A stretch of 64,000 nucleotides of DNA from NCBI GenBank assembly GCA_910589415.1, contig OU342636.1:5252437-5316436 (forward strand). Direction: 5' to 3'. Positions 1-64,000 of the stretch are shown here, one piece after another (positions within the stretch are counted from its first letter, which is position 1; each line of letters starts with the position of its first letter). The position numbers and the translations under genes were made by a program. This DNA comes from Malachius bipustulatus. Taxonomy: Eukaryota; Arthropoda; Insecta; Coleoptera; Melyridae. The notes beneath the pieces were generated by a model that was given only the letters and a program-made list of their open reading frames with translations, ran no database searches and was not told the DNA's origin.

Positions 1-717
1 CTCCGACGAGCTCTATCACCGCTGCTAACCTTACTCACTTACGCTCATTGTAAGGCCTTCCCCCTATCCGCCACCTGGGGACGCGCCCGATGGGTACTCA
101 ACCGCACGGGGAAACTGCAGTATTAACAATGTATTTCTCACATATTCGCATGTTCCAAAACACATAAAGCAACATAATTTTAATTGTTATGTATTTATTG
201 TAATTTCGGTGAATTGGAGCTCAGAATATTCCTGAGTTTTGACTTTTGCCAACCATCGTAATCTATTTGTGTGTGGTAGTGGGATTCCATGAATATTGAT
301 AATAATAAAATAAATAAAATAAGAAACAATAATAATTTGTTATGAAAACAAACATAGAAACCTTGCTTTTCAATTGTTTTCGTTCTTTACCTATTCTTTA
401 CATTCTTTACGTATTGTTTACGTATTGTTTACGTCAAACGTAGAGAATGAATTGTATATGCGTAAAGACACATCACTGCCCACCCCCACCACTAGTCTTG
501 TGTGGTCAGATCAGATAGACAGCTGACAGGTCACTTCACTTATTATTTATTGTTAGTTCTTCTGTGGTACGGTCATTGAATAAAGAAGAAAATTTTCTTA
601 TTTCAATGGGACAATGGGTACGGTTCTCTTTCCTTGTCTAAGGTACGAGCAGTGAAATGAATCCTAACTGGAATTGAGACGCCCGTACAGAGAAACGTGA
701 CCAGTTCAGTTTTATTC
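1..717. other. AT-rich non-coding stretch
   Basis: No convincing gene. The first 120 bases are GC-richer and may be the end of a repeat that starts outside the window, but I cannot assign it. Bases 385-475 hold repeated TTTACG words that resemble a stretch in the leader of the Gypsy element near 23.5 kb. Bases 570-612 contain an imperfect palindrome around AAAGAAGAAAATTT that recurs at 1860-1900. Confidence 0.4.
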
Positions 718-1599
718 TACAGGGTGTCCCAGCTTATTCGAAGCGGTCTCTGTAGGCCAAACGATGGACTTTTTCAAAAAACTTTTTGAAAATTCAAGTA
801 CAGAATCACAATGGCCATAATTTAAAATTATTTTGGAGTATAAAGAGTGTCCCATATGACAGTGACATATCAAAGTTATGTTTTTTTAAATGGAAAGCTC
901 CTATGTTATTGCATTTTTAGATTGTCTGAGAACAGAAAATAAGATTGGCTTTTACAGTTGGTGTTTAAATTTAGAAGTTTTTGAGTTATAAACAAGTGAA
1001 AATCGTAATTTTTCAAGTTCAAGGCCCTGTATAACGAAAACGGTTCCAGATAGAGAAAAACGGCTTACATGTCCCTATTTTAACTTTTCATGTACTATCC
1101 TATGGTATAGAAACATTTGTACTTTCTTTGATTTTTTTATTTGGCGACACGTGGAGAAATCTCAGAATTTTTCAAATTTTTAACACCCTGTATAAACATT
1201 TCATCTACATCATAGGATAGTACATGAAAAGTTAAAATAGGGACATGTAAGCCGTTTTTCTCTATCTTTAGCCGTTTTCGTTGTACAGGGCCTTGAACTT
1301 AAAAAAATGACGATTTTCACTTGTTTATAAGTCAAAAACTTCTGAATTTAAACACCAACTGTAAAAACCAATCTTATTTTCTCTTCTCAGACAATCTAAA
1401 AATGTAATAACATAGGAGCTTTCCATTTAAAAAAACATAACTTTGATATGTCACTGTCATATGGGACACTCTTTATACTCCAAAATAATTTTAAATTATG
1501 GCCATTGTGATTCTGTACTTGAATTTTCAAAAAGTTTTTTGAAAAAGTTCATCGTTTGGCCTACAGAGACCGCTTCGAATAAGCTGGGACACTCTGTAT
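718..1599. repeat. Foldback (long inverted repeat), CAGGGTGTCC ends
   Basis: The left arm (about 718-1104) reappears reverse-complemented at about 1211-1599, leaving a spacer of about 106 bp. The termini read TACAGGGTGTCCC and GGGACACTCTGTA. The arms carry scattered mismatches, so this is an older copy than the one at 14.35 kb. It has no coding capacity and looks like a non-autonomous foldback or MITE-type element. Read through by RNA polymerase it would give a hairpin RNA with arms of nearly 390 bp. A single-arm relative lies at 3539-3778. Confidence 0.85.
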
Positions 1600-2005
1600 T
1601 ATGCTACGCGCCGCAAAGACGTCTATCCATCTCGTTCTAACCAATGCACGTATATGGGCAAGCGTCGCACAATTATCACATTTTTGGCAATAAAATTCAT
1701 TTAATAATTATTTTTACAACTTATTTCACTATAATATCGTTAAATAGATACTTTGGAATATATTTTTTTAATTTTAATAGTAAAAATTCTAATAGAATAA
1801 GTTTATAAATCGACAGGTCGTCGCCCTTCCAGCAGTAGATTCATTTCACTGGGTACGAACATTGAATAAAGAAGAAAATTTCTTCTTATTTCAATGGGTA
1901 CGAACGAGTACATCGAGTATCGAGTACTACGAGTAGGTTTTATAACCTACAATATGAAAAATAAAATAATTCATTATTTTCTTCTTAAAAATTACCAGAG
2001 AGTAG
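1600..2005. other. Non-coding, upstream of probable gene
   Basis: AT-rich spacer. It contains, at about 1852-1902, a second copy of the palindromic ATTGAATAAAGAAGAAAATT sequence also found at 570-612, so the foldback element between them is flanked by direct repeats of about 45 bp. Any promoter of the gene starting at 2006 would be here; no clear TATA box is seen. Confidence 0.4.
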
Positions 2006-2662
2006 ATGGAAGAGAACACTTCGGAGATTATTGAACAAAAGTTCAAGTAAGTAATAAGAGTCTTTTTCTACATGCATGTACCAAAATTCATTGTGCAACC
2101 ATTAACTAAGTATTTTGATAGGAAACTTCAAAATATCCTGAAAGAATTAGAGAAAAGCGAAAATGAACGTTTAAAAGCAATGAAAGTGTACAAGGAACTG
2201 GAACCGATTGTGTCTGAGAAACAGTATAAAAACATGCTGGTTGGCAAAAATCTCAGTAAGGACTTCAAGAAAACTTCTCGACAAACTCTAAGCGACTCAA
2301 ATTATTCTTCTGCGACACACTTAAAAGTGAAAACCAGTGCATCTCTGCATGTTGACCAATTAAAAACTGAACGAAAATGCAGCAAATCTACCTCGAATAT
2401 TACCACCACCACCACCACCAATCCTACAAGAAAGTCAAATGAAACCCTTCTTAATAAAAAGTCATTGAGTATAAACAACAGTAAAAGCCAAAGCAGTATA
2501 TCATCTACAGAAGACCAACTACTTAAAAATCGAATAGAAACTTTTCATAAATTAGCCAATAAAGTTTTCAGTCAAAAACCACAGAGAGATGAAACAAATT
2601 TTTTTCTTATTTTGGAGAAAAAGATACCAAAATCAATTAGAGAAGGTTGCGAACAACACTGA
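2006..2662 (+). CDS. Probable host gene, two exons, unknown coiled-coil/low-complexity protein
   Basis: I do not recognise this protein. An ATG at 2006 opens 13 codons and part of a fourteenth (exon 2006-2046), followed by a good donor (CAA/GTAAGTAAT). A 75-bp intron ends at an AG at 2120-2121. Exon 2 (2122-2662) then continues in frame, giving a start MEENTSEIIEQKFKKLQN. The intron length is typical of insects. The N-terminal third is rich in K, E and L and should form a coiled coil. The middle and C-terminal parts are Ser/Thr/Asn/Lys-rich, with a Thr run encoded by ACC repeats near 2402. The stop is TGA at 2660-2662. An alternative reading starts at an ATG at 2072 without splicing, but the spliced model gives a better N-terminus. 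No domain was identified; it may be partial or lineage-specific. Confidence 0.45.
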
Positions 2663-3538
2663 TTTATGTTACCTATATTAATGATTATTCTTTCTTATAA
2701 TAATATAAGTACCCATCATACAGGTCATATTATGTATTATGCTTTAGTTTTTGTTCCTGTCTATTTAATTTTATACACTCCGGTGAAGTTAGCGACGGGA
2801 GTGGCTAAACATTCAGCTCAAGTACGATAATAATTTCTGTTAAAGTCCCACAAGTTGTAAATATTGTAAATAGTTATTCTTTTTCCTTTTTGCTTTGCGG
2901 GTTTTCCACTGTCACAGAGGTGCCTTTATTTGTTGTTTATTTAATTTTTAATTTGAATCGGGAGTAATTATTGCCTGATAACCCTACTCGCCGGATCGGA
3001 GCGAGGGCAGATCGAGCACCCACTTGGCAATCGTCGGTATTAGGAGTCAGATTCGCTGACCAAAAATTCGGTGCGCCGCGACAAAATTATTGTTTGTCAT
3101 TCAGTGGTGCTTTATAAGTTTTTTTTCACACTGTTGTTCGTTCGAGACCATATCGGAGCCAGACTCATCACTCAACACCTAGGCCTAGGATAGGAAGCCC
3201 ACTCTTCAGTTAGAGAAGGTAGGTGGATTTTCAGGCAATTTCGTATAGGTACCTACAGTCCATTAATTTAATTTGAAAATCGGTACAGTGTTTGAGGCTG
3301 TACACTGTGGCTGTACTTACACAATTTCTAAGAAACAAATAATTGATACAATCATTAAATCATATCGGGGATGGTGGATTATAACTCACTCCGAATTTTG
3401 GTAAAATTTTTACATAAAACGTTAAGTTATGACCGCAGTATAGACGATATCTTGAAAAAAATTTGCGGAATTAACATAAATAAATATTGAGAAAAATGAG
3501 TTTAAAGTATCATAAAAGTGACCAAAAATGACAAATTG
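2663..3538. other. Non-coding; possible UTR or solo-LTR-like sequence
   Basis: No protein-like frame. Bases 2780-2810 can form a hairpin with CACTCC and GGAGTG arms. Around 2970-3080 the sequence turns CpG-rich, unlike its surroundings. This could be a 3' UTR or an old LTR, but no second copy or primer-binding site is visible to support an LTR. Confidence 0.3.
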
Positions 3539-3778
3539 AGGACATGTAAGCCGTTTTTCTCTATCTTCAGCCGTTTTCGTTGTACAGGGCCTTGAACTTG
3601 AAAAATTACGATTTTCACTTGTTTATATTAACTCAAAAACTTCTGAATTTAAACACCAACTGTAAAAGCCAATCTTATTTTCTTTTTTCAGACAATTTAA
3701 AAATGCAATAACATAGGAGCATTCCATTTAAAAAAACATAACTTTGATATGTTTTATGCTTTTGGGACATCCTGTACA
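3539..3778. repeat. Single-arm fragment of the CAGGGTGTCC foldback
   Basis: About 240 bp closely match the right arm of the foldback at 718-1599. They share the segment with GACATGTAAGCCGTTTTTCT and the downstream CTTTGATATG region, and end in a degraded GGGACATCCTGTAC terminus. No matching opposite arm is nearby, so this is half of a copy or the product of a deletion. Confidence 0.7.
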
Positions 3779-4070
3779 TTATGAATATAATTTTAAAACG
3801 TACCTTTGCCGGGTCTCTATCCACTCCAAAAATAAAAAGATCCTAAAATCCAGAGACACGGCCATAATCTTCCGTTTCGTATACCGTGGCCCACCCTGTA
3901 TATCGTGGGCAGGTGAATTTTGGAACACCACTTTTTCGTAATCTGGGGGTCATGATCGGTGGACATTTGATGAGTTTGGGTGATTTTCGAAAAGTAATGT
4001 CGTCCTCAATAGTGTATTTTTCACTAATACGTCCAACTCCGGCAATTTTACATGCATTTCGAAGGCAGCC

Positions 4071-4509
4071 TAGGAAACCTGCATTACCGATTTACTAGGG
4101 TAGCGCATTCACTCGTTGACGTTTACTAAACACGGTTATGTTTGAACAGCTGGATGTCATATTTTTGGCACATTTGGTCACAAGCGTAGGTATCAAGTGG
4201 AAAAAAGCGAAGTTTGAAAAATGAAACAAAATAATAACACAAATAGGAATCGATGAATGCTCTTTCAGTGGGTATTAAAAAGATATTACCGGTTTATAGG
4301 ATCTATGAAGCTGTAGACTTTGGTATCTAACACGTAGTTACTGAGAAAAATGCGTTTTAATACGCGGACTTAATAACAAATTATGTGAATTTTTAGACAG
4401 TTGTACGTTCATGGAAAATCTGACGTTTATGAAGTCAAATTTGACATTCCCAACTTTTTGTGAGAATGAGAATGCGCTACCCTAGTAAAGCGGTAATACA
4501 GGTTCCCTA
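4071..4509. mobile_element. hAT-like MITE with 8-bp target duplication
   Basis: A 439-bp element with terminal inverted repeats of about 45-50 bp, beginning TAGGAAACCTG and ending CAGGTTCCCTA, with a few mismatches between the ends. It is flanked by perfect 8-bp direct repeats AGGCAGCC at 4063-4070 and 4510-4517. An 8-bp target duplication together with short inverted ends is the hallmark of the hAT superfamily. There is no transposase, so it is non-autonomous. Removing it with one duplication copy gives a continuous flank. Confidence 0.75.
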
Positions 4510-4517
4510 AGGCAGCC

Positions 4518-7063
4518 GCTGTGGCAGCGCCATCTAGAGTCACAAGTTGTAACTTGTAACGCCAAGGTTTACTATGCAACCAAACATACATCGATTTGAC
4601 TACTACTGCGCAAACGCAAATAGCTACATTAAATAAATTAAAATTAAGCGAATAGGAAACTAATGCAAATATACCTAACTTTAAATTTTTTTTATTTAAT
4701 TTCCGACAAAGATACTTTTTTTATTATTATCAAATAATAGTGATTTGGATGTATATAATAAAACATTCCATAAGAGTAAAAATGTTAAAATTGTCTATTT
4801 GGAGTTATTTAAAGGCAGGAAGAAAATCAATCATTATACCTACTTGGTCTTGTAACTTAGTTTTTGTTTAAATGACAGCCAAAAGGGAATACTAGTTCAA
4901 AAAATTTGTGAATTGCATAAATTTTAATTGCATAATTATTATAACAATTATCTCCTAATAATTCTAAATAATAATAAATATAAATAATAAATAAATAAAA
5001 TATTAAATAATAGACTCCTAATAATAATTATTATAAATCTAAATATGTTTTCCTATTATGTATTTAAGCAATTTGTGGGAGTGTTGCCTTATCTAAATGC
5101 TAGGTCAAATAAACCCGTTTGTTATTGTTTTAATATTGCCATTTTTTCACACCTACACCACCCCTATGAAATTAAAAAAATCAATTACATGATTTTTTAT
5201 AAATAAATTATTTGCTTTTTTTTGTTGCTTGTAATTATTGCAACCATATACAGCACACACTGCACCACTCTTGCAAGATATTGTAAAAAAACACAATCAC
5301 AAGACAGGAAGGAAACTAATTTAGTCTTGAATAAGACTGATTTTAAAACAATAAAGTATCAAAAAGAAGTAAAAAAGCAAACAAGAAAACAAAAGAACAG
5401 ATCACAACGTGGACTGTAGATATTATACCGTAAAGTGAGCTGGAATATTTCCCTCAAATACCTACCGATGCTGCAAGTTTTACTACACCCGATGTGGGAG
5501 GTCCAACGACGTTGCTTGCAGGAAGATTTTCACCCGGACCCGTACCTACCTACCGATCTGACCGATCATGACCATGAGTTGAGTAGTAAAGTAGACGAGC
5601 GTCGAGCAGGATCAGTTCCCTAACGCTAACCAAGTTCACCGGGGACTGTGAAATGTCATAATCGACGAGCGAAGGACAAATCATACCTAACGAATTATGT
5701 TCTGTTCTTATTATTATTAACGTGTATTATTACAATAAATTACTATTCAAACTAACGATAACGGTTATAAATCTAACGACATTTATTAACGACAATTATT
5801 TATATGGACAGAAGCCAGAGGTCGGTGTCAATAAAAATAATAAGAGTAAATAATAAATTACTATTCATTATTATTATTATTATTTCGGGCCCGCAGTTAC
5901 AACTCGTGCCGCCAGGTTCGCTAGTGTCGCCTCGCTGCCGGTTTTCAGTCGAAGTTGGACGTATTATAGTCTAGTGTATTTGCTAGAATCAATAAACATA
6001 TTGTTGTGCAACGTTGCCAGATTTATTTTTATTACTTACATTTTGTGATGTAACAATATTTGGTGTAATTTTTGTAATGGTTTGTCAATGTGTGAATAAA
6101 ATTCTAGAAGTTTCTATTCCAAAATACATCTAGCTACAAATGAGTCACGCAAGAGAAGTTCAAGGCATTTTCGTTTCGAGGGGTTGCCAAATAGCGATTT
6201 TATTTAATACTTTTTCTTTTCTCAGTCCTTGCTTTTTCCATTTTCTTGAAAGTTCAGGTAAAAAAAAACCTAACAATGACCAATAACCTGACTTAGGTCA
6301 CTTTCTTCCCATTGAAAGGACCCAAACCATATAACAACTGCGCATGTTAAAAATTGTAAACTTAAGAGTCGATCCTATTCAGTTATATTCTATGTATTCA
6401 AATGTCACTTGTCACTTTTCAAGCTTTCAAAGCAGAAACGTCATTTTTGTCTGTCACTCGATGTATCCAAAAACGTGGTACGCATTGTCATTAGTCAACA
6501 CTGAGTGGTCATGGTCATCTTTCACTTCATTTCTGACATCGAGACAGTGAGCATCAAAGCAGCTGCTTTCCATTATTTTCATTTTTGTTTGGTTATATTC
6601 TCCCAGCATTTGTTATTTGTTTATTTATACCTACACACGTGAGTTTATTTTTATTTTATTTATTGTTGTTACAATATTACAAGAGACTAGCTCTTACCTT
6701 TTACTGTTTATTTATTGTTTGAAACATCATTTATTTAAAAAGACACGTGGCCTTTGGTTATTTTGTTACTCTCATGAAGAGGGCCCATGCCCATAGTGTT
6801 TTAATAATTTTTCTGTGTGCAAAGAGGATACAATTGCTATCTATTTTAATTGGTTAATTAACACGTGCTGCTCGACTTTTAATTTTATCTCATGAAAATC
6901 GTACAATTGGTGCAGGTTGTTTAAAAGAGGGCCCCATTTTAACACCACGTTTTACAGGAAGCATGATTCATTTTTAACACCACGTTTCATCCGATCTCTA
7001 ATATGGTTATTTGAATTATTTAAATTTATTTATTGTAACCTTGAACCAGCACATGCCTTTTTG
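4518..7063. other. AT-rich intergenic region
   Basis: No supported gene. Bases 5880-6000 form a GC-richer island followed by TCAGTCGAAG, which could be an initiator, but no coding exon follows. At 6630 a good donor-like ACACGTGAGT occurs, without an identifiable exon before it. Confidence 0.35.
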
Positions 7064-7104
<41 letters not shown>

Positions 7105-7105
7105 C
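7064..7105. repeat. (ATT)n microsatellite
   Basis: Uninterrupted ATT repeats of about 14 units in a T-rich stretch. Confidence 0.95.
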
Positions 7106-8060
7106 AAGCACATTTTCTCTACAAACAATTTATTTTACCATGGTCACATTTTCTTTGTATTTTAAACTCTTTTCTGCTCTCAACAATTTTATTTACATTT
7201 TATTCATGAAACTATTTAAACGATCACACTGTATAATTTTATTATGTCTTTGATTGCATTTTACTGGTGAATTTTAACTTCTTTGTCATTTTCGTCAAAC
7301 TTAATTGCCATTGTGAGGTTTTGATCATTAATCATTTTATTTAAATTGAAATTTTATTGTTTTGGAATGCGAGCGACACACGGACAGATGAATTTGATTT
7401 CTTTTCTAAATTGTTATCGAGAACTGTCTTTTTACGGATCGATAACGCCTCTGCTATATAATATGTTTGATCTCATTTTGTATTTCATATTTCCTGGACT
7501 CTAAACTATTTATTTATTTGTTGCTACTGATTTACTTGCCCGATCTATTTATTTACTTGCTGCCATTGATTTACTCGCCTGATCTATTTATTTGCTTTTA
7601 TGCATTTTTGTGTGTCTTGTTTCCTTTTCAGGAGGTATGAGTCCTTGAAATGGAAAGATAAAATGTGGTCTTCCTGAATATAACAGATTTGTTTATCAAT
7701 GTCAATTTTGCACCAGAACGGTGACGATGTTATGTGTTGTGTCTCTTGTATTTTATGTTTTTGTCATGGTGTATTTTTATGTAAAATCCTAAATGAAACG
7801 GCGATATGATTTTGTATGTTTGACTCACGAATCGCAGCGATAGACAACGACGCTCCAATCTGTTGTATAGGTTATGGCTCGTTTTAACGTTAGATGTCCT
7901 TTGGAATCGATTTTATTTATTTGGTATTCGTCCGGGGTGTAGAGATAAGTCGATTAGGCTTCTCGCATCAACAAGGTCTAATTTATGTGTGTTTTGTTAT
8001 GTCTTTTCTTTACAGGTACTAAACGGTTCGCAAAGACTAACGTTAAAATGACAGGTTACC
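7106..8060. other. T-rich non-coding stretch
   Basis: The plus strand is strongly T-rich, with acceptor-like TTTTCAG at about 7625-7633 and TTTACAG near 8010-8016. No coding exon follows either. The strand bias flips at about 8060. Confidence 0.4.
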
Positions 8061-8972
8061 ATAATACAAGAGATTTAGTTCTCGCCCAAGCAAATGCTTG
8101 ATTCTAACTGAAATGGATCGCACCTAGGTAAGAAGATAAGGAAAATATTTCCTTCGCCCTCATTAAATCAGCTCAAACCGAAAAAGCAAATAGTGCGAGA
8201 TTAGGTACGTAAATACCTAAAGGTAAAATTGTTAGGAAATTAAATACAGCTACGCGCCGTTACATCAATAGAAACGATTCCTGCCTGCACATTAAATATT
8301 CAGAAAAGAGAAACCGCTCATTCCAGCGCTTTAAAAAGACATCGGAAGGACCGGCCGGGCTAGGGTAGACACGACCAGATGGTTAGGGCAGGCATTGTGT
8401 GGAGACACTCTCCGTCCGCGTGAAGGAGAATAATAGGTGACCTACATACAAGAACGGTCGGAAAGATACAGACCGGGTGAAAGAATGTGAAATCAGAATA
8501 ACCCTTTGCAAAGACAATGGTAACTCGTTCGGTATTATAACTACGAAAATGAAAACTTCACCAAACGATAGAGCGAATTAATAAAGGAAGGCAGCCGGAA
8601 ATACAGCGCGATCCCTAGACGACAAGCAGGTGGAAATGCGAAATGAAAGTTAAGCCGGTGTAATTATAATAGTTAGAAACAATGGAAAGGTGCAGAACGC
8701 GTCGACCGATTTGAAGGAAAATTTAGATAGTTCAGGTTTAGGACAATTCAGTAAGGTAGCCGCGAGGTCAAATCGCTCAGTCCCGTGATTAGGAAAATAC
8801 GATTAAGAAATGAATCACGACATAAGGCAGTGCCAGTAAGGTGCATTGTTGCGTCGTGTTTTAGAAAGCGGCCCGCTGCTTCTATAAAAGCAGACGTCTT
8901 AGAGCAAACCAGGCAGATGAAGATCAGCTTCCGAGCAGGTTGCATCTGACTCCTTAACCCTTTAATTGTTGG

Positions 8973-9370
8973 CCAGAGATGACGTTATGTGAACTCCGGC
9001 CTACAACTCCTTCTTTAACCTAAAATTCAGTCAGAGATGACGTTTATGTGAACTCCGGCGAGTTTTCCTTAATCTACCTGAGAATTTCCATTGCCAATTT
9101 AGTTAGGGTCAACTTGCACCCGTACAAACTTCTAAATCACACTTCTTTACCCGATAATTCAGCCAGAGACGACGTTTATGTGAACTCCGGCCGAATTTTC
9201 CATCATCTACCTGAGAATTTCCATTGCCAAATGAGTTAGGGCAAAATAGTGCCCGAACAGAACTTCTAATCACAATTCTAACCCGAAAATTCAGCCAGAG
9301 ATGACGCCTGTGTGAACTCCGGCCGAATTTCCCTCCTAAAACCCAGAAAAACCCATTGACAACCTAGTTA
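8973..9370 (+). repeat. Tandem repeat, unit about 132 bp
   Basis: The core CAGAGATGACGTTTATGTGA, followed by ACTCCGG, starts at about 8974, 9032, 9164 and 9296. The last three are spaced 132 bp apart and share the rest of the unit (CTACCTGAGAATTTCCATTG and a GTTAGGG tail). The first is a short unit 58-59 bp before the second. Confidence 0.85.
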
Positions 9371-11013
9371 GGGCATACATCAGTTCAACCACATTTCCAG
9401 TAACGTAAAACAACCAACCCGACTCGCAACATTCACGCGAACAGGCCCCATTTTAAACCAAGTAAAATAATTAGCTAGGAGTTAGGTGGCACCAGCAGCA
9501 AATACCTAGTTAGGTACCTACTCAATCACTTAAATCAATAAAGAGTCCGCGGCCGGAAGCAATTCCTCATCAACAAATAATTTATAAATAGGAAATAGAG
9601 ATAGAGCTAGGAGAGAAAACAAACCCAGGAGGAATTAATAACCTGTGAATAAAACAACCCATTATTAGAAATGATTCAATTAGGGAATTGACCACGAAGA
9701 TAAACACAAGCCATCCGATTTGTAAAGAAGTTCGAGTTTCTGTAGTACAAATAGTAGGCAGGCACCTGCTGTTCCTTTAAATACGATTTAGAAAGTGAAA
9801 ACGAGCCATTCTTCCCATTGTGTGGCGCTATACGACAGGAACTCGCCACAATAGGTTACAGGTCTAGATAGAACAAGGCAGCGTTGTCAGATGTAGCATC
9901 TGCTACTTCGCAAATATTATCAGGAAATACTAATTCCATTACAAGACCCAATTAGGAGTAAAAATAGGTGCTCGATTACCACACGGGGGAGGCATTCACC
10001 TCGATGTCCAGGTGAAGACCTTCGTTGTACCGGCAAAGGAGCATGACTCTTTAAAGTGGAATCGTAGAACGCAACGGGGCGAAAAGCATCCGCAGTTGTA
10101 GGCATAGGCAATTCAGAAAATAGGAATTCAAAGCAACCAAAAACAAATTAGTCTTGAGTATGTGAAAAGCCATTCAAAATCAATCAAAAACAAAACTCCT
10201 TTAGCACATCATACGAATGTCAACTCCAATCAAAATTTAAAAACAAACTCCGCAGAAAATTGCTATAAAATGTTATTGCCAGTCTGGACTGAGTTATCTG
10301 CTTTCTAAACAGGTGTTAGGGGTAAAAACCTTGGACCACGATGGAATCGATGGTTGGTCTCGATATCCGTAAACACGCCGGCTCCAGAATAGGTATTCGT
10401 AAAAATTCCAGCATTCAATTATTACCCAGGCAAGCCTGCGGAATAATCTTAGAATAGCGGCCTAGTTTGGTCAGTTGGTCATCACATTTAAAATAGCAAA
10501 ACAAAACTGCGAATTGCAGAGAACGTCATATTCGAAATGATAAGGTATATTGACTCATCGCCTTACGAGGCCAGGTAGAACAAAAAGGTAGCCGCAGGGC
10601 AAGTAGGTATTGACGGTCCAAAAGAGGCCAAATAAAGGTAGCCCAGTGAGGCAAAACGACAACACAACAAATAAACGAAATGAGTTGAAACAACTATCAT
10701 GAGTATGACGTCAATTCAGGAAAACTCCGCTTTCAAAGAGAAAGGCAAATTGGAGAGAAATTCGTATAATGTTTAAAGAGGAGGTAGAAATCAAGCAAAC
10801 ATGGCAACACTGCTCTCGACATTCAGGCCAAGCTAGAAACTCGACTAACCAACAAATGGTCATAAAAGTAGGGTGGAGCGTGCCTGTGTATCAGGTTAAA
10901 GCCCACAACAATAAACGCTCATAAAAATTCCCAAACGAAAGGAAGAGCGAGTCAACGAGTAAAGTTCATTAAAATACAAAATGAGAATTCGGAAAATCAT
11001 TGAGTAGATAAAA

Positions 11014-11400
11014 AGACAGACATTTCCGCCTTATCCCGGATCGTCTGAAAGCAAAGTGGTTGTATTCTTTAATTAATTCAAGCAGTTGCTTGAAATTAAA
11101 TTAAGAAATCAGAAAAAAGGAAATTAGGCAAAGAAAATCGTCGAATAGGTAATGAGTCAGACATTTCCGCAATATCCCGGATCGTCTGAAACCAAAGTGG
11201 TTGTATTCTTTAATTAATTCAAGCAGTTGCTTGAAATGAGATCAAAGAATCTAGAAAAAGGAAATTAGGCAAGGAAAATCGTCGAATAGTTAAACAGACA
11301 GACATTTCCGCCAATACCGGATAGTCTGTAACCGAAATAAAAGCGAAAAAGAAATAATAAGACATTCCCGCATATACCGGGTAGTCTGTAAACGAAACAA
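11014..11400 (+). repeat. Tandem repeat, unit about 141 bp
   Basis: The core GACATTTCCGC followed by a CCGGAT/CCGGGT-GTCTG block occurs at about 11018, 11160, 11301 and 11361. The first three are spaced 141-142 bp apart and share a TGGTTGTATTCTTTAATTAA region and an internal palindrome CAAGCAGTTGCTTG. The last unit is only 60 bp away, a short unit. Confidence 0.85.
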
Positions 11401-11650
11401 AAACCAAAAGAAAGCACAGGTGTGCAAAAGAGTGGAATCCGAAATGGATTGGAGTTTGAAACATGCATGAAAGGGATCCCTCTTCGCTTTCCATTTTTTT
11501 TGTACTCTCTATGCAAAATCACAGCCCATCTCGCCCTTCACCATTTTACGCCCTTGCAAACGAATTCTCTCGCTCATCACTCGCTTTTAAACTCCCTGAT
11601 AGGAAGCCAACAGTTAACAACAAGTCCCAGTAAATTTCCCCGCTTTTCGG

Positions 11651-13119
11651 TATGAAATCCCCACCAACCGAGATACCATGAGTCATAGTAGGTTCTCTTG
11701 CGCATCCGTTTCGGCCATAGTAATCCTGGCATACCTCAATCAAAGAGCAGGGGTGACTGCGGTAATTACGGTAAACACAGCGTAGGAAAACACAGCGGTT
11801 CTATTAGGGGAAACCCAGAGGTAAATAGACGATCACACACAGTGGCTTTTCGCCACAGACAATCGGGCCGGGGTATTCTTCGTTACATAACATGTCGTCG
11901 TTTCATTGTATGTGTTTCGTTGTGTGTTTTTCATTGTATGTTTTTCATTTTATTTTTTGGCACTTCGCAAGTCAGAGGTTTTTTATTTTCACGGGGTTCT
12001 TTTTTTACTCTGACTATAATTTTGCGTAGGCGGAACTCTTTGCGGGCGGGATCAGTCGTGTGGGGTGGGGTGGAGAGATTCAATAACATTCAAATCAATT
12101 CAAAAGTCAATAAATCATTTTTAAAGGGGAAACTCTGTCTTTTAAATTAAATCTCCTACCTCTCAACAAAAGACTGGCTCAAAGTATTTTCGTAGCGCTT
12201 TGCTACGAACGAACCAAAATAAGGTTACTACACAACAACGTAAGGTCCAAACAAGGTGAAAAGCTAGACGAACACGAGCCCAGGTAAAAACCACAAACGT
12301 AAGTAAGTGATGTGGCCATTTATTTGAAATCAGGGAGGGATAACTTTAAATTCAAATCAAACATTCAGGGCGGGAATCCAAACAGTCATTCATGACAGAC
12401 AAGTTCACATTTCAAACGTCAAAGGGGTTCTTCTTTTTCAAAACCATTCCGTCTGGGGGCCACATTACTGAATTTACTGCGCATGACGCAGAACCTCCAT
12501 TTTGAGAGGTTAGATAGTCTACATCACAGATTCTTTACCGTCAACCAGGATGCAGGATTTTAGGTAGGTTACACTACAGATTTGGTTCCAGTGACCAGGA
12601 TTTTAACTATGTTACACTACACCATCCTCATTATTTAATAAAATCGGTTCGTATATCGTAAACTCAACTGGTGAGAAACATATTATTTTGTGAAATTTTG
12701 CTCTAAAAATATCTAATTCATATTATAATGTTAACTTACAAATTGGGGCATGCGAAAAGGATAAGGAGAAATTTCCAGAGGTGGTCAACTAGGTAGGTAC
12801 ATTATGGGCCGATTGGCGTTTTTTTGACATCTTCGCGATTTTCGGGCACCGGGACTTGGGGATCAGGGGGATCATTTTCGCGACGTAGTGAGAGAGTTGC
12901 TTTGTCGGAATTATCAGTTTTTGTCGCTTAAATTTCAAAAATGGCGGCGTTACGACTTTTGCAAAATGTCCGATTTTTGCTCGCTATTTTCCAATTTTGA
13001 CGCTTAAAAAGTCGCAGTTTCGATTTTTTCTTCGCGTTTGGAAAAAAAAAACTATTCATACACAACGATTTAGTAAGTGAATGATTTTCTAATTCCAAGA
13101 TTGCATAAAAAAAAAAATG
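11651..13119. other. Non-coding; CpG-rich from 12.8 kb
   Basis: No gene seen. Bases 11880-12010 are strongly T-rich. From 12820 on the sequence becomes CpG-rich, with repeated TTTTCGCG and TTTGTCGC words, leading into the hairpin cluster at 13120. Confidence 0.35.
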
Positions 13120-13181
13120 GTCGCAAGCGACCCTTGGTAGGCCGCTAACGCGGCCCACGTGCGTGCCGCTAGCGCGGCACG
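13120..13181. repeat. Three consecutive GC-rich perfect hairpins
   Basis: Three perfect inverted repeats lie within 62 bp. GTCGC (13120-13124) pairs with GCGAC (13127-13131). GGCCGC (13140-13145) pairs with GCGGCC (13150-13155), loop TAAC. CGTGCCGC (13162-13169) pairs with GCGGCACG (13174-13181), loop TAGC. They stand out in an AT-rich background. Function unknown. Confidence 0.85.
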
Positions 13182-14347
13182 TTTTCTCGTGCTATCCACA
13201 CGCGATTCCTCCTCACTGGGCCTGATGACAACGGAACGTATTAAAGGGAGATTATACCTGGCCCGACCAAAACACCCGAACTTATCGCATCAAAGTTGTT
13301 TTTCAATAAACAATTATATAACTAATTATTAAGAGAAACGTCAAACAGAGCCGCAGTTGTTATAATTTTCCATGGCCCTCTGAGTAGTTTGAAAATAAAG
13401 TTTTTTATCTTTTGCAATAAATAGATTTAATTTTTTCATCATCATTTAATTACAAAATAGAAAAAGGATAACGTCATTATTTAATAATTACAAAATTGGG
13501 AATGGATAAATAAGTAATAATTCCCACTAGTTACCTACATTTAAAATAGTAAACAGATACGTTAATAAGCTTTCGAAAGATGGTTTGGTAATCTTTTAAA
13601 ATATGGTAAAATTAAATAAGAATATGGCAACAGCGCACTTTTCTTTAGTCTTTGACAGTTGACATGCTGGACAGAAGAATGAATGAATGAATTAATGAAT
13701 TTATTAAGTCTAATTTAATTAATTTTCATTTTTCGTTTAAAGTGAGGTTAAAAAATTTCAAGTAATATAATAGAACAAAATCCAAAACACCGCACTTTTA
13801 AAATTCCTTGTTTTAAGTAATTTGACTGAATTAAAACATAAAACTGCTAAATATGCTTTCGTAAAACCTTTAATAATATTACTAGATAAGTGAAAGCACT
13901 CCTACTACGCACAAAACTGGAAATAATGGAGCGAGAAAACTGCTGATGAAATGAAAAAAATCGAGTTAAAAATTAGTTTTTTTCAAAATTGTACGAAAGG
14001 ATCAGCAAATTTTTTGCTTAAATCGACTTGTTTTAAGGTAAGCTTCCTTCCTATATAGAAATTTTCCTAAAATTAGGAGTGAAGTATTATCCACCAGAAC
14101 CATATCATATTCAATTAAACCAATCCGAATATTGAAAAACAATAGAGATTTGCAAGATAATTGCTTTATACTTTCAGTCATTAGATGGCATTTGCCTTGC
14201 AATTAAGTCACTATGTTTCCGACAAATCAATATGCATAAGTATTTTGGTTTTCTTTCTGTTCGTCACACTCTGGTGGTGATGATATGTCAGACTGATGAG
14301 CTGAAAATAACCAGTGAAACATCGATGTGTCTGTCTTTATCATACTA
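13182..14347. other. AT-rich non-coding stretch
   Basis: No supported feature apart from short A/T runs. Confidence 0.4.
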
Positions 14348-14946
14348 TACAGGGTGTTGATTTTCAAAGCGGGCCATAGGGGATTAGCATTGCGAAAGTG
14401 GTTTTTGAGGATTCCTGCTCGCCGTTTAAACTGACAGAAATCGTTTTGGTATCAAAATGAAGCTAAAATTATTGCGCATAATGCTTGACGTCAGAAATTA
14501 ATTTAATTTCACGTTGTTTTCTAAAATTCTTCAGTAAAAATTCAAGTAATTGTTAATGTTTAATCACAAAATAGCATGCCTTGCCTAAACAATAATGACG
14601 TTTCTACGTTTTGACAATCCAATAATAAAAATTTATAAGTCAATAGGTAATAATAAAGTCTGGTTCTATTATTGGATTGTCAAAACGTAGAAACGTCATT
14701 ATTGTTTAGGCAAGGCATGCTATTTTGTGATTAAACATTAACAATTACTTGAATTTTTACTGAAGAATTTTAGAAAACAACGTGAAATTAAATTAATTTC
14801 TGATGTCAAGCGTTATGCGCAATAATTTCAGCTTCATTTTGATACCAAAACCATTTCTGTCAGTTTAAACGGCGAGCAGGAATCCTCAAAAACCACTTTC
14901 GCAATGCTAATCCCCTATGGCCCGCTTTGAAAATCAACACCCTGTA
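14348..14946. repeat. Near-perfect palindromic foldback, TACAGGGTGTTG ends
   Basis: Arms of about 280 bp (14348-14627 and 14667-14946) are nearly identical when reverse-complemented; I saw only a few mismatches, for example in the GCGCATAATGCTTGACG segment. The spacer is about 39 bp. The ends are TACAGGGTGTTGA and TCAACACCCTGTA, flanked by TA-rich sequence. The low divergence suggests a recent insertion, or correction between the arms. It has no coding capacity. Confidence 0.92.
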
Positions 14947-15243
14947 TATTAGGGTTGTGTTGTTCAGAAAACGTTATTGATGATAATTTCATTAATTTCA
15001 TTAAAAAAACGAATGAATCTGAGCTAAGAAATCAGAAGAGTAGTTTTGGTTTATTATTAAACGATAGATAGATCATAGCCTCTATAACCTATATCAACAA
15101 AGTAAAATAGTACCTACCTACGTTCTCTTATAACGTCACTGTAACTGCCAATAATAGTTATTGGTGAAATATTACATAATTAGTGACGTCTTCACACGCG
15201 TCAATAATGTTGTGTTTGGAATGTGTGGTATTGTAATGTGATA
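14947..15243. other. Non-coding spacer between two repeats
   Basis: AT-rich, no feature seen. Confidence 0.35.
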
Positions 15244-15442
15244 TACAGGGTGTTTACTGTAAGGTTAGCCAAGCTTCACAGGATGACTCTTCAGACTAAA
15301 ATAATGAAAAAAAAATTACATACAAGAGTGTCCGGAAACACTTCCTAAGAAAGATAAAAATCAAAGTTTCAAGAATTTCATTCTAAAAGTTTATGAAACG
15401 ATAAAGATAATAACGGAACAACTTTACAGTAAACACCCTATA
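15244..15442. mobile_element. Short MITE with CAGGGTGTTTACTGTAA ends
   Basis: A 199-bp element whose first 20 bases (TACAGGGTGTTTACTGTAA) reappear inverted at the right end, where the terminal TG of the CCCTGTATA motif is lost. The interior is not inverted, so it differs from the long foldbacks that share the CAGGGTGT end motif. Confidence 0.75.
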
Positions 15443-16632
15443 TATAAGAATTATTAGTAACCATTCATTATTAGTAACCATAGCCTCCGTTATTATTTTT
15501 ATTGTTTCATAAATTTTTTAAATTACATTTTTGAAACTTTGAAGGCGTATTGTTTGGAAATGGGGTATTTTGAGAAAACAAAATGATTTTTTTTTTTTTT
15601 TTTGAACGTAATTCTTATTGGACACTGGTGGTCGAGTTTATTCACCTACCTTCCTGTCTATATAGCAGCGATGCAATGATGTGGTCACACTTTTCCGGTT
15701 GTCTGTTCCTGGGGTGGGTTGATGATGATGGCACAACACGAACTAAGTACATTAATTGAGAATTTCTAGAAATAATTTTAGTTTCACTTATAGTCGCCGT
15801 GAGAGAGTCTTTTTCGTTCTTATCATTCGCAGCGCGCGGACGACGTCTCTTGCCGGTAGGGCTTGCGCACTCCCACCAGTGATAATAAAATGCGCGGTTC
15901 AAACATCATCTGCTATTATTCTTGAAAATACCAATGACGCAAACCGCAGCATAGCATCATGAACAAAATGTAACAAGAAAAAAAACAAAAAAAAAGAGAA
16001 TGAAAGTGAATACTCTCAAATGTGATAAACCAACCCAAAAAATTAATATATTATATAAAAAATAAAAATTTAGTACTTCTGAGAGTTTGCGGCACGAACA
16101 AGCTGTTTATAACATATATATTTACGAATGCTGTTTTCACGAATGAAACCTCGGGACTGTAAACGCGGTTGAAGTTTTGGTAATAATATTAGGATTAAAA
16201 CCGAGCTATATAATTTCAAATTAAAGGACAGTAACGGCACCTACCTTGTCGGCATCTACATCAGGTTTTTTGGGCTCTAGTCTTCTTTCTCTCATTCACA
16301 AACAGGAACAATCACCATATAATAACTTAAAAATGTTCAAAAAAAGAGCAAAGAAATTGTAACTGACGAAATCTATTTTATTTTCCACCGAATCGCCTTC
16401 ACTTGCGTTCTCGCTCGCTTCTTTTCGAAAAAAAGTCTTTTCGAATTGAGTGGGGGAAAATAGAGGGAGAGCGAGCGCTGTCCTTCCTCTTCTTGGCGGT
16501 ACCATTCCATTGGAAATCATATGGCTGATACCCGATAAAGGAACAAAGAATTTTTCTTATTTTTGTTGTAAAACAAAGATTAGTAATATTCTCCAAGAAA
16601 AATCATACCCCATTCCCAACGCTTTATACTAA
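15443..16632. other. Non-coding stretch with poly-T
   Basis: Holds a T run at about 15585-15604 and a GC-rich patch at 15800-15900. No convincing exon. Confidence 0.35.
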
Positions 16633-18612
16633 ATGAGGCCCGACTTCCCCAGTGTGCAGAGATACAATTCTTAGGGCTAACCTGGGACGAAAAGCTTACC
16701 TGGAAACCACACATCAAACAACTCAAAGCGGATTGTATCAAGAGACTAAACCTTCTTAAAACTCTGGGTCACCACCAGTGGGGAGCACAAGAGAAACTCC
16801 TAATTACCGTATACAAATACCTTATAAGATCCAAGATAGACTACGGATCAATAGTCTACGCATCTGCTCCCTTATCCACCCTCAACAGTCTAGAAACCAT
16901 CAATAACACCGCCATAAGAATTTCCACCGGCGCTCATAGAACCAGTCCTGTCAGAACCCTACTAAAAATAACTGAAGAACCGCCCCTCTGGAACCGAAGG
17001 CAACACTTGATCCTGTCGTATGCAGCGAAAACCACAGCAAACCCACAAAACCCAGCATATCACTCCATTTTCTCCATCATATATGCAAAGAGTCCAAACA
17101 CCGATCGAGCTGCCCACTACACCGGACAATCATAAAAATACTGGCATCACTAAACCTCCTTCTAATATCAAAGTCTCTGAACCTAAGCTACGAAGTCCCC
17201 CCATAGAGTGTCGCCAAGTCCAATGAACACCTGAGGAAACTTGGTATAGAAAAATATGGCGTTTGCAGACTCTGCAGGGAAGAAAACGAGACGCCTCGTC
17301 ATCTATTGATAAACTGCGAAGCACTAGAACGTGAAAGAAACGATGTTCTGGGCCAACACCAGCTCAACGGGGGGGGGGGGGGGCTTTGCCCGGCCTTGAT
17401 CCCCTTCAAATCCTGAAATTCCTATGGGAAGCGGAGTTGGAGAGGCTGCTTCAATGAAGGGAATATACTCCAAAGAAGCAGAGAAGATGGGGCACAATAG
17501 ATCTGTAATAGATCGCAGCGCATCTGACACCCTCAATATCAATATCAATGTCAAGCCACGAAGTCCCCCCATGGAGTGTCGCCCCCCCCAAATTATAACC
17601 TTTCCCTAACTGCACTCCCAAAAAGTACTACCCCCCCTTCTGAATACTCGAGACACTACAAAGATGTCATAGATACCATCAGTGCTGCAGTGGTGATTCA
17701 TACCGATGCTTCCAAGTCGACAAGCGGGGTAGGTGTAGCTATTTCAATCCCAACATCCCCCATTAAAATCTCTCTCCCACCTACGTATAGTATCTTCTCA
17801 GCCCAACTCATCGGAATTCTCCAGGCAGCAAAATATGCCCTCGAAAACCCAAACAAGAGCTTCCTCATATGAACTGACTCACTTAGCTCAATCCAAGCAC
17901 TACAAAAAATGTATTCCAGTCCCCATTGCAAACCAGATCCAACAGACTATATCAAAAGCAATTGAACAAAGAGGCAAGAAGGTCACCATAATGCGGTGCC
18001 CGTCACATGCTGGCATCACAGAAAACGAAAAAGTAGATGCACTCTCAAAGGAAGCAGCTGAACTCCCCCGACTGAACAATCTCCTCGCAACACACTACGA
18101 TGTCAAATGCACATACAGCCAAGAACTGCAAAAAAAGTGGAAAGTGATTTCTTCAGGCTATGCGGTAGGAGGAATCAGCTTCCACCCCCCCCCCCCCTTA
18201 TGAAATAAAAAAGAAAAACAACCTATCACGCAGAGAGGAAAGTTATACTCACACGGATAGCAACTGGTCACACAAACATAACACACAGCCACCTGTTCAC
18301 AAAAGAGGATTCCCCTCTATGCCCTACATGCCAAACGCTCCAAACAGTCCGCCACTTGGTGACCGAATGCCCATCAAAACATGCCAACAGACAACTCTAC
18401 GGTTTTCACGACGAAAAGTCACTAAATGATCTTATATCATTGGAAGAAAATGGCCTCGAACAGTTTTTCGCTTTTCTTCACACGTCTAACCTTTTTAGGG
18501 AATTATAGCTTAACACTGGTCTAACCCAAAATACCTGCCCTCTTCCCTCACAGAAATAAGTGCTAATAGCCTCAGCAGTTGACGCACTTTAATAATTAAT
18601 TAAAAAAAAAAA
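16633..18612 (+). pseudogene. Decayed LINE ORF2 (RT C-terminus plus RNase H)
   Basis: A 5'-truncated non-LTR retrotransposon. The first part encodes the region after the RT palm, with the motif FLGLTWDEKLTWKPHI and the following helical domain. After a nested insertion (17216-17552), an RNase H domain follows with TDASKS, a stop-interrupted TDSLSSIQAL and SHAGITENEKVDAL. The expected catalytic Glu of RNase H is replaced by Gln (FSAQLIGIL). A C-terminal CCHC-like segment (CPTCQTLQTVRHLVTECP in one frame) follows near 18320-18380. The element ends in an A tail at about 18600-18612. Several frameshifts and stops make it inactive. RNase H-bearing ORF2s are found in I, R1 and related LINE clades. 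Confidence 0.75.
17216..17552 (+). mobile_element. Nested 5'-truncated LINE 3' end with 31-bp target duplication
   Basis: A 337-bp insertion in the LINE at 16.6-18.6 kb. It encodes the C-terminal zinc-knuckle segment of another LINE ORF2 (CRLCREENETPRHLLINCEA) and ends in an AATATC-type tail. It is bracketed by 31-bp direct repeats, 17185-17215 and 17553-17583, which contain GAAGTCCCCCCAT and differ at two positions. This is a target-site duplication of unusual length. Its coding segment is closely related to the reverse-strand fragment at 48802-49082. A G run of 13 or so lies at 17370-17382. Confidence 0.8.
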
Positions 18613-18779
18613 GATTTGCATGTACAAAATGTGCCCAAAAAGTAATGAAGAAGTTGATCAAATGAAATCGGTACCATATACCAAGAAGCTATTGGAATTG
18701 GAAGTATTTTATTTGGTACTCAACTAACTAGACCTCACCTCTCATATATATGCAGTTAATACGGTAGCAAGTTCAACAA

Positions 18780-19735
18780 GAATCCTGGTAAAGCGCAATG
18801 GAATGCAGTCAAGAGAATTGGGAGGGCAACAGAAATGAACTCTTGGCAGCAGATTTCAGATGGTTCACCGATGAATTCAAGACTTCCACAGGAAATGGAG
18901 CTGAGGTGTGTTGCGCTGGCTCGATGAAGAGAGTCTTCTCGAACCTGGGCCTTCACGCAACCACTTTCCAGGCCGAAATCTATGCCATAGAGCTCTGTGC
19001 GCAGTTGCAGAAAAAGATGCACTGCCAACGCAGATCAATAAAGATATTTTCAGACAGCCAAGCGGCTCTAAAAGCCCTTAGCTCCAGCCATTGCAAGTCG
19101 AAGTTGGTCTGGAACTGTCAATTAACCTTGAATGCTCTAGCAAAGAGCAACAAAGTAACTCTGATCTGGATTCCGCGCCATCTTGTATATGGAGAGATCG
19201 AACTTGCCGACTCTCTGGCCAATAAAGGTGCCGAATCCGAATTTATCGGACCAAAACCAGCATTTGGTCATATCGCCAAAACAACCATACGAAACGGGGC
19301 TGAGAGGGAAGTCCTCTATCACTGGCAAAACTTACCAAGATTGGACCATTCGAAGGCATCTATAAAGGGTTCTTCGAAAAAAGAGCCAAAGAACTATTGG
19401 AGCTTAACAGCGGAAAAAAGTGAAAGCCCTAATACGCCTATATAATTAGCACAGCAAGCTGAATTATCATCTGCACAGTATGGGCTTAGCGATCAGCGCT
19501 CAATGCCGCCTGTGCTTGAAGGATGACAAAACAGCAAAACACAGCCTATGGTGAGTATCTCGCTTTTGGAAGGACCAGATTACAAACCTCGGGAGAAACT
19601 TTCTCACACTGGAGGACCAGGAAACATTAAAACATTAGTAATAGTCAAGATGGTCAGCTTCCTCAAAGAGGACCATCTAGAAAACCTAGACAACAAACTT
19701 AACTTTGGAGCTTATTAGAAACAGTAACAAAAAAG
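18780..19735 (+). pseudogene. Decayed LINE fragment with RNase H domain
   Basis: The reading frame 18798-19445 encodes a LINE RNase H of the same family as the copy at 46.96-48.3 kb: FQAEIYAIELCAQ, FSDSQAALKAL and a degraded VTLIWIPRHL. The first catalytic motif TDGSK has become TDEFK, and the GHSG motif is lost, so the enzyme would be dead. After 19445 a second frame shows the remnant CRLCLKDDKTAKHSLW of the C-terminal zinc knuckle. It is 5'-truncated; no clear target duplication was found. Confidence 0.7.
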
Positions 19736-20019
19736 TCTAACACCCGGGCCCCATCGGACAATAGACGAATGATAGGTAGAACGTGAGGATTGAAACCAGA
19801 CAAGGCACACTGGATGTAAACCAAGCTTTTAGTTCCCACGATAACATAATAGCTTTTTAATATGGTGCATAAATCCAAAAAAAGCACCTAACAAAGCTTA
19901 CAAACTACATAGAGATTTGCGTTATTAACAATAACAGGGGTGACTAGAACAACACTAACAGCAGCCATGAAGTTCCATCACTGCACTTAGTGGTAATCTG
20001 TCCTGTACGTAATCTTACT
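19736..20019. other. Unassigned sequence between LINE fragments
   Basis: No gene or recognised repeat. Confidence 0.3.
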
Positions 20020-20464
20020 GGATTAATTATTTGATGAACTTTGTAGGCTTGTCACATCTTTAGCTATCAATGACATGTTGGAGCTTATAGCATTAAGCTT
20101 TCATTAAGGGATTTTTTAGATGTTTAGTCGCAGGGTCGTAGATTTCAACCTTAAAGGACGGATCTTGATCTTCACCCTTGTAGAATACAGACATGACGGT
20201 AGACACTTCGGACTGAATTCTGGTCAACATATTAAGGAGTGATTATGGTTCGATGTCAAGTTGGTGAGTGTAAGTTCGTGAGCGATCAGTGTGTTCACCT
20301 GGGTTAACATGAATCTTCCGACACATATCATATATTTCCTCGAGCATTATTGGTTTTAGATTTTTCAGGTCTTTTATACAACCTCTCGCACTTGCGTTGA
20401 ATTCATCCGTGTCGAACATTGACTCTGATATCTTCTTGATAGTTCTATGTAAATATTTTAACAA
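20020..20464 (-). pseudogene. CR1-like LINE ORF1 fragment
   Basis: On the reverse strand this encodes pieces parallel to the ORF1 of the CR1-like element at 36.2-42.6 kb: LKYLHRTIKKISES, KPIMLEEIYDMCRKI, SRTYTHQLDI, then (other frame) IQSEVSTVMSVFYKGEDQDP and VEIYDPATKHL. It is therefore a second, diverged copy of the coiled-coil N-terminal half of ORF1. Homology starts abruptly at about 20465, where a forward-strand LINE begins. Confidence 0.65.
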
Positions 20465-21308
20465 GTGGACCAGTCAGGAAAAAGTAAAGGTACTGTCTTT
20501 GCACTGCGTGGAGAAGCGATGAACACTCTCAGATCCTGTCTGCGATGGAACGAACTTACTACCGATTTTCAGTTCGTCATTTGGAAATTCGATTCGGACA
20601 ACCAAGCTTGGAATTTTTTCACCATTCACAGCTCAACAGCCGTTACAGAAATCGGATGAACGGTCTTCAGCAATCCGGAATTGATGTAGTTCAACTAGTC
20701 CAACTGGCTCACCCAGGCACACCGGAATGTGTGATAGAGCAAGATATTCCAGCACCACATTACCAAAGCGAAGCGAAATAATTTTGAACGCTCAGTTAGA
20801 GCCGACATTCGATCTTAACAGGATCATAGTTGTTGGAACCCAGAATCCATGATTTTTTCGATGTTTTCGCCCTTACTGAGACTTGGCTAACGGACTCTGT
20901 TTCTGATTCAGAGATTTTCCCTGAAAGCTACACAGTCTCTAGAGGCGATCGGTCTTTGGCTGCTACGGGGAGATTGAGGGGCGGTGGAGTCCTTGTGGCT
21001 GTCCGCTCTTAGGTTGTTGCCCAACGCATAAATCTATGCACTGCCTCTGATCTTTTCTTCTCAGTCCTTACACTTGATGTTGTCGCTGTAAATGTTAAGC
21101 TGAAAAATTATAATGTTGATATTGTTGTGATTTACATACACCAATTTGCTTCCTCTGATGGATTTGCGCACTCTGTTTGAAGCTCTTGAGGTTTTATATG
21201 TGACGTTTGGCTCTGACCTACTAATCTTGGGAGATTTTAACTTTAGCGAGTATTCCAATCATGCTGGCAACAGTGGTGGCGGTTATCGGTTGGAGTATTT
21301 CGATAACT
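20465..21308 (+). pseudogene. Jockey/CR1-group LINE, 5' part (endonuclease N-terminal half), split by Gypsy insertion
   Basis: The 5' portion of a LINE whose remainder lies at 32140-34318. Frames include FALTETWLTDSV (the endonuclease TETWL motif with its catalytic Glu), RGGGVLVAVRS and, after frameshifts, LLILGDFNFSEY (the GDFN motif). At 21308 the coding sequence stops at the Gypsy 5' LTR. Joined through the empty site, counting the AACT duplication once, the frame continues as EYFDNFCNLLFLKQY, which proves that the two halves were one element. The first 350 bp are of uncertain assignment. Confidence 0.75.
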
Positions 21309-22871
21309 TGTAACGTCGTTAAGGTTTTGTCCTTTAATTAGCTCCATTTAAAATTATTAAATGGGACCTCGTTATCTAAATCCTTGGTATTAAGGTATTC
21401 ACTAATTAAAACATGAGTTTCGAACTAGCATTGCCACCTGTTGCCGAGTGGTAAAACTAACTAAACTAGGCAAGTTCAAGATCCCTACCTTTTGAGTACA
21501 ATCTGTAATTTATTCCCGTACCATCTTCCTTTCGATCAGCTAGAAACACAGATGTCCCTGTGATGTAGTTTCGAGAATTTAAATACAACAGCCTTCTCCG
21601 AGTTGCGCACCAAAAGGTGCTACGATATTCCTGAACAGACTCGTTCGTTTTCCAATCTCGGTGCTCGAAGCGACAAGTCGCACCCCTACCTTTTCTCTTT
21701 ATCTAAGGAACCGATTATTAGTAAATCGGGTAAGTAAATTGTTCAAGCTATCTAAAACTTTCTCTAATAGAGTTTATATATTGTTATAGTTCTTTCTATC
21801 TACCCTATCAATCGGGGTACTATCTTATCTCATCGGAAAACCTATCTACGAAGTTGAACCCCACATGTCTTCGCGGACGCCATATTGGTTTCCACCATCT
21901 CTACATCTGAATATCCGCTTTTATGGAAGGAATCTCTTACACTATCTGAAGGTTTTGCTGCTTCCTGCCCTTGAATACTGGATCCCAACATTCGGAGCCC
22001 CATATTTTCGAGTTTCATCTAACCTCGAAGGACGACCACGCTAGACAGGGCTAGGCACGTGTTCCCACGGGACACGACACCATTCACCAGTCTTTCTGTC
22101 ACCCCAGAGGGAGACCACGGTCTCCTATCCTGAGATTTCGTCCAGGGCCCCACTCTCCAGTCTCGGCACGACATTCCAAGGAAGGCAAAATGTCGTATCA
22201 GTAAGCAAAGTGTGACGTAACCTTTATTGCTCAGAGTGATATCAGAGAAATCTGTTAGGAGTTTTGTGTATTTTTATTGCCTTATCTCATCAAGAAATTG
22301 ATGTTGTTTTATTAATTAACACTTATAATCACCATTATTATTCAAGTAATACTTGAAATGAATTTGTCACTTATTATGTGAAGGAAAGATAGATATCTAT
22401 TTTCTCTACCAGTTAAACTGTTAAATGAGATATTTTACGATTAACTTCATGATCAATTAATTAGTAATTTCATAACCATAGAATCTCAATAAGTTATTTT
22501 TGTAAACAGAATTCATAAATATACTTTTCATTAAAAGATCAACTCTATTATTCAGTAGGTAGATACTACAGTAGTTAGAAATTGTTAACATCTCATAACC
22601 TGAGTGAATTTTGATGCCTTTATAGTTCAGGTTACTTTAGATCTATTATTCAAAAACCATAAGGCACTGGCATCCCACTATCTTTTATCTTAGAAGTAAT
22701 TAAACAGTACCGCTTTATGTTGCTGATGTTACCACAGTCGCACGAAATCTGGGTGAGATTTTGGTGCATCAATTAATACTTCGGCCCCACGAAGGTAAGT
22801 CGGCAATTATTTTCAACAACGATCGAATTTTAATTGGTCCAGAGCCTAATCTAATTAGCCCGACCGCAGCA
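21309..22871 (+). repeat. 5' LTR of Gypsy element
   Basis: Begins TGTAACGTCGTTAAGG and ends GACCGCAGCA. Long for an insect Gypsy LTR. It contains the perfect hairpin GCACCAAAAGGTGC at about 21607-21620, a CCGATT/AATCGG hairpin near 21710 and scattered TTATC words. Identical to the 3' LTR except at 21865 and 22838. Confidence 0.97.
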
Positions 22872-22873
22872 AT

Positions 22874-22891
22874 TGGCACTCCCCGGTGTGG
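22874..22891 (+). other. Primer-binding site
   Basis: TGGCACTCCCCGGTGTGG starts two bases after the LTR. The TGG start, complementary to a tRNA CCA end, and the position are as expected for minus-strand priming. The tRNA species is not assigned. Confidence 0.75.
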
Positions 22892-23579
22892 AACGATTAC
22901 TTCTTTGGATTAGAAACCAAATTTATCTTTATCTTATTTGGCTTTTATGTATCTAGGATTTTCATAAAATAAATCCCATAATTATTCGAACTTTACGATT
23001 TGTCTGCGATATCACTTGATATTTATATAAATTTCTCTTGTTGCTTACTGCATGTATTTAAAGCTTTGCATGATTTAGTTTTAAGCATTATTGTTCCCTA
23101 ATATATGTGTACCTACCTAATTATCTTTGTGCAAAGTGCCGTGCCGCGAAAATACCTACTTTTTCTTACCGCTACACTGCCGCTAAAGGGTAACCCGTCA
23201 GGGAGCTTTACGGAGTGGTTGATTATACCGTCGCGATGTCTCGAGCATGTTTTAGAGAAGCTTAATTCCGTACAGAGAGGATACTCGGATACGAGAGCTC
23301 TGTAGTTAAGCTGTCTTTGAAAACTGTATCCAAAAATCTTTCCCTGAAAATTGTCTTACCACTTCTCATGAATTAGGTTAGGTTTCCATAAATCTTTGAC
23401 TCTCCAGTCAGCTGTTGGTATTAGTACCGACAAGCGCTAAAGCTACGAGCAGTGTTGCGACGTATCCCTTGCATTCTTTACGTCAAACGTAGAAAACGAA
23501 TTCTTTACGTGTAAAGATACATCATAGCGTCACATAGCTTTTTCGATTCCTACCTTACCGACTTTAGTAGATTTCAATC
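22892..23579 (+). other. 5' leader of Gypsy element
   Basis: Untranslated leader of about 690 nt before gag. Bases 23465-23530 hold CATTCTTTACGTCAAACGTA and an inverted CGTAAAG word, a block shared with positions 400-475 at the far left of the window. The leader should hold packaging and dimerisation signals, but none is identifiable by eye. Confidence 0.6.
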
Positions 23580-25010
23580 ATGAATCCCGTTCAAGCTTTA
23601 TTAAGTGAAGAACTCGCTTATGAAATAGCGATTAGAAAACAAGTCCCATTTAGTACACAGGAGAAAAGACGAATTCAATTTCGTGCCCTGTTAAATAGGG
23701 AAGAAAATTCTCTTTCTATTTCCGAATCTGTCTACCCCTTTGACAAAGATTCTGCAGAGGTGAAAAAGACTCTTGCAGATTTGAAAATCAAAATACAGGA
23801 CGCTCCCTTGTCTCTTAATGACCCTATCTGTCAAAGAATTCAATGTCGTCTGAAACATGTGATCTCTAGAATCAATAGATTCAAACTTGATCAAGATCCT
23901 GAAGCAAAAGCTTTAGCTGATGATTTATTCTCTGAGGCTCTAGAATTAGAAGGTCAATGGCTTCTGAAAAATGACCAGTCCCTAGACCAAACTGATAACT
24001 CATCCAATTCCCAGAGTGCATCAAGCTCTACTATCTCCACTCATTCTAGACCTAGTGTTCCAGTTTATAAATGGAATATTAAATTTTCTGGTTCTTCTAA
24101 GGATAATTTGATCCAATTTCTAGAAAAGGTCAAAGAACTTCAAAGGTCGAGAAATGTCACAGACCGTGATCTTTTTGATTCTGCAATGGATCTTTTTGAA
24201 GACAAGGCCCTGATTTGGTTTCGCAGTGTTGCAAGCTCAATTATTTCTTGGGAAGATCTCAAGAATAAATTGAAAATTACTTTTCTCCCCCTCTCTTACG
24301 ATGATGACCTCTTAGAGGAAATCAAACAAAGAACTCATGGTGAATTTGAGTTAGTTGCTATCTATGTTGCCTCGATGCAAGGCTTATTTAAGAGATTATC
24401 TACTCCCCCATCAGAAGTGGAACAATTTAAAATAATCAAGAAAAATCTTCATCCCTATTTCCAAAATCATCTTGCCCTAGTTGAGGTAAACAACATTCAG
24501 GACATAATTTCCATTGGAAAGAAGTTAGAAGATAATAGGACTATTGTCCAACAATATCGTCCCCCTCCCTCTAAGAAGGTTCAAAGTCTCTTAAATTCAG
24601 ACCTAGCATGTTCTGGAGAACCAGCTTCTTTTCCTTCTCGTAAAGCCAGAGGCACACCAACTAAAGGTGCACCTACACCTAGTAACTCCAAGATCTCAGT
24701 TACTAACCTTTCTGCAGTCTCCTGTTGGAATTGTTCCAACAAAGGTCATACCTATGTAAGGTGTAATCTCCCTAGAAAAGTTTTTTGTTATGGCTGTGGC
24801 CATAAAAATGTCTACAAGTCTAAATGCCCCTCATGTTCGACAGATTTCCTGAACTCTCTCAAAGTCACTTCTCGTTCAAAAAACGACGAAGTTGCACAAC
24901 AGGGTGCAGTGCGACAACAAGAGACAAGCCGCCCAAAGCGAGCCCTTGTAGAAAAGAGCTTGAGGTCAAAGGACGATCAGTCTCCTCCCTCTCCAAAAGA
25001 CCAGCACTAG
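23580..25010 (+). CDS. gag: Gypsy gag polyprotein
   Basis: A 476-residue frame starting at ATG 23580. Residues about 160-275 form the conserved capsid-like gag region of Ty3/Gypsy elements (motifs VYKWNIKFSG, DLFDSAMDLFEDKALIWFRS, WEDLKNKL). At about residues 381-395 there is a canonical CCHC zinc knuckle, CWNCSNKGHTYVRC. A second cysteine array follows (CYGCGHKNVYKSKCPSC), in which the usual His position is Val, so it probably binds zinc in another way. The tail is Ser/Lys/Pro-rich. Gag would assemble the virus-like particle and bind element RNA. The frame is intact and overlaps pol by 187 nt. Confidence 0.95.
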   Translation: MNPVQALLSEELAYEIAIRKQVPFSTQEKRRIQFRALLNREENSLSISESVYPFDKDSAEVKKTLADLKIKIQDAPLSLNDPICQRIQCRLKHVISRINRFKLDQDPEAKALADDLFSEALELEGQWLLKNDQSLDQTDNSSNSQSASSSTISTHSRPSVPVYKWNIKFSGSSKDNLIQFLEKVKELQRSRNVTDRDLFDSAMDLFEDKALIWFRSVASSIISWEDLKNKLKITFLPLSYDDDLLEEIKQRTHGEFELVAIYVASMQGLFKRLSTPPSEVEQFKIIKKNLHPYFQNHLALVEVNNIQDIISIGKKLEDNRTIVQQYRPPPSKKVQSLLNSDLACSGEPASFPSRKARGTPTKGAPTPSNSKISVTNLSAVSCWNCSNKGHTYVRCNLPRKVFCYGCGHKNVYKSKCPSCSTDFLNSLKVTSRSKNDEVAQQGAVRQQETSRPKRALVEKSLRSKDDQSPPSPKDQH

Positions 25011-28000
25011 TATCTTCCAGTTATCTTGTTGATTTCACTATTCAAAAGAAACAGTGGAAATCATGGTTGCAAAAAGTTGCAAACTTTTTCGAATCTTCTC
25101 GAATACCTCCTAAACAGGACATACCTAAACCAATACGTGCTGACTCTTTAATACCTGTTGTAGCCCCAATCTTACTATCTAACCCTGTTGATAATAGGCC
25201 ATTTATAGCTGTTAAAATGTGTGACGTACCTTATACAGCCCTCTTTGACACCGGCGCCAATATCTCTGTTTGTGATTTGGAAACCATGCAGGAAGTTCTG
25301 GGTGAACTACCCATCCCTTCCAAAAATTCGGATTTGTTGTGTTCCCTGAAAAATGCTGACGGTTCCCCTCTATCTGTTATCGACATAATTGAACTTGATC
25401 TGACCATAGATGACGTCACAAAGAAAGTCCAATTCCATGTGGTATCTTCCATTTCACCACAAATTATCTTAGGAATAGACGTAGCTCGTATTTTCAACAT
25501 GATGATTAATTTCGTAAATGAATCTTTCGAAGTTCATCCCGGTGATCCTTCGTCTTCATTATCTTCTATCTTACCTAATGAACTTAAGGTTTGCGCTATC
25601 AATAAGATTCAGGATATATCTTGTTTACCTCCTACCGACCTGTCTAGACTTGAATCGACGATAGACAAATTCAAAAGTTTGGCCCGTGTTGATATACTCC
25701 CTGAAACCAATGTGCTATGCCATTCCATAGAAACAAAAGACGCTAAGCCTTTTAGACAGAGACAATATCCATTATCTCCAACCCTTCAACAATATCTGAA
25801 TGAAGAGGTAGATAAATTACTTAAGTTAGAAATTGTCGAAAAAAGTAATTCTCCTTGGGTGTCCCCTGTTCTTTTGGTCCGCAAGAAAGACAAAACATAC
25901 CGTATGTGTTTTGATGGTCGGAAACTAAACGAGATCACCACACATGACTCATATCCCCTGCCTAGAATCGATACTATCTTGAGCAAGCTCAAAGACGCTA
26001 ATTATCTTACCTCCATCGATTTAAAGCAGGCTTTCTTTCAAGTTCCTTTGGACGAAGAATCCCGCCCAAAGACCGCTTTCGTAGTTCCCGGGAGAGGTTT
26101 ATTCCAATTCCGACGAATGCCTTTCGGACTGAGAAACAGTGCTCAAACCCAACAACGACTTATGGACACAATTTTAGGTCCAGCTTTGGAGCCATTTGTT
26201 TTCGTGTATCTAGACGATATAATTATCGCCACGAATAGTTTCGAGAAACATCTGGAAATTTTAAGGGAAGTATACGAGCGTTTAAAAGACGCTAACCTTA
26301 CAGTCAACTTCGACAAATGTCACTTCTGTCGAGATTCTCTCTCCTTTTTGGGTTTTATTATCGATAGAAACGGATTGCGAGTTAGTGAAGAGAAAGTTAA
26401 ATCGATTATTGAGTCCCCTGTTCCTCATAACACCACTGGAGTAAGACACGTCCTAGGTATCTTACAATATTATAGGCGTTTCATAAAGGATTTTTCTACC
26501 ATCAGTGCTCCTATCTCAGCTCTGCTGCATAACCGAAAAAAGGGACAGTCAATAACTTGGAACTCAGAAGCTGATCAAGCTTTTAAACTTCTCAAGGAAC
26601 GACTAACTACAGCTCCCGTTCTAGCTAGCCCAGATTTCTCGAAGCCCTTTTGCATACAGACGGATGCAAGTGATTTCGGGTTAGGTGCAGTGCTCTTTCA
26701 AATTGAGGGAGATTTTGAACACCCCATTGCTTTTGCTAGTCGAATGCTCTCAAAAGCCGAGAAGAAATACACCGTTACCGAAAGAGAATGTTTAGGTGTC
26801 CTCTTTGGTATAGAATATTTTCGCCCTTATGTCGAAGGCGCAAATTTTACAGTTTACACCGATCATGCCTCTCTTCTCTGGCTTCGCACGTTAAAAGATC
26901 CTATGGGTCGCGTAGCTAGATGGTGTTTACGCCTCAGCCAGTTTGATTTCGACATTAAACATCGAAAAGGCACTTGCAATGTCCCTGCAGACTATCTTTC
27001 CCGTTCTATTTCTTCTATCTCTCTCCAAAACTTTGTACCTGATGATTGGTATAAAGACATGGTCTCCAAAGTTACCGAGTTTCCTGAGAAATACCCTGAC
27101 TTTACCATCAAAGACAATATTCTTTATAAACATGTTAAGCCTCGAGTGGAAGTCGTGTCTAACCTATCTGATTGGAAAATTGTTGTCCCTACTCCTAATC
27201 GGGAAGAAATAATTGCTCAATTTCATGATCCTCCAACTTCTGCGCATTTTGGAGTAAGTAAAACTTTGGCGAGAATATCTGAAGTTTATTATTGGCCCAA
27301 AATGATTATCTCAGTCAAAAAGTACGTGAGAAACTGCCAGGTTTGTGGTGCACACAAAGCCCCAAACGCTGCTCGCGTAGGACTCATGGGTAATTATAAG
27401 AAAATCAATTTTCCCTTCCAATTTCTCTCCATTGACTTCATGGGACCTTTCCCTCGATCTAAGGCTAGAAACACCCAACTTTTAGTCATCACCGATTGGT
27501 TTTCGAAGTTCGTTTTGGTTAAACCAATGCCTAATGCTACAGCAGCTGCCGTCACAAAATTTCTTGAGAACCAAGTGTTCCTAATTTTCGGTGTGCCCCA
27601 AATTCTGCTTTGTGACAACGCTCAAATTTTTAAAAGCAGTCTATTTACTAATTTGCTGAAAAACTACGAAGTTAATTTGTGGTATAGCGCCAGGCATTTA
27701 TCTCAGGTGAATCCGACCGAGAGAACGAATCGTACCATCCTTACAGCCATCTCATCTTACATCCGTGACAATCATAAAGATTGGGATAAAAATGTTTATA
27801 AAATTGCACAAGCAATTAACTTATCGGTGAGCGAAGTTACTAAACACGCTCCAGCTTTCCTACTTTTCGCTAGAAATGTCCCTGTAGACGGAACCTTTTA
27901 CGGTCCAGTCTCAGATAATTATCTAGAATTACCTGATGATCTGTCTTATGTTCATCGAGAACAAGACATATCTAAATTACCTCCTATCTTCAGCGATATA

Positions 28001-28294
28001 CGTGATAGACTTAAGAAAGCTTACGAAGTAAGTAAGAAACATTACGACTTACGCAAACGCCCCGATGTTTTCACCGAGGGTGACCTCGTCTGGAAACATA
28101 CCTACCCACTTTCGAATGCCGCAAAGAATTTTGCCGCTAAATTGGCCCCAAAATTCGTACTGTGTCGGATATCTAAAGTAGTGTCTAAATTAGTGTACGA
28201 ATTACAAGACCAAGAAGGCAATCACCTAGGTCGCTGGCATTCTAAAGATTTGAAGGCTTATCGAGGCGAAGACCCGCCGAAAAGCGACGAATAG
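24824..28294 (+). CDS. pol: Gypsy pol polyprotein (PR-RT-RNase H-IN)
   Basis: The pol frame opens right after a TAA at 24821-24823 and runs 1156 codons. It lies in the -1 frame relative to gag, so the ATG at 24824 need not be used; a frameshift at 24878-24884 would make Gag-Pol. Domains in order: protease with FDTGANIS (about residue 137); reverse transcriptase with YLDDIII (about 462-468); RNase H with TDASDFGLGAVL (about 613); integrase zinc finger with paired His (HDPPTSAHFG) and Cys (CQVC) at about 801-841; integrase core with the three acidic residues in SIDFMGP, LLCDNAQIF and NPTERTNR. A basic C-terminal domain ends ...GRWHSKDLKAYRG. All catalytic residues I could check are present. Confidence 0.96.
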   Translation: MPLMFDRFPELSQSHFSFKKRRSCTTGCSATTRDKPPKASPCRKELEVKGRSVSSLSKRPALVSSSYLVDFTIQKKQWKSWLQKVANFFESSRIPPKQDIPKPIRADSLIPVVAPILLSNPVDNRPFIAVKMCDVPYTALFDTGANISVCDLETMQEVLGELPIPSKNSDLLCSLKNADGSPLSVIDIIELDLTIDDVTKKVQFHVVSSISPQIILGIDVARIFNMMINFVNESFEVHPGDPSSSLSSILPNELKVCAINKIQDISCLPPTDLSRLESTIDKFKSLARVDILPETNVLCHSIETKDAKPFRQRQYPLSPTLQQYLNEEVDKLLKLEIVEKSNSPWVSPVLLVRKKDKTYRMCFDGRKLNEITTHDSYPLPRIDTILSKLKDANYLTSIDLKQAFFQVPLDEESRPKTAFVVPGRGLFQFRRMPFGLRNSAQTQQRLMDTILGPALEPFVFVYLDDIIIATNSFEKHLEILREVYERLKDANLTVNFDKCHFCRDSLSFLGFIIDRNGLRVSEEKVKSIIESPVPHNTTGVRHVLGILQYYRRFIKDFSTISAPISALLHNRKKGQSITWNSEADQAFKLLKERLTTAPVLASPDFSKPFCIQTDASDFGLGAVLFQIEGDFEHPIAFASRMLSKAEKKYTVTERECLGVLFGIEYFRPYVEGANFTVYTDHASLLWLRTLKDPMGRVARWCLRLSQFDFDIKHRKGTCNVPADYLSRSISSISLQNFVPDDWYKDMVSKVTEFPEKYPDFTIKDNILYKHVKPRVEVVSNLSDWKIVVPTPNREEIIAQFHDPPTSAHFGVSKTLARISEVYYWPKMIISVKKYVRNCQVCGAHKAPNAARVGLMGNYKKINFPFQFLSIDFMGPFPRSKARNTQLLVITDWFSKFVLVKPMPNATAAAVTKFLENQVFLIFGVPQILLCDNAQIFKSSLFTNLLKNYEVNLWYSARHLSQVNPTERTNRTILTAISSYIRDNHKDWDKNVYKIAQAINLSVSEVTKHAPAFLLFARNVPVDGTFYGPVSDNYLELPDDLSYVHREQDISKLPPIFSDIRDRLKKAYEVSKKHYDLRKRPDVFTEGDLVWKHTYPLSNAAKNFAAKLAPKFVLCRISKVVSKLVYELQDQEGNHLGRWHSKDLKAYRGEDPPKSDE
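24878..24884 (+). promoter_or_regulatory. -1 ribosomal frameshift slippery site A_AAA_AAC
   Basis: In the gag frame the codons read TCA AAA AAC, so the heptamer A AAA AAC is in the exact phase for simultaneous slippage into the pol frame (next codon CGA at 24884). Six nt downstream, at 24891, begins a possible stem (GTTG..CAC pairing with GTG..CAAC about 20 nt later). This is the classic -1 frameshift layout of retroviruses. Confidence 0.75.
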
Positions 28295-28813
28295 TTCCTT
28301 GTAATATCTTTTCTAATTTTATTTCCCTGCCAACCTTTATCTCTCTCTTTTTGTAATTGACAAAAATCCGTTTAGAAAATGAGGCCTAGCAATACGAGAA
28401 TTGAGAAAGCTCCGTTTCTTGTTGTATTTTAGAATGAATGAAGAATGTATGCAGAATGAATACCGTATCTTTCAAAGCGTTTCTCAAGGATCTCGAAACT
28501 AGTTGTGTGAATGTGTCGACAAGTGAAAATGTTGCTAATTTTGGGATCGGTATCTGCTATCCTCAGGCTCTCATTCTATTTTTATCGCTCAAATTTTTGA
28601 GAACCCATATCTTTCTGGTTATCTGAATCATTACCTTGAAAAGTAACTATTCGCCTATCTTGTCTGACTAACGTTTATAGGTCTAATGTTATCTTCTAAA
28701 TTTTCTTATGTTCAATAAACTAAAGAAAATGCTATCTTGCCGTTGTATCTACCTTATCTTATCTTTTACCTTTATCTTATCTACCGTCTAGTTTTAGACG
28801 GGTGCTTTCCCGA

Positions 28814-28985
28814 CAGTTTCCGCCCTGCTACGTGCTAAAGTGAAAACTGCTCTGCTTGTCCAATCAGACGACAGCAGATTCCTTTATCTTATCTACCATC
28901 TTTCCAAGTTACGGGTGTTTTAAGATTTTCCGCCCTGCATGGCTAAAGTGAAAAATCCCTCTGTTGTCTCAACGGAAGACAACAG
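28814..28985 (+). other. Twin stem-loop modules with compensatory changes
   Basis: Two copies of one structure. Copy A: CAGTTT (28814) pairs with AAACTG (28844), then CTGC-TGTC (28852-28860) pairs with GACAGCAG (28870-28877). Copy B: GATTTT (28924) pairs with AAAATC (28952), then CTGTTGTCT (28961) pairs with AGACAACAG (28977). The loop words CCGCCCTGC and GCTAAAGTG and an unpaired A are conserved, while the stem bases change on both sides. That pattern is expected from selection on a folded RNA or DNA. Confidence 0.65.
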
Positions 28986-29523
28986 AATATCTCTACCTTA
29001 TCTTACCTATCTTTCAAGAAAACGAAAATTGAATATGCAATTTTCTTCTTGATAAAAATGACAGGCGTAAGCTTTAGTCAAAGCTTCATGCCTTTCTTAT
29101 CTTTAATTTTCTTTTCAAAGAAAAGGAATTATCTTATCTTACCTTATCTATACCTATTAGCACCATAATAAAATGGTAGCTAATACTTATCTTCTCTGCG
29201 AATATTTTCCATAATGGAAAATAAAAATCTATGTGAATTCTAGTGTTGAATTTGCAAAGATGACTTTAGATATTCGGTGTTAACATAAATGAATTTGAAC
29301 ACGGATATTGAATGTCCCCTACCTTAGCGATGAAAATGGTTGTCCCATTTTTCTTATCTTATCGAGTGATAATTTATCTTACCGTTACCTTAATGTTTAT
29401 CTAATAATCCAGGCGATTATTGATGTTTTCTCTGTGCGATTATCGAATGTTTATCTATGCGATTATTGGATGATTTATCGATATGACTATTGCGATTACG
29501 CTATTTGATAAGCTACGCAGTGA

Positions 29524-29751
29524 TTATCTGCAAACTTCCTTTCTCTTAACCACTTATTATGGAGTCGCATAGACGACGACATAGTCAAATTTGACTGGTT
29601 CAAAGATGAAAAATCTTACTCATGGATTACCCTTGTGGACTCCAAAAATTTATCTTTCCCTGTACATAGATGTTTTGATGCCCAAGTTTGGACAGCATCA
29701 ACCCCCTTGAGGATCGAGTTTCACTTTTGCTTTGTTAAACCTGCTACTTAA
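29524..29751 (+). other. Short protein-like open frame without start codon
   Basis: A 75-codon frame bounded by TGA (29521-29523) and TAA (29749-29751) with no early ATG. Its second half has the composition of a folded protein (VKFDWFKDEKSYSWITLVDS, PLRIEFHFCF). It follows a pyrimidine-rich stretch and an AG at 29564-29565, so it could be a spliced exon or the remnant of an accessory gene. No family recognised. Confidence 0.3.
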
Positions 29752-30561
29752 CCGCGACAGTTTCATTCTAGACTTTTCCGCTCACCACTGTCTCAGTGGC
29801 GGGGCATGCTTCAAAGCAGAGCGCGGGTTGTCGTTGGTCGAGGAAGCGGCGTTCAACAGCAAGGGAAATGTTTCGTGCCCACCTCAGGAGATTTTTCCTT
29901 CTTAGGAATTCTAATTTTATTTATTTTAGAATATTCATTACTGTGATATCTGACAGTATTATTGATTTTGTTTATCTTAGTATGTATCTTATCTTATCAT
30001 ACCTATCTTATCTTATATTATCTAACCATACCTTATCGTATCATCGTATCTAGTTATCTAGAAATTATTCCTTTGTTTATCAACATTGTTCGGCGAGAAC
30101 AATTACCGTTTAAGAAGTTATCTTAATTATCTTATTACTACCGTTACTAGCATATCTTTTATTTTGTTGCCTTTGCAATGAAGCATGAATATTTTATTTT
30201 TATACCTTATGAATAATTATTACCTAGTGCTTAATATTTAAGTTGCATGTAATTTTAGTAAACCTAACGCTATTCCCTTTGGAAGTTGCATGTTACCTTA
30301 GTAAGCATATATAAGAGAAATTTTATTCATTCAATGAAACAGATCAACGATGTCGTTGACAATTTGTTCGTTCAGAATTGTTATCTTATTTCCTAAAAGG
30401 TTCACCACGATATTTGTGAACGTGATTTCGGAATCGTATTCTCTAAACTTATCGTCACCTAGTTGTCCCGCAAACATACCCTTCTTCGGGTATAGTAACA
30501 ACTTGAAATACGCCTGTGCTTTTTCCAGTTGGTTTGTCTTTAATCCTTTCCTTACCCCGGT

Positions 30562-30572
30562 AAAGAGAGGTG
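30562..30572 (+). other. Polypurine tract
   Basis: AAAGAGAGGTG immediately precedes the 3' LTR, the position and composition expected for the plus-strand primer. Confidence 0.75.
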
Positions 30573-32135
30573 TGTAACGTCGTTAAGGTTTTGTCCTTTA
30601 ATTAGCTCCATTTAAAATTATTAAATGGGACCTCGTTATCTAAATCCTTGGTATTAAGGTATTCACTAATTAAAACATGAGTTTCGAACTAGCATTGCCA
30701 CCTGTTGCCGAGTGGTAAAACTAACTAAACTAGGCAAGTTCAAGATCCCTACCTTTTGAGTACAATCTGTAATTTATTCCCGTACCATCTTCCTTTCGAT
30801 CAGCTAGAAACACAGATGTCCCTGTGATGTAGTTTCGAGAATTTAAATACAACAGCCTTCTCCGAGTTGCGCACCAAAAGGTGCTACGATATTCCTGAAC
30901 AGACTCGTTCGTTTTCCAATCTCGGTGCTCGAAGCGACAAGTCGCACCCCTACCTTTTCTCTTTATCTAAGGAACCGATTATTAGTAAATCGGGTAAGTA
31001 AATTGTTCAAGCTATCTAAAACTTTCTCTAATAGAGTTTATATATTGTTATAGTTCTTTCTATCTACCCTATCAATCGGGGTACTATCTTATCTCATCGG
31101 AAAACCTATCTACGAAGTTGAACCCCACCTGTCTTCGCGGACGCCATATTGGTTTCCACCATCTCTACATCTGAATATCCGCTTTTATGGAAGGAATCTC
31201 TTACACTATCTGAAGGTTTTGCTGCTTCCTGCCCTTGAATACTGGATCCCAACATTCGGAGCCCCATATTTTCGAGTTTCATCTAACCTCGAAGGACGAC
31301 CACGCTAGACAGGGCTAGGCACGTGTTCCCACGGGACACGACACCATTCACCAGTCTTTCTGTCACCCCAGAGGGAGACCACGGTCTCCTATCCTGAGAT
31401 TTCGTCCAGGGCCCCACTCTCCAGTCTCGGCACGACATTCCAAGGAAGGCAAAATGTCGTATCAGTAAGCAAAGTGTGACGTAACCTTTATTGCTCAGAG
31501 TGATATCAGAGAAATCTGTTAGGAGTTTTGTGTATTTTTATTGCCTTATCTCATCAAGAAATTGATGTTGTTTTATTAATTAACACTTATAATCACCATT
31601 ATTATTCAAGTAATACTTGAAATGAATTTGTCACTTATTATGTGAAGGAAAGATAGATATCTATTTTCTCTACCAGTTAAACTGTTAAATGAGATATTTT
31701 ACGATTAACTTCATGATCAATTAATTAGTAATTTCATAACCATAGAATCTCAATAAGTTATTTTTGTAAACAGAATTCATAAATATACTTTTCATTAAAA
31801 GATCAACTCTATTATTCAGTAGGTAGATACTACAGTAGTTAGAAATTGTTAACATCTCATAACCTGAGTGAATTTTGATGCCTTTATAGTTCAGGTTACT
31901 TTAGATCTATTATTCAAAAACCATAAGGCACTGGCATCCCACTATCTTTTATCTTAGAAGTAATTAAACAGTACCGCTTTATGTTGCTGATGTTACCACA
32001 GTCGCACGAAATCTGGGTGAGATTTTGGTGCATCAATTAATACTTCGGCCCCACGAAGGTAAGTCGGCAATTATTTTCAACAACGATCGAATTTTAATTG
32101 GCCCAGAGCCTAATCTAATTAGCCCGACCGCAGCA
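30573..32135 (+). repeat. 3' LTR of Gypsy element
   Basis: 1563 bp, same length and termini as the 5' LTR; I found two mismatches (31129 and 32102). Followed by the AACT target duplication and by the resumed LINE reading frame. Confidence 0.97.
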
Positions 32136-34318
32136 AACTTTTGTAACCTACTGTTCCTGAAGCAATATAATTCTGTTCACAATATCAACAACAGGCTACT
32201 GGACTTGGTCCTATCGAGTAAACAGTGTTCCGTTGAAAGGTTTCCAGAGCGCCTGGTTCCGGAAGACCCACATCATCCAACTTTGCTGATTTCTCTTACC
32301 TGTGAGGTTCGAACTGCAAATTTACAGCCTAAAACTCAAACACAAGTACTGGCGAAACTACATATCCTCAAATGATTCCCAATCGTACAATAAGTTCAAG
32401 CTTCTCAGATCCAGATTAAAACATGATATAAAGGTCGCACACCAAACATTTATCCATGGTATAGAAAGTAACATCGGGCTAGATCCCGCAAGGTTCTGGC
32501 CCTACGTACACATTAAGAGGAATGTTTCGGGCGTCCAACCTTCGTGTCTGATGGAGATAGTGTCGACCAATGTGAGATGGCGAATCAATTTGCCTCATTC
32601 TTCAGCAGTTGTTTTACCAATAACAAACTGCCGTTCCGCCTTGTGTCAGTGATTCCACTTACGATAATGTCACTATTCCTAATATATCCCGTCGTCGATA
32701 TCCGACGGATAACATCCCGTCCTTCTTTGTGAAGGATTGTATACACGTACTGCTGGAGCTACTGACACGTAGCTTTAATCTGATATTAAGCAGCGGCCAC
32801 TTCCCTATGAAATGGAAAACGGCTCGAAATATTCCAGTTCACAAGAAGGGTGACACATCTGATATATCCAATTACCGTCCAATCGCATTACTCAATAACT
32901 TTTCCAAACTCTTTGAATTTTGTCTCCATAACCAAGTATCGCCCTGGGTCACATGCAGGCTCTCAACCTGCCAGCATGGTTTCGTTGCTGGTAGGTCTAC
33001 TCAGACAAATCTATCTGTTATGCATCAGTTTATTGCAGAATCTCTTGACGCCGGAACTCAGGTGGACGTGATATATACGGACCTTAGTAAACCATTTGAC
33101 AGCCTTCATCACGATCTTCTTATTTTCAAACTCCAAAATCTTTATTCAGCTGATGGAAAGTTATTTGCTTGATAGAAGCCAGTTTGTTGAGCTAAAGTAG
33201 CAGATCGGTTGTTTCCCCTGTGCCTTCAGGCGTTCCCCAGGGTTCAGTCATGGGACCATTGATGTTCAATATCTTCATGGACGATGTCATCTCGCTGTTT
33301 CCAGACTCCTGCCTCCTCTATGCCGATGACTTAAAGGTGTTCTCGAGAATTCAATCTGTGTATGACGCAGTAGAACTTCAGTCAAAGCTTGTCTCGTTTC
33401 ATGAGTGGTGTTCTAAGAACTTACTGAGCCTAAACATAGCCAAATGCACAGTTCTGTCATATCCCAAAAGCAAAAACCCACTCTTACACGATATCAGGCG
33501 AATCTCTTTCCCGCTGCTCTGAATTTAAAGATCTTGGTGTCTTTTTTGACTCATTGCTATCGTTTAATCAACATATTAATTTATTTCTTGTAAATCTGTT
33601 TTTAAATGAAAAAATAAAGTCGATATTATTATTATTATTATATCGATTATTTAGTTAGATCGTCTCTGAGAACATTGGGATTTGTAATAAGAAATTCGCG
33701 TGACTTTTTCGAATATTGACACAATATCTTGCCTGTACTATACCCTTCTTAGATCACGTCTGGAATATGATTCCGTTGTTTGGTCACCGGGCTGCCGGGT
33801 TTACATTGACAGACTTGAGGGTGTACAGAGGAAATTTTTTAAATATCTGTCCAAAAGGCTGGACTCTGTTTACTTACCTCGGGGGTTCCCACAGTCGGAT
33901 ATGCTTAGCAGGTTTGGCCTATCTAGCTTGAGCGAGCGGCGATTTATCTTCTCTGTTATTCTTCTGTTCAAATTACTAAACGGCTTTGTTGATGTTTCTG
34001 AACTGTTGGCTGCTATTAACTTTGCGGTTCCTAGATTGACAGTTCGTCATCAGTTCACTTTTTATCTACCATTGCCTCGTACACGAGTACTTGAGCTATC
34101 ACCACTCTACAGTATGTGCTATGCCAGAGCGAGCTCGATATTTTTTGCACCTCACTGTCGCAAATTAGGGCTCTTAGTGTAAATATTTCTTAGGTCATAT
34201 TGTGTTTGAGATTCCGCAGCCTCTGTTACTCTCCGTTATTTCTCTTATTTTTAAGTCCATCCTTAATTGGTATTAGCTGTTGGATGGTTGTAATTAAATA
34301 ATTAAATAAAAAAAATTA
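32136..34318 (+). pseudogene. Jockey/CR1-group LINE, 3' part (end of endonuclease and RT)
   Basis: Continuation of the LINE interrupted at 21308. Frames in order: endonuclease C-terminus (NNRLLDLVLSS), linker, RT fingers (ISNYRPIALL, HGFVAGRSTQTNL), palm (GVPQGSVMGPLMFNIFMDD and LLYADDLKVF, catalytic Asp pair kept), then the C-terminal region (LLRSRLEYDSVVWSPG). Multiple frameshifts and stops separate these pieces, so it was already a fossil apart from the later Gypsy insertion. A short foreign piece at about 33568-33645 interrupts it. The element ends in a TAAT/AAAT-rich tail with AATAAA near 34310. Confidence 0.8.
33568..33645 (+). mobile_element. Tiny 5'-truncated LINE 3' end with (ATT)n tail
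   Basis: Bases ending AAAAAATAAAGTCG then (ATT)n interrupt the RT coding sequence of the surrounding LINE. The AATAAA and ATT-repeat tail resemble the tail of the CR1-like element at 36.2 kb. Confidence 0.5.
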
Positions 34319-34915
34319 CGAAACAAGCGGTGGTATAGGAGTGGCGAAGAGTCTCTTGCGCTCTGCAGAAAATATACCTGTGAGAGTGGTAAATGTCAAT
34401 GGTTATCCCCTGACCTTGAAGAAAGGCATACTTTTGGAGAGATCCCCAATTTCTTCAATTATTAGAAAAAAATGAGATGGGAAATGATCCGAAGAAGACG
34501 ATCACCAAGGAACTGCTGAAATTATTGGCAGACGCGTCTAGTAGTTTTGAAGGGGAAATCAGAAGATAAAATTAAAGATCCTACGGGCCAAATATGGTGA
34601 CATCTTCGATTTAGGGCAAGGAAAGTAGAGAAGGACTCGAATCGTGAGACATGTGTAAGATCGACACCGGTGATGCTCAACCCATCCGACAGCCAGCCAG
34701 AAGATTACCAATAGATAAGAGGAAGGAATTTAAGTCAATAAGATTATCCAATAAATGGAAAGGAGAGATAATATGTGTAAGGGAAACCAAAGATTATTAC
34801 CTGAATCGAACCTTCCAACAGACCTAGGGTTTCACCAGTGGTACTGCAAAAGAAGAAGGATGGTTCAACACGATTTTGCTTAGATTATCGGCAGCTGAAT
34901 AATGTGACAAAAAAA
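34319..34915 (+). pseudogene. Degenerate Gypsy pol fragment (protease-RT linker and RT start)
   Basis: Broken frames read GVAKSLLRSAENIPVRVVNV and GYPLTLKKG (the domain before RT), then CKIDTGDAQPIRQPARRLP and, after more shifts, a remnant of the YRQLN motif. This is the segment between protease and RT of a Gypsy element. Many frameshifts; no LTR visible. Confidence 0.65.
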
Positions 34916-36200
34916 TAAAATTACCCCATTTATTTTCGAGAGCTTGGATGAGTGGCGCTTCAAGTTATTGTTCACTCCATGAGTACGGAGTTCTCTTTCC
35001 TTCAATTCACGTTTCAAATCAGTCACGTTCAATTCATTTATCTTCACCTTTCTTGATGCCATCTTCACTAACTTGAACTCACTTTTATTTATTTATTAAG
35101 TAGAAATATTATAGACTCCTCTAGAACTATCTGATCTCAATATTACGACGAGCAAGCTTCCAGAAATGGTCCAGGTAGTGTAGCGCCATGCACCGATCCC
35201 CAATGCTTCTGGTACAGCTGTAACGTACATTTTGTACGTACTGGCTAAATGCCAGCGACCCGGAGACAACCGCGGTGCGCGCGTCGCATAAGTGGTGGCT
35301 TTTAGTGCGGTGCAAACACGGCCGGCTGGAGGTCTCGAGTTTCGTCGACCTCGACTGTCGAGTTCCAATCCGGTAGCCGATACCTGAGATCTCACCTTTC
35401 CTTCTCTCCTGAAAATTCGCTTGAAGAAGGTTCACGCAAAACACCTGTCGCGAATAATTCACCTAATGGCGTCGTGAATTTATTGTTCAAATATTGGAAA
35501 CATCACCCACGTTTTTGGCTTGCTTTTTCCCGGAATCAACTTTTTCCCGGAATCAACTTTTTCCCGGAATCAACTTTTTCCTGGAAGCAACTTTTTCTTA
35601 CGGACGCAAGTTTTCCTGGAAGCAAGTTTTTCACTTCAAGCAAGAATGCAGCACATTGGTTGTGCCTGAGATCAAGTTTCCCACCAGCTAAGCTTGTTCC
35701 TCGTACCGGAGGGCACCTGATCCATTGGCACATACTTGTATTACTGCAGGAGCGGCCAAATTTACCACTGTAGCAGCCCACCTGCCGGCCGCCGAACCTG
35801 TGCCATCCGTATCCCCGGCTGAAAACTTTCACCCTCGCACCGGAGACCCTACGAAGCTAAGTGCCTTTGCAGATCCATTTTTACCCGATCAGTTAATTCG
35901 GCTAAACTACACGCTCTTGTTTCTTTATTGTTGTTAACCGTGCTCAAGATTTGTTTGGCAAGAATTGTCTTTTACCGTCTCATGCTCTCAACGACTCTCA
36001 TCCTTATCGCCGCCTTCGCCGCCCCAACTATAAGAATTGACTGTTTCAACTATTCCGACGCATTTCTAACTTTATCTTCGCTGCAATAGTTTACAAGTAA
36101 CGTTTGGAAGTGACGTTAGGTCAACATTGTTAATTTTCTATAATATATTGTTTATAGGGAGGGTTGTCAAAGGAATTACACTGAAATTTTCCCAGTAAAC
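34916..36200. other. Unassigned region with a short tandem repeat
   Basis: No recognisable gene. Bases 35524-35640 are made of 17-bp units like TTTTTCCCGGAATCAAC, three nearly identical and two or three diverged (GGAAGCAA variants). Bases 35100-35460 and 35660-35900 are GC-richer and may be old repeat coding sequence I could not place. Confidence 0.4.
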
Positions 36201-36514
36201 AATAATAATAATAATAATAAATCTCTTTATTGTACCATTAAATTCAACAATCATTGATTAGTACAATAGCGTTGTAAGCGATGATAATAATACACAAACA
36301 AAGAACAAACCGCAGTAGTACACATAAATTAGCCTGCGTAATCAAAAGGTCATACGCAAGCGATTGGCATTATAACACATTGATCACAATCACAAAAGCA
36401 TCAGAGAAAATTGAGAAGAACAAATAAAGGAAAATTTCTAGAATCTAATGCTAGTCATTGTATAAACTACGTTGTCATTTACAATTTTACATATCCTAGT
36501 GACAAGGTGCTAGG

Positions 36515-36880
36515 TTAATGAATCAATAAGGGTGAGGAGGGGGGAGAGGAAGACAGAATATCCATGGTAGAATAGGGTTCCAGGTCTGTGAGATATCTTC
36601 GGAGATGTGTCTTGAACTGAGAGAATCCAAAGGTTGCGGGGTCTATCCTGAAGTGATTAAGGAATTTTATGGCCGCGTAAGTGAATGTCCTTTCGGTGGA
36701 AGTGAGATGGTGAGTTGGTAGTTTGAAAAGATTGAGCCTGGTCTGATAATGGTGTGTGAATCGGAAACGATCAAGTTTGGCTTGATGTTTGTAAATCAGT
36801 TTGAGAAGAGAGAAGACATAAAAAGCAGGCAACGTGAGGAGACCGAGACGCCTGAAGTGACCCCTACAGGATTGATGTAT
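36515..36880 (-). pseudogene. CR1-like ORF2, C-terminal end
   Basis: Encodes the end of ORF2 after the nested insertion: SCRGHFRRLGLLTLPAFYVF, then LPTHHLTSTERTFTYAAIKF and a terminal FKTHLRRYLTDLEPY. This is the conserved post-RT region of CR1/Jockey LINEs. Confidence 0.8.
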
Positions 36881-38160
36881 GGACAAGCCTGCCAGTTCCG
36901 TAAACAGAGGTCAACTGGTGACCTCCTCACTTACGTCACCGAGCTGTGGAACGGCGCAATCGAGCACCATGGGGAGTCTCGAGGGGTTGCGCTTGATATT
37001 TCTAGAGCTTTCGACCGTGTTTGGCATGATGGACTGTTGGCATAACTGCAGGCCTATGGCATGCCCGAGAAATTCTGCTTGTGGCTTGCGAGTTATCTCG
37101 GAGATCGTTCATTACAGGTGGCAGTCGATGGAGTTCTTTCTGAGACCTTTTCCATCAATGCCGGTGTGCCTCAGGGATCCATTTTATCTCCGACTCTCTT
37201 TCTAATATTTATAAACGACTTGCTTGAAACATCAAAAAATCCAATATACAGTTTTGCCGACGACAGTACCCTCATATCTTCTTATACGTTAGAAGCGCGA
37301 ACATCTGCCATCGACGCACAGACTCGCAGGGAGCAAGAAGTTGCCATACTTAACAATGACTTGCAAGACATTCTAACTTGGGGCGATAGAAACCAAGTCC
37401 AATTCAAGGCTGGAAAAACCCAAGCAGTCATCTTCTCCAAAAAGACCAAAGTTTTGGAGCCAGATATGATGATGGCGGGACACTCTCTTACCCCAGCGTC
37501 ATCTCTTCTTTCACTTGGAGTGAGCCTCGGAGCGAACATGTCTTGGCATGATCATGTTGCAGGTCTGGCGAAGAGTGCTTCTCAAAAACTTGGAACACTC
37601 TTCCGCACGAAGAAATTTTATACACCACAACAGCTTCTCCCCGTATACAAGGCTCAAATCCGACCATCCTTGGAGTACTGCTCACATATTTGGAGCTCAG
37701 CTGCTAAACATATGCTGAGACTACTCGACTCTATTCAGAAAAGAGCCATCCGCTTGATTGGGGACCCAGATTTGACAAAAAATTTAGACACTCTCGAACA
37801 TCGAAGAAGAGTAGCTGACCTGAGTCTGTTTTACAAATATTTTAATGGAAAGTGTTCAAAAGACGTGGCCCGCTTGATTCCACCAAGAACAAGACCGGGC
37901 AGAAATACACGTCGAGCCGCAGACGCTCATCCGTATCAGGTTCAGCTCGTTACACCTCGTACCACCCTATTTCAGACTTCTTTTATGTATAGAACCGCAT
38001 CACTTTGGAATAGCATTCCAAAGGGCGTGTTTCCCGAAGTATACAACTTACAGAGATTCAAGGCCAACGTGAATCGATATCTCCGCTCATGCACCGCTCC
38101 CAGAGCGTCATAGGGATTTCCCTGCAGTGCATGTGCATTTTCAATAAAAAAAAGAAAAAA
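36881..38160 (+). mobile_element. Nested 5'-truncated LINE with one nonsense codon
   Basis: Forward-strand LINE ORF2 from the RT fingers (QRSTGDLLTYVTELW, VALDISRAFDRVWHDGLLA) through GVPQGSILSPTLFLIFINDL, the active site FADDSTLI and the C-terminal region, ending at the stop near 38113. An A-rich tail with AATAAA ends at 38160. A single TAA at 37043-37045 interrupts an otherwise open frame and probably replaced a Lys codon. GTAT at 36877-36880 and 38161-38164 may be a very short target duplication. It is better preserved than its host LINE. Confidence 0.85.
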
Positions 38161-40630
38161 GTATCCTGATAGCTCTCTTCTGCAGAAGAAAGACTCTGCG
38201 TAAAGAACCCTGTGATCCGACCCATACGGCCAGGCCATAGGAGATGTGACTGTAAAAATGTCCGTAGTATGTGGAGAGAAGAACGTCATGAGACACAGTG
38301 TGTTGGAGTTGTTTCAGAAGGAAACAGAAGCTAGCAAGGCGTCGGCACAAGTGGTCAGTGTGAGTCAGCCAGTTCAAGTTTTGATCGATGTAAAAGCCCA
38401 AGAATTTCACAACCCGCGTAGGAGAGATCTCAGTACTAACGGTTGGGATGGGCGGTAAAGGAGGAAGGCGAGATAGGCAAGAATGGAAGTCAATCAACTC
38501 GGTTTGTGTAAAATTCAGTCTTAGTTTATTTTCTCTAAGCCATAAAGATGCTGCTTCCAATGGAAGTTTAGTTGATTTTATTATTTCAGTGAGGTCGTTT
38601 GTTTTCAACCTGATGAGGATGGTTGTATCGTATGCATTAACACATAGAGAGGTGGGGGAAGAAATTGAGGAGCCCAAATCGTTAATGAAAATAAGGTAAA
38701 GAAGCTGGCCGAGTACGCTACCCTGGGGTACTCCTGAGGAGATTGGAGCAAAGTGCGGGATCTCACAAATCGACCATCGGACGCAGGGAGCTGTACCGCC
38801 TGGGTTCTTTCCCGTAAGTAGCTGGTAAACCACTTTAGGGGCAATCCGCGAACACGATGCTCTCCAGCTTCCATCCAGAAGCGATCCAGCCGTTCGCATG
38901 CCCTCTTCCATGCCCTCAGAGATGTACTCAGTAAGTTGTATTAGAGCCGTCTCAGTTGATCTGTTCCTCAAGAAACCGTGTTGGGAGCGGGAAAGAGTCT
39001 CAGTCTTATTTAAGAAGTCAAGAAGACGCGAGGAGACGAGGGATTCGAGAATTTTATCAAACACGGATAGTAAGCTAATTGGTCTGTAGTTGTCTGGGTC
39101 TTTGACGTCGCCCTTCTTGTAAATGGGTTTAACCAGGGCTGTCTTGAGTTTATCGGGGAATACGCCGGTCTCAAAGGAGTTGTTATAAATTTCCGATAAG
39201 GGTTGGGCAAGTTCAGATATACAATACTTCGCAATGAAGGAAGGAATCTCGTCTAGACCTGACGACTTTTTTTTTTTTTAATTTGGAAGCTAGCCTTATA
39301 ATTTCGCCAGGTGATGTAGGGTACAACATGAAAGATGACGAAGAGACGAGAACAGGCACAGTGGATCCGTGAGTGTGGCTGACGGTGGGAGAGTTGTTTG
39401 AAAGAAATACGCTGTTGAGTATCTCAGCAATTTCTGCAGGATCCGTCTTGATTGAGTTTTGACAATTGAGTTCCTCGATCTTCCGAGACTTGCTTGCCGA
39501 CTGACAATGTTTGTTTATGAGAGACCATCCAGATTTAATTGGATTTTCGGATTCGCTGATATATATGTCATTGCGATGTCTGGTCTCGCGTCTCACCAAA
39601 TACCTGAACTTTCGCTGAAGTCTGGCTAACTGGCACTTGAACTGCTCGTTGGATGTATTTTTCAGTTCATTTAGGAGATTTATTCTGTCATAAAGTTGAC
39701 GTATTTCTGGGGTAAGCCATCGAGGTCTGGTAAGTCCAGAATTACGAATTCTTGATTTTCTGAGAGGAAAATACCAGTCAAAATAATAAGAGGGAGTGTT
39801 AGCGAAGCAGGAGTATTTGGAATTGGTATCAGGGGCATCCAAAAGATCCTGCCAGTCAACTTTCAGCAGCTCGTTTTGAAACTGAGCGAGGAGCAGGGGG
39901 TCATTTATGTCCCTCTTCCATCTCACCACGGGCTTACTGCCGCTTCCGTGGGCACCGGCCGAGTCCGGAAGTCGAAGCGTAGCATGAAGTGCGTGGTGGT
40001 CAGAAATAAACGTAGGTATTGTGTTGCTGCAGAATAGTCTTAGTACTCCAGAAATTGCAATATTATCAATGCAAGTTGCGGAGGTATTAGTGACCCTAGT
40101 CGGACTGCTGAAGCATAGTTAGAAGCCATGTGAAGATAGAATCTCGGTCAGACTAGAGGTGCTTGGGTTGTCACAGAGAACATCAATATTGAAGTCTGCG
40201 GCAAGAACTACGTTATTTGAGAATCGGGAAGCCACGTCGATTAATTCGTCTAGGTGATAAAGGAAATCCTTTACAGGACAAGTAGGGGAGCGATATATAG
40301 ACAGAATCAAAACCTTTAGTGTTTGTAATTTAATTTCGGATGTCGAGATCTCACAGAGAAGAGGTTGCGACAGGACAAAGACGCTGAACGATTCGGCTCT
40401 CAATATCACACCTGACATAAACCGCTGAGCCTCCACGTTCTGCAGCTGACTGTCTGTAGAAAAAAGAGGAGAGGTTGTAATTATCGATTTTGATCCTCTG
40501 TATATTTTCTGATGTTAGGAAGTGTTCATTCAGGCAAATAAGCTCTGGGAATCCCAGATCAAGAATCATGACACTCAGACCATGCAAAGAGTTATTTAAG
40601 GATTGAATGTTGATGTGTAACACCCGGATT
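38161..40630 (-). pseudogene. CR1-like ORF2 (endonuclease and reverse transcriptase)
   Basis: Reverse-strand frames in order: endonuclease with LNEHFLTSENI and AADFNIDVL; linker with LTRPRWLTPEIRQLYDRIN; RT with PIYKKGDVKDPDNYRPISLL, HGFLRNRSTETALI, GVPQGSVLGQLLYLIFINDL and the palm. The active-site motif, normally Y/F-A-D-D, reads NAYDTT here: the first catalytic Asp is Tyr, so RT is dead. Several frameshifts lie between the blocks, for example near 39010-39235 and 40350-40440. The frame ends at the nested insertion at 38160. Confidence 0.85.
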
Positions 40631-40785
40631 TCGTGTCTATAATTATGAGAAGAGGAGGGGAGTGATTGAAGAGAAGTAAAATCAGTCTTATTGAGATCCT
40701 TTTTGACATGCGAGCTGGAAATGGGGAGGTGAAGGACTGGGGACGAAGAGGGTGTTTTGACAGGAGGATTCTTGCTCCTGACGCG

Positions 40786-42550
40786 TCACTTTTTGTGAAA
40801 AGGGGTACTATATAACCTTTGGTTTTCCCTGGCCTTCATGAGATGGTTCGTGTTTTCCGCAGATAGGTGGGATCTAAGGGCCTTTAAATCATCTTCAGCG
40901 TCCGATTCAGTTAGTCTATAGCTCTCGTAAAATCTTTTGTAATATATTAACAGGTCGTTTCTTTCGGTGGGGAAACCTTCAGAGGCTAGGAGTAGTCTGA
41001 CACTGTTTTTTGTCTCACCATGAAGGCATGTTGATTCTGGTCTGTCATAAAGATAGACCAAATATAGACGGACATTACGGAAGAACTCAGGCTGACGCAA
41101 TGTGGAGAGTAGAAAAATTCCCTCAGTTTCGGCAGACGTTTTTGTTAGTCTCGCCAGAGGGGGCCAAATAGCGTTGAGCCATAATGGAGATTCAGGGGTG
41201 TTTTGACGTTCGGGCATGAGGTTCTTCTTAGGTTGCTCTGGCTCCTCCATAGACTGTTTAGCCAGGCACTTTCCAGAGCCGGGTGTAGGTTTCTGGATTT
41301 CTTGCTCAGTAGACGATTGATTAGGCGTTAACTTTACAGCGGAGGTCGGTTCAGCGGACTTCAGATTACTCATCAAGTTCTGCTGTGTTGGAAGACTGCT
41401 CAGCGACGAAATTTCCATAGCTGTTTTTTGATTTTTGAGGAGACTGCGTAGGATTTCCGGTACTACCTGAATCGCACAACATTTGATCCCTCTTAGGTGA
41501 TAGTGCTGAGGAATGCGGAATGCGCAAAAAGACGAAGTTTGCAAAGGCAGATTGGAATTTAGGTTTTTATTTCCAGCAGAATCAGAAAAAAGCCTGCGAG
41601 CGTAAATGTTGTGTGGCCAAAACTTCGGATCCAATAGTATGTCAGCTTTATTGTTGCAGATGCCTATTTTATAGTTTTTGAATCTTTGGTTTTCGAATGA
41701 TGATGAAAGAGATTCGATTCTTATAAATTCAGACACCTTTAACTTAAATTTTATATATTTGATGATGGCCTGCTTACTGAATGAAATCGGCACATTTCCA
41801 ATATGGATGTACTGATATCGTCTTTTGGAATTCGAATGATCATCTGTTTTCTTCGTCATTTTGTTGAGGATTGTCTGATAAGTGTCGGTTTCAATATTAG
41901 ATTGAACTGAAGATGTATGGTGTAGAGAAATGTCCAAGTCAGCGGTTTGAGTTCCGGTATGACAGGTGAATATTGTTTTTCTGTCTGTATTTTTTGACGA
42001 GCTCTGTAGGCTTTCTATACCTCTGGTTATTGAAGTCATGTTGGAGTAGATGGCATTGACCTCTTTCTGCACCTTCGTCATGGAACTTTCTAGCTGCCTT
42101 GTCGCTGGATCATAAATTTCGACCCTTACGGACGTGTCTTCATCTTCACTTTTATAGAATATGGACATGATGGTTGATACTTCCGACTGTAGGTATTCGG
42201 GTTAGCGTGGTAAGTAGGGCTTGGGGTTCAATATGTTGAGTTGATGACTGTAGGGCCGTGCGCAATCAGAATGTTGGGCACTTAGGTTGTTAGAGTGCTC
42301 CATCTTCTGACACATATCATATATTTCTTCAATCATTGGTTTTAGGCTTCTATTAAGATCTTTCACATCTCTCGACAATGCTTCGAATTCATCTCTATTT
42401 ATCATCGACTCAGATATATTTTTGACAGTTACGTGTAGGTATTTTAGGTTTTGGGTATCGCAGATTTTACAGACAAACTGAACAGAGCTGTTATTAGCCT
42501 TTGCGATGCCTTTTTAAAGTTCTTTTGTTAATTCGGAACATTTTTGACAA
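40786..42550 (-). pseudogene. CR1-like ORF1 (PHD-like zinc finger, coiled coil, RNA-binding region)
   Basis: From the right: a Cys-rich finger (FCQKCSEL ... VQFVCKICDT) with an in-frame stop, a coiled-coil segment (EFEALSRDVKDLNRSLKPMI), then after a frameshift near 42170-42205 a 460-codon open frame (42168-40786). This long frame has another coiled coil and an RRM-like domain (YQYIHIGNVPISFSKQAII ... ILLDPKFWPHNIYARRLF). Its C-terminus is Lys/Pro/Gln-rich. CR1 ORF1 proteins with a PHD-type finger bind element RNA. The long 3' frame is surprisingly open compared with the decayed ORF2. Confidence 0.7.
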
Positions 42551-42560
42551 AATATACGGC

Positions 42561-42993
42561 GTCACTCACCTGAACAGGTGACCTTGTATCTTGTATCGAT
42601 CTATTAAGGTGTCAAGTTTGTTGTTGCAATTTGTTTGCAACTTGTTATGTTTGCAATTTGTTATGATATGGATTCAATGCAGTACTCGACCTTGCTTAGT
42701 TGACGGTTTTATAATTTTGTAATGTAGTTCATAAGCAAGAGCCACTATGTTTAATAGTCGTGAGATATGGCAAATAAGATTACTTCTTTTGGGATTGGAT
42801 CTAAATTGATTGTTTCAGCAAAAGCTGGCAGGTTGTCTTCAGCAAATTATGAAGAACACTTTTCTCATCTGTAGATTTCAGGCTCTAAGCCTAATTATTT
42901 ACTTATATTAATATGAAATGACCTCGGAAAATTTCAGAGACTATTTGACAAAAAAGTTCTCAATTGAAGCAACGCATAAAAATATACGGTCAT
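42561..42993. other. Non-coding spacer
   Basis: Contains the inverted repeat TCACCTGAACAGGTGA at about 42567-42582 and AT-rich sequence. May include the 5' UTR of the reverse-strand LINE. Confidence 0.35.
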
Positions 42994-44195
42994 TACAGGG
43001 TGTCCCAATATTCCATGGACATGGAGCAACCTCAGATTACTGAGGTAAAAAAAGTAGCTCGGACCAAACTTATCTCTATACCAAAGTGCTTCGTTTGTCC
43101 GTTAGAGGGCTTCAAAGTCTTTTGAAAATTTTAGTTTTTTTGAAATAGCTCAAAGTCGGCTCATTCCAATTCGATGAAATTTGGTAGGTAAATTTCTTAT
43201 TAAAAGTACTAACTTCTGATGTACATGATAATTTGACGGAAACCCGGGAAGGGGTGAAACTACCCCTACCCTCCATTAAAATCGATCGTAATTGTTGATA
43301 GGGTAGCAGGAACGCTGTTCATGTTTTTTTGTTTGAAAGATACATCGTTTTAGCCCATTTTTGGTCTCCTACAAAAATCTGTATCTTTCCGAGGTGCTAT
43401 GTGATAAAATAAATTAGTCGATGATACCTAACCAAAATTTTATTTCATTCTTTTAATTTGAAATCAAATTTTCAATTGTCAGGTTATTATTATTTGATCT
43501 AATCCCATAAAAGATGCTCGATGTGGGCGTCGGTTTGGACCCTATAAAGTTCCATCCTGCGCAAAAAAATGATTTCAACTTTTCTTATTGGAACCTCGTC
43601 GTTTTGCAAACTGTTTACTGCGTTTGAAAAAAACCGTTTGCAAACACCTGAAAAAAAAAACGAACCATACTAAACATCTTTTATGAGATTAGATCAAATA
43701 AACACCTGACAATTGAAAATTTGATTTCAAATTAAAAGAATGAAATAAAATTTTGGTTAGGTATCATCGACTAGTTTATTTTATCACATAGCACCTCGGA
43801 AAGATACAGATTTTTGTAGGAGACCAAAAATGGACTAAAACGATGTATCTTTCAAACAAAAAAACATGAACAGTGTTCCTGGTACCCTATCAACAATTAC
43901 GATCGATTTTAATGGAGGGTAGGGGTAGTTTAACACCTTCTCGGGTTTCCGTCAAATTATCATGTGCATCAGAAATTAGTACTTTTAATAAGAAATTCAC
44001 CTACCAAATTTCATTGAATTGGAATCAGCCGACTTTGAGCTATTTCAAAAAAACTAAAATTTTCAAAAGACTTTGAAGCCCTTTAACGGACAAACGAAAC
44101 ATTTTGGTATAGAGATAAGTTTGGTCCGAGCGACTTTTTTTTACCTCAGTAATCTGTGGTTGCTCCATGTCCATGGAATATTGGGACAGCCTGTA
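42994..44195. repeat. Long foldback, TACAGGGTGTCCCAATATTCC ends
   Basis: Arms of about 520 bp (42994-43515 and about 43675-44195) around a spacer of about 160 bp. The ends are TACAGGGTGTCCC and GGGACAGCCTGTA. Arms are diverged at scattered sites. No coding capacity. It lies about 370 bp upstream of the dynein gene X-box. Confidence 0.88.
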
Positions 44196-44565
44196 TATAC
44201 CTCCGCGGCCTGTGTTGCGAATCGTTTAGGATTATGTGTGTTGAAACAAACCAATGTCTCAGACATAAACAGGCTTAAATATTAATTTATAGAGCAGGGA
44301 TTGGAAAATAACAGCTTTCATTTATAATTTATTAATATTACAATCCATTTCCCTGTAAATTATTCAAGCATAATTATTATTAGATACCTGCCTGAATTTT
44401 AAGAATTTTTTACTTCTTATGAATAGAGAAGGTTAATTTTTTAATTTGGAAGTGAAATTGCTTCCTAACATCAGTCATCAATGGAAAACAAATAACACCA
44501 CCTAATGCTAACTGAAAGAACAAACAATTTCGTGCCGGGAAAAATATAGAAATAATCTATATTTT
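44196..44565. other. Upstream region of dynein gene
   Basis: AT-rich, no gene. Upstream flank of the promoter of the DNAI2-like gene. Confidence 0.4.
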
Positions 44566-44579
44566 GTTACCATAGCAAC
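44566..44579 (+). promoter_or_regulatory. X-box (RFX factor site)
   Basis: GTTACCATAGCAAC matches the RFX consensus GTNRCC/ATRGYAAC-type X-box at every fixed position. It sits 207 bp upstream of the dynein ATG. RFX factors switch on ciliary and flagellar genes across animals, so the site fits the gene it precedes. Confidence 0.8.
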
Positions 44580-44786
44580 TGTTTATTCTAGCAACAGGAG
44601 CTAATAGTACCTACCTACCCGGTAGGGAAAACACCTACACTAGAGATTTCTATTATATTTTCTGACATCAAAGTAATGTGTCAATTCAATTGCAAGAGTA
44701 GGTACCTCCTTAAGTAAATATAATTTTATAATAGATAGGTACACCTATCTCAAAATAAATTTTAAAGTTCTCCATAAACATAAATC

Positions 44787-44917
44787 ATGGAGATACAATA
44801 CGTTTACCAAAAGAAAAGGTCTGAGTTTGGCAGACAGTGTCTTTTTAGCGATAAAGGTCCTGACCTGATTGACAATTTTCCATCAAATAAAAAGTTTTTG
44901 AAAGATTATATACTGAG
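44787..44917 (+). CDS. DNAI2: Axonemal dynein intermediate chain 2 homologue, first coding exon
   Basis: ATG at 44787 in a good context (AAATCATGG) opens 43 codons plus two bases of the 44th, then a donor AG/GTGAGC at 44918. The peptide begins MEIQYVYQKKRSEFGRQCLF and continues SDKGPDLIDN. The MEI-YVY-KKRSEFG-QC-FSD pattern is the highly conserved N-terminus of DNAI2, an outer-arm dynein intermediate chain needed for beating of cilia and sperm flagella. The rest of the gene (WD repeats) was not found to the right up to 53 kb, so intron 1 probably extends through the repeats at 44.9-51.6 kb and perhaps past the window. An X-box lies 207 bp upstream. It is also possible that this is an orphaned exon, but its perfect conservation pattern argues against that. 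Confidence 0.85.
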
Positions 44918-44984
44918 GTGAGCATAATTAGATATTAGAAATTTTTTTATAAACGTGTTGAGTCGTATTAGAACATAGTACTAA

Positions 44985-45370
44985 ATTTAAAGGTGTTAAT
45001 ATTCCTGGAACAATTTTAATAAGTAGAAAAGTTCATATAAACATGTGTGTCCTAAAATGTACATTTTTCTTTGTAAAAATATAGGCAAGAGTGCCCCCAG
45101 GGACGTCACTGGACTTAAAAATTTTAATCTACTTGGGGCTAAAGGATTTTAAGTCATAAAGTATTATACTACAAATAAAAATAACACTGCCAAATTTCAA
45201 CAACATCGGTAAAGAACGTTTGAGATAATAATAAAAAAAACGAAGAAAAAAAAAACTTCAACATCCTGGATCTTGAAAACCAAATATCTTAGGACACACG
45301 TTTATATAAATTTTACTACTTGAAATTGGTACCGGAATACGCCCTTAAATTTAGTACATACCTTTCAAGT
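44985..45370. repeat. Old degenerate foldback
   Basis: About 75 bp starting GTACTAAATTTAAAGG at 44985 reappear inverted at about 45290-45360 (CCTTAAATTTAGTAC side) with many changes. A CATCCTGTATA end is visible on the right at about 45372. Confidence 0.6.
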
Positions 45371-45674
45371 AACATCCTGTATAGCATACACAAAACGTGA
45401 TCAAAAACAAGTGCATTTAGGAGTTAACCCGAAAAATTTCAGATACATTTTCTTTTGTTGGCTGCTTATTTGTGGTAAATTATGGTAAATATTTACATCC
45501 ACGTCTCCTGCCTAAGTTTTATCAATTTTTTCGGGACCGAGGAGCAAAAAAAAGGTGCTGGGTGGGTGAGAAGTTAAAAACAGCTATTGCAAACTAATAT
45601 TAAGATTTATAATTCTTTTTATTGAACCACTTATTTGATTCTATAATATTTGATGAGTTTTTTATTTTTATTAT

Positions 45675-46652
45675 ACAGGGTGTTAATGAATAGGTGTTAC
45701 AAACTTAAAGGGCACGTAGGAAATGCAAAAATAGGCGATAAGTTTCCGGTAGACATGGGTCGTTGGAGCTTTAGTTTTCGAGATACAGGGTGTTAAAGTT
45801 CTTCGAAAAATTTAATATTTTTTGAATATCTACAAACTGGCTGATCAGAATAACTCGAAATTTTTGACAGCTGTTGTACTAATTGAAGTACATGATTTGA
45901 TAATCCCATTGAAAAAATATTAAATCCAGTGGCAGAGATCTGGGTGTGTTGTTACCGCTTTTTTATTAAACCATTTCTACGGCACTGACTTTTATGCAAA
46001 ATTTGTTATTTTTTGTAGGTACCTCGTTTTGTTTAGAGGAGAAAAGTCATTCTATGTTTTTGTTGTAGAACGCACTGTTTTCAAGATACTTCGCAATGTA
46101 GGAACCCGTACGAGCAAAATATCCTAAAAACCAATGACTATTGAGTTTTTCCATAAATTAATAATTTTTGTGATCATTATTGAAGCCTGTTACATTACAA
46201 AAAGCATGCATGGGTTCCTACATTGTGAAATATCTTAAAAACAGTGCGTCCTGCAACAAAAACATAGAATGACTTTTCTCCTCCAAATAAAACGAGGTAC
46301 CTATATCTACCAGAGATAACAAATTTGCATAAAAGTCAGTTGCGTAGAAATTGTTTAATGAAAAAGGTAACAACACACCCAGATCTCTGCCACTGGATTG
46401 AATAATTTTTTAATGGTAGTATCAAATAATGTACTTCAATTAGTAAAACAGCTGTCAAAAATTTCGAGTTATTCTGGTCAGCCAGTTTGTAGATATTAAA
46501 AAAATATTAAATTTTTCGAAGAACTTTAACACCCTGTATCTCGAAAACTAAAACTCCAACGACCCATGTCTACAGGAAATTTATCGCCTATTTTTGCATT
46601 TCCTATTACATGCCCTTTAAGTTTGTAACACCTATTCATTAACACCCTGTAT
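45675..46652. repeat. Long foldback, TACAGGGTGTTAATGAATAGG ends
   Basis: Arms of about 435-445 bp (45675-46110 and 46208-46652) with a spacer of about 100 bp. Each arm also holds an internal ACAGGGTGTTAAAG word (about 45784 and inverted at about 46530). Inverted similarity continues into the flanks (AACCACTTATTTGATT), with about 30 extra bases on the left side only. Confidence 0.88.
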
Positions 46653-46958
46653 AATCAAATAAGTGGTTCAATAAAATTAATGACCTATAAATCTAAAAAG
46701 GCCAGGGTGAAAGAATGTACCATAACATCTGAATTCGTGTATTAACGGCTACCTACTTAATAAATAATACACTAGTAAAAATTCAATAAATTAGCCTGAA
46801 AATGAATGTAGGTAGGTGTACCTACATTACTTATGGGGATCAATGTGTGGATTTAATCGGCGCTTCTTGCCAGGACCGCACTCTCACCGCACTCTCAAAA
46901 CCGATTTTTAGTGCCGTTTTTTGCCTAACCTTGCATTTTCAAAGCAAATGAGTACCTT
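46653..46958. other. Spacer
   Basis: No feature seen. Confidence 0.35.
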
Positions 46959-48302
46959 CCTGGTGATCGCATGTGGCTGTGTAGTTTGGTGGTCCAAAGC
47001 CTTACAAGCCTTGGCCAAAATGAAGCTGTCAAGTCTGCAAAGACAAGCATGTCTGGCAATCAGTGGAGCAATGAGCACCACACCGTCGGCGGCTATGGAA
47101 ATACTTCTGGACCTTCCTCCACTCCATATATACTTGGAAAGAGAGGCCAGATGGACAACGTACAGACTACTACAGGTAGTACGAAACACACAAATGGCTT
47201 GTGTCATGGAACGGACCAGTCTACTGGACGACACTCAAAGTCACAGTCTTCTGGGTGGGTATGCCCTCAGACATGATGCCATACACAACAAACCACCACA
47301 CTGCATACAACGTCCTCTTTCCAAGCAGGACGAATGGGAGCGTAACTCAAACGACCTCCTCAAAGCAGACCTCACGTGGTTCACCGACGGTTCAAAGACT
47401 CCAACGGGAGTTGGATCCGGAGCGTACGACGCTGGGTCAAGACGAGAATTCTTTGCAAACCTTAGGTCAGTACGCAACAATATTTCAGGCAGAAATTTAT
47501 GCCATTGTACACAGCGCGCAGATGCTGGATGAAACGCACTGCACGCAGAAAACAATTAAAATCTTCTCAGATAGCCAAGCGGCCCTGAAAGACCTTTGCT
47601 CCATTCGTTGCAACTCCAAACTAGTATGGAACTGTCAAGCAGCACTCAATGAGGTAGCTAAAAATAATAACTTGACTCTGGTCTGGATTCCAGGTCACTC
47701 CGGCCTTGGAGAGAACGAAATAGCCGACTCTCTGGGTAGACGAGCAACTGAATCCAAATTTACAGGACCAGAACCCGCTGTTGGCATATCCTCAAATACT
47801 GCCAAAACAACAATAGACACCTGAGCGGAAAATAAGGTACTGCGGTACTGGCAAACTCTACCAGGATTAACTCACTCTAAGACCTTCATTGAGGGACCCT
47901 CGAGAAACAGAGCTAAAAAGCTACTGGAACTCAAAAGGACTGACCTAAGGGCCCTAATAGGCCTATACACACGACACTGTAAAGTGAACACCACTTACAC
48001 AGGATGAATCTAGCCGATATAACGCAGAATGTCGCCTGTGTTTGGAGGATGTAGAAACAGCAGAGCATGTTCTATGCAACTGCCCCGCCTTGGGAAGAAC
48101 CAGGCACTCAACGTTCGGAAGAGTATTCCTCTCTCCAAGAGACCTGTATACAGTAACACCATCTAAGGTCATTAGCTTTTTAAAAAGCAGTGGCCTGCTA
48201 GAGTGGATGTAAAGTACTTAGGTGTGAGCCACAATATACCGCTTGGTCGCAGTGGAGGTGTCACTAATCGACCCACTCATTATATAACTAAACTAAACTA
48301 AC
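46959..48302 (+). pseudogene. LINE ORF2 C-terminal part with RNase H and zinc knuckle
   Basis: A 5'-truncated LINE. The frame 46960-47490 encodes the region after RT (CGCVVWWSKALQAL, LSSLQRQACLAISGAMSTTP, LLDLPPLHIYLEREARWTTY) and the start of RNase H (WFTDGSKTPTGVGSGAY). A frameshift near 47470 leads to the rest of RNase H (FQAEIYAIVHSA, FSDSQAALKDL, WIPGHSGLGENEIADSLG). All RNase H catalytic residues are present across the two frames. A stop at 47821-47823 and further shifts precede the C-terminal CCHC segment (CRLCLEDVETAEHVLCNC). The element ends with an AACTAAACTAAAC tail near 48300. It is the better-kept relative of 18.78-19.7 kb. Confidence 0.8.
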
Positions 48303-48786
48303 CTTCCTGGTGTTACTATAGGTATGTTCTCCACCCCTATATAGGTGCCATAGTGAAAATTTAGGAGACGCGGATGTAAATAATGACAGAAATTGTTTTT
48401 GGGGAGACCTTAACCTTGAATTGAGCATGGTTCAAAATTTCCGCCGCTTATCTTGGATTCTGTTTTTATCTTTTCAACCGCTCATATCTCGCTTTCTAAT
48501 TATCACACAGCAATGGTTCCGGGTTCTTGGACTCGTCAGGATTCAGTCTTCAATTAAGTTTATATCAAGTAAAACTCCCCAATGTACTGGTAAAAAGTTA
48601 TAAGCATATCCAAATTTAAAAAGCTTTTTGCCAAAACTTATGGCGGCCGATTTCTCCGCTCTCTGGAAAGCTATCATCGTTGAGAGGTCGTCATAATCTT
48701 TTTCGTCATCATTCGAGTCTTTTGCGTCTTTGTTTACGTCCGTGCAGTTATCGCCGCATTAAATCGTATACCGCGGAGCGACGAGG
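48303..48786. other. Spacer, unassigned
   Basis: No gene; a CpG-rich patch at 48760-48790 contains the target site of the next insertion. Confidence 0.35.
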
Positions 48787-48801
48787 AGGCGAGACACTAT
48801 T

Positions 48802-49082
48802 TGTATTTGTATTATTTGTATTTTTGAGGGTGATTAAGCTACTGCGACCTAAAAGATCTATTGTATCCCCTCTACTGTGCTTCGCCTGGTGTGGAATCTC
48901 TTTAGTGAAGCACCCTCTCCAAGTCCATTTCCTTGAGAAATTTCAGGATTTTGAGAGGATCAAGGTCGGGTAAGTTCCCGGCCTCTAGCTGGTGGTGGCC
49001 CAGAACATTACTTCTTTTGAGTTCTATCGCATCGCAGTTGAGCAGCAGGTGACGTGGTGTCTCGTCTCCTTTCCCGCAGAAT
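48802..49082 (-). mobile_element. 5'-truncated LINE 3' end with 15-bp target duplication
   Basis: A 281-bp reverse-strand insertion encoding a LINE C-terminal zinc knuckle (LFCGKGDETPRHLLLNCDAI) and the end DLDPLKILKFLKEMDLERVL, with an A-rich tail toward the left. Perfect 15-bp direct repeats AGGCGAGACACTATT flank it at 48787-48801 and 49083-49097. It belongs to the same family as 17216-17552. Confidence 0.85.
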
Positions 49083-49097
49083 AGGCGAGACACTATT

Positions 49098-50599
49098 GAT
49101 CAACCGTGGACGTGGCACGGCGCGGCGTGGCGCTTATGTTGTGAACCATACGTTAATTTCTGAGCCTTGTTCTGTTCTTGATTTTACTTGTAATAAAAAC
49201 GTTGGAGTTATTTAGCATTTCTAACATGTACCCGTGAAGGTGAAATGATGATAGCTTATTCGCACCCCAGATGAAAGGCTGCCCGCCGATTCCTATGCGG
49301 GCAGTCCCTAATTTTCAATTGCGCGACTGTATGGTCGCAAAAAATGAAACATTACCTAACGTTTTAGTGAATGTTAAAGCATTATGTGACGAAATAATCC
49401 CAGCGACTAAAAACAAAACTTTTTTCAACACTTTCAAACCAATTGGAATGACTATATGCCACCTTGCAGAAAAAACGTACACGAATTAGTGTCTGTAAAG
49501 ATGCGTTCATATATTTCCTAGATCACTAGAACATTAATGTTTAATTGTTTATTGTTTATTGTTTAATTAAATAGTCGCGCGACCTAAAGTTGGTAACGCA
49601 TAGGCTTAAGATTAGTGATTGTACCTACCAATACATGGCCTAAAATAACAAACTTGTAGGATACCTATTGCTTTCCGTCTATGTTTGAATCAAATGAAGG
49701 GAAGATGTAGCCTAACCCTATATGCAGGGTGTTCTTTCAATGATAAGCTATAAGATGTGCGAAGATGTACGAACTAAGAAACCTTTTCTGAGGGTAAAAA
49801 GTAAAAAAAAATATCACGAAATATAGAGGGTGTTTAAAGTAACAAGCTGTAATCGGCATTTGGTACAGAGAGCTGTCAGGCTTTTGAATAAATCCTTCAA
49901 GCCTGCTAAAGAGTCATTGAATTTCTGATAGTTATAGGGCAGACTCAAAATTCTAATTGAAAATTGTGCGAAATCGATTTTCGACTGTAAAGTTTTGAGC
50001 AAATCTATAGTGACTGATTTGTGGGCAAGGGAACTAACTCCTAAAAAGTGTTGCCTAATTTTGTGCAGTATAGTGGATTCTGTGAGTCGGAAAAAAAAAC
50101 CGAAAAGTGCTCGGATTTCAGAGTCTAACGAGACTAGCCCTCCCCCCGTTTTCGAGGATGCTGAATACGATGGTGGTGGTTTAAACTCTTCTTGTTTGAG
50201 TTGACCGCACCCTCTAAAACGGCCAAAAACCACCCCTATCAAGGGTAAATCACGGAACTTCTTTCTCTTGGCGGCCAAACTTGTGTCACCCCCCGTTTTC
50301 GAGGTCGCTGGACGATATGCTGACGTCGAGGTCGGTCCTCGACGTCCCCCAACCCCTCTACGCGGCCAAGAACAACCCCCGGAAGGGGTGAAAAATTAAC
50401 ATGAGAACTTTTTAGTTCTCATTCGTTCACTACGACTCTATAGTAGTTCACTATTTTTGTTGTTCGACTCCAACTTATTGCTAAGAATGATAATTTTTGA
50501 ATCGTGTGTGTTTCATCAACAGATAAAAAAATTGAATCCAGTCGAATGTGTTCGTTGAATTTTCATTATTTTTTCCCTCGTAAACCATAATAGTCTAAG
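49098..50599. other. Unassigned region with degenerate repeats
   Basis: A 72-codon frame at 49271-49489 is not recognised. A hairpin CTGCCCGC/GCGGGCAG lies at about 49280-49307. Near 49725 and 49830, CAGGGTGT and GAGGGTGT words suggest a decayed foldback end. Two diverged direct repeats start with CCCCGTTTTCGAGG at about 50144 and 50290. Confidence 0.35.
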
Positions 50600-51222
50600 A
50601 GCTGACTACATAAAAAAGCTTGTCATCGATACATGGCTGATTCCTACTGTAAAATAATCATTTTGGGTAACCAAGTTGAAATCGTGCTGTCTGCCAGCTG
50701 CTCCGTGGCTTAAAACGGGGGCTGACGTTCAAAAAGTTAAAATTTGTTGCATTGAACAATCAATCTACTAGACGGCCTATTATTATTATTTGTTGGCAGG
50801 CAATAAATAATGTGCTAGTAGCTAAAATTCCGGCAGACAGCGCGAAAGTTTCGTAAGATTTTGAAATAGAAAAATCATCCCATACATGAATTATTATGAA
50901 TGCCTGTTGATTTAATGTTAATGTTATGAATTTGAGTACAAAAACATTAAATGTGTAAGTGAAGAAAATTATTTGATTATTTTAAAGTTTAACAAAACTC
51001 CGATTGATTGTTATGTTCAATGCAACAAAACATTATTAACGGCTGTCTAAGAAAATCTTAATATCGAAATTTAACTTTTTGAACGTCCGCCTCCGCTTTA
51101 AGTCACGGGTCCGCGCTGGCAGACAGCACGATTTCAAGTCAACTTTGACACCTAAAAGGATCCTTTTACAATAGTAATCAGCCATGTATCGATGACAAGT
51201 TTTTTATGTAGCCAGCTTTCCA
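50600..51222. repeat. Foldback without CAGGGTGT ends
   Basis: Left arm about 50600-50765 (AGCTGACTACATAAAAAAGC, CATCGATACATGGCTGA, GACGTTCAAAAAGTT) reappears inverted at about 51001-51222, which carries about 40 extra bases. The ends differ from the other foldbacks, so this is another family. Confidence 0.75.
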
Positions 51223-51427
51223 TCTATAATATACCTAACTTTTTGATTTTAATTACTTTTAAGCATATTATGAAGTCTACTTTTTGGAGTCCCATAAGCC
51301 CTTAAAGAAAAAGTCACAAGTTGTGAACCGCGAATCACCTTCCTGTTTAAACTTCAACTATAAATCCTATTACATTGTATATTATAAAGAAAACAACTTC
51401 ATTACAAAAAAAAAGTTAACAGCTGAT
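51223..51427. other. Spacer
   Basis: A lysine- and tyrosine-rich open frame (51284-51427) runs into the next hairpin; it is not recognised and has no ATG start. Confidence 0.3.
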
Positions 51428-51567
51428 GAAATAGTATATTATTTTATACGGAGGGAAAGTGACACTTTTCATGGCGCGCTCGTGTTTATCAGCCGAACGA
51501 AGTGAGGCTGATAATAGAGAGCAAGCCATGAAAAGTCACTTTTCCTCCAAATAAAATATACTATTTT
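51428..51567. repeat. 140-bp hairpin element with inner stem-loop
   Basis: Arms of about 48 bp (AATAGTATATTATTTTATACG, with GGAGG, AAAGTGAC and CTTTTCATGGC) pair with the right side with few mismatches. In the centre ATCAGCC (51488-51494) pairs with GGCTGAT (51506-51512) around GAACGAAGTGA. A compact cruciform-like element. Confidence 0.85.
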
Positions 51568-53100
51568 TTCTTCAAACGTGGGCAAATTTAAGCCAGAACA
51601 TCATTTTTAATTGAAGGAAAGCGAAATTTCAAAAGGTTTGGACTGGTATAAGTAGGTGAGTATGGAGTATGGGCTGCTTCTATAGAAACGCGGCGCTGTT
51701 AAATTGACACTGTCATCAACGTCAGTGAACATCGAGAAATTATTATTGAAATTATTAAAGAAAAATAATAAAATAATAATTATGTAACTAAACTACTAAT
51801 CATCGCAAAATCAAAATTAAAAACGTTATAAAAGTTTGTAAGTAAGTTATAAAATTAATGATAACATCTACCTACCTCTTGCTAGACCCTGCTTGGTCGA
51901 TTTTTTCATTTTCTGTTAATGATGATGCCAGTGTCAGAAGTTGAATGTTAAATATGTAGGTCATAACTGTGCACTAATACTTACCTAATAATAAAAATAT
52001 AAGATGTTGGATTCCTTTATGTTGTAGCAACGCGGGCCTCCTGCCTGTTTATGCAAGACAACCGGTTACGAGGTCCCCTGTTGATAGTCAACCTTTTGAT
52101 TTTTTTTTTAGCCGAGCGGAACTAAAGTTTTTTGAAAGGAAGTCGTGGAGCCGGATCTGACCACTGGCATACACCGTGGCGATCTCGAGTGTCAAATTCA
52201 CTAAAGAGAAACAATAGAAAAAAAAAATCTATACGTACCTTAAAAAAAAAAAAAAAGCAAAATAATTTTCAATGACTCTGCCCCAGGCCTCTCTTCTGAT
52301 TCGGAACTATTAGTGTTCCTGTTTTTTATATTATGTCTTAGGAGAGTTAATTACACTCCTAACTTAGCTTTTTCTTTTGTTTAGTTGGTCTGATTGAAAT
52401 TAAGAAAATTAAATAAAAAAAAATAATTTAATGAAATTTTCTCTATGTTATTTATATCACTTAACAGACCATTCGTTTTGTTTAATTTTAATATGTCTGG
52501 GTGAGCAAAATTAAATTCATGAATTTAATTTAATAAATTTTATTTATAAAATAATAATATAAACGTACAAAACACTAAATAATTTGATAGCTATACTATG
52601 CCCCTAGTACCTACAATAGATTTCACTTAATTTTCCCTCACGGATGCATCGAAATTGTGAGAGATATAATATAAACTATTACCTTTAATAATAATAATAC
52701 CTAGTAATTAAGTTTATTTACCCCTTTATTGGTAAAATCAATCTTTGATTAATAGTTGGTACTTTATCCTTTATTACAGTAACCATACCTTACAAGTAGT
52801 AAATAATTACAAAATTATTTACCTTGGTATATAACAACATCAAAAAAAAAATCTTAGTGCCTTTTTGACACGACACACTCAAGGTGTATTTTATTTAGCA
52901 ACCTGTGGGTTATTCATCCACAACTGTCTATTAAATTGTCTGACTTTATTGAACGGTAACCCTTAAGGTTCCAAAATATACCAAAGTACATAAGTATTAG
53001 TATACAGAAATCTCTGACCTTTCTCCTTTTAAGGAAAATCCGAATGTATCCAAAGAATCCAATTATTGGGCACTTCACTGAGACATTACCCGTATTACGA
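51568..53100. other. AT-rich region, possible short interspersed element at 52.02-52.42 kb
   Basis: Bases 52018-52420 begin GTAGCAACGCGGGCC and end with a TTAGGAG/CTCCTAA hairpin and A-rich tail, a SINE- or LINE-end-like layout, but I cannot assign it. The rest is A/T-rich without genes. The left end of the envelope-bearing retroelement is somewhere near the right border. Confidence 0.35.
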
Positions 53101-54126
53101 CCGTGTAATAATTATTATTCCTATTCGGGATAACTGATTATTCACTCACAAATAACTGCGAATATTTTAACTAAAAATTATTGAAGAATAATTTTCTTAA
53201 TCAACTTCAAGAAAGTTCGCGGTTCTACTTCGCGTATCTAATTTTTTTACTTAGCTAACAACCACTTAGTTTTAAATAACAAGACTAATTTCGCGGATAA
53301 CCGTCGCGACGCCAATTAGATTAATTATTCTGGTTAACTACCAGAGACTTTTCGCGTTCCCCAAACTGTTACGACGACAGCTGAAAGGAGACTCCCGTTT
53401 CCTCTTTGAAATTTTTTAATTCCCACTTTTTCGAGTTAGTCGGTTTGACCGCCTACTTCTTAATTCTTGGCTTAGACGTTTTACCCCCAAGGCTACTTAA
53501 CTTCCCAATCAGAGTTCTGATGCCAATGTCCGAATATTTTCCTCTTTTTCTCTCATTAAATAATTTGGAACCGCCCTCTCACTAACTCCGCCTTTCCAGT
53601 TGAACGGTTTTCGTTCCCACAGTTCCAATTGACCTCGCTCAGCGGTTTTTCGAAAACGCAGTTTTGATCACGTCCGAAACTTAATCTTTTATACAATAGT
53701 TTAGTCTGGCGGCTATTAATTCAACAATGTCTCTCTGTACTCACGCCGCTGACCATCTGGTTTTGATAATTAGCATCCTACTAAAAGGCTCTACATGATT
53801 TTTGAGCAGTTTTTAATCTGGGAAAATAATTCTAATCTGTTCTCTTGAGTTTTAATTTCGAGTTGGGTCTTTATTAATGACCTTACCTTCCTGTGCCGCC
53901 GTCGGACTACAGGCGTATTTGGTTTCCCTAGTGCTGATCTTACCAGAATTATTGCTTCAATGCCCGCTTATATTATATTTCCCGTCTGCTTATGTAATGA
54001 AATCTAAATTCGGACGTTCCATAAATTGGATTACATCATCTTGAAAGAGTTTTATTAAATTTATAAAACTCTTAAATATTAAATAATTATAGAAATTGAA
54101 TTATCTATTCGATCCTTTACATAACT
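53101..54126 (-). repeat. 3' LTR (approximate)
   Basis: Read on the reverse strand, the LTR should begin at about 54121-54126 (AGTTATGTAAAGG), just after a polypurine tract. A TATA box TATAAAAG lies at 53686-53693, about 435 bp in, a plausible U3/R layout. The left end is not defined; TGTAATAATTATT at 53105 is one candidate terminus. No second LTR is available for comparison. Confidence 0.5.
53686..53693 (-). promoter_or_regulatory. TATA box in LTR
   Basis: TATAAAAG on the reverse strand within the proposed LTR. Confidence 0.5.
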
Positions 54127-54138
54127 CCCTTTTTTGTC
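54125..54138 (-). other. Polypurine tract
   Basis: GACAAAAAAGGGAG on the reverse strand precedes the proposed LTR start, about 250 bp after the env stop codon. Confidence 0.65.
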
Positions 54139-54390
54139 AAATCGATTCTTGTTTTACAAAACTTGTCGATTTGTTAACCCCCTACCCCTATAATCTACCC
54201 TTAATAGTAGGAGATAGCCTATCAATAACTTAAGTCTAAGTTATGCTAATAATACATGCTTATACCTATACATGATCTGAGGATAACACCTCCTCCCATA
54301 ATTATGTATATAGTCTAAGGTATAGTTGACGAAGACACTTACGTATGAAGTCACGTACGATAGTAATTAACCGCACTTGCTAATGACTTC

Positions 54391-56379
54391 CTAGGTCGTG
54401 GCACTGACCTTGTCTGTCCAGTGAGTTGGGTTTGCATTATGAGGCAACGTAGGATATAGCACGTGCACCACCTGACCTTGTCCTTCAGCTTCCCGTTCGG
54501 TACGCGCTTCGTTTACGTGTGATTCGGTCACTTTTATTGTCTCAAGTTCCTTCTCGTCTGCACTTTCTCGCGTTTGTTTCCACAAATGTTTTTGCACTAA
54601 CATTACCGTGAGCGAATTCCAGATGCACGCGAGGAGTTTCCACCCGTAACCTAGAGTTTGATACAAGTGTAGTCCATTTAACACTACTCCAATTACGTAT
54701 TTACAGATTCTAAAGACCACATAGAATCCGATAACTCCACTGATAAAAGTTCCTAGATCTACAAACCAACCCCAAGTTTGTTTGAGTGTAGATCGCGTTA
54801 GTTCCTTCAACTCTTCCGGGTTGAAGATTCCGAGAGTGGAATACCCTTGTCCACTTGTGGGCATTCCCGCGACACGACGCGTGATAATGTTTTCGACGGC
54901 TTTACGTTCGATCCCAAACGTCAATAGTCGCTGCACCTTGTTGACTTCTTCCTGGGTGTAGAGTCCTGCTTGTCCTAATGGCAATATCGGTTTGAACGTC
55001 AGTTTCGGCTTGGCTTCCACTGGCAACTTCTCTGGATCTCTCTTCCCAGTCGGATACGGCGTTAGTCCTACCCATTCAGTATCTATTTCATATAGAGGAG
55101 GCGCGACACCGTTGCACTCTATCTGTTCAGCATAAACCTGTATTACATGAGTGATTGGAGACATGAAATAAGGTTTTTCGTCTAGAGTGATGGGTAACTC
55201 ATTATAACACTCTGAGGTACGCCTGATTATCACTACCTTGGGAGTGCATTTCATAATATATAGGACTTCTCCCAAAACTCTTCCTACGTATCCTGGTTCA
55301 TTTTTCAACAGCTGGCTGACAGCGTTTGGTGAAAATGGAGCCATTAGTAACCGGTTCCTCAGGATTTCTCGCTGTAGTAGACATCTTCTATGTAGGACAT
55401 CTAGATATAATCTTTCCAATTCTCCTTTGTAAGCCTGCTCTATGTACAGAAATTTACTGTTCATGTACATGAGTAGGTCAGTATTCTGAGGTATCAATTT
55501 CATACCTGAAGTTTGCGTCAAGGCTGTGTTATTTATTGTCAACACCAGCCTAGGGTGTTCAGTCTGCCACACTTCGTCGCCGCACAGTGAAATTTTCTTC
55601 ACCATAGTGAGGGCGAAGATTTTATCATTGCTTTCCACGATCATAAATTTCTCCTTCGTGGTTCGACTGGTGACTTGTCTTGCTTTACCTGTATAGAGCA
55701 AGGTAAAGTAGTTTAAACACCCGGATTCTCTTTCTTCTTCCCATACGGTTTCTCCGTACACTGTATCAAAACAATATTCAGCCAAATATGGACACGTGAT
55801 TCCACTCAATAAACTGATTTCATTTTCTTCGATTTTGACGCTAGCAAAATAGTCTCTCGTCTTGATCGTTATAGCTGCTACAATTACAATATTTTCCCAG
55901 AAGTTCCCTGCTTCTTGGTAGCTGATTCCTTCGCAGTACCCATTTGCGTGCAATGTTCCATGTATTGTCAAGGAAGCTTGTGTACTTCCATTCATAACTA
56001 TTTGTCCTATTACTTGATTGAATAGGCGCAAAGTTTTGTATCTATGTACTTCTTGGCATTGTTGTGCTCCCAGCTGATATACGTAGCTTGACATACTTCC
56101 ACTGACCACAGAACTGTGTGATAAGTGACCACAATAGAACTTGGTTTGGATGACTTCTACTAAACAAGTCATCACCTTCTGGAGTTTCACCTGATTTCGC
56201 TGGACGACGCTGACGTCTACCTTTTCCACAACGTATTCTGATTCTGGTTCTGGACATTCTGCTACATCCTTGATTGACACTGTTGATATGTTTGTTCGCA
56301 CATCTTCACAGTCGTAGGCTATCAAGCTCCAACATTGAACTAGCCCTAGTAGAAAACTTATTGACGTTAGGATATGCAT
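54391..56379 (-). CDS. env: Captured viral envelope glycoprotein, chuvirus-like
   Basis: I place the start at ATG 56379 (context GGTACCATGC) rather than at the upstream in-frame GTG, because the hydrophobic signal peptide begins right there. The product is about 662 residues: signal peptide (1-16), Cys-rich ectodomain with several N-glycosylation sequons (an NGS and an NNT among them), a long hydrophobic segment at about residues 538-575, a second hydrophobic stretch, and a polar tail of about 60 residues. The ectodomain pattern (Cys/His-rich start, NGST followed by a HGT-x-GxCxG block, YCFDTVYG) resembles glycoproteins of Chuviridae (class III fusion proteins), which insects are known to have captured repeatedly. 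It would mediate membrane fusion at the cell surface. The frame is intact. It is probably made from a spliced mRNA. Family assignment is by pattern only. Confidence 0.65.
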   Translation of the reverse strand: MHILTSISFLLGLVQCWSLIAYDCEDVRTNISTVSIKDVAECPEPESEYVVEKVDVSVVQRNQVKLQKVMTCLVEVIQTKFYCGHLSHSSVVSGSMSSYVYQLGAQQCQEVHRYKTLRLFNQVIGQIVMNGSTQASLTIHGTLHANGYCEGISYQEAGNFWENIVIVAAITIKTRDYFASVKIEENEISLLSGITCPYLAEYCFDTVYGETVWEEERESGCLNYFTLLYTGKARQVTSRTTKEKFMIVESNDKIFALTMVKKISLCGDEVWQTEHPRLVLTINNTALTQTSGMKLIPQNTDLLMYMNSKFLYIEQAYKGELERLYLDVLHRRCLLQREILRNRLLMAPFSPNAVSQLLKNEPGYVGRVLGEVLYIMKCTPKVVIIRRTSECYNELPITLDEKPYFMSPITHVIQVYAEQIECNGVAPPLYEIDTEWVGLTPYPTGKRDPEKLPVEAKPKLTFKPILPLGQAGLYTQEEVNKVQRLLTFGIERKAVENIITRRVAGMPTSGQGYSTLGIFNPEELKELTRSTLKQTWGWFVDLGTFISGVIGFYVVFRICKYVIGVVLNGLHLYQTLGYGWKLLACIWNSLTVMLVQKHLWKQTRESADEKELETIKVTESHVNEARTEREAEGQGQVVHVLYPTLPHNANPTHWTDKVSATT

Positions 56380-57523
56380 GGTACCGATCGCGGATGAATT
56401 CACGAAATTGTTTATGACGTTTCTGTCTTTAACTTGGGATTCACTAATGTCCTCACACTTGCAGTTCGTGTTGTCACCTTTTGAAAATCACACTTTATTA
56501 ATTCAGTTCGTCATTTTATTTAAATTCCACCCTATACCTTATGCATTCACTCCTAATTTTATTTCTACAATACAGTACATTTCTATTTTATCTACAGCAC
56601 CTTGCTGTTAGTCTACAATCTAACCTTACTGTTAGTTTTTAATACAAAATACATATTCAAATTTACAATGAACAATAATAAGTGTTCGATCTCTGTCGAA
56701 CAGACCAGATGCTTACTCAATGGGAGTAACCATCCTGCCTTTTCCAGTTTCATCATTTACTGGGTCGTATTTTCTCGTTTATTATGACGTTTGAAAATTT
56801 GAATTGAATTTTCCTCCTTAATTCAAAAATTTCGAACTTTGAAAAAGTCCCTTCAATGATACTTTTGATCCATTGATTGTGTGTCCTTGACCTTGGATCT
56901 TTATTATCCATTATTAGTTTTGTTCGGGGAATACTTAACTTGTTAACTCCCTGGGCTGAACCTGACCTTATTCAATGAATTAATTTCATCCCCTGGAGGA
57001 AATTATTTATCCCTTACCTCCCATTTATCTATGATTTCCTGACGATTTTATGCACGTCGGATATTTTGAGGTCACAAGGAAAACTGGTTGCTAGTTGCAT
57101 CACCTGAACAGAGTTAATCATAACCCTTACCTTTTGTTGTTCACCATTCAGGTGCCTGGTTCTATCCTTCACCTTAACTTTCACCATTTTGGTTAATTCT
57201 AGCCTTTCTACGATTAATTATTAATTATAGGTGTATAATAACCTAGATAATTATTTACTCTATACTGATAATTATATTTCCATTAAATACTCTTTTTAAA
57301 TTAAATATGAAAACTTCCAGGTAGAACTTTGGTCCTCCGTCATCGTCACACGGAGAACTGAGCGGATAACAGGGTGACACCTACATCAGACCCTCCAATG
57401 CCACGATTCGGAAGCCCAAACTTCACTCTGTACACTACTCTCAACCTATTCCTTAAGCTAATCCTATCGCATACCTTAATAATTATCGGAATCTACTAAA
57501 AATTGCTATTAAAAGAAACTAAA
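56380..57523 (-). other. Non-coding part between accessory ORF and env
   Basis: The env frame stays open upstream to about 56487 without ATG, and a TTTTCAAAAG on the reverse strand at about 56476 could be a splice acceptor. Otherwise A/T-rich, with no gene seen. Confidence 0.4.
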
Positions 57524-57757
57524 TTAAGTATGTACACAACATGTGTTCGGACCGTAACTTTCTTTTTCCATGAGGAACACGTCTTTTTCCTCTTGGACAT
57601 CCTTTGGACGCAGGTCTGGATTGACCTTGAAGCTATCCACCTGCTTCATTTCATCCCATAGGACAAAGTTGAACCTGACCTTGTTTGGTCGACGACCAAC
57701 AGGTAGCTTGGACCGTCTAGCTCTGCCTGATGCTGTCTCGAGCGCTCGGGGCTTCAT
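57524..57757 (-). CDS. Small accessory-like ORF, unknown function
   Basis: A 77-codon frame on the sense strand of the element, ATG 57757 to TAA 57524. The product starts with a basic stretch (RARRSKLPVGRRPNK), followed by VRFNFVLWDEMKQVDSF and an acidic-basic tail ending in CCVHT. The composition looks like real protein, and the basic N-terminus could bind nucleic acid. Position between pol and env matches where retroviruses keep accessory genes. I do not recognise a family; a chance frame is possible. Confidence 0.35.
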   Translation of the reverse strand: MKPRALETASGRARRSKLPVGRRPNKVRFNFVLWDEMKQVDSFKVNPDLRPKDVQEEKDVFLMEKESYGPNTCCVHT

Positions 57758-58695
57758 TACTTATTTTTCGACTTCTTGATACCGTATTTCTTAAAACCAC
57801 GACTTATTAGTCAGGCTTCCTGACTCCTTGGAGTTCTATTAAAACAGCAAAACGCTGTACATTCTTGTTCCTAATTGGAACTCATGTTACACGAAACAAC
57901 TATTAGGGAAAAAAAATGATTCCCGCTTTGTTTCCGAAATAGAGTGGATACCTTGGACGGCAATTATTTCAAAGACAATTACAAGTCTCGGCCTCCTGAG
58001 AGTGTCTTGCATTATTTATAATGTCAATATTGAGTTTCTCAGGTTCTAGCAGCGAACCTTCCTGTAGGTAAAATGTGGCTAGAAGCCCGAGTAAGTGCGG
58101 ACATTTAGAATATTTATGTCGTCAGAGTCCAGCAGCTAACCTGACTAGAGGTAAAATTTGGCTGGAAGTCTGACTTAAAGGGAACACGAGGGGTACAACC
58201 TGACTTGATAAGCAACTTACTGAATATCCTGAAGTATAGATTTTATAATATAATATGTTTATATGGGTTGACACGGAATATAACCGTAGCGTGTCAATAA
58301 CTACGGGACCTGGAGTGGAAATGGTCAGACGTTCGACTCCCAAATAAAGACTGGTAGTAGGCGATTCATGGGCCGACTACGATGCATGGTCCTATGATCC
58401 CAAGATGTATATATAAAAAAACAACGTCGTTCGACATCTGGATCGAATCAAAGATGTCAAAAAAAAATAATTTTTATAGTTGAAGAGAGAAGACGGCATT
58501 CGGAATTAAATTCCCAAGGTCATAAAACTGGTCCACTGGAGATTAAAAAAAAAAACCAGTTGTTCTACCTAACAGAGCAATTGACAATGTCTTTTGGGGG
58601 TAGAAATTTTAATGCTTCTGCCGATTCTTACGACACGCTGCATGGCGGTCTGCCTATTCTTAACCCGGGCCAGACACGGGCAATCAACGAGTCTT
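57758..58695 (-). other. Hairpin-rich non-coding region downstream of pol
   Basis: Contains AGTCAGG/CCTGACT (about 57811-57827), GTTCC/GGAAC (about 57866-57880), the two large covarying stem-loops at 58038-58174 and an ACTGGT/ACCAGT inverted pair at about 58528-58560. No convincing coding frame. Confidence 0.55.
58038..58174 (-). other. Two tandem stem-loops with compensatory base changes
   Basis: Copy 1 (58038-58091): plus-strand CTCAGG and TCTAGC face GCTAGA and CCCGAG. Copy 2 (58121-58174): GTCAGA and TCCAGC face GCTGGA and TCTGAC. Both have an inner ACCT/AGGT pair in the loop and start 83 nt apart. The outer stems have almost wholly different sequence yet still pair. The one imperfect pair in copy 1 is A-C on the plus strand but G-U on the reverse strand, so RNA of the element's sense strand fits best. 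Could be an export, packaging or splicing element. Confidence 0.65.
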
Positions 58696-61600
58696 CTACA
58701 AATCCAACCGAACAGGCGGTCGTCGTAGTCTGGTAGATCTCCGCGGAAGTGGTCTTTCTGGGGAAATTGGAGCCGGTAATCTAGCTATTGGCTGAGGTGG
58801 CGCCATCATGGCGGGCGTTGGATAGTACATTATCTGTGGACAGAACGGCAAATACATCTGCGCGTTTCTCTGTGCCTCCTTCCTGGCTCGTCGTACTTCC
58901 GGATCCTCTTCCTCGTCCGAGAGTTCTTCACTTTCCTCATTAAATGAGTCTTCCCTTGTTCTACGCTGTCGGCGTTTTGACCTTGATCCTGATTTATTTT
59001 CTTGTCCGTAGGACTCTTCTGGGTCTTCTTCTTCTTCTTCCTCAGTGTCGATTTCTTCATCCGTTTCACTGTCAGATTCCCTATTTGAGGTTTGTGTAGG
59101 CCTGTTGCCCTTCCTAGGTTTGCCCTTAGCTTCTTTTTGCTCTGTAGTCTCATACAGCTCGCTCCTTTTGACATAAGGTTTCATCCTGTCTATCATGACG
59201 GTATATTCTTTATTTTTCCCTTGTTGTTTAACCACAAATGTCTTCTCTCCTAATACTTCGACAATTGTCATGGGGCCAACCCATGTTGAACTTAATTTTC
59301 TCGACAGTCCTAATTTGGCTGCCATATCTTTCACATAGACTAAGTCTCCTTCCTGGAAACTTTTCCTTTTCGTGTTTTTGTCGTATTGAGCTTTTCTCTG
59401 GAGTCCCGCTTTTTCCAGGTTTTCATTCACCGCTCGATACACATTCCTTAGACGTTCTGAAAGTTCTGAGGAGTAGTCTTCATCATAGTCGTATCTCCTC
59501 CTGGTAGATGTTACAAAATCATCTACTGGTAACCTTTGCTCTCGTCCATGTACGAGATAGAATGGACTATGCCCTGTGGAGGAATGCACTCTTCCTCTTA
59601 TTGCCATCAACACATAAGGAACATATTCGTCCCAATCTTGTTGATTTTTTGATACGTAATGCGAAAGCATTATTTTCAGATCCCTGTGCATTCTTTCAAT
59701 GCTGCCATTTTCATTTGGGGAATAACTAGCAGTGTGTACTTGTTTTATTCCCATTAACTTACACACTTCTTTCATCAGAGTTGAAGTAAATTCTGCCCCT
59801 AGGTCACTAAGTAATTTTCTTGGTGTCCCATGTCTTGTGAACACATGTTCCACTAAAGCTCTTGCTACAGTTTCTGCTTTATGATCAGCAAGAGGAATGG
59901 CTTCTGGATATTTAGTAAACAGATCCTGTACTGTCAATAAATATCGATTTCCCCGATGTGTTCTTACTAAGGGTCCCACAATGTCCATAGAAATCATCTC
60001 GAAAGGTCCTGAAGGATTATTAAAAAGCTTCATGGGTGCCTTTCCTAAATGCGGAGAAGTTTTTCTCCTTTGACATTGATCACAGCTTTGGCAATATTCT
60101 ATGATGTCCTTCCTCATAGATGGCCAATAAAATCTTGTACTGATGATTCCAAGTGTTTTTTCCTGACCTGGATGTCCAATTAAGGGTGGATCATGAAATT
60201 CCGAAAGAACCTTGGCTATCATTTTCTTAGGTATTACTAGGATATCATCATGATCTTGATTACGAGATAAATATAAAACTCCCTTCCTGTCCACATGGTA
60301 TTTTTCAAGGATATCAGGTTCCTCAGCCTGATACTGCTGTAGTATTCCACTACAGTATTCATCTTGCTCCTGTAATTTTTTAATAATTTCTTTATCCCAT
60401 GTAGGTTCCCAATCTAAATCTGTTCTTAGCAAATTCACTTTTGCTTCTTCCGTTGCTAAGTCTACATTTTCATAAATGGTTACTTCGATGTTGGAATTAT
60501 AGAAAATGAAATTAATCATATTTTTCACCTCCTTCCAATCAAGTTTATCTCTTCCACATCCCAATTTAGGTATCGCGATATGAGAATCATTATTTTCTTT
60601 GCACGTCTCCTTTAGATCAGACAAAGCGAGCCACAAAATTTTATAAGTTGGTTTTTGGTGGAATTTCCCTTTTGTAATTAAATAGTAAATATTCCTTCTT
60701 GGAAGATTAAGTTGCGCGACTTCTCCGATTACTTTATCCTGATCTTTTAACTCCTTAATGCATCCAAATTTTCTTCTGAAAATTTCGGCTATTCCTTTTT
60801 CCATCGCAAAGTCTAGCGACACACAATGCGCCAGAGAATAATTCTCAGGTGCGTCGAATAAATTCCCAGGTTGATGATGCACATTTTTCGCTACTGGAAT
60901 GTCATTTTTTCGTGCGTATTCCTGGAATTCTTCGTACGTGATTTGCAGATAATTATCTTCCTTATTGTGCATCCTGCTCAGACTGTCAGCATTTGAGTGC
61001 ACTCTTCCGGGTCGATGAACTACCTCATATTCATATGTTCCTAATTGTAGCGCCCATCTAGTTAATCTGGAGCTAGGGTCGTTCATGTTCATCATCCATT
61101 TTAAGGGACGATGATCGGTTATTATTAAAAAGGGTTTTCCGTACAGAAAACATCTAAATTGTTTGACTCCAAACATGACTGCAGCTAACTCTCTTTCAGT
61201 AGCTGTGTAATTCATTTGTGCTTTATTGAATTGTTTTGAAGCGTACGCCACTGGCTTCTCGTGACCCGCACGTGATTGACTCAGTATGGCACCTGATCCA
61301 GAGCCACTCGCGTCGACCTCGAGTATGAATGGTTGAGATAGGTCTGGAAAAATCAACAGAGTATCCGATGTCAGTGCGACCTTTAGTTTATCGATGGCCT
61401 CCAGTACTTCGTTTGTAATTTTAAACGGCACGTCCTTCTTGGTTAATTGGGTTAATGGTGCCGACACTTTAGATATGTTTGGTATGAATCTTCTGTAAAA
61501 ATTTACAAGTCCCATAAATGAACGTACTCCTCTCACATTTCTTGGAATAGGGAATTCGCTTATTGCTTCGATTTTTCCTGGGTCTGGTTTTACACCATCT

Positions 61601-63894
61601 TGACAAATAATATGTCCTAAGTATTTTACTTGTCTCTTCAGAAAATCGCATTTCTCAGCCTTAAGTTTGATGTTTGCTTCTCTTAGTCGTTCCATGACTT
61701 TTTCCAATCTGTCTAAGTGGTCGTCTATTCCACCAGCGTTGAATATTATAATGTCATCTAAATACACCATACAAATATCTCCTGTTAATCCTGCCATGAT
61801 GGTTGACATGAATCTTTGAAATGTGGCCGGAGCATTGCAGAGTCCGAAAGGCATTTTCATGTATTCAAAGTGATTATTATAAGTTGAAAAAGCTGTGAGT
61901 GGAATGTCTTTTTCTTCAATTTCGATTTGATGATACGCTTGCGTAATGTCAACTGTTGTGAAAAGCATTTCTTTACCTGGCGTGTAAACTTGCGTGATAT
62001 CAGCGATATTTGGCAGAGGGTAGTATTCCTTTTGCGTTACTGCATTTAATCCTCTGTAGTCAATACACAATCTCAGTTTCTCTGTACCGTCTGGCTGCTC
62101 CTTTACGACTAACACTACTGGTGCTGACCAAGGACTACTTGAAGGTCGAATGATGCCTTGCTGCAACAATTTGTCGATCTCAGCCTGAACTTTTTCTCGC
62201 TTATGAAACGGGATTCTGTATGGAGGCTTGCAAATCGGCTTTGTTCCTGGCTCAAGAGTTATGTGATGTTTGACTTTTCCAGTGGTAGTTAAAGCTTTAC
62301 CTTCATCTTGGAATAAATCTCGAAATTTATACAAAAATTTCTCCAACTTAGCGCGATCTTGATCGTTCAAATGTTTCAAATTAAATTTTTCTTTGCAATC
62401 TTCCTGTGCTTCTGAGACTTTGTGCACTTGGCCAATTACTTCTTCAGGTAATTCTTCACCACTACATGCCATGGCAATTTTCGTATTTTTCGGTAGTTTT
62501 ATTTCTTGATCAGATGTATTTAGTACGATCACAGACACATCCAGCTGTGACTTTTCTACTACTCTTGCAACCTGAAGTCCTTTGTGATTTAATTCGATTG
62601 GTTCGATCACTAAAATTCTTCCCATCAAAGGATGCTTGCATCTTCCTGGTAAGACAGTCTGTCCTCTTGGTTTAATTATTACACTTGTTTTCAATGTCAC
62701 AAGTGTCTCTGAAGGTAATTCTTCTTCCTGGTTGGTCAGTTCATGCTTGCTTTTTGCTTCCTGCTCTTCTTCCTTGATCATAGCTTCCAAGGCATCCTTT
62801 TCCAAATTTACCATAAATTTAAGCATTTCTTGTTGTTCTTTTTGCATGTTTTCCTCGTCGGTATTTTTCTCGGAATTTATCTTTGGTCTAGAACATTCCA
62901 AAATTTTCCTTTCACTTCCTCTCAGTTTCCTGAATCTTTCTTCAAATTCATAGTTGTAGACGAAATCTCTAACAAATTCTAACCATTCCTCCCATTCTGA
63001 TTGAGTAGTTTTTCCTGAAGAAAACTTGTTTTTCTTCTTTTCCAAATTTTCGAAGTTGTGAGAATTTTTTCCCACTTTCCGGTTTGTCGCGTAACCATTT
63101 TTCGAGGAATTCTTCTTCCTTTTTGGTCTTGATATTACATTTTTCGGAGTTGCTGTCCCTTGATCCAAACCTTCTTCTGGTTTTTCCGGAGTTTGTTCGA
63201 ACTTCTGTGTCCTTGGCGAAGTCTCGCGTCGAGGTTGTCTTACCTTCTTGGACCTTTGAATTATTCTAGAATTTATCCATTCATTCTGGATCGGTTTTCT
63301 CGCTGGTTTTCTTATGTACTCCTTTTCCTGGGGCGTAGACCTAGGGTATTCTTGACAACTACTACGGCCTGCTACAACGTCGCTATATTTTCGGGAATTT
63401 TGTCCTTGACTAACTGAGTGTTTCCCTGATTTTTTACTTGTCACAAAATATATTCCAGCCTCTTGCATTCGATATTCCGCTTGCTCACTATTTAATAATG
63501 ATAGGGATGCTCCCCACAAGCGAATCTGTGATGTCCCTGTCTTGTAATACTGCATGCTGCAATTGTTTCGTTTCAGGAAATCTCTTCCTAGCAGAACATC
63601 CGAATCTTCGAACATTCCATCGTCTACAATAACAAAAGGAGTTGTGACTTGAACGCGTGACCTTGGTCTTGCATCCACAATTAAATTTGTCATTCCTTTC
63701 AAGGGCAGGGAGTGGCCTGTCACTCCTAAAATTTTCAATCGATTTTTCATAGAAAAAATTTCCGCCCTTCGTGGTACAATGCTCTCCTTAATAAGAGAGA
63801 CAGAGGCTCCTGAATCTAATAAACATTTCCTGGGTGTGCCGTTTACATTTAAAATTACCAAATACGGGACGGCATCTGTCGTAAATTCTTCCAT
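58696..63894 (-). CDS. pol: Gypsy pol polyprotein with inserted macro domain (PR-RT-RNase H-macro-IN), partial
   Basis: 1732 codons from the first ATG at 63894, but the frame is open without a stop to the window edge, so the protein (perhaps Gag-Pol) starts further right. Domains: protease DSGAS at residue 27; a long Lys/Glu-rich linker (about 150-440); the pre-RT domain; RT with YLDD at 711-714; RNase H with VDASGSGSGAIL (about 860); a macro domain at about 1005-1142; integrase zinc finger (HDPPLIGHPG ... CQSCDQC, about 1230-1275); integrase core with catalytic D1304, D1364 and E1400 (35 residues between the last two); a GPM-type C-terminal module; then an acidic and Arg/Pro-rich tail ending PVRLDL. 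The macro domain keeps Lys1075 (YLITK) and Asp1116 (GCGRD), the same 41-residue spacing as catalytic Lys84 and Asp125 of human TARG1. No stop or frameshift is seen. Confidence 0.93.
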   Translation of the reverse strand: MEEFTTDAVPYLVILNVNGTPRKCLLDSGASVSLIKESIVPRRAEIFSMKNRLKILGVTGHSLPLKGMTNLIVDARPRSRVQVTTPFVIVDDGMFEDSDVLLGRDFLKRNNCSMQYYKTGTSQIRLWGASLSLLNSEQAEYRMQEAGIYFVTSKKSGKHSVSQGQNSRKYSDVVAGRSSCQEYPRSTPQEKEYIRKPARKPIQNEWINSRIIQRSKKVRQPRRETSPRTQKFEQTPEKPEEGLDQGTATPKNVISRPKRKKNSSKNGYATNRKVGKNSHNFENLEKKKNKFSSGKTTQSEWEEWLEFVRDFVYNYEFEERFRKLRGSERKILECSRPKINSEKNTDEENMQKEQQEMLKFMVNLEKDALEAMIKEEEQEAKSKHELTNQEEELPSETLVTLKTSVIIKPRGQTVLPGRCKHPLMGRILVIEPIELNHKGLQVARVVEKSQLDVSVIVLNTSDQEIKLPKNTKIAMACSGEELPEEVIGQVHKVSEAQEDCKEKFNLKHLNDQDRAKLEKFLYKFRDLFQDEGKALTTTGKVKHHITLEPGTKPICKPPYRIPFHKREKVQAEIDKLLQQGIIRPSSSPWSAPVVLVVKEQPDGTEKLRLCIDYRGLNAVTQKEYYPLPNIADITQVYTPGKEMLFTTVDITQAYHQIEIEEKDIPLTAFSTYNNHFEYMKMPFGLCNAPATFQRFMSTIMAGLTGDICMVYLDDIIIFNAGGIDDHLDRLEKVMERLREANIKLKAEKCDFLKRQVKYLGHIICQDGVKPDPGKIEAISEFPIPRNVRGVRSFMGLVNFYRRFIPNISKVSAPLTQLTKKDVPFKITNEVLEAIDKLKVALTSDTLLIFPDLSQPFILEVDASGSGSGAILSQSRAGHEKPVAYASKQFNKAQMNYTATERELAAVMFGVKQFRCFLYGKPFLIITDHRPLKWMMNMNDPSSRLTRWALQLGTYEYEVVHRPGRVHSNADSLSRMHNKEDNYLQITYEEFQEYARKNDIPVAKNVHHQPGNLFDAPENYSLAHCVSLDFAMEKGIAEIFRRKFGCIKELKDQDKVIGEVAQLNLPRRNIYYLITKGKFHQKPTYKILWLALSDLKETCKENNDSHIAIPKLGCGRDKLDWKEVKNMINFIFYNSNIEVTIYENVDLATEEAKVNLLRTDLDWEPTWDKEIIKKLQEQDEYCSGILQQYQAEEPDILEKYHVDRKGVLYLSRNQDHDDILVIPKKMIAKVLSEFHDPPLIGHPGQEKTLGIISTRFYWPSMRKDIIEYCQSCDQCQRRKTSPHLGKAPMKLFNNPSGPFEMISMDIVGPLVRTHRGNRYLLTVQDLFTKYPEAIPLADHKAETVARALVEHVFTRHGTPRKLLSDLGAEFTSTLMKEVCKLMGIKQVHTASYSPNENGSIERMHRDLKIMLSHYVSKNQQDWDEYVPYVLMAIRGRVHSSTGHSPFYLVHGREQRLPVDDFVTSTRRRYDYDEDYSSELSERLRNVYRAVNENLEKAGLQRKAQYDKNTKRKSFQEGDLVYVKDMAAKLGLSRKLSSTWVGPMTIVEVLGEKTFVVKQQGKNKEYTVMIDRMKPYVKRSELYETTEQKEAKGKPRKGNRPTQTSNRESDSETDEEIDTEEEEEEDPEESYGQENKSGSRSKRRQRRTREDSFNEESEELSDEEEDPEVRRARKEAQRNAQMYLPFCPQIMYYPTPAMMAPPQPIARLPAPISPERPLPRRSTRLRRPPVRLDL
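60465..60880 (-). other. Macro domain (TARG1/OARD1-like) within pol
   Basis: Part of the pol frame, residues about 1005-1142. Motifs in order: GNLFDAPENYSLAHCVS (start of the fold, ADP-ribose pocket), EKGIAEIFRRKFG, IYYLITKG with the putative nucleophile Lys, KPTYKILWLALSDLK, IAIPKLGCGRDKLDWKEV with the putative acid/base Asp, and a final beta strand IEVTIYEN. In the known family this fold removes ADP-ribose from glutamate/aspartate of modified proteins. Predicted activity is inferred, not shown. Confidence 0.85.
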
Positions 63895-64000
63895 CAGTGG
63901 AATATTCCCGTATACTTTGGCATGTGTTCCCCCTGTAAAACTATGGCTTTCTGGCTGGGGATGGCCAGGATGCCTGTTTAGTTTAAAGACGGTGACGAAC
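63895..64000 (-). CDS. Upstream continuation of the pol/gag-pol frame
   Basis: In the same frame as pol there is no stop codon from 63894 to the edge; the reading (HPGHPQPESHSF, GGTHAKVYGNIPL) is Pro/His/Gly-rich, as expected of a linker between gag and protease. It suggests either a single Gag-Pol frame or a frameshift site beyond the window. Confidence 0.7.

What the first reader, a model, noticed from the sequence alone, without database searches (positions are those of the whole stretch)
60465..60880. A TARG1-like macro domain inserted between RNase H and integrase of a Gypsy retroelement
Seen: about 135 residues in the uninterrupted pol frame carry the full motif order of the OARD1/TARG1 macro domain, including the Lys and Asp that are catalytic in TARG1, 41 residues apart as in TARG1 (84 and 125). 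Known: macro domains in alphaviruses and coronaviruses reverse host PARP-driven ADP-ribosylation and blunt antiviral defence. Inferred: this element may carry its own ADP-ribosylation eraser, released or used inside the particle, to counter host PARPs or to help integration into PARylated, damaged chromatin. I know of no described function for such a domain in LTR retroelements.
Basis: partly seen in the sequence, partly recalled or inferred. Interest (0 to 1): 0.92.

Follow-up and report, generated by a model that had tools for sequence, protein, structure and literature searches.

The report
TARG1-like macro domain inside retroelement polyprotein
A young, virus-like jumping element in an unnamed, probably insect, genome carries inside its replication polyprotein a domain that looks like the cell's own TARG1 enzyme for removing ADP-ribose tags, which suggests that some retroelements bring their own eraser of this host modification.

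The parts
60457..60897 (-). TARG1/OARD1-type macro domain inside pol, between RNase H and integrase
60670..60672 (-). codon of the Lys aligned to catalytic Lys84 of TARG1
   Evidence: alignments; K84 catalytic in PMC8501950 (passages)
60547..60549 (-). codon of the Asp aligned to Asp125 of TARG1
58696..63999 (-). pol open frame (continues past the window end; open frame 1778 aa)
63550..63864 (-). retroviral-type aspartyl protease
61591..62100 (-). reverse transcriptase core
61015..61416 (-). RNase H
60046..60249 (-). integrase H2C2 zinc-binding domain
59440..60015 (-). integrase core
63978..63987 (-). gag stop codon (63978-63980) preceded directly by the heptamer TTTAAAC (63981-63987) in the T TTA AAC phase; pol lies in the -1 frame
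54391..56403 (-). envelope ORF, 670 aa, Monjiviricetes fusion glycoprotein (chuvirus type)
   Evidence: Pfam PF24664 E 3e-175
52023..54121 (-). 3' LTR, 2,099 bases, identical to the 5' LTR at L009:1955-4053 (outside the window); ends TG...CA, ATGT on both sides (4-base target duplication)

Best explanation
The segment is a folded TARG1-type macro domain that an env-bearing Ty3/gypsy element translates as part of Gag-Pol. It is therefore expected to be packaged with RT and integrase. I think it acts as an ADP-ribosyl hydrolase inside the particle or the pre-integration complex, removing ADP-ribose that the host places on the element's proteins, its cDNA or the chromatin at the insertion site. 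Shown: sequence class, predicted fold, position, catalytic pair, copy number, purifying selection. Inferred: hydrolase activity (about 0.8), benefit to the element through that activity (about 0.6). Which substrate matters is open: protein Glu/Asp, or DNA ends and ssDNA thymidine as TARG1 can also treat; neither is favoured above about 0.4.
Against: No activity was measured. Constraint on the macro (0.134-0.142) is weaker than on RNase H in the same pairs (0.014-0.051) and could reflect folding only; in family B it is not significant (P 0.063 and 0.064). Family D lost both catalytic residues and F lost the glycine loop, yet three D rows have open frames of 1767-1769 residues and all five F rows open frames of 1272-1323, so the activity is dispensable in relatives. 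No paper seen here ties PARPs to such elements.
Confidence: 0.62

Rival explanations
1. ADP-ribose reader rather than eraser: the domain binds (poly-)ADP-ribosylated chromatin and steers the integration complex, like the chromodomain behind integrase in chromoviruses.
For: It precedes the integrase zinc domain in A, B, D and F and lies just behind integrase in family C and behind integrase plus chromodomain in P0005. The binding loop is mostly kept in A, B and C.
Against: A reader needs no catalytic Lys, yet Lys and Asp are kept across A, B, C and P0007, P0005, P0018, P0017. Insertion-site choice was not examined.
Confidence: 0.17
2. Structural spacer: the fold has become part of the RT-integrase junction and ADP-ribose chemistry no longer matters.
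For: D has lost both catalytic residues and F the glycine loop and LAHC motif while keeping an insert between the RNase H and H2C2 hits (255 residues in A and B, 254 in D, 182 in F, against 117 in C, whose macro is elsewhere). The second half of the F segment is modelled with better confidence (block means 77-94 for residues 71-160) than the first (39-52 for residues 1-70).
Against: Fits D and F, not A and B, where the catalytic pair and most loop motifs persist and, in A, purifying selection is seen. D's macro shows no clear constraint, though on only 2, 7 and 7 changes.
Confidence: 0.15
3. Recent accidental capture from the host's own OARD1-like genes with no selected role.
For: The genome has OARD1-like loci without RT or integrase nearby (E type; nine loci looked at). 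A grouping of A, B, C with four of them is not rejected (p-AU 0.238).
Against: Best tree puts A, B and C apart from 44 other rows, support 100/95; identity of A to the four E-type loci in that tree is 42-44%; the macro is also in families whose RT is only 42-66% identical to A's (C, F, D), and shows purifying selection in A.
Confidence: 0.04

Closest known systems
Human TARG1/OARD1 (C6orf130), terminal ADP-ribose protein glycohydrolase
   Same: Fold, length, catalytic Lys and Asp and their 41-residue spacing, LAHC, KPTY and GCGxD motifs
   Different: Here it is a domain of a gypsy pol polyprotein; glycine loop reads MEKGIA, not MGAGIA
DarG macrodomain (bacterial antitoxin that removes ADP-ribose from DNA)
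   Different: Bacterial toxin-antitoxin context; lower similarity
Fish endogenous retroviruses with macro-domain or CNPase ORFs (Basta et al. 2009 as cited in PMC4977317)
   Same: A retroelement with a captured macro domain (one passage read)
   Different: The review describes additional ORFs in epsilon-like sequences of ray-finned fish, not a domain inside a gypsy pol; which macro class they carry was not seen
dUTPase in vertebrate retroviruses and in bdelloid rotifer LTR elements (PMC5408684)
   Same: [quoted passage not shown] in the rotifer elements between protease and RT (passages)
   Different: Different enzyme and substrate
Anakin: BEL/Pao elements with chuvirus glycoprotein (PMC7642597)
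   Same: Chuvirus-type envelope captured by an LTR element (passages)
   Different: Window pol is of Ty3/gypsy type and carries the macro
Viral macro domains of alphaviruses
   Same: Macro fold

Membership tests
TARG1/OARD1 macro domains | Macro fold closest to TARG1 | tested here: met
   [not shown]
TARG1/OARD1 macro domains | Catalytic Lys (84) and Asp (125) | tested here: met
   Both aligned, 41 apart
TARG1/OARD1 macro domains | ADP-ribosyl hydrolase activity | not testable with these tools
   Needs recombinant protein
Pfam Macro (PF01661) | Score above the curated cut-off | tested here: not met
   20.3 bits against 22 for the window piece; several OARD1-named relatives also lack a precomputed Macro hit
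Ty3/gypsy LTR retroelements | LTRs, gag with zinc knuckles, pol order PR-RT-RH-IN | tested here: met
   LTRs 2,099 bases, identical, target duplication, two CCHC motifs read by eye in the gag translation, domain order
Errantivirus | Baculovirus F-type envelope | tested here: not met
   Window envelope is PF24664 Monjiviricetes fusion; family F in the same genome has Baculo_F, E 2e-60
Errantivirus | RT in the errantivirus clade | tested here: inconclusive
   A, B, D group with F 98/95 in a tree of only 8 RT rows without named references
Anakin | BEL/Pao pol | tested here: not met
   Pfam RVT_1, RT_RNaseH, H2C2, rve and aspartyl protease families only at E 0.001; no BEL/Pao reference row was at hand for a tree

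The most novel reading that the evidence does not exclude
A TARG1-type ADP-ribose eraser is a mobile module of animal retroelements. Different LTR lineages carry it between RNase H and integrase, behind integrase or before RT, and LINE-type ORF1 proteins (PHD or coiled coil plus GDSL esterase) seem to carry it too. The ancestor of family F and families A, B, D had it between RNase H and integrase, and D and F are worn-down remnants. That would make ADP-ribosylation an old host defence against retroelements in invertebrates, with the eraser as the element's answer.
Probability: 0.35. Interest if true: 0.88.

Novelty: new variant of a known kind. Interest (0 to 1): 0.72.

Why it matters
Viral macro domains are known as tools of RNA viruses against PARPs. 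An active-looking TARG1 domain built into the pol of young, env-bearing gypsy elements would extend that conflict to retroelements and to cDNA or chromatin as possible targets. Families A/B (pair kept) and D/F (degraded) in one genome give a natural comparison: it predicts hydrolase activity from A and B domains and none from D. The same element also pairs a gypsy pol with a chuvirus-type envelope; PMC10084718 found Jingchuvirales glycoproteins near Gypsy fragments but no clear evidence for a capture by Gypsy (passages).

Tried and rejected
Chance or frame artefact: rejected. One-off insertion: rejected. Searches of viral contigs with the macro, the F integrase and the B integrase gave no relatives.

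Errors of mine: RNase H rows were in a wrong frame and are replaced; integrase rows of L031 hit another sequence and are dropped. Searches used a wrong strand or frame.

Not done: other errantivirus families of this genome and named fly elements were not examined for macro remnants, because the genome search answered only. Its searches did not complete.

Full report

I take it for an insect from the company its macro and env-bearing elements keep (Diabrotica, Athalia, Euwallacea, aphids and the caddisfly Arctopsyche are the named hits); this is inference. The genome held is 544 Mb in 52 contigs.

The element. The LTRs are 2,099 bases and identical, end in TG and CA and are flanked by ATGT on both sides, so the insertion is young. 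Zero differences in 2,099 bases gives a rough 95% upper bound of 0.0014 on divergence. Gag carries two CCHC motifs (read by eye) and ends in T TTA AAC TAA, a classic -1 slippery heptamer directly before the stop, with pol in the -1 frame (slippery consensus recalled). Downstream is a 670-residue envelope matching PF24664, Monjiviricetes fusion, E 3e-175. One copy each of families B (L010) and D (L025) gave the same family at E 1.7e-180 and 2.4e-177, and L011, L015 and L016 have partial matches to the window envelope. So this is an env-bearing gypsy, not a plain retrotransposon.

Copies and families. The genome search with the 138-residue segment listed 110 matches at E 0.001 or better; 150 of 166 candidates were scored, so counts are lower bounds. 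My grouping of that table is by identity, checked by domain mapping only for the fetched loci: family A, 17 rows at 96-100%, 11 of them 100%, 16 of 17 without a stop inside; family B, 22 rows at 63-65% (16 with the same score, 3 more near full length, 3 partial); family C, 16 rows at 41-46%, ten of them within 6.009-6.063 Mb of C7; family D, six rows at 44-48%; family F, five rows at 31-35%. The other 44 rows are a mixture; nine loci from among them (L017, L018, L021-L024, L026-L028) showed a macro but no RT, RNase H or integrase hit within 9.5-9.9 kb, and I call these E type.

Position. With protease, RT, RNase H, macro, H2C2 and integrase queries, the macro lies between RNase H and H2C2 in B (L010, L011), D (L015, L016, and L025, where it is split between two frames) and F (L019, L020), but behind the integrase C-terminal part in C (L012, L013, L014). 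The distance between the RNase H and H2C2 hits is 255 residues in A and B, 254 in D, 182 in F and 117 in C. A second gypsy element in the window (24824-28294, plus strand) has no macro: by Pfam bounds it has about 80 residues there, against 266 in A by the same measure.

Catalytic state. A, B and C keep the Lys and Asp; B reads GCDED and one C copy AYGRD at the second site. D has Asn for Lys and a gap at the Asp, and has lost the glycine loop. F keeps Lys and Asp but has lost LAHC and the glycine loop. That the F segment is a macro relative at all rests on a search that returns family B macros at E 1.1e-10 and a profile match of probability 98.9 over 100 columns; D matches at 99.1 over 125.

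Selection. Between the window copy and three diverged A copies, the macro has 7, 9 and 9.5 synonymous against 4, 5 and 5.5 nonsynonymous changes; pN/pS 0.138, 0.134, 0.142; P under a neutral share 0.0017, 0.0003, 0.0007. The three pairs among those copies give 0.048, 0.123 and 0.136. RNase H in the window pairs is more constrained (0.026, 0.051, 0.014); integrase, where usable, gives 0 and 0.092. For B the test is weak (4 and 4 changes in each of two pairs, P 0.063 and 0.064). For D the three pairs give 0.27, 0.66 and 1.6 on 2, 7 and 7 changes, not different from neutral. These pairs share lineages and are not independent.

Elsewhere. Protein searches found 14 proteins of 227 candidates with the 700-residue query, 12 of the same with the 901-residue one, and 52 of 59 candidates with the macro alone. 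Among them: P0007 from the sawfly Athalia rosae has what reads by eye as the end of RNase H, a macro with all motifs, then H2C2 and integrase by Pfam; P0018, from an unnamed contig, has a macro followed at once by what reads by eye as the start of H2C2; P0005 has integrase, chromodomain, macro, then a region weakly like a rhabdovirus glycoprotein (E 0.0019, below cut-off); P0017 has a macro by phmmer (not by Pfam) before RT. P0012 (GDSL esterase by Pfam; PHD my reading) and P0011 (GDSL below cut-off; coiled coil my reading) look like ORF1 of CR1-like LINEs (CR1 link from recall and a reference title seen). The others are not clearly retroelements (P0004, P0006, P0008-P0010, P0013-P0016).

Descent. 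In a 47-row tree A, B and C macros form one side of a branch, 100/95; adding P0018 86/84. One origin for six retroelement rows is not rejected (p-AU 0.239), nor is a grouping with the genome's own E-type loci (p-AU 0.238). RT puts A, B, D with F (98/95) and C with P0017 (95/91), in a tree of eight rows; in the integrase tree P0007 and P0005 sit with F at 94/94, with long branches. So the RNase H-integrase insertion could be older than the split of F from A, B and D, but I could not sample other errantiviruses to test it.

How it most likely works. As part of pol the domain should be made in Gag-Pol amounts and packaged with RT and integrase (established retroviral biology, recalled). TARG1 removes ADP-ribose from Glu and Asp and, like DarG, from DNA thymidine, and needs Lys84 for the latter (PMC8501950, passages). 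The most economical account is an eraser acting in the particle or pre-integration complex. Reader and spacer models are rivals; the spacer model probably does hold for D and perhaps F.

Known or new. Accessory enzymes in retroelements are a known kind: dUTPase at varying places and shared GDSL or DEDDy ORFs (PMC5408684, passages), and macro or CNPase ORFs in fish endogenous retroviruses (PMC4977317, one passage). In searches of the open PMC library no listed title or abstract start described a macro domain in a gypsy pol (listings only, most listed papers not opened, subscription papers not covered; one search matched 720 papers of which 30 were listed). Words beginning with macro were absent from the main texts of PMC12440569, PMC10084718 and PMC12992720, and the term macro domain from PMC7642597. 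PMC10084718 reports no clear capture of a Jingchuvirales glycoprotein by Gypsy (passage); the window element looks like one, with LTRs and open frames.

Noticed in passing
window 54391-56403 (-): Chuvirus-type (Monjiviricetes) envelope inside a gypsy element with identical LTRs; same type in copies of families B and D.
   Followed up: partly
L010:844-1926 and L011:6192-7280: Tandem array with a 66-base (22-codon) period inside the open pol frame of family B, between protease and RT.
   Followed up: no
G000:C7:6008892-6062818 (L013 lies within): Cluster of ten family C macro matches, four of nine spacings being 5.62-5.66 kb; in L013 two copies are 99% alike: a local tandem array.
   Followed up: partly
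L012:3585-4496 (-): CCCH-type zinc finger matches (E 0.0017-0.0056, all below cut-off) after the macro at the end of family C pol.
   Followed up: no
L017, L018, L022: E-type OARD1-like loci sharing blocks of 0.7-1.2 kb at 81-87% identity around the macro: a multi-copy family of the genome.
   Followed up: partly
window 24824-28294 (+), gag 23580-25010 (+): Second gypsy element without a macro; used as in-window comparison.
   Followed up: yes
P0007 residues about 395-510: Possible second, degenerate macro right before H2C2 in the Athalia rosae element (hhalign probability 71).
   Followed up: partly
phage records H1-H17: TARG1-like macro domains in 17 phage records (tblastn, 25-38% identity), some annotated as O-acetyl-ADP-ribose deacetylase 1-like.
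   Followed up: no
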